Part shown: positions 1-22,638 of the stretch, in pieces
How positions within the stretch are numbered: the stretch's first letter is position 1
How the letters are laid out: every line of letters begins with the position of its first letter
Source: Nitrospinota bacterium
GTDB taxonomy: Bacteria; JADFOP01
Reading direction: 5' to 3'
NCBI GenBank assembly: GCA_022562795.1
Contig: JADFOP010000037.1
Span: forward strand, 1-22,638
Length of the DNA stretch: 22,638 bases
Notes under the pieces: generated by a model
What the model saw: the letters and a program-made list of their open reading frames with translations, nothing else
Told to the model about the DNA's origin: nothing
Databases searched by the model: none
Program-made: the position numbers and the translations under genes

Positions 1-485
1 GCTGCCTCGGCGTAGAGGAAGTGGGCGGCGTAGCGCTTGCGGTCGGCGATGCCCTTTAGGACCTTCTCCTGGCTCTTGGGCCCGAAGCCGGGCAGCGCCA
101 CAAGGCGGTTCTCGTGGCAGGCGTACTCGAGCTCACGCAGCGTCGTTATGCCGAGCTCGTCGTAGATGGCTCGAACCTTGCGCGGGCCCAGGTGCGGAAT
201 ATCGAGCAGCCCGAAGAGCCCTTCGGGGAGAGAGGCGCGCAGCTCCTCGTAGGCGGGCAGCCTCCCGGTGGTGACCAGCGTGGTGACCTTCTCCGTGATG
301 GCCTTCCCGAAGCCCTTGAGCTCCCCGAGCCGACCCGAGGCCACCAGGTCTTCGACGGGCTCGGCAGTGGCCGCCAGGGTGCGGGCGGCGTTGGCGTAGG
401 CCCGGACCTTGAAGGGGTTCTCCCCCTTCAGCTCCAGGATGACGGCCATCTCCTCCAGTACTGCCACCACCTGGTCTTTGTCCAC
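1..485 (-). CDS. polX: DNA polymerase X family (PolX), N-terminal part, cut by window edge
   Basis: This minus-strand reading frame runs off the left edge, so only the N-terminal 160 or so residues are visible. It opens MDKDQVVAVLEEMAVILELK and continues with ENPFKVRAYANAARTL, the helical 8-kDa-like domain that starts bacterial PolX proteins. Helix-hairpin-helix-type glycine motifs follow (GELKGFGKAITEK, IPHLGPRKVRAIY, LPGFGPKSQEKVL). The family are gap-filling repair polymerases, often with a C-terminal PHP 3'-5' exonuclease, which would lie outside the window. There is no ATG start. I chose the GTG at 485 because family members begin near MDK; an in-frame GTG at 503 is the only other option before an upstream stop, and neither has a good ribosome binding site. 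It probably follows cbiX in one operon. Confidence 0.85.
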   Translation of the reverse strand, partial: MDKDQVVAVLEEMAVILELKGENPFKVRAYANAARTLAATAEPVEDLVASGRLGELKGFGKAITEKVTTLVTTGRLPAYEELRASLPEGLFGLLDIPHLGPRKVRAIYDELGITTLRELEYACHENRLVALPGFGPKSQEKVLKGIADRKRYAAHFLYAEA

Positions 486-538
486 TCCAGGAGCCTGGGC
501 CACAATATCAACCTACTGCACGGGTATCTGCCTGCCCA

Positions 539-910
539 TCACCGGCCTGCCTCTAGCGCTACCTCGTAGATTAATTCCGAGAGCCTCGGATGCTCGCCGA
601 TGGCCGGTAGAATCTCGATCTGCAGCCCGGGAAAGGAGGCCATCGCCTCCTCGGCTTGGGCGGGGATATCGTGAGCCACATGCCCGCCGCCTGCCATAAA
701 CAGGGGCAGAAGACGTATGCTCTCCACACCGTTTTTCACGGACTCGGCGGCCACATCCATCAAGGTGGGCGAGGCGACCTCCATATGGGCCAAGCGCACC
801 CCGTCGGGGCCCAGCTTCTCCTTGAGGGCGGTCTCGAGCTTCTCGAAGGGCTCGATCCAGCGCGGATCGCGGCTGCCGTGGGTGAAAATGACCAGCAAGG
901 GTCGCGTCAC
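539..910 (-). CDS. cbiX: CbiX-type sirohydrochlorin cobalto/ferrochelatase, short form
   Basis: A 123-residue protein with the features of the short CbiX/SirB-like class II chelatases, which insert Co2+ or Fe2+ into sirohydrochlorin on the way to cobalamin or siroheme. The N-terminus has the metal-binding His in FTHGSRDP, and the second conserved His lies in PLFMAGGGHVAHDIP near residue 77. The length fits the single-domain form, thought to act as a homodimer. The start is GTG at 910, preceded by GGAGG seven bases upstream. The gene sits 51 bases after the lipoprotein gene and just before polX on the same strand. Which metal is inserted cannot be told from sequence. No other cobalamin or siroheme gene is in the window. 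Confidence 0.85.
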   Translation of the reverse strand: MTRPLLVIFTHGSRDPRWIEPFEKLETALKEKLGPDGVRLAHMEVASPTLMDVAAESVKNGVESIRLLPLFMAGGGHVAHDIPAQAEEAMASFPGLQIEILPAIGEHPRLSELIYEVALEAGR

Positions 911-961
911 ACCAATTCCTCCAACATGTAAGCCGCGCCCGTCCTATGGAAACCGTCTCCG

Positions 962-1507
962 CTACCGAGGACTGCCGGGATGTTTGGTTGGCTGCGGCTC
1001 AGGCGCCGATGCCGGCTCAGTTGCAAGCCGAACGTAAATTGAAAACGGAGTGGCCGTCACATCGCCCAGACGGCGCCCCGTGGTGTCTTTGGCCGTAAGG
1101 ATGACATCCCGCTTCTGGTTGAAGGTCCGCTCGTCGAGAGAATAGAGGAGCCGGCCGAGGCGTGCGAGGACCTCATCCCGGCGGGAGGCGTCGAGCTTAG
1201 TCCACCAGGGCCCCAGACGAACCTCCATCCAGAGCACCTTCTCTTGGCTGAAGAGGCGGATGACGCGCGCCTCCAGAGTCGGGGGCCCGTTCTCCCCAGC
1301 CGGCTCGACAATAGAGGCGACGGTCTCCCGAGCGGAGCGGCGGAACTCGGCCTCAAGCGACGAGAGGGACTCATCGGTCACAGGGTAAGCAGGGTTGATA
1401 ATGGGCAGGTTGGGCACCACTGAGACCGGCGCCTCGGGCGGAGGCACGCGGTGGCTGCACGAGACGGCCAAAACCAGAGGCGCCAAAAGTATGGACCAGC
1501 GCCACAC
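962..1507 (-). CDS. Small predicted lipoprotein of unknown function
   Basis: I do not recognise a family. The N-terminus has a charged start (WRW), a hydrophobic stretch (SILLAPLVLAV) and a cysteine in the context LAVSC, a plausible signal peptidase II lipobox, followed by a Pro-rich linker. The mature part (about 160 residues) is soluble, contains FRRSARETVASIVEP and LGPWWTKLDASRRDEVLARLG segments, and ends in a Pro/Ala-rich tail. I prefer the GTG at 1507, which has GGGAGG five bases upstream. An in-frame ATG at 1522 would add five residues but has no ribosome binding site. It is the first gene of a likely minus-strand operon with cbiX and polX, divergent from the tRNA-Sec gene. Probably anchored to a membrane facing the periplasm; role unknown. 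Confidence 0.6.
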   Translation of the reverse strand: MWRWSILLAPLVLAVSCSHRVPPPEAPVSVVPNLPIINPAYPVTDESLSSLEAEFRRSARETVASIVEPAGENGPPTLEARVIRLFSQEKVLWMEVRLGPWWTKLDASRRDEVLARLGRLLYSLDERTFNQKRDVILTAKDTTGRRLGDVTATPFSIYVRLATEPASAPEPQPTKHPGSPR

Positions 1508-1658
1508 GACGTCCTCCCTCATAAAGATACAAACTTAAGGTTACTTAGTCTACAATGGCCAGCAGGCGGTGTCCACTCGCCCGCCGGGGCTTCTTCGGGC
1601 GTCCATATCTCCCAGACCTTAATCCAACCGTTTCCCTAGCGGCAAGCCAACGGCGTGC

Positions 1659-1687
1659 TGGACTAGGCTACCCCTCTTCGATATAGT
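1659..1687 (+). promoter_or_regulatory. Probable sigma-70 promoter of tRNA-Sec
   Basis: The -35-like TGGACT (1659-1664) is followed by a 17-base spacer and the -10-like TATAGT (1682-1687), matching the consensus at 4/6 and 5/6 positions. The predicted start is about 14 bases before the mature tRNA 5' end, a normal distance for a short tRNA leader. Confidence 0.5.
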
Positions 1688-1707
1688 AAAGAGCCTCAGG
1701 CTCAGGC

Positions 1708-1801
1708 GGGAGCGAATGGGGCCCGGTGGCTCCCCTGGACTTCAAATCCAGTGTGGCGTCGAGAGGCGTCAGGTGGGTTCGACTCCCACACGCTTCCGCC
1801 A
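1708..1801 (+). tRNA. selC: tRNA-Sec (anticodon TCA)
   Basis: This is a 94-base selenocysteine tRNA gene with an encoded CCA. The anticodon stem CTGGA/TCCAG encloses CTTCAAA, giving anticodon TCA at 1742-1744, which reads UGA. Hallmarks of bacterial tRNA-Sec are present: an 8-position acceptor stem (GGGAGCGA with ACGCTTCC, one wobble and one terminal mismatch), a 6-bp D stem with a 4-base loop (GGGGCC-CGGT-GGCTCC), and a long variable arm (TGGCGTC-GAGA-GGCGTCA). The T arm is GTGGG-TTCGACT-CCCAC and the discriminator base is G. It implies that the organism makes selenoproteins; selA, selB and selD are not in the window. The 3' part of the gene is duplicated at 15755-15815. Confidence 0.93.
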
Positions 1802-1965
1802 TAACTCTTTGTAGCTAAATGTGTTGGATGCGTGGGATGCCGGGAGGAAGGGTTCCTGCGGGTCTAAACAGGCGTGTTGACAGGAGCCGATGGTTGAGAG
1901 GTTAGGTTCCAATCAATTTGATCAGTTTGTCGACGCTTGCTTTCCCATCACCAAAAATCATCATC
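1741..1965 (+). repeat. 225-bp direct repeat, left copy (attL-like)
   Basis: It begins in the tRNA-Sec anticodon loop (TTCAAATCC...) and runs through the tRNA 3' end, about 100 bases of spacer and the last 64 bases of a pntB coding sequence. It aligns without gaps to 15755-15979. Only two differences were found by eye: C at 1841 versus G at 15855, and C at 1859 versus T at 15873. Confidence 0.95.
1902..1965 (-). pseudogene. pntB 3' tail fragment
   Basis: These bases are identical to the last 64 bases of intact pntB (15916-15979) and encode its C-terminal DDKxx-like end through VDKLIKLIGT and the TAA stop. There is no upstream coding region: the reading frame is cut at 1965, where unrelated sequence begins. 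It is a by-product of the island duplication and is not expected to be expressed as a protein. Confidence 0.9.
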
Positions 1966-2049
1966 TGCCTCCTCACCGCCCTGGTGGTCAACATCAAGCG
2001 GTGGTTCAACCTCATCCAGGCCCGGGCCCCAACCCTGAGCCCTGCGTAG
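1966..2049 (+). pseudogene. Probable transposase C-terminal remnant
   Basis: Starting at the first base after the left repeat, an open frame of 27 codons reads to a TAG stop and contains TALVVNIKRWFNLIQ. This resembles the C-terminal helix of DDE transposases (LTAxVxNIKRW/L type). There is no start codon and no upstream continuation, because the frame is cut exactly at the repeat boundary. I could not find terminal inverted repeats. The peptide is short, so the family assignment is an inference from a remembered motif, not a search. Confidence 0.42.
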
Positions 2050-2163
2050 GCTCCGCCGATGAAGGGAAAGAAGAAAAAGAATCGAGGAAGTAAATGAGAG
2101 GGGAAGACTGACCAGATTCATAAACCTTAAGAATCCTGCCTGAAAATCCCACTTGTCCCGCCC

Positions 2164-2982
2164 TTAGCCGGAGGATTCTTTGCGGTCAAATATGACAGCC
2201 CGAACGGTTTCGCACACGTGCTGTACGACTGCGGTCACTTCCTCCATACGCCGCCCCAACAGGCGCATCGTGACCCCGCATTCAGCCGGCAGCTGACTGG
2301 CCCCTCCAAGGACAACTGCTGCGTCGGACACCAGGTTCTGGAGCGTGGCCGCCAGCTCCGGTGCGTGGCTAGAAGGGGTCAGGATGTGCACGATCCCAAG
2401 GATGTCGTAGGGGCCCATTAGTCCCGGGGCCGTAGGCGTTGCGTCATGGGGGCTGATGTAGTTGTGATCGGCGAACAGGAGGGAGCCTTCCAGGTCGTGA
2501 GCCTCCACCCTAGAAGAGTAGAGTGCGTAGGCATGCCGCTCATCCCTAGCGATGCGGCCTGAACAGATCGTCTCGGCAAAGATCAGCGTGGAGGAGGGAT
2601 CGGCCTCGAGGGTGACCGACTCGACAAATCGGGCATCGCGGAATGGAATCACCGGACCGGGGACGTATTCCAGGTAAGACTCCGCCTCGGTTCGCAGATG
2701 CACGTGCTGTGTGGCTGTCTCACCCGTGGAGCGGTAGATTTTGGTGGCAGCTGGCGTAGTCATCCGGACCTGGGTCCCCTCGTCAGCCCGAACCCCGATG
2801 GTGAACCGGTCCCCTTGTACGACCCCTCCGCTGGAAGACAACACGTAGACCGTAGCCATCCCAGGCATGGCGGGATCGGCGTAGATGGGCACCTGAACCT
2901 TGAGGGGCGCGCGGTGCTCTTGCTCCACAATACAGGTCCGGCCCGCTCTAAGAGCGAGGGTGAGACTGAGGGCGCCGTCCAT
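2164..2982 (-). CDS. ureD: Urease accessory protein UreD (UreH)
   Basis: A 272-residue UreD, the scaffold of the UreD-UreF-UreG complex that docks on apo-urease so nickel and CO2 can be delivered to the active site. Family features include YVLSSSGGVVQGDRF near residues 47-61, TTPAATKIYRS near 74-84, LEYVPGPVIPFRDARF near 103-118, and the late AECGVTMRLLGRR segment. The length is normal. The ATG overlaps the ureG stop as TAATG, so translation is probably coupled. It is the last gene of the urea operon and ends about 115 bases from the transposase remnant. I saw no clear intrinsic terminator after it. Confidence 0.93.
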   Translation of the reverse strand: MDGALSLTLALRAGRTCIVEQEHRAPLKVQVPIYADPAMPGMATVYVLSSSGGVVQGDRFTIGVRADEGTQVRMTTPAATKIYRSTGETATQHVHLRTEAESYLEYVPGPVIPFRDARFVESVTLEADPSSTLIFAETICSGRIARDERHAYALYSSRVEAHDLEGSLLFADHNYISPHDATPTAPGLMGPYDILGIVHILTPSSHAPELAATLQNLVSDAAVVLGGASQLPAECGVTMRLLGRRMEEVTAVVQHVCETVRAVIFDRKESSG

Positions 2983-3635
2983 TACTTAGGCTCAGTTTCT
3001 GGAGGGTGGACGGGCCAGTCCTGAAAGAGGACCTCGCGCCGAATCAGGGCTACGACGTCGTCGATCCCCTCGCCCGTCTTGCAGTTGGTAAACAGAAAAG
3101 GCTTTTCTCCACGGTAGCGGAGAGAATCGGCTTCCATGACGGCAAGGCTTGCTCCCACGTAGGGCGCCAGGTCGATTTTGTTGATGACGAGGAGGTCAGA
3201 CTGGGTGATGGCTGGTCCTCGTTTGCGGGGGATCTTATCGCCGGCGGCCACGTCGATGACGTAGATGTAATAATCAGCCAGCATAGGGCTGAAGGTCAGG
3301 GTCAGGTTGTCGCCGCCGCTCTCCAGGAATACGAGGTCGGTATCCGGGAAGCGGGTCTCCATCTCCTCAAGGGCGGCCAGGTTCATTGTTGGATCCTCCC
3401 GCACGGCGGTGTGCGGGCAGGCGCCGGTCTCCACCCCCAGGATCCGGTCTGGATCGAGGATGCCCTCCAGAGTCCGCTTCACGTGGAGGGCGTCCTCGAT
3501 GGTCACCACATCGTTGGTCACCACAATGATCTTGGTGCCATCGGCCACGAGCCGAGGGACTAGGGCCTCGATGAGGGCCGTCTTGCCGGACCCTACAGGG
3601 CCGCCTATGCCAATGCGAGGAATCGATTTCGTCAT
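2982..3635 (-). CDS. ureG: Urease accessory GTPase UreG
   Basis: A 217-residue SIMIBI-class GTPase that powers nickel transfer into urease. The P-loop GGPVGSGKT is at residues 11-19, the nickel-binding Cys-Pro-His motif lies at 73-75 ([11 protein letters not shown]), the [13 protein letters not shown] segment follows, and the guanine-specificity motif is in [13 protein letters not shown]. Unlike some UreG proteins it has no His-rich N-terminal extension; the His-rich metal reservoir here is on UreE. The ATG has GAGAGGG upstream, and the stop overlaps the ureD start. It follows ureF by 11 bases. Confidence 0.96.
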
Positions 3636-3646
3636 TTTGTGCCCTC

Positions 3647-4393
3647 TCAGCTGATGAAGAGCCGAACGTGCGCCTGTTCATGGCGCATTGCCATGATGTC
3701 GATAAGGGGCGTCCAGCTTCTCATTTCCTCCAGGGGTGTATCGACATGGGCGTCTACGACCCGAATGAGATGCGGGCGGAGACGAGCCAAAATGCTCTGG
3801 GCCTGGACGTGGTCAACGCGAATGAGCCGCATGGACACGCCCAGCAAGCCCACGGCAAAGGCGTAGAGCGCCGCCAACGTCGCCTCCCGTGGGGGGACGG
3901 CTAGGGCCGCCGCCGTCGCGGCGTAGGCAATGGCCGCGTTGCCTGGAGCTTCCCCCTCCTCCACAGCGTCCATGTAGGCTTGGAGGATGGGCTGATGGGC
4001 TAACGAGAGGGCAGTAGCGAGAACCCGCTTGCCGATGCGCATGGCCGCCTCGCGGGCCTCCCGGGTGAGTTTGACTGCGGTAAGACGACGGTCGACCTGG
4101 CACAGGGCAGTCAAGTCTTCTAAAAGGGCGGCGCGATGAGCATGGACAATGGCAACCCCATCAGCGGGGCCGACCAGGTGCTCTACGTAGGTGTGGAGGA
4201 GAGGTTCCAGGTCTTCGGCTTTTGTCACGAGGCCGTGCTGGACAAAGGTCTCCAATCCGTGGGAGAGAGTGTAAAGACCCGAAGGGAAAAACGAATCGGC
4301 CAGCTGCAACACCCCGAGGAAGCCGAGGTCGGTGGAGAGGCCTTGGGAAGCCTCACTGCTTCCGCCACTATTGGCCTTACCCTTCAAGGTCAT
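3647..4393 (-). CDS. ureF: Urease accessory protein UreF
   Basis: A 248-residue, mostly helical UreF that bridges UreD and UreG in the urease maturation complex and is thought to gate GTP hydrolysis. The family core begins at [20 protein letters not shown] (about residues 31-50), followed by an Ala-rich helical body and a C-terminal segment with [17 protein letters not shown]. The frame stays open far upstream through antisense-like ureE sequence, so I chose the ATG at 4393, which overlaps the end of ureE by 17 bases. No strong Shine-Dalgarno precedes it, and coupling to ureE is likely. The first 25 or so residues are not conserved-looking, so a slightly later start cannot be excluded. Confidence 0.92.
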
Positions 4394-4985
4394 GGCTGTG
4401 GGGATGCGAATGGGGGTGGTCATGGTGATGGTCGTGGTGCTTTGGCTGCAGAGGAGGGATTGCGCCGACAGCATGTTCCTCGAAGGCATAGTCGATCCCT
4501 TGGAGGTCGTAGGTTCTGAGGACCGCCTCAACCACCTCTTTGTCGACGGCCACAGGGACGAAGAGGTCCCGACCCTTAACCATAACCGGCCAATGTTGAT
4601 TTCCCAGAATGTGGCCGACCCGGACGGCTACCTCAATAATCTCTTCTTCCGACGCCGACGGCAGGAGGGTGATTCGCAAGACCTCTTCGGGCTTAAGGCG
4701 GACGACAATCATCCGTGACCCATCTTGCTCAAGGAAAAGGACGTCGCCGTCCCGTAGGAAGGTGCCGCGCTCCAAGCTGATCCCCAGACTCTCTCCCTTG
4801 TCGGTGGTGGCGCGAAAGCGCCTTTTCTGGGCATCATGCGCCGTCAGCCTCACCGTCTCCACCCTGCCTGCCGCTAGGCACTTTCGATGTAGAGCCTCCA
4901 GGCTGGCATCCTCTGCCAAGTTCCCGAGGAGCTTATCGACGACCAGCATTGGTTGCATCTCTTGAAACCGCTGTGGGTTCGACAT
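4377..4985 (-). CDS. ureE: Urease nickel metallochaperone UreE with His-rich tail
   Basis: A 202-residue UreE. The N-terminal domain (to about residue 90) carries DAQKRRFRATTDKGESLGISLERG, and the metal-binding domain carries IEVAVRVGHILGNQHWPV. The C-terminus is a histidine- and aspartate-rich tail ([18 protein letters not shown]) that can bind several Ni2+ ions, as in Klebsiella-type UreE. The protein hands nickel to UreG. The ATG has GGAG four bases upstream, 21 bases after the nickel permease stop. The end overlaps ureF. A His-rich loop also occurs in the adjacent permease. Confidence 0.94.
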   Translation of the reverse strand: MSNPQRFQEMQPMLVVDKLLGNLAEDASLEALHRKCLAAGRVETVRLTAHDAQKRRFRATTDKGESLGISLERGTFLRDGDVLFLEQDGSRMIVVRLKPEEVLRITLLPSASEEEIIEVAVRVGHILGNQHWPVMVKGRDLFVPVAVDKEVVEAVLRTYDLQGIDYAFEEHAVGAIPPLQPKHHDHHHDHPHSHPHSHDLEG

Positions 4986-5006
4986 CAGACTCCATGATGG
5001 TCGTCC

Positions 5007-5717
5007 TCATAGGCGAAATAGGCCTTGAACAATGCCGACGTTTGTCAAGATGAAGAAACCGTAGGCAACGCTGGCCATACCGGTCCCCACCCGAAGCCAT
5101 CGGTGGATGGGCGCATGGCTCTCCACCGTAATGAGAAAAGGAAGGCCAATCGCGGTGCTGACACACACCATTCCCAGAATAGAGCCCGCGCCGAAAATCA
5201 AGATATACAAAAGGCCCCAGAGAGGTGTGGGGATGGTGGCAAGCACCAAGAGCATCAAGGCGGCGCTCCCCGCCATGCCGTGGACCATGCCCACGAGAAG
5301 GGATCTCCCGTGGTGGGCCGACCAGTGTTCGTGGTCATGATCCTCCCCGCCCGCATGTGAGTGGAAATGGAGGTGAGTGACACCGTCGTGTTGGTGAGCG
5401 TGGGCGTGAACCTTGCCGGTGATGTAGCCCTTGACGACGGAGACGCCGAGGGCCACAAGGACCACCCCCACGGCGAATTCCATGTAGAGGGCGATGTACT
5501 GTGGGATAGTGATCTTGAACACGATGACGAGGAGCCCTACAAGGAAGAGGGCCGTGGTGTGACCCAGGCCCCAGAAGACCCCAGCGGTGGAGGCCCGCCG
5601 CAGGGTGCGGTGCTGGCTGACGAGGGTCGAGACAGCGATTACGTGGTCGGCCTCGAGGGCATGGACAAGGCCCAAGAGGAAACCCATCGACAAGGTCGTT
5701 AGCAGGGTCGGACCCAC
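5007..5717 (-). CDS. NiCoT/UreH-like nickel permease
   Basis: A 236-residue integral membrane protein with about six hydrophobic segments. Near residues 20-26 it has HALEADH, matching the HX4DH nickel-binding signature of NiCoT-type transporters, and GLGHTTALF follows in the next helix. A central hydrophilic loop (about residues 103-135) is rich in His (HAHAHQHDG, HFHSHAGGEDHDHEH), likely a metal-sensing or loading loop. The role inferred is uptake of Ni2+ for urease, supported by its place between ureC and ureE. The start is GTG at 5717 with AAGGAG five bases upstream; no ATG is available at this position. Cobalt transport is an alternative that the neighbourhood makes less likely. Confidence 0.85.
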   Translation of the reverse strand: MGPTLLTTLSMGFLLGLVHALEADHVIAVSTLVSQHRTLRRASTAGVFWGLGHTTALFLVGLLVIVFKITIPQYIALYMEFAVGVVLVALGVSVVKGYITGKVHAHAHQHDGVTHLHFHSHAGGEDHDHEHWSAHHGRSLLVGMVHGMAGSAALMLLVLATIPTPLWGLLYILIFGAGSILGMVCVSTAIGLPFLITVESHAPIHRWLRVGTGMASVAYGFFILTNVGIVQGLFRL

Positions 5718-5743
5718 GTTTTCTCCTTCAGCCGAATCGGCCT

Positions 5744-7462
<1,719 letters not shown>

Positions 7463-7463
7463 A

Positions 7464-7859
7464 TTATGCCCCCTTGTAACCCTGTTCTCGTGCCTTCGAC
7501 AAGGCGCGGTCACGAACAGAGGCCTCCCTGACGTCGCCGTCCGTCAGGCTGTTCAAACCGTAGATTTTCTTCATGCCTGCGAGCTCCACCAGGACCACCA
7601 TACGCTCTTCCCCAGGCTCGAAACGAGTGCTGGTCCCTGATGGTATGTTCAGGCGCATACCGAGGGCCTTCTCTCGATCGAACCTTAGGGCCTGATTTAC
7701 CTCGAAGAAGTGGAAGTGGGCGCCTATCTGGACAGGCCGGTCCCCTGTGTTGGCCACTAGAAGTTCCTCTGTCCTGCGACCCTCGTTGACCACAATGTCG
7801 CCGTCGGCGGGAATGATCTCTCCAGGGACCAGGGGGGTAAGAGACGATGAGCCGGACAT
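7464..7859 (-). CDS. ureB: Urease beta subunit
   Basis: A 131-residue UreB with the usual [20 protein letters not shown] start and [15 protein letters not shown] core. The C-terminus ([19 protein letters not shown]) is a little longer than in the shortest homologues. It is a structural partner of UreC in the (UreABC)3 holoenzyme. The ATG is preceded by GGAGGGAG. It lies 14 bases after ureA and one base before ureC, so the three structural subunits are tightly linked and separate (not the fused UreAB found in Helicobacter). Confidence 0.96.
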
Positions 7860-7873
7860 CGCAAGACTCCCTC

Positions 7874-8176
7874 CTATTTTATGGGTTCATGAACGGTAAC
7901 CAGCTTCGTGCCGTCGGGAAAGGTGGCTTCGACTTGGACCTCATCTATCATCTCGGCCACTCCATCCATGACGTCATCGCGGGATAAGATTGTAGTCCCT
8001 GCTTGCATCAACTCGACAACGGAACGTCCATCGCGGGCACCCTCCACCATGGCGGATGAAATGACCGCGACCGCTTCAGGATAGTTTAGCTTAAGGCCCC
8101 TTTGTCGTCGAGCCTTTGCCACCTCCGCCGCCATGTATACTAATAGCTTTTCTTGCTCCCGGGGAGTGAGGTGCAT
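7874..8176 (-). CDS. ureA: Urease gamma subunit
   Basis: A 100-residue UreA, the standard length. It begins [20 protein letters not shown], has the [21 protein letters not shown] core, and ends with [15 protein letters not shown]. It forms the structural trimer interface of the urease holoenzyme. The ATG has AAAGGAGG upstream. A 97-base gap separates it from urtE; I see no convincing promoter in that gap, so it is probably read from the urt promoter. Confidence 0.96.
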
Positions 8177-8273
8177 GCTATCTTCCCTCCTTTCCTGACG
8201 GTGAAACCTTAGGGTTGGGATCCTCCTTTGCCGCCCTGCCGCCCGAGGTCCCCACCTTCCTGCCCTGCATGCG

Positions 8274-8969
8274 CTACACTGTGAGGTGCTTCTTTACGAT
8301 TTCCTCGTCGATCTTCTCTGTGGAGCCCTCAGATACGATTGAGCCTCGTTCCATCACGTAGTATGAGTCGGCCAAGCGCCAGGCAAACGCCAGGTACTGC
8401 TCCACTAAGAGAATGGAGACCGTCCGCTGCTCTTTGAGGCGGCGGATGGCGTTTTCGATCTGTAGGATGATCGATGGTTGAATTCCCTCGGTGGGCTCAT
8501 CGAGCAACAGCAGCTTGGGTCGCGCCACCAGAGCCCTGGCGATAGCCAACTGCTGCTGTTCACCCCCGCTTAGGTTTCCCCCCTGCCTGGACAATATGGA
8601 CTGTAACGCCGGGAACAGCTCGAAGACGTCTTGAGGAACGGTATGGCCTCTTCCTCGGAGCGCCTCCAGGCCGAGTTGAAGGTTTTCTTGGACCGTGAGA
8701 TTTGGAAAAATTTCCCGCCCCTGGGGCACGTAGCCCATCCCGCGCGCCGCCCGCTGAGAGGGGGGCCGCCTGGTGATATCTTCCTCTGCGAAGTGGATCT
8801 TTCCCCGTTTCGGCCTAAGCAGGCCGGCAATGCTCTTCAAGAGCGTCGTCTTGCCCATTCCGTTTCGCCCCATGAGACAAACCACCTGCCCTGGGGGGAT
8901 GTGCAGGTTCACATCGCGTAGGATGTGACTCTCGCCATAATATACGTTGAGCATCTCAATGCGAAGCAT
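8274..8969 (-). CDS. urtE: Urea ABC transporter ATP-binding protein UrtE
   Basis: A 231-residue LivF-like ATPase, one of the two ATP-binding subunits of the urea importer. Walker A is [10 protein letters not shown], the signature is [16 protein letters not shown], Walker B is [13 protein letters not shown], and the H-loop region reads SILLVEQYL. The phrase [11 protein letters not shown] is typical of UrtE as opposed to generic LivF. I chose the ATG at 8969 ([17 protein letters not shown]) with GAGGG just upstream. It overlaps the urtD end by 14 bases, suggesting coupled translation. Confidence 0.92.
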
Positions 8970-9717
8970 GGCCCTCGTTTCCCCGTCCCAGGTAGAGCTC
9001 AATCACCCGAGAGTCGCTCTGAACCTTTTCCATTGGGCCTTCGCACAGGATCATCCCCTCGTGGAGCACCGTCACCTTCTTGGCAATCTGACGGACGAAG
9101 CTCATGTCGTGCTCAATGACAAGTATCGACTGGTCGGTGGCGATGGACTGAAGCAACCGCACGGTTTTTTCCCGCTCCCCTTCTGTCATGCCGGCGACGG
9201 GCTCGTCGATGAGTAGCAGGTCCGGGTCCTGGACGATGACCATCCCGATCTCCAACCACTGTTTCTCGCCGTGGGAGAGAAGACCAGCCTTCTGGTGGGT
9301 TTTGTGAGCTAGCCCAATGACTTCCAGAATGGCGTAAATTTGCTCAACGTCGGACGAGCTCAAGGGGTTGAAGAGCGTCGAAAAAACCTTCCGGTTCGTC
9401 TGATATGAGAGCTCCAGGTTCTCGAAGGCAGTGAAGTTCGTATACACCCCAGGGGTTTGGAATTTGCGCCCTATCCCAAGGTTGGCAATTTGATTTACCC
9501 GAAGGCCGTTGATTTCGGACCCCTTGAAGAGGACCCGGCCTTCTACAGGCTTCACCTTGCCGGTGATGACATCGAGGAGGGTGGTCTTTCCGGCCCCGTT
9601 GGGGCCGATCACGACCCGAAGCTCTCCCGGGTCCATAGAGAAATTCATCCCCTGGAGGGCTTTAAAGCCGTCGAAGCTCACGGTCACGTTTTCGACTCGC
9701 ACAATGGGTTCACGCAT
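8956..9717 (-). CDS. urtD: Urea ABC transporter ATP-binding protein UrtD
   Basis: A 253-residue LivG-like ATPase pairing with UrtE. Walker A is GPNGAGKTTLLDVITGK, the signature reads LLSHGEKQWLEIGM (the form usual in UrtD), Walker B is LLLIDEPVAGMT, and the H-loop His is in ILVIEHDM. The frame extends about 50 codons upstream inside urtC. The ATG at 9717 is chosen because MREPIVRVENVTVSFDGF is the family start and it forms a TAATG overlap with the urtC stop. The C-terminus overlaps urtE. Confidence 0.93.
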   Translation of the reverse strand: MREPIVRVENVTVSFDGFKALQGMNFSMDPGELRVVIGPNGAGKTTLLDVITGKVKPVEGRVLFKGSEINGLRVNQIANLGIGRKFQTPGVYTNFTAFENLELSYQTNRKVFSTLFNPLSSSDVEQIYAILEVIGLAHKTHQKAGLLSHGEKQWLEIGMVIVQDPDLLLIDEPVAGMTEGEREKTVRLLQSIATDQSILVIEHDMSFVRQIAKKVTVLHEGMILCEGPMEKVQSDSRVIELYLGRGNEGHASH

Positions 9718-10862
9718 TATGACGACCTTTGGGGGGCGGGGGAGGTTTCCTTGCCCACCGGCGCGGCGGTGGTGCGCCTGCGGAGGCGAAGATGCCGAAG
9801 AGAGCCCATGATGCCGTCGGGGATAAATAGGACGACCCCGACGAACAGAGAACCAAGGAAGATAAGCCACAGATCGGGGTAAGAGGTGGTCAGGAAGCTC
9901 CTTGCCCAGTTGACCCCGATAGCGCCAACCACAGCCCCCACCAGAGTTCCTCGACCCCCGACGGCAACCCAGATGACCATTTCGATTGACGGAATGACTC
10001 CTATTTGCGAGGGAGTAATGATGCCAACTTGGGGTACGTAGAGGGCTCCGGCCAGGCCAGCCAGGGCTGCGGAGACTACAAAGACGAAGAGTTTGTAGTT
10101 AGCCGGGGAGTAGCCGGAGAAACGGACCCGGTTCTCGTTATCGCGCGTGGCCGTCAAAACTTTACCCAGTCGGGACTTGGTGATCCATCGGCAGAGCAGG
10201 TAAGAGCCTATCAGACACAACACCGTGGTGATGTAGAGGCCCCGCTGGGTGCTAGGGCTGAGCAGGTCAAATCCCAAGACGGTCTTGAAATCCGTGAGCC
10301 CGTTGGTGCCTCCGAGGTTGAGTTCGTTCCGGTTGAACAGCAGCCATATTACAAGGGCCAGGGCCTGAGTGATGATGGCAAAATACACGCCTCGAATGCG
10401 ACTACGGAATGCCAGAAAGCCGAAGACCAATGCAAAAAGGGCGGGCACGAGGAAAATCCCAGCCAGTGTGACTCCAAAGCTGTAAAAGGGTTTCCAGAAG
10501 AGGGGCAATGCCTTGACTTGGTTCCAGACCATGAAATCGGGCAACGTGCTCTGGTAGACACTTTGCTTGCCTATGGCCAACATGAGGTGCATCCCCATAA
10601 CGTAGGCCCCCAGGCCGAAGAAGACACCTTGGCCTAAGCTCAAGATACCCGTATAACCCCAGATGAGGTCGATTCCGAGGGCCAATATTGCGTAGGCCAA
10701 AAATTTGCCAAAGAGGTTCAGGTAAAAATCGGGCAGGTAGAGGGAGGAGCCCTGAGCCGGGAGCGCGTTCAGCAAGGGTAAGACGAACAACAGCAAAACG
10801 GCAATGAGCCCTAAGGATATCTTCTCTGCTCGAGTCCAAGAGGCTGTCGCCGTAAGTTTCAC
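9717..10862 (-). CDS. urtC: Urea ABC transporter permease UrtC
   Basis: A 381-residue LivM-like inner-membrane permease with about 9-10 hydrophobic segments. Family features include ILALGIDLIWGYTGILSLGQGVFFGLGAY near the N-terminus, LGGTNGLTDFKTVLGFDL in the middle, and VAVGGRGTLVGAVVGA, a likely ATPase-coupling region. The C-terminal 25 residues are Arg/Pro-rich and probably cytoplasmic. The start is GTG at 10862 with AAGGAGG about nine bases upstream. It follows urtB by 18 bases and overlaps urtD by one base. Confidence 0.93.
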   Translation of the reverse strand: MKLTATASWTRAEKISLGLIAVLLLFVLPLLNALPAQGSSLYLPDFYLNLFGKFLAYAILALGIDLIWGYTGILSLGQGVFFGLGAYVMGMHLMLAIGKQSVYQSTLPDFMVWNQVKALPLFWKPFYSFGVTLAGIFLVPALFALVFGFLAFRSRIRGVYFAIITQALALVIWLLFNRNELNLGGTNGLTDFKTVLGFDLLSPSTQRGLYITTVLCLIGSYLLCRWITKSRLGKVLTATRDNENRVRFSGYSPANYKLFVFVVSAALAGLAGALYVPQVGIITPSQIGVIPSIEMVIWVAVGGRGTLVGAVVGAIGVNWARSFLTTSYPDLWLIFLGSLFVGVVLFIPDGIMGSLRHLRLRRRTTAAPVGKETSPAPQRSS

Positions 10863-10880
10863 GTATTACTTTCCTCCTTA

Positions 10881-12650
10881 TCAGTATTCCGCCAGCCGGC
10901 CCTTGGCAGGAAAGAGCCCCGAAGGCTTCCATTGGAGGAAGAGGATGACCAGGACGACAATCAAAACTTTCCCAAAGACCGCACCAAAGCTCGGCTCCAG
11001 CAGTTTGTTCAACCCTCCGATCCCAAAGGCTGCGGCCAGAGTGCCAGCCAGCTTGCCAACGCCACCTGCCACGACCACCATGAAGGAATCCACAATGTAG
11101 TTCTGGCCGAGGTCGGGTCCCACGTTGCCCACCGTGCTCAGGGCGCAACCGGCCATGCCGGCCAGACCCGAGCCCAGGGCGAAGGTGTAGGTATCCACCT
11201 TGCGGGCAGGAATTCCCAAGCACGCGCTCATCTCCCGGTTCTGTGTGACCGCCCGCACCCGCAGGCCTGGTTTGGAGTGAAAGAGCAGGAGGTACGTCCC
11301 TACGAGGCTTGCCACCGCCAGGACAATGATGAAGAGGCGATTGTAGGGCAGCTGCACACCTACCATGGCCTGGAACCCGCCTCTGAGCCAACTAGGGGCC
11401 GTGACGTCCACGTTGGCAGCTCCGAAGATTAACCGGATGGCCTGCTGAAGGATAAGGCTCACTCCCCACGTGACCAGCAGGGTATCCAAGGGGCGACCGT
11501 AGAGGAATCGAATGACACTTCGCTCCATCACGAAGCCCATCGCGCCTGCCACCACAAAGGAGAAGGGAATGGCAAGTAAGAAGTAATAGTCAAACAAGTT
11601 CGCGGGAAGGTAGGTCTGAAACCAACCCTGCATGACAAAGGCCGAGTAAGCTCCCAACATCATCAGCTCACCGTGGGCCATGTTGATGACGCCCATGAGG
11701 CCGAAGGTTACGGCCAGGCCCAGGGCCATGAGCAGCAGAATGGAAGATAAGCTCAACCCACGAAACAGCGTGCCCACTACACTGGTGATCCCCTCCCACC
11801 GCTCGATTTGTTCAATGGCGACTTCCGCCGCCCGCTGAACGGAACCGTCGCTCGTTGCACTGTCCCCGCCAGCCGGTGCCTCCACTAAGCGCTGCAGAGT
11901 TGAGAGGGCAGTCTCGGCCCGTAGTTCACCAAGCCTTACAGCCGCTTCCCGCCGGACCTCAGGATTGTCATCCGACAGCTTTAGGAGGTTGATGGCTTCG
12001 TGGATGGCGTTCCGGATCCACCACGTGGGTTCTTTGGAAAGCGCTTCCTCCAGTAGGGGTATGAGTTCGGGACGGCCTAAGCTACCGAGCCTCGTTGCGG
12101 CAGACCGTCGCGTGTTGGGATCGAGGTCGAAAAGGTTGACTCGGCTTCGCAACTCATCAATTATCGGCTTCATGATGCGCCGCAAACGGCGGTCGGGCCA
12201 GATGGCTTCCAGCGCCGAGGTCTCGACGTAGATAGCCTGACCATCGTCAGACTGAATGATCTCTCCATTGTCCGCTCGGACAATGGAAACAACCTCCTTT
12301 TCATCGCGGGTAGCGTGTTCCCGGGCGATGACCGTCTCACGACCTCCGGAGGGTTGTCTCCATACGTAGAGGCTCCCTCCACGCAGGGCCTCGAGGACCG
12401 AAAGCACCCGGGGGTCGCCTAGCTTGCCCAAGGCGATGACGGCAGCCCTCTGGACAGCCTTGTCGGGGCTTGAGAGATCAGCGACGAGGCGAGCCAACTC
12501 AGTAGCCGGGCTACGCCCATGGGAGCTTGCCCCAGGCGGTTGAGAAGCCTTAGCGGCGACTGGCCAGAGAATTCCTATGCTCACCACCAAAAGGACGAAT
12601 GCCCCCGAGAGGAGGATCGTGTGCGTGGAAAGTCTCGCCTTAGCTAGCAT
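10881..12650 (-). CDS. urtB: Urea ABC transporter permease UrtB with N-terminal HEAT-like domain
   Basis: A 589-residue protein in two parts. Residues 1 to about 285 begin with a hydrophobic signal-like helix (TILLSGAFVLLVVSIGILW) and then carry HEAT-like helical repeats, for example VQRAAVIALGKLGDPRVL, TRRSAATRLGSLGRPELIP and VRREAAVRLGELRAETAL. The rest is a LivH-like permease starting near LSLSSILLLMALGLAVTFG, with GVINMAHGELMMLGAYSAF and VVVAGGVGKLAGTLAAAFG. Long N-terminal extensions are known in UrtB of several bacteria and would lie outside the membrane. The ATG at 12650 lacks a strong ribosome binding site; a TTG three codons upstream is possible. It follows urtA after a hairpin-containing gap. 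Confidence 0.9.
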   Translation of the reverse strand: MLAKARLSTHTILLSGAFVLLVVSIGILWPVAAKASQPPGASSHGRSPATELARLVADLSSPDKAVQRAAVIALGKLGDPRVLSVLEALRGGSLYVWRQPSGGRETVIAREHATRDEKEVVSIVRADNGEIIQSDDGQAIYVETSALEAIWPDRRLRRIMKPIIDELRSRVNLFDLDPNTRRSAATRLGSLGRPELIPLLEEALSKEPTWWIRNAIHEAINLLKLSDDNPEVRREAAVRLGELRAETALSTLQRLVEAPAGGDSATSDGSVQRAAEVAIEQIERWEGITSVVGTLFRGLSLSSILLLMALGLAVTFGLMGVINMAHGELMMLGAYSAFVMQGWFQTYLPANLFDYYFLLAIPFSFVVAGAMGFVMERSVIRFLYGRPLDTLLVTWGVSLILQQAIRLIFGAANVDVTAPSWLRGGFQAMVGVQLPYNRLFIIVLAVASLVGTYLLLFHSKPGLRVRAVTQNREMSACLGIPARKVDTYTFALGSGLAGMAGCALSTVGNVGPDLGQNYIVDSFMVVVAGGVGKLAGTLAAAFGIGGLNKLLEPSFGAVFGKVLIVVLVILFLQWKPSGLFPAKGRLAEY

Positions 12651-12674
12651 TGTTCTCAATTTATCTTATCAACT

Positions 12675-12707
12675 GCCCGGAGCAGAGGTCTTCCCTCCGC
12701 TCCGGGC
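12675..12707 (-). promoter_or_regulatory. Intergenic hairpin between urtA and urtB
   Basis: A perfect 9-bp inverted repeat (GCCCGGAGC / GCTCCGGGC) with a 15-base loop lies in the 97 bases between urtA and urtB. No T-run follows on the minus strand, so it is not a classical intrinsic terminator. Such hairpins after a binding-protein gene often stabilise the upstream mRNA and lower expression of the membrane genes; that role is an inference here. Confidence 0.6.
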
Positions 12708-12747
12708 GATTACCCGTAGACCTCCGCTAATCGACGGGTCGTGAAGT

Positions 12748-14082
12748 TTAGGTCTTTATGTACGTTCCCTTATGATCGACCCAGTCGCAGCCCTTGTCTG
12801 GGTTGGTGTATTCGCTCCACGGCTCAGGCGCCACCAGACCCTTGGAGCGCGAAACGGTGCGGAACTGCCCATCTGCGAGAATCTCTCCGATAAGGACCGG
12901 CTTGTGGGTGTGGTGGTTCCTCTCGTCCAGCTTCACCCAGCCGCCGGGGGCCAGGGTCTTCTGCCCGTAGGCCGCTTGACGAACGGCATCGACCTCAGTG
13001 GTACCCGCCTTCTCGACGGCCTGCTTCCAGAGGTATACGCCGAAATATGCCGCCTCGATGGGGTCATCGGTGACTCGCTTGTAGCCCCCAGGCAGCTTTT
13101 TGCGTTTGCAGTACGCCTTAAAGTTCTTCACGAACCGTTTGTTTTGGGGGGTGTCGACCGACTGGAAGTAGTTCCAGGCAGCAAGATGCCCCACCAAGGC
13201 GGAGGTATCCATTCCGCGGAGTTCATCCTCTGCCACGCTGAAGGCAATGATGGGGGCATCCTCGGATCTCAACCCCTGATTGGCGAACTCTTTGTAGAAA
13301 GGCACGTTGCTGTCGCCATTGATGGTGCTGATAACGGCAGCATCGCCGCCTGCGGCGAACTTTTTAATCTTGCCGATGATGGTCTGGTAGTCTTGATGGT
13401 GGAAGGGGGTGTACTCCTCCATAATGTTTTTCGGCGGCACACCCTTGGCCAGGAGCATAGCCCGGAGGATCTTGTTGGTCGTCCGGGGATAGACGTAATC
13501 TGTACCGAGGAGGTAGAATTTCTTGTATTCACCCCCCTCTTCGCTCATAAGGTATTCGACGGCCGGGACGGCTTGCTGGTTGGGGGCAGCCCCGGTGTAG
13601 AAGACATTTCGCGAACATTCTTCACCCTCATACTGCACAGGGTAGAAGAGCAGCCCGTTGTACCGCTCAAAGACGGGCAGCACCGACTTGCGGCTTACAG
13701 AAGTCCAGCAGCCGAAAACCACCGGTACCTTCTTCTGGAGCAAGAAGTACTTCGCCTTCTCGGCAAAGAGGTCCCAGTTGGAGGCCGGATCGACGACAAT
13801 GGGCTTGATGGATCGGCCCAACACGCCCCCCTTGGCGTTGATCTCCTCCACAGCCATAAGGACCACATCTCGTAGGGAGACCTCGCTTATGGCCATCGTC
13901 CCGCTGAGGGAGTGAAGGACCCCTATTTCGATGGGGCCCTTGGCCGCGTGCGCGTACTTCGCTAAGGAAAGCCCTCCCAAAAGCGAAGCGGCCGTGGCCC
14001 CCATCCCGATCTTGGCGGTCCGCGCCAAGAAATCTCGGCGAGATAGATTTCTGGCCCCGCTGTTGTTGCTCTTAGTCGACAT
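12748..14082 (-). CDS. urtA: Urea ABC transporter substrate-binding protein UrtA (Tat-exported)
   Basis: A 444-residue periplasmic binding protein of the AmiC/UrtA group. It starts MSTKSNNSGARNLSRRDFLA, a twin-arginine signal (SRRDFLA), with a hydrophobic stretch and AHA cleavage-like site near residue 45. The mature N-terminus is PIEIGVLHSLSGTMAISEV. UrtA-like stretches follow: PVVFGCWTSVSRKSVLPVFE, LLFYPVQYEGEE and GTDYVYPRTTNKILRAM. The frame is open 36 codons upstream into the leader. The ATG at 14082 is chosen for its very strong GGAGGAGG site and the Tat motif. It is the first gene of the operon, after a leader with ANTAR-type hairpins. Confidence 0.94.
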   Translation of the reverse strand: MSTKSNNSGARNLSRRDFLARTAKIGMGATAASLLGGLSLAKYAHAAKGPIEIGVLHSLSGTMAISEVSLRDVVLMAVEEINAKGGVLGRSIKPIVVDPASNWDLFAEKAKYFLLQKKVPVVFGCWTSVSRKSVLPVFERYNGLLFYPVQYEGEECSRNVFYTGAAPNQQAVPAVEYLMSEEGGEYKKFYLLGTDYVYPRTTNKILRAMLLAKGVPPKNIMEEYTPFHHQDYQTIIGKIKKFAAGGDAAVISTINGDSNVPFYKEFANQGLRSEDAPIIAFSVAEDELRGMDTSALVGHLAAWNYFQSVDTPQNKRFVKNFKAYCKRKKLPGGYKRVTDDPIEAAYFGVYLWKQAVEKAGTTEVDAVRQAAYGQKTLAPGGWVKLDERNHHTHKPVLIGEILADGQFRTVSRSKGLVAPEPWSEYTNPDKGCDWVDHKGTYIKT

Positions 14083-14211
14083 TACGTTTCCTCCTCCTTC
14101 TCCTTTCACCTTTGACGAACCATCGGGAAGGCGAACTAGTCTGTCGTTGGACCCACGGTCCTGGGTGTTGACCGCTTCCGTGAGGCTCACCTGCCCTTGG
14201 TCGGAGCCACC

Positions 14212-14248
14212 AAAAAATGGTGCCCCTGGAGTTCCATAGGAAGGCGCC
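14212..14248 (-). terminator. Possible leader terminator controlled by ANTAR hairpins
   Basis: On the minus strand GGCGCCTT can pair with AGGGGCACC (one bulge and one C-A mismatch), followed directly by A and six T (14217-14212). The 5' arm overlaps the loop and 3' arm of the promoter-distal hexaloop hairpin (14241-14256), so the two folds exclude each other. This is the layout expected for ANTAR antitermination. The stem is imperfect. Confidence 0.42.
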
Positions 14249-14347
14249 GTTGCCTCGCAAGAAGGATACGCCGTTGTATCCTAAACCGCTTACTATGACG
14301 AATTACCTGACTGGTGGGAAAGGATACTTCGCTGTACCCCAACCCAC
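14241..14347 (-). promoter_or_regulatory. ANTAR-target leader RNA with three hexaloop hairpins
   Basis: In transcript order (minus strand), hairpin 1 (14347-14314) has outer stem GTGGG/CCCAC, inner stem GGGTAC/GTATCC and loop AGCGAA. Hairpin 2 (14281-14264) has stem GGATAC/GTATCC and loop AACGGC. Hairpin 3 (14256-14241) has stem GAGGC/GCCTT and loop AACGGC. All three hexaloops have A at position 1 and G at position 4, the known recognition signature of ANTAR proteins, which bind paired hairpins of this type. Hairpins 2 and 3 are seven bases apart and are the likeliest pair. An ANTAR regulator is encoded immediately upstream. Confidence 0.75.
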
Positions 14348-14362
14348 TAACTATCCTTACTT

Positions 14363-14378
14363 AACAAGATACGTGCCA
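14363..14378 (-). promoter_or_regulatory. Probable sigma-54 promoter of the urt-ure operon
   Basis: The minus strand reads TGGCACG-TATC-TTGTT. This matches the -24 element 7/7, has the correct 4-base spacing, and matches the -12 TTGC(A/T) element except for C to T. The predicted start near 14352 falls only a few bases before the first leader hairpin. No full NtrC palindrome was seen upstream, only GCACC half-sites. Confidence 0.6.
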
Positions 14379-14494
14379 AATCCCTCCCTCATGGGTGCCA
14401 GCCTACTAATCCTTGCTTTTTAACATGTTATAGGTGCGACGAGAAAAAACCTGTTTTCAACATCGATTGTAGTTAGGCTGCGATTGCTCAACAT

Positions 14495-15154
14495 TTAATC
14501 ACCCCCGGGCGGTTTCGCGGCATTTGGTACTTGCTCCGAGACCTCCCCTTGCAGACACTGGATGCCAAGAATAATAGCTTCAGCCACCTCGTTTATCGGC
14601 TGGCGAGAGCTCATGCTGAGCCGCCGCATTTGGCTAAAGGCTTCCTGTTCGGTGATCTTCCGCTGCTCCATGAGGATGCCCTTGGCCCGCTCAATAACCT
14701 TCCTGTGCTCGAGTTTCCCTTCAAGTTCGCGGACCGCTCCACGTAGCATCTGAAGGTCTTCAAACCGCTTGAGGGCTATTTCGATGGTTGGTTGGAGCTC
14801 CTCGATATCAAACGGTTTCTTCATAAAGGCCATGATTCCTGCTTCTTTGGCCCGCTCGACAGTTTCAGCATCGCCGTACGCCGTCAGCAGGATAATAGCT
14901 GTGGGATGGTGTTCGTTGATGGCTCGGGATGCCTCCAAACCATCGGGTGCAGGAATCCGAGCATCCATCAGAATGATCTGCGGGCGTACTTGTAACGCTA
15001 GTTGGATAGCTTCCTCCCCGGTCTCCGCCGCCGCAACCACCGTATAGCCCAACGTCGGGAGGCTCTTGGTTAGGACCAGGCGGATGGACGGGTCATCATC
15101 CACGATGAGAACCGTCTTGCCTACCTGGCTACCTTGTTTATGATTTCTGGCCAA
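14495..15154 (-). CDS. ANTAR-domain response regulator (AmiR/NasT-like antiterminator)
   Basis: A 219-residue two-domain regulator. The receiver domain (about residues 12-130) has the acidic pair DD at 19-20 (VLIVDDDPSIR), the phospho-acceptor Asp64 (IILMDARIPAPDG) and the conserved Lys in MKKPF near 112. A linker coiled-coil-like helix precedes the ANTAR domain (about 145-200), marked by VIERAKGILMEQRKITEQEA, FSQMRRLSMSSR and INEVAEAII. ANTAR proteins bind paired hexaloop hairpins and prevent termination; just such hairpins lie in the urtA leader 150 bases downstream. The predicted start is TTG at 15154 with GGAAGG about 11 bases upstream. No cognate kinase is in the window. A UrtA-family sensor as in AmiC-AmiR is conceivable. 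Confidence 0.88.
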   Translation of the reverse strand: MARNHKQGSQVGKTVLIVDDDPSIRLVLTKSLPTLGYTVVAAAETGEEAIQLALQVRPQIILMDARIPAPDGLEASRAINEHHPTAIILLTAYGDAETVERAKEAGIMAFMKKPFDIEELQPTIEIALKRFEDLQMLRGAVRELEGKLEHRKVIERAKGILMEQRKITEQEAFSQMRRLSMSSRQPINEVAEAIILGIQCLQGEVSEQVPNAAKPPGGD

Positions 15155-15754
15155 TGGGCTTCGATCCTTCCTTAATAGCGTTTCCGGATTTGATGGTGGG
15201 CAGTGCCATCTGCTCGTCGGGGCAACCGTGGAATCCTGACCCTAGTCACTATTCAAGGGAGATTGGATAGCAAGGAACATGCCTCTCTTGCGCGTCTTCA
15301 AGAAGCGAGACTCCAACTCATGCTTTTTTAATACCTTGAGTACGGAATGCTTGCGTCGTTCCGTTCGAAGACCGATCTATCGGAATCAAGCTATGATTAG
15401 ATATTAGGCAGGAATAAGCTTGAGTGACTAACTCTTGAAGCAAGCTTTGGCCTTCCATGGTCCTCTCAGAGGCACGACCCCATTGAAGCGCCATGCCCTA
15501 ACGCTGGAGCCTGTACCTGTTGCAGGTTTGACGAAATCGCAGATAGATGTTCGGGGTGGGAGTAAAGGTCCGACCCAACCGTGCCGGTTTAATTAGTACG
15601 TATAGTCCCGTTAATATTAACTCAAGCCATCCAACAACTCCAAATCCAACCAAATTCGTGCCAACTTAGACTGAATTGATGAGGCGAGTTAAGTTGCTGC
15701 AAACTAAGCCGTTCCAGGGTCTTGGGGCGCTGGCTTGATTTGGCACCGCTCGAA
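15155..15754. other. 600-base stretch without recognisable genes at right island end
   Basis: Apart from the sigma-54-like element near 15269-15284, I see no convincing coding frame, tRNA or transposon end. There are short imperfect inverted repeats (for example CCGATCTATCGG near 15380 and AAGCTT-flanked sequence near 15416-15455). The look is of AT-richer, possibly decayed mobile-element DNA. The plus-strand frame entering the right repeat does not resemble an integrase to me. Confidence 0.5.
15269..15284 (-). promoter_or_regulatory. Possible sigma-54 promoter of the ANTAR regulator gene
   Basis: The minus strand reads AGGCATG-TTCC-TTGCT. It has the invariant GG and GC separated by ten bases and a full TTGCT -12 element; the -24 element differs from TGGCACG at two positions. 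The predicted start is about 100 bases before the TTG start of the regulator. Confidence 0.5.
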
Positions 15755-15815
15755 TTCAAATCCAGTGTGGCGTCGAGAGGCGTCAGGTGGGTTCGACTCC
15801 CACACGCTTCCGCCA
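15755..15815 (+). pseudogene. tRNA-Sec 3' half (truncated duplicate)
   Basis: Identical to bases 1741-1801 of the intact gene: anticodon loop from its second base, variable arm, T arm, acceptor 3' strand and CCA. The D arm and acceptor 5' strand are absent, so it cannot make a functional tRNA. Such 3' fragments are the usual scar of an element inserted in a tRNA gene. Confidence 0.93.
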
Positions 15816-15979
15816 TAACTCTTTGTAGCTAAATGTGTTGGATGCGTGGGATGCGGGGAGGAAGGGTTCCTGTGGGTCTAAACAGGCGTGTTGACAGGAG
15901 CCGATGGTTGAGAGGTTAGGTTCCAATCAATTTGATCAGTTTGTCGACGCTTGCTTTCCCATCACCAAAAATCATCATC
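15755..15979 (+). repeat. 225-bp direct repeat, right copy (attR-like)
   Basis: Gapless copy of 1741-1965 with two substitutions. It begins with the tRNA-Sec sequence from the anticodon loop onward and ends inside intact pntB. The bases just left of it (GGCACCGCTCGAA) do not resemble the 5' half of tRNA-Sec, so the repeat edge is sharp. Confidence 0.95.
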
Positions 15980-17286
15980 GTCTTCTGGTCGTAGAAGAGC
16001 TCGTTATCCACCCCCGAGAAGCCCGGGCTTAGGCTCCGTTTGCAGATGATGACGGTTTGCGCCATGTCCGCATTGAGGATAGGCATCCCGTAGAGCGGGC
16101 TGTCTTTTTCCGTTCGGGCGGCGGGGTTGATGACGTCGTTGGCTCCAATCACTAGCGCGACATCTGTATGTTGGAAGTCGTCGTTGATCTCGTCGAGATC
16201 GAGCAGAAGGTCGTAGGACACGTTCGCCTCCGCCAGCAGGACGTTCATGTGCCCCGGCATCCGACCAGCCACGGGATGGATGGCGTACCGGACGGTGGTT
16301 CCGTTATCTATCAGGAGCTTCGCCATCTCGTGCAAGGCGAATTGGGCTTGGGCGACGGCGAGCCCGTAGCCCGGAATTATGATGACCGACTGGGCGTCCT
16401 CCAGCATCATCGCCGCGTCTTCTTCGGAGTATTCGGTCACGTAGCGCTTTTCTGTCGTCCGGGCTCCCCCGTAAGCGTCAACACCTACCGCCCCAAATAC
16501 GACGTTCAAAAGAGAGCGGTTCATGGCCACACACATTATATGTGTCAGGATCAGTCCCGAGGCGCCGACCAGGGCGCCGCTGACGATTAGGACGATGTTG
16601 GAGAGGACGAATCCAGTCATCGCGGCAGCTATCCCGGAGTATGAGTTCAGAAGGCAGATCACCACGGGCATATCGGCGCTTCCGATGGGGAGCACGAGCA
16701 ACACCCCCAGCGCAGACGCAATGACCAAAATTAGCATCAGGCTCGTTACGTTGGAGTAATTTAACGTAAATACCCCACTCAAGACGAGGAACACGATGAA
16801 CAGGATGGCGTTCAGCGGCTGCTGAAATTTGAACACCACTGGGGTGCCTTTAACTAGATCTTGTAATTTAGCGAATGCCACAAAGCTGCCGGTAAAGGTC
16901 AGTGAGCCAACAAACACACTGAGGATGATTGTAATTACTATATCGAGCCGTGGCACACCTACCAGCCGATAGTACTCTGCAATCGCCACCAGGGCCGAGG
17001 CCCCTCCGCCGAGCCCATTGAAAATAGCCACCATCTGCGGCATGGACGTCATCTGGACCCTCCTTGCCGTGATGGCGCCTATGGCGCTTCCAACGACGAT
17101 CCCAACGATAATGAACTTGTAGTCGATAATCTGCTTATCGAGGAGGGTCACTAAGATAGCGATGGCCATACCAATAACGGCGAACAGGTTGCCGCGCCGC
17201 GCCGTCCTGGGCGAGCTCAGCTGTTTCAGTCCAAGGATGAAAAATACCGCAGAGAGGAGGTAGGCCAGATTTCGTGCAACTTCCAT
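15916..17286 (-). CDS. pntB: NAD(P) transhydrogenase beta subunit
   Basis: A 456-residue PntB. The N-terminal half is membrane domain (about eight or nine helices, with VGSAIGAITARRVQMTSMPQMVAIFNGLGGGASALVA). The C-terminal third is the NADP(H)-binding domain III, including SVIIIPGYGLAVAQAQ, VAGRMPGHMNVLLAEANVSY, ALVIGANDVINPAA and the C-terminal DGKASVDKLIKLI. With PntAA and PntAB it forms the proton-pumping enzyme that reduces NADP+ with NADH. The ATG follows GGAAACG 16 bases after pntAB. The last 64 bases are duplicated at 1902-1965; this copy is intact. Confidence 0.95.
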   Translation of the reverse strand: MEVARNLAYLLSAVFFILGLKQLSSPRTARRGNLFAVIGMAIAILVTLLDKQIIDYKFIIVGIVVGSAIGAITARRVQMTSMPQMVAIFNGLGGGASALVAIAEYYRLVGVPRLDIVITIILSVFVGSLTFTGSFVAFAKLQDLVKGTPVVFKFQQPLNAILFIVFLVLSGVFTLNYSNVTSLMLILVIASALGVLLVLPIGSADMPVVICLLNSYSGIAAAMTGFVLSNIVLIVSGALVGASGLILTHIMCVAMNRSLLNVVFGAVGVDAYGGARTTEKRYVTEYSEEDAAMMLEDAQSVIIIPGYGLAVAQAQFALHEMAKLLIDNGTTVRYAIHPVAGRMPGHMNVLLAEANVSYDLLLDLDEINDDFQHTDVALVIGANDVINPAARTEKDSPLYGMPILNADMAQTVIICKRSLSPGFSGVDNELFYDQKTMMIFGDGKASVDKLIKLIGT

Positions 17287-17302
17287 CGCCGTTTCCTTAT
17301 CT

Positions 17303-17590
17303 TTACTTCTTGTCCCGCTTGAACCGTTCCAGCATCCGATCGGTGACCATGAAGCCCCCTACAACGTTGATAGTGGCGAATATGACGGCCACCGTGCCGA
17401 GGACGATACTGATGCCCTTGTGCCCGCTTCCGGCGCTGATCAACGAGCCGACCAGAGTAATGCCTGAAATTCCGTTGGAGCCAGACATGAGGGGGGTGTG
17501 AAGCAAGGGGGGCACTTTGGTTATCACCTCAAACCCGACAAATGCTGCAAGTACAAAGATATAGAACGAGACTAAGAGGACTCCTTCCAT
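17303..17590 (-). CDS. pntAB: NAD(P) transhydrogenase alpha subunit, membrane part (PntAB, split form)
   Basis: A 95-residue membrane protein with three to four hydrophobic helices: VLLVSFYIFVLAAFVGFEVI, the conserved VPPLLHTPLMSGSNGISGI loop, and IVLGTVAVIFATINVVGGF. It is the domain II part of PntA, encoded separately from the NAD-binding part as in Rhodospirillum-type enzymes. It lies four bases after the pntAA stop and 16 before pntB, clearly one operon. Confidence 0.93.
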   Translation of the reverse strand: MEGVLLVSFYIFVLAAFVGFEVITKVPPLLHTPLMSGSNGISGITLVGSLISAGSGHKGISIVLGTVAVIFATINVVGGFMVTDRMLERFKRDKK

Positions 17591-17594
17591 GCCG

Positions 17595-18749
17595 TCATCC
17601 TTCTTCCTGAAAAGCGTTATTCACCATCTCATTGACAATTTCACCGTTGTGTGTAATGCAGGCGCCCTTCGTGATTTCATCCTCGAAATCGAGAGCGCCA
17701 TCTTCGTCACCGTACAAATTCCTGAACAAGTTGGTGATGTTCTTCGAATACATCTGGCTCGCATCGACCGGGAGCGTGGCCGGCAGATTCAGTGGGCCAT
17801 AGATGGTAACACCGTGGCGCACAACATCTTTCCCGGCTTCGGTAAGCTCGCAGTTGCCACCATCTCCAGCAGCGAGGTCGATGATGACGGAGCCTTCCTT
17901 CATCTGCTGGACCATCTCTTCGGTTATCAAAACAGGGGCCCGTTTCCCAAAGATCTGGGCCGTTGAGATGACAGCATCCATTCTGTCCAGCCGACCTCCG
18001 ATTATCTCCCGCTCTTTTAGCAGGAACGCATCCGACATCTCCTTGGCATAGCCTCCAGCTGCCTCGGCATCTTCCTCAAACTCCATCTCGATAAATTGGG
18101 CCCCCAGGCTCTCCACCTGCTCTCTTACTGCGGGCCGAACGTCAAAGGCCTCAACCCTGGCGCCGAGCCTTCGGGCCGTAGCAATGGCCTGGAGACCTGC
18201 AACCCCCGCCCCAAGGATTAAGACCCTGGCCGGGGGGATGGTTCCGGCGGCCGTCATCATTAGCGGGAAGAATTTTCCGAGTCGCTGAGCAGCAATCAGG
18301 ACGGCCTGGTAGCCTGCAATGTTGGCCATGGAGCTCAGGGCGTCCATGCTCTGGGCGCGCGCGATACGGGGGACGAACTCCATGGAGAAGCTCGTAATCT
18401 TCTTATCCACCATCTGCTGGATAACATCCCGATTCTCTATCGGCGCCAAGAAGCCGATGAAGGTTGAGCCCGGCTTGATCATTTCAGCTTCATGCTTCCC
18501 GGCCTTCTCGTTGTGCTGGGGGGGTTGGACCTTCATAATCACATCGGCCTCGGAGTAGAGGCTCGGTGCATCGCCGACAATAGTCGCACCGGCCTCTTCG
18601 TATTCCGTGTTTGAAAACGAAGAGGCTTCTCCGGCATCTCTCTCCACGAGCACCTCTGCCCCGGCCTTCTTCAGCAGGCCGACCATCTTCGGGACAAGAG
18701 CTACACGCGTCTCACCGCTCGCAATCTCTTTCGGAACGCCGACTTTCAT
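17595..18749 (-). CDS. pntAA: NAD(P) transhydrogenase alpha subunit, NAD-binding part (PntAA)
   Basis: A 384-residue soluble domain I protein, related to alanine dehydrogenase. It begins MKVGVPKEIASGETRVALVP and has the Rossmann dinucleotide motif VLILGAGVAGLQAIATARRLGA, cut here as GAGVAG near residue 177. The RQD-loop-like region FSMEFVPRIARAQSMDALSS is present, with a family-typical ITNLFRNLY near the end. It binds NAD(H) on the cytoplasmic face of the complex. The ATG at 18749 has GAGGAAG about ten bases upstream. It is the first gene of the pnt operon. Confidence 0.95.
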   Translation of the reverse strand: MKVGVPKEIASGETRVALVPKMVGLLKKAGAEVLVERDAGEASSFSNTEYEEAGATIVGDAPSLYSEADVIMKVQPPQHNEKAGKHEAEMIKPGSTFIGFLAPIENRDVIQQMVDKKITSFSMEFVPRIARAQSMDALSSMANIAGYQAVLIAAQRLGKFFPLMMTAAGTIPPARVLILGAGVAGLQAIATARRLGARVEAFDVRPAVREQVESLGAQFIEMEFEEDAEAAGGYAKEMSDAFLLKEREIIGGRLDRMDAVISTAQIFGKRAPVLITEEMVQQMKEGSVIIDLAAGDGGNCELTEAGKDVVRHGVTIYGPLNLPATLPVDASQMYSKNITNLFRNLYGDEDGALDFEDEITKGACITHNGEIVNEMVNNAFQEEG

Positions 18750-18882
18750 AATGGCGATCTTCCTCTTTTACGCCCGTTGTTCGATTGGTGCCTGCCTTCG
18801 CCCCGGGTGCTCTAAAGCGCCCCATCGAAGTATAGCACCTTTTCGCGCGACATAGCTTACACGAATTTTGGCCGCCTTAGCA

Positions 18883-18888
18883 AGTATA
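18883..18888 (-). promoter_or_regulatory. Possible -10 element for the pnt operon
   Basis: The minus strand reads TATACT, 5/6 of the sigma-70 -10 consensus, in an AT-rich stretch about 135 bases before pntAA. No good -35 hexamer lies 16-18 bases upstream, so this is weak. Confidence 0.3.
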
Positions 18889-19266
18889 TTGGTTCGTTCT
18901 AATTAGAAAGATTGCCCCATGTCTTCTCGACGGGCCAGTACGACCTTCCAGGGTTTAAATATCATCAATCGACCAACAATGGAATTTGACCCAAACCCCT
19001 CAGGGGGATCCTGGGCGGCTCCGGGCATTAGCTTTCTTCTATATAGGGCCTTCCGCAACAGGTCGCATTGACATTAGTCAAGTGAAGGTGCTTTTTGATT
19101 GGGATGGAGAATGGTTCTTTACCCACCATACTCGACCATTGGGTATGAGTGCATTTTATTGCCTAGAGCTTTGAAATGGCCCTTTTAAAGGTAATCCCTT
19201 TGCATTCAAGCTACAAGCTTGTTTGATTTCCACTCCCTTTCGTGCCCAGAAAGCCCCCCTTGACCC

Positions 19267-19296
19267 TTGACATCTACGCAAAAAAATCCATATTTA
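19267..19296 (+). promoter_or_regulatory. Probable sigma-70 promoter of the cysteine desulfurase gene
   Basis: A perfect -35 TTGACA (19267-19272) is followed by an A-tract and AT-rich -10 candidates: TATTTA at 19291 (18-base spacer) or CATATT at 19289 (16-base spacer). The gene's ATG is about 35 bases further on, preceded by GAGGGA. Confidence 0.5.
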
Positions 19297-19328
19297 CAAT
19301 AGGTTAGACCGGTGAGGGATCGATCGAC

Positions 19329-20531
19329 ATGAATCTGCCCATCTACATGGATAACCACGCCACAACTCCTGTCGACAGGCGGGTCCTGGAGGCGATGCTT
19401 CCCTACTTTTGCGAGGATTACGGTAACGCCGCAAGCCGAAACCATTCATTTGGTTGGCGGGCCGAGGAGGCCGTAGGGCGGGCCAGGGAGCAGGTCGCCC
19501 GGCTGATAGGAGCCAAGCCCAGGGAAATTATCTTCACCAGCGGGGCGACCGAGAGCGACAACCTCGCTTTGAAGGGCGTGGCCGAGATGTATCAAGAGAA
19601 GGGCGATCACATCATCACCCAGGTGACCGAGCATAAAGCTGTTCTCGATACCGCCAAGCGGCTTGAGCGCCAAGGCTTCGAGGTCACCTATCTGCCGGTT
19701 GACCGAGAAGGGTTGGTAGACCCGGACGACGTTCGGCGTGCGTTCAGGGAGACGACTATTCTCATCTCCATCATGGCGGCCAACAACGAGATCGGCACAC
19801 TCCAGCCGGTGGAGGAGATCGGCCGGATCGCCAAGGAGCGGGGAGTGCTGTTCCACAGCGACGCGGCCCAGGCATTGGGCAAAATACCTGTCGATGTAAG
19901 AGCCTGGGGGACGGATCTTGTGAGCCTGAGCGCCCACAAGATGTACGGGCCGAAGGGGGTGGGTGCTCTCTACGTTCGGCGCCTAGACCCCCGGGTGCGG
20001 CTCTCCCCGATGATGGACGGCGGGGGCCACGAGCGTGGCATGCGGAGCGGCACCCTTGACGTGCCGGGCATCGTTGGGTTCGGAGCGGCTTGCGAGCTGG
20101 CTTACCGGGAGATGGAAGCTGAGGCCGAGCGGATTCGGGCGCTGAGGGACCGGCTCCAGTCTGGCATCCTTTCCCATCTAGAGGAGGTCTACCTCAACGG
20201 CCACCCCGATCGGCGCCTTCCGGGCACGTGCAATCTGTCGTTCGCCTACGTGGAGGGCGAAAGCCTTGTTACGGGCCTCAACGATATAGCGCTCTCCAGC
20301 GGCAGCGCCTGCACATCGGTCGGCCATGAGTCCTCGCACGTGCTAAAGGCTCTGGGGCTGAACACGGAAATGATCAACTCGTCTCTCCGTTTCTGCCTCG
20401 GCCGGTTCAACACCGAAGAGGAGGTCGAATACGTAATTCAAAAGGTCAGGGAGGTCGTGGAGCGGCTCCGGGAGCTATCCCCCCTCTACGAGGGGACTAG
20501 GGATGGTCTTGACGTCTCCTCCGTTCTGTAG
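19329..20531 (+). CDS. iscS: Cysteine desulfurase, IscS/NifS family
   Basis: A 400-residue PLP enzyme that takes sulfur from cysteine for Fe-S clusters and other sulfur products. It begins [20 protein letters not shown]; the PLP-binding Lys204 lies in [12 protein letters not shown] and the catalytic Cys328 in [10 protein letters not shown] within a long flexible loop, the mark of group I enzymes. [13 protein letters not shown] (71-83) and the [15 protein letters not shown] segment (176-190) bind cofactor. The length is normal. It could also supply selenium or thiamine sulfur. No iscU or iscR gene adjoins it. The next gene is an A-type carrier after a repeat-rich gap. Confidence 0.93.
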
Positions 20532-20544
20532 TAAAAAGACAGTA

Positions 20545-20612
20545 ATTCCGGAAAATCGCGGAAAATCGCATCGGGGAAATTCCGGAAATTCCGGAAAATC
20601 GCGGAAAATCGC
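20545..20612 (+). repeat. Short tandem/direct repeats with TTCCGGAA palindromes
   Basis: Two identical 25-base units (20545-20569 and 20588-20612), each ATTCC followed by two GGAAAATCGC blocks, flank an 18-base segment with a third ATTCCGGAA. The 8-base palindrome TTCCGGAA occurs three times. The block is in the 155 bases between the cysteine desulfurase gene and the A-type carrier gene, and could be an operator cluster or just a slippage repeat. Confidence 0.85.
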
Positions 20613-20686
20613 GGAAAGAAGCATTATATTAATAAATGGAACGAAATTCGATCCATTCGATACGGCGATATGAGAGGAGTTAAATA

Positions 20687-21010
20687 ATGGCGCTCGAGTT
20701 AACAGAGATTGCAGTAACGCAGGTAAAGGAGCTGATTGAGGGCCAAGGCAACCCAGACCTGAAGCTCCGAGTCGGGGTGAAGGGTGGAGGCTGCTCGGGC
20801 ATGAGCTACACCCTGGCTCTCGATGCCCAACAGAAAGAGGGTGACGAGGCATTCACCTACGGCGACGTCACAGTCTTGGTGGACATGAAGAGCTACCTCT
20901 TCTTGAACGGCACCACCTTGGACTACGTCGAAGACATCATGGGCGGGGGCTTCAAGTTCGAGAATCCGAACGCCCAGCGAAGCTGCGGTTGCGGCAGCTC
21001 CTTTGCCTGA
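20687..21010 (+). CDS. A-type Fe-S cluster carrier (IscA/ErpA family)
   Basis: A 107-residue protein with the three conserved cysteines of the HesB/IscA fold: Cys36 in VKGGGCSGMSY, and Cys100 and Cys102 in the C-terminal SCGCGSSF. FLNGTTLDYVEDIMGGGFKFENPNA is the usual core before the CGCG motif. It carries iron or Fe-S clusters from the assembly scaffold to target enzymes. The ATG has AGAGGAG upstream. Which subgroup (IscA, ErpA or SufA) cannot be decided here. A YgfZ-like gene follows, supporting an Fe-S role for this cluster. Confidence 0.92.
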   Translation: MALELTEIAVTQVKELIEGQGNPDLKLRVGVKGGGCSGMSYTLALDAQQKEGDEAFTYGDVTVLVDMKSYLFLNGTTLDYVEDIMGGGFKFENPNAQRSCGCGSSFA

Positions 21011-21224
21011 GGGGCTAGCGGCCCTCGGGTTCCGTCTTCAACCACGCTGGCCCGCTTTCGGCGATGAAGGTGCCTTCGGCCTCCATCGAGACCTGATGTC
21101 GGCAGTACGCTAGACGCGAAACCTGCAGCCGGAGACCTATTCTTCGGGATTCCTTAGAAGATAATGATGAGAGGCAGCGGTCAGACGGCCCTGCCTCTTT
21201 CTGATTGAGGGGAAGGACCCGGCA

Positions 21225-22337
21225 ATGGAAACTCACTCCGATAGTCATCTACCCCTGGAGGCGCTACACGAGGCCCTTGGCGCTGCCTGGCGGGAGCGGG
21301 AGGGCTGGCGCCTGCCGGCCCACTACGGCGACCCCGAGGCCGAGCATCAAGCCGTTAGAGCCTCGGCCGGTCTGGTGGATGAGTCGGCCCGCGTCGTCCT
21401 TAGAGTGACCGGCAGCGATCGGGTGGAATTCCTCCATGGGCTTACCACCAACCACATCAAAGAGATGAAGCCGGCCGAGGGTACATACAACGCCATGCTC
21501 ACCCCGAAGGGGAGGGCGGTCGGGGAGCTCATCGTCTACGCCCTGGCCGACCACCTCCTGCTCGACATCCCCCCCGAGTGCGCCGATGCCGTCCAGAAGG
21601 CCCTCGATTTCTATCATTTCTCGGAAGAGGTCGAGTTCACCGATGTATCGGCCCGCAGGGTCGTGCTCGGTCTTCACGGGCCCAAGGCCGCTGGATTGCT
21701 GGAGAAGGTCTCGACCTTCACCGTCAACGACCTGCCCGACTACCATCTCCGGCGGGGGAGCCTCGGCGGAGTGGACGTCATGGTGGCCCGGGTCAACCGG
21801 ACGGGAGAGGACGGCTTCGAAATCCACGGCCCAGCTGAGTCGGCCGAGGCGCTTTGGAAGGCGCTAATCGAGGGGGGAGCAGCCCCCGTGGGCCAGGAGG
21901 CGATGGAGACCTTGCGGATCGAAGCGGGCATCCCCCGGTTTGGGACTGAACTGGATGAGCGGGTGATTCCCTGGGAGGCAGGCCTCGACCACGCCATCCA
22001 CCTGAACAAGGGATGCTACGTCGGCCAGGAGGTCATCGCCCGTATGGAGTACCTGGGCAAGGTCGCCAGAAAGCTGGTGGCTCTTCGCCTCGAGGGTACG
22101 ATCGTTCCCTCCGAGGAGGCCGAAGTCCGCGATGGAGACGAAGCCGTGGGCAGGGTTACGAGCGCGTGCGTTGGACCCACCGTGGGCGGGCCCGTGGCCT
22201 TGGCCTACGTCAAGCGCAACTGGGCCGAGGAGGGGACGGTCCTCGGCGTGGAGAACGATGGAGACATCTTGACCGCCACCGTGGCCAAACGGCCCCTGGC
22301 GGGATCCGTCCCCCCGCCGCGTGAGTCCCGTGGCTGA
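21225..22337 (+). CDS. ygfZ: YgfZ-like folate-binding protein (GcvT family)
   Basis: A 370-residue protein of the aminomethyltransferase fold. The diagnostic YgfZ motif K-G-C-Y-x-G-Q-E is at residues 262-269 (LNKGCYVGQEVIARMEYLGK); Cys264 is the key residue of the family. Upstream are the GcvT-like LVDESARVVLRVTGSDRVEFLHGLTT and GTYNAMLTPKGRAVGELIVY regions. YgfZ proteins help folate-dependent synthesis or repair of Fe-S clusters, distinct from glycine cleavage, and no gcvH or gcvP is nearby. The ATG at 21225 has GGGGAAGGA upstream. The C-terminal 15 or so residues are Pro/Arg-rich and not conserved-looking. The 214-base gap before it holds nothing I recognise. Confidence 0.87.
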   Translation: METHSDSHLPLEALHEALGAAWREREGWRLPAHYGDPEAEHQAVRASAGLVDESARVVLRVTGSDRVEFLHGLTTNHIKEMKPAEGTYNAMLTPKGRAVGELIVYALADHLLLDIPPECADAVQKALDFYHFSEEVEFTDVSARRVVLGLHGPKAAGLLEKVSTFTVNDLPDYHLRRGSLGGVDVMVARVNRTGEDGFEIHGPAESAEALWKALIEGGAAPVGQEAMETLRIEAGIPRFGTELDERVIPWEAGLDHAIHLNKGCYVGQEVIARMEYLGKVARKLVALRLEGTIVPSEEAEVRDGDEAVGRVTSACVGPTVGGPVALAYVKRNWAEEGTVLGVENDGDILTATVAKRPLAGSVPPPRESRG

Positions 22338-22391
22338 GCCGCGCCGCACCGACCCCCTATCACTCCTGATGAAAACCAACCGAGCATAGGC

Positions 22392-22638
22392 ATGATGACC
22401 GAGACGGCTGATATTTGCATCGTGGGTGGCGGCATCATCGGCTGCAGCCTGGCATTCGAGCTTGCCCGCGCCGGGCGGCAGGTGGTGGTGTTGGAGAGCG
22501 ACCATGTGGGGAGCAAGGCGAGCGGAGAGGCCGCCGGCATGCTCACCCCGCTCGCCGAGGCGGACGGCCCCGGCCCTTTCCTCGATCTCGGGCTCAAGGG
22601 CCAGGCCATGTTTCCCGAGGCCGAAGCGGAGCTCAAGG
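22392..22638 (+). CDS. FAD-dependent oxidoreductase, ThiO/glycine oxidase-like, cut by window edge
   Basis: Only the first 82 residues are visible. They show the FAD-binding Rossmann motif DICIVGGGIIGCSLAFELA, the strand-ending acidic residue in VVVLESD, and ASGEAAGMLTPLAEAD, which resembles the segment after the dinucleotide fold in ThiO-type glycine oxidases. ThiO makes iminoglycine for thiazole formation, which also uses sulfur from a cysteine desulfurase; that link is an inference. Two ATG codons are adjacent (22392 and 22395) and neither has a strong ribosome binding site. Other DAO-superfamily oxidases remain possible. Confidence 0.75.
   Translation, partial: MMTETADICIVGGGIIGCSLAFELARAGRQVVVLESDHVGSKASGEAAGMLTPLAEADGPGPFLDLGLKGQAMFPEAEAELK

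What the first reader, a model, noticed from the sequence alone, without database searches (positions are those of the whole stretch)
1741..15979. A complete urea-use system sits in a 14,014-bp unit inserted at selC, bounded by 225-bp repeats
Seen: two gapless 225-bp direct repeats (two mismatches) start in the tRNA-Sec anticodon loop and end inside pntB. The left side keeps the whole tRNA; the right side keeps whole pntB. Known: selC is a classic island target and anticodon-loop crossovers are typical of tyrosine integrases. Inference: the urtABCDE-ureABC-ureEFGD cluster with its regulator and nickel permease was gained as one block. The near identity of the repeats suggests recent insertion, or gene conversion, or an element still able to excise.
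Basis: partly seen in the sequence, partly recalled or inferred. Interest (0 to 1): 0.85.

Follow-up and report, generated by a model that had tools for sequence, protein, structure and literature searches.

The report
Mobile urea-use gene island at selC
In an uncultivated, probably marine bacterium, a complete 13-kb set of genes for taking up and splitting urea sits as an inserted block behind a tRNA gene, and its sister species carries nearly the same block beside an integrase and a broken piece of a different tRNA, which shows that this nitrogen-feeding kit travels between genomes and sites.

Summary
Two 225-bp gapless direct repeats (1741-1965 and 15755-15979; 2 mismatches) flank a complete urea system. 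The left copy belongs to an intact tRNA-Sec gene and ends in a 64-bp pntB stub. The right copy is a broken tRNA-Sec joined to intact pntB. New evidence comes from the only sister genome held (same genus). It carries the same cluster, 94% identical in DNA over 10.4 kb, while core genes are 73-86% identical. Identity at fourfold sites is 0.74-0.96 for urea genes and 0.46-0.72 for core genes (one exception, polX). In the sister the cluster lies elsewhere, beside a half tRNA-Asp also broken at the anticodon loop and followed by a tyrosine integrase. The sister's selC holds a different, integrase-bearing element with a 29-bp att repeat. So the urea block is lateral, and selC is an active island site in this genus. 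The unit has no integrase, its left junction is a truncated transposase, and the repeat runs into pntB. It therefore looks like a decayed, CIME-like island or one placed by homologous recombination, not an autonomous element. Excision is untested. This is a new member of a known kind.

The parts
1708..1801 (+). selC, intact tRNA-Sec gene (anticodon TCA at 1742-1744)
   Evidence: ARAGORN; Rfam RF01852, 77.6 bits
1741..1965 (+). left copy of the 225-bp direct repeat: selC 3' half, 100-bp spacer, last 64 bp of a pntB copy (1902-1965)
   Evidence: found only twice in the genome
1966..2042 (+). C-terminal remnant of a transposase-like gene, truncated exactly at the repeat's end; about 90% identical to sister-genome copies at G001:C88 and C564
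   Evidence: transposase identity from reading the translation, no profile match run
2155..15605 (.). block shared with the sister genome (G001:C44:25592-39113, other location)
   Evidence: BLAST 93.8% / 88.4% / 86.7% over three segments; sliding identity
2164..2982 (-). ureD
   Evidence: Pfam PF01774
2982..3635 (-). ureG
   Evidence: TIGR00101
3647..4381 (-). ureF (5' boundary approximate)
   Evidence: Pfam PF01730 on ORF 3647-4531
4377..4985 (-). ureE
   Evidence: NCBIfam UreE models
5007..5717 (-). putative nickel permease, NicO/HupE-like, weak score
   Evidence: PF03824, 26.2 bits, cut-off 27.7; TIGR00802 weak
5744..7513 (-). ureC
   Evidence: TIGR01792; 98% aa to sister
7464..7859 (-). 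ureB
   Evidence: TIGR00192
7874..8176 (-). ureA
   Evidence: TIGR00193
8274..9002 (-). urtE
   Evidence: TIGR03410
8956..9720 (-). urtD (start approximate)
   Evidence: TIGR03411
9717..10862 (-). urtC
   Evidence: PF02653
10881..12659 (-). urtB with N-terminal HEAT repeats
   Evidence: PF02653 and HEAT_2
12748..14190 (-). urtA, urea-binding protein
   Evidence: PF13433
14242..14281 (-). urtA leader: dual hairpins, both with loop AACGGC (A1, G4), spaced 8 nt; likely ANTAR antiterminator
   Evidence: conserved in G001; motif definition PMC3369931
14495..15154 (-). ANTAR response regulator (receiver + ANTAR)
   Evidence: PF00072, PF03861
15606..15754 (.). 149-bp non-coding arm between the shared block and the broken tRNA; no convincing relative found
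15755..15979 (+). right copy of the repeat: selC 3' half lacking a proper 5' half, spacer, 3' end of the intact pntB
   Evidence: below Rfam gathering score
15916..17286 (-). pntB, intact
   Evidence: PF02233

Best explanation
This is an integrase-less, tRNA-linked genomic island (CIME-like) carrying a complete urea-import and urease module. The module was acquired laterally as one block and placed at selC by recombination with an incoming molecule, probably circular, that carried a copy of selC 3' half-spacer-pntB end. Crossover, most likely at the anticodon loop by a tyrosine integrase that has since been lost or acted in trans, left an intact selC on one side and a broken one before pntB on the other. 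A later transposase-associated deletion trimmed the left end. Once in place it would give the cell ammonium from urea: UrtABCDE imports urea, UreABC splits it, UreEFGD and the permease supply nickel, and the ANTAR regulator lets transcription read through the urtA leader. Shown: repeats, cargo, intact and broken tRNA, another location in the sister, excess similarity, an integrase element at the sister's selC. Inferred: the circle, the integrase crossover, the order of events, urea use.
For: Repeat anatomy: intact tRNA plus displaced 3' fragment in the same orientation, the signature used by Islander (PMC4383910). The sister G001 has the block at 93.8% identity over 10,447 bp, where a core segment compared in one 20-kb search gives 73-83% and other core segments 75-86%. 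Fourfold-site identity is 0.74-0.96 in all 14 cargo genes and 0.46-0.72 in the core genes compared, with polX as the one exception. In G001 the block ends next to a short arm plus a half tRNA-Asp broken at the anticodon loop, then a tyrosine integrase, with the regulator end facing the fragment as in the window. The intact tRNA-Asp is elsewhere in both genomes. G001's selC carries another element: an integrase ORF running into selC, and a 29-bp identical remnant 6.1 kb from pntB. G002 (same class, 96% complete) has no urease match.
Against: No integrase lies in the unit, and none lies at selC in this genome. The repeat extends 164 bp past the tRNA, into pntB, which is more than a tRNA-restoring attP needs. 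The left inner edge is a transposase fragment, not an att arm. The 149-bp right arm has no recognised relative. Tetranucleotide composition is only mildly unusual. G001 appears to be a fragmented single-cell assembly (780 contigs), so the order of its C44 contig could be imperfect, and a core-like glgC region, not an intact tRNA-Asp, lies on the other side of its cluster.
Confidence: 0.66

Rival explanations
1. Homologous (Campbell-type) insertion: a circle carrying the urea block plus a captured selC 3' half-pntB fragment from a close relative recombined with the chromosome through at least 225 bp of homology, by RecA-type recombination, with no integrase acting at this step.
For: The repeat includes pntB coding sequence and is 99.1% identical, while the sister species' pntB is only about 82% identical, so the captured piece came from the same or a very near lineage. 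The left end is a transposase remnant, which could have supplied the circle's other join. There is no integrase in the unit.
Against: The break on the right is exactly in the anticodon loop, as expected of a tyrosine integrase and as in the sister's half tRNA-Asp. So an integrase at least shaped that junction at some time.
Confidence: 0.22
2. The urea cluster is vertical and ancestral in the genus, unusually conserved, and was only relocated by local rearrangement.
For: Both genomes of the genus carry it in the same gene order.
Against: Fourfold-site identity is far above core genes throughout, and non-coding DNA (15269-15605) is 87% identical. The locations differ and both are tRNA-fragment junctions. 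The same-class genome G002 lacks a ureC match.
Confidence: 0.07
3. Assembly artefact: two molecules (chromosome with empty selC-pntB and a free circular element, or two strains) were joined through the shared repeat.
For: It is a draft genome in 84 contigs and the repeat could be a graph join; no reads are available.
Against: The copies differ at two sites and the longest identical run is 106 bp, so they were not simply collapsed. Both flanks match the sister genome's selC and pntB neighbourhoods, and the sister's 29-bp att remnant independently links those two flanks. Even under this reading a circular urea element with an att-like block would exist.
Confidence: 0.05

Closest known systems
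CIME (cis-mobilizable element), e.g. relatives of ICESt1 in Streptococcus and the integrase-less ssrA islands of Dehalococcoides
   Same: Cargo flanked by att-like repeats, no integration or transfer genes, at a site also used by integrase-bearing elements (PMC5704250; PMC3146451)
   Different: The parental integrase-bearing element with the same anticodon-loop site at selC was not found; the repeat includes neighbouring coding DNA; mobilisation was not shown
tRNA-targeted integrative islands (Islander type, anticodon-centred 'A' class)
   Same: Intact tRNA plus same-strand 3' fragment, break in the anticodon loop (PMC4383910)
   Different: Islander requires an integrase inside the island; none here. 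The repeat is 225 bp
Tycheposons and related cargo-carrying elements of marine bacteria
   Same: tRNA-linked elements with tyrosine recombinases and nitrogen or nutrient cargo, as described in PMC10872708
   Different: No recombinase in the unit; no sequence relation was tested; the host lineage is different
Long att identities such as phage HP1's (about 182 bp, tRNA-Leu anticodon loop)
   Same: A long identity block that starts at an anticodon loop and runs past the tRNA (own knowledge, not found in the library)
   Different: HP1 is a complete phage with its own integrase; its att does not, as far as I recall, include a truncated protein gene
Urea gene clusters of Nitrospinia and other marine nitrifiers
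   Same: UrtABCDE plus urease for nitrogen assimilation (PMC10839748)
   Different: In that study they are reported for class Nitrospinia and absent from the other Nitrospinota classes; no island context was given in the passages read

Membership tests
tRNA-targeted integrative genomic island | Intact tRNA gene at one end and a displaced, same-orientation fragment of it at the other | tested here: met
tRNA-targeted integrative genomic island | Integrase gene inside the island | tested here: not met
   All cargo ORFs are urea genes or regulator; PF00589 hits in the genome are on C6, C9 and C53 only
tRNA-targeted integrative genomic island | Absent from, or elsewhere in, close relatives | tested here: met
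   G001 has the cluster at C44, and its selC-pntB interval holds other DNA; no truly empty site was found
CIME | Flanking attL/attR-like sites | tested here: met
   225-bp repeats spanning the selC 3' half
CIME | No integration or transfer genes | tested here: met
CIME | Derived from an ICE or IME that used the same att site | tested here: inconclusive
   The sister has an integrase element at selC, but with a T-loop/3'-end 29-bp att, not the anticodon-loop site
CIME | Can be mobilised in cis | not testable with these tools
   Needs reads or experiments
Tycheposon | Tyrosine recombinase in the element, next to the tRNA | tested here: not met
   The left end is a transposase remnant followed by ureD
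Tycheposon | Nutrient or nitrogen cargo at a tRNA site | tested here: met
Prophage or phage satellite | Phage structural, replication or packaging genes | tested here: not met
   None among the cargo ORFs; no relative of UrtA in IMG/VR

The most novel reading that the evidence does not exclude
In this lineage a whole urea-nutrition module is traded between species as cargo that hops among tRNA genes (selC, tRNA-Asp) by borrowing integrases of different specificity, with its regulator end against the broken tRNA in both cases seen. At selC it spreads by means of a captured stretch of chromosome (selC end to pntB) instead of a true attP.
Probability: 0.25. Interest if true: 0.6.

Novelty: new member of a known kind. 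Interest (0 to 1): 0.45.

Why it matters
Whether an uncultivated microbe can use urea decides part of its place in the nitrogen cycle, and this is usually read from species-level gene lists. Here the trait behaves as a portable block at tRNA genes, with synonymous divergence far below the genome's own, so it may differ between strains of one species and spread quickly. It also shows selC and tRNA-Asp as island sites in a poorly known lineage.

Tried and rejected
Composition as evidence of foreign origin: not informative; the pntB flank deviates more than the cargo. Integrase in the unit: none; G000's three integrase-family hits are two of about 300 aa on C6 and C9 that look Xer-like and one beside tRNA-Thr on C53. 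Viral origin: UrtA, the sister's selC integrase and the exact selC half gave no relatives in IMG/VR. A known att arm in 15606-15754: only chance-level hits. Second tRNA-Sec called by ARAGORN (15724-15811): rejected as functional; Rfam does not accept it. Rfam '5_ureB_sRNA' (7012-7310, plus strand): antisense to ureC and probably scored through coding conservation. Ancestral content between selC and pntB: the 6.1 kb in G001 is absent from G000 and G002 apart from short repeats, so it looks like a further insertion.

Full report
Observation. The window is the whole contig C37 of a 2.15-Mb draft genome. The two repeats are real: 225 bp, gapless, 2 mismatches at 1841 and 1859, offset 14,014, and they occur nowhere else in the genome. 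The repeat begins at 1741, one base before the Sec anticodon (1742-1744), runs through the tRNA 3' half and a 100-bp spacer, and ends 64 bp inside pntB. The left tRNA is intact. The right one lacks a proper 5' half and does not reach Rfam's gathering score, although ARAGORN lists it. pntB on the right is a full 456-aa ORF.

Content. Between the repeats, all on the minus strand, are ureD, ureG, ureF, ureE, a weakly scoring NicO-like permease, ureC, ureB, ureA, urtE, urtD, urtC, urtB, urtA and a receiver-ANTAR regulator. No integrase, relaxase or phage gene was seen. The left inner edge, 1966-2042, matches the C-terminal end of transposase-like copies in the sister genome at about 90%; the transposase identity rests on reading the translation, not on a profile match. 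That match starts exactly where the repeat stops, so the present 225-bp length may be what a deletion left of a longer duplication.

Sister genome. The only other held genome of the genus, G001, appears from contig length and coordinates to be the Nitrospinae assembly AH_259_B05_G02_I21. It has UreC at 98% amino-acid identity. The shared block is window 2155-15605 against G001:C44:25592-39113: 93.8% over 10,447 bp, 88.4% over 2,505 bp and 86.7% over 338 bp. Identity drops in patches around 9700-10000, 11800-12700 and 14200-14500. Core DNA between the two genomes is 73-83% identical in a 20-kb test and 75-86% in other segments. At fourfold-degenerate sites the 14 cargo genes are 0.74-0.96 identical and the core genes 0.46-0.72. 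The single exception is the polX fragment at the contig edge (0.885). The block therefore separated much later than the genomes around it.

Different place, similar kind of junction. In G001 the regulator end of the block is followed by a short arm, then the 3' half of a tRNA-Asp gene broken in the anticodon region, then a tyrosine integrase. A similar arm (76%) occurs again on the same contig next to a tRNA-Gly-like anticodon stretch, so the arm looks like the end of a family of integrative elements. The intact tRNA-Asp genes are at C55 in G000 and C88 in G001. In the window too the regulator end faces the broken tRNA. On the ureD side G001 has a glgC region that is syntenic with G000:C1 for about 3 kb. 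The full extent of the G001 island is therefore unknown, and the draft assembly calls for caution.

selC as a site. G001's selC (C288) is abutted by a 427-aa tyrosine integrase ORF that runs into the tRNA gene. A 29-bp identical piece of the tRNA 3' end lies at C444:1729-1757, 6.1 kb from pntB. The 6.1 kb between has no counterpart in G000 other than short repeats. So the selC-pntB interval has been entered by different DNA in the two species. The crossover class also differs: T-loop/3' end in G001, anticodon loop in the window. This independent link between selC and pntB also argues against a chimeric contig.

Mechanism. The sequence shows the product but not the reaction. An integrase crossing over at the anticodon loop with an attP that carries selC half-spacer-pntB end gives this structure. 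So does a homologous crossover anywhere in the 225 bp with a circle carrying the same piece. The anticodon-loop break favours an integrase at some step. The inclusion of pntB coding DNA, the transposase stub and the missing integrase favour decay or a homologous step. I put most weight on a CIME-like island that lost its integrase or was placed in trans. CIMEs are defined as elements that lost integration and transfer genes but keep attL/attR (PMC5704250). Dehalococcoides has 15 ssrA islands without integration modules (PMC3146451).

Regulation (side result). The urtA leader carries two hairpins spaced 8 nt at 14264-14281 and 14242-14255 (minus strand), each with loop AACGGC. A further hairpin at 14322-14340 has loop AGCGAA. 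All have A at loop position 1 and G at position 4, and all are kept in G001, where the third loop is AACGAA. This is the dual-hairpin motif bound by ANTAR proteins (PMC3369931). The terminator scan found no consensus terminator, so termination by the second hairpin's 3' strand with GGGGCACC-AUUUUUU is only a suggestion.

Novelty. Metabolic islands at tRNA genes, CIMEs and nitrogen-cargo elements in marine bacteria are known. New here are the case itself, the comparison showing that the same urea block sits at two tRNA-linked places in sister species, and the host lineage. I rate it a new member of a known kind, of moderate interest.

Noticed in passing
window 14242-14340: urtA leader with dual AxxGxx hexaloop hairpins next to a gene for an ANTAR regulator: likely urea- or nitrogen-controlled antitermination carried with the cargo
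   Followed up: partly
window 1-482: polX fragment is 96% identical to the sister genome while the adjacent cbiX region is 75% identical: possible recent recombination in a core gene
   Followed up: no
L112:1-8210 and L113:1-1757: Integrase-bearing element at selC in the sister genome with DnaB-like helicase, nuclease and sugar transferase genes and a 29-bp att remnant
   Followed up: partly
L175:11040-11106 and L151:15474-15575: Two similar element arms next to tRNA-Gly-like and tRNA-Asp anticodon stretches: perhaps a family of elements using different tRNA anticodon loops
   Followed up: partly
L113:1760-7880: 6.1 kb with two PMT_2 glycosyltransferase-like genes between the selC remnant and pntB in the sister, absent from G000
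   Followed up: partly
window 7012-7310: Rfam 5_ureB_sRNA match (99.2 bits) antisense to ureC, probably through coding conservation
   Followed up: no
L179:10245-11475: Integrase gene next to tRNA-Thr (CGT) in G000: likely another island site
   Followed up: no
window 20544-20622: Short patterned direct repeats (GGAAAATCGC units) between the class-V aminotransferase (IscS-like) gene and the next gene; similar units also at L173:9795-9830
   Followed up: no
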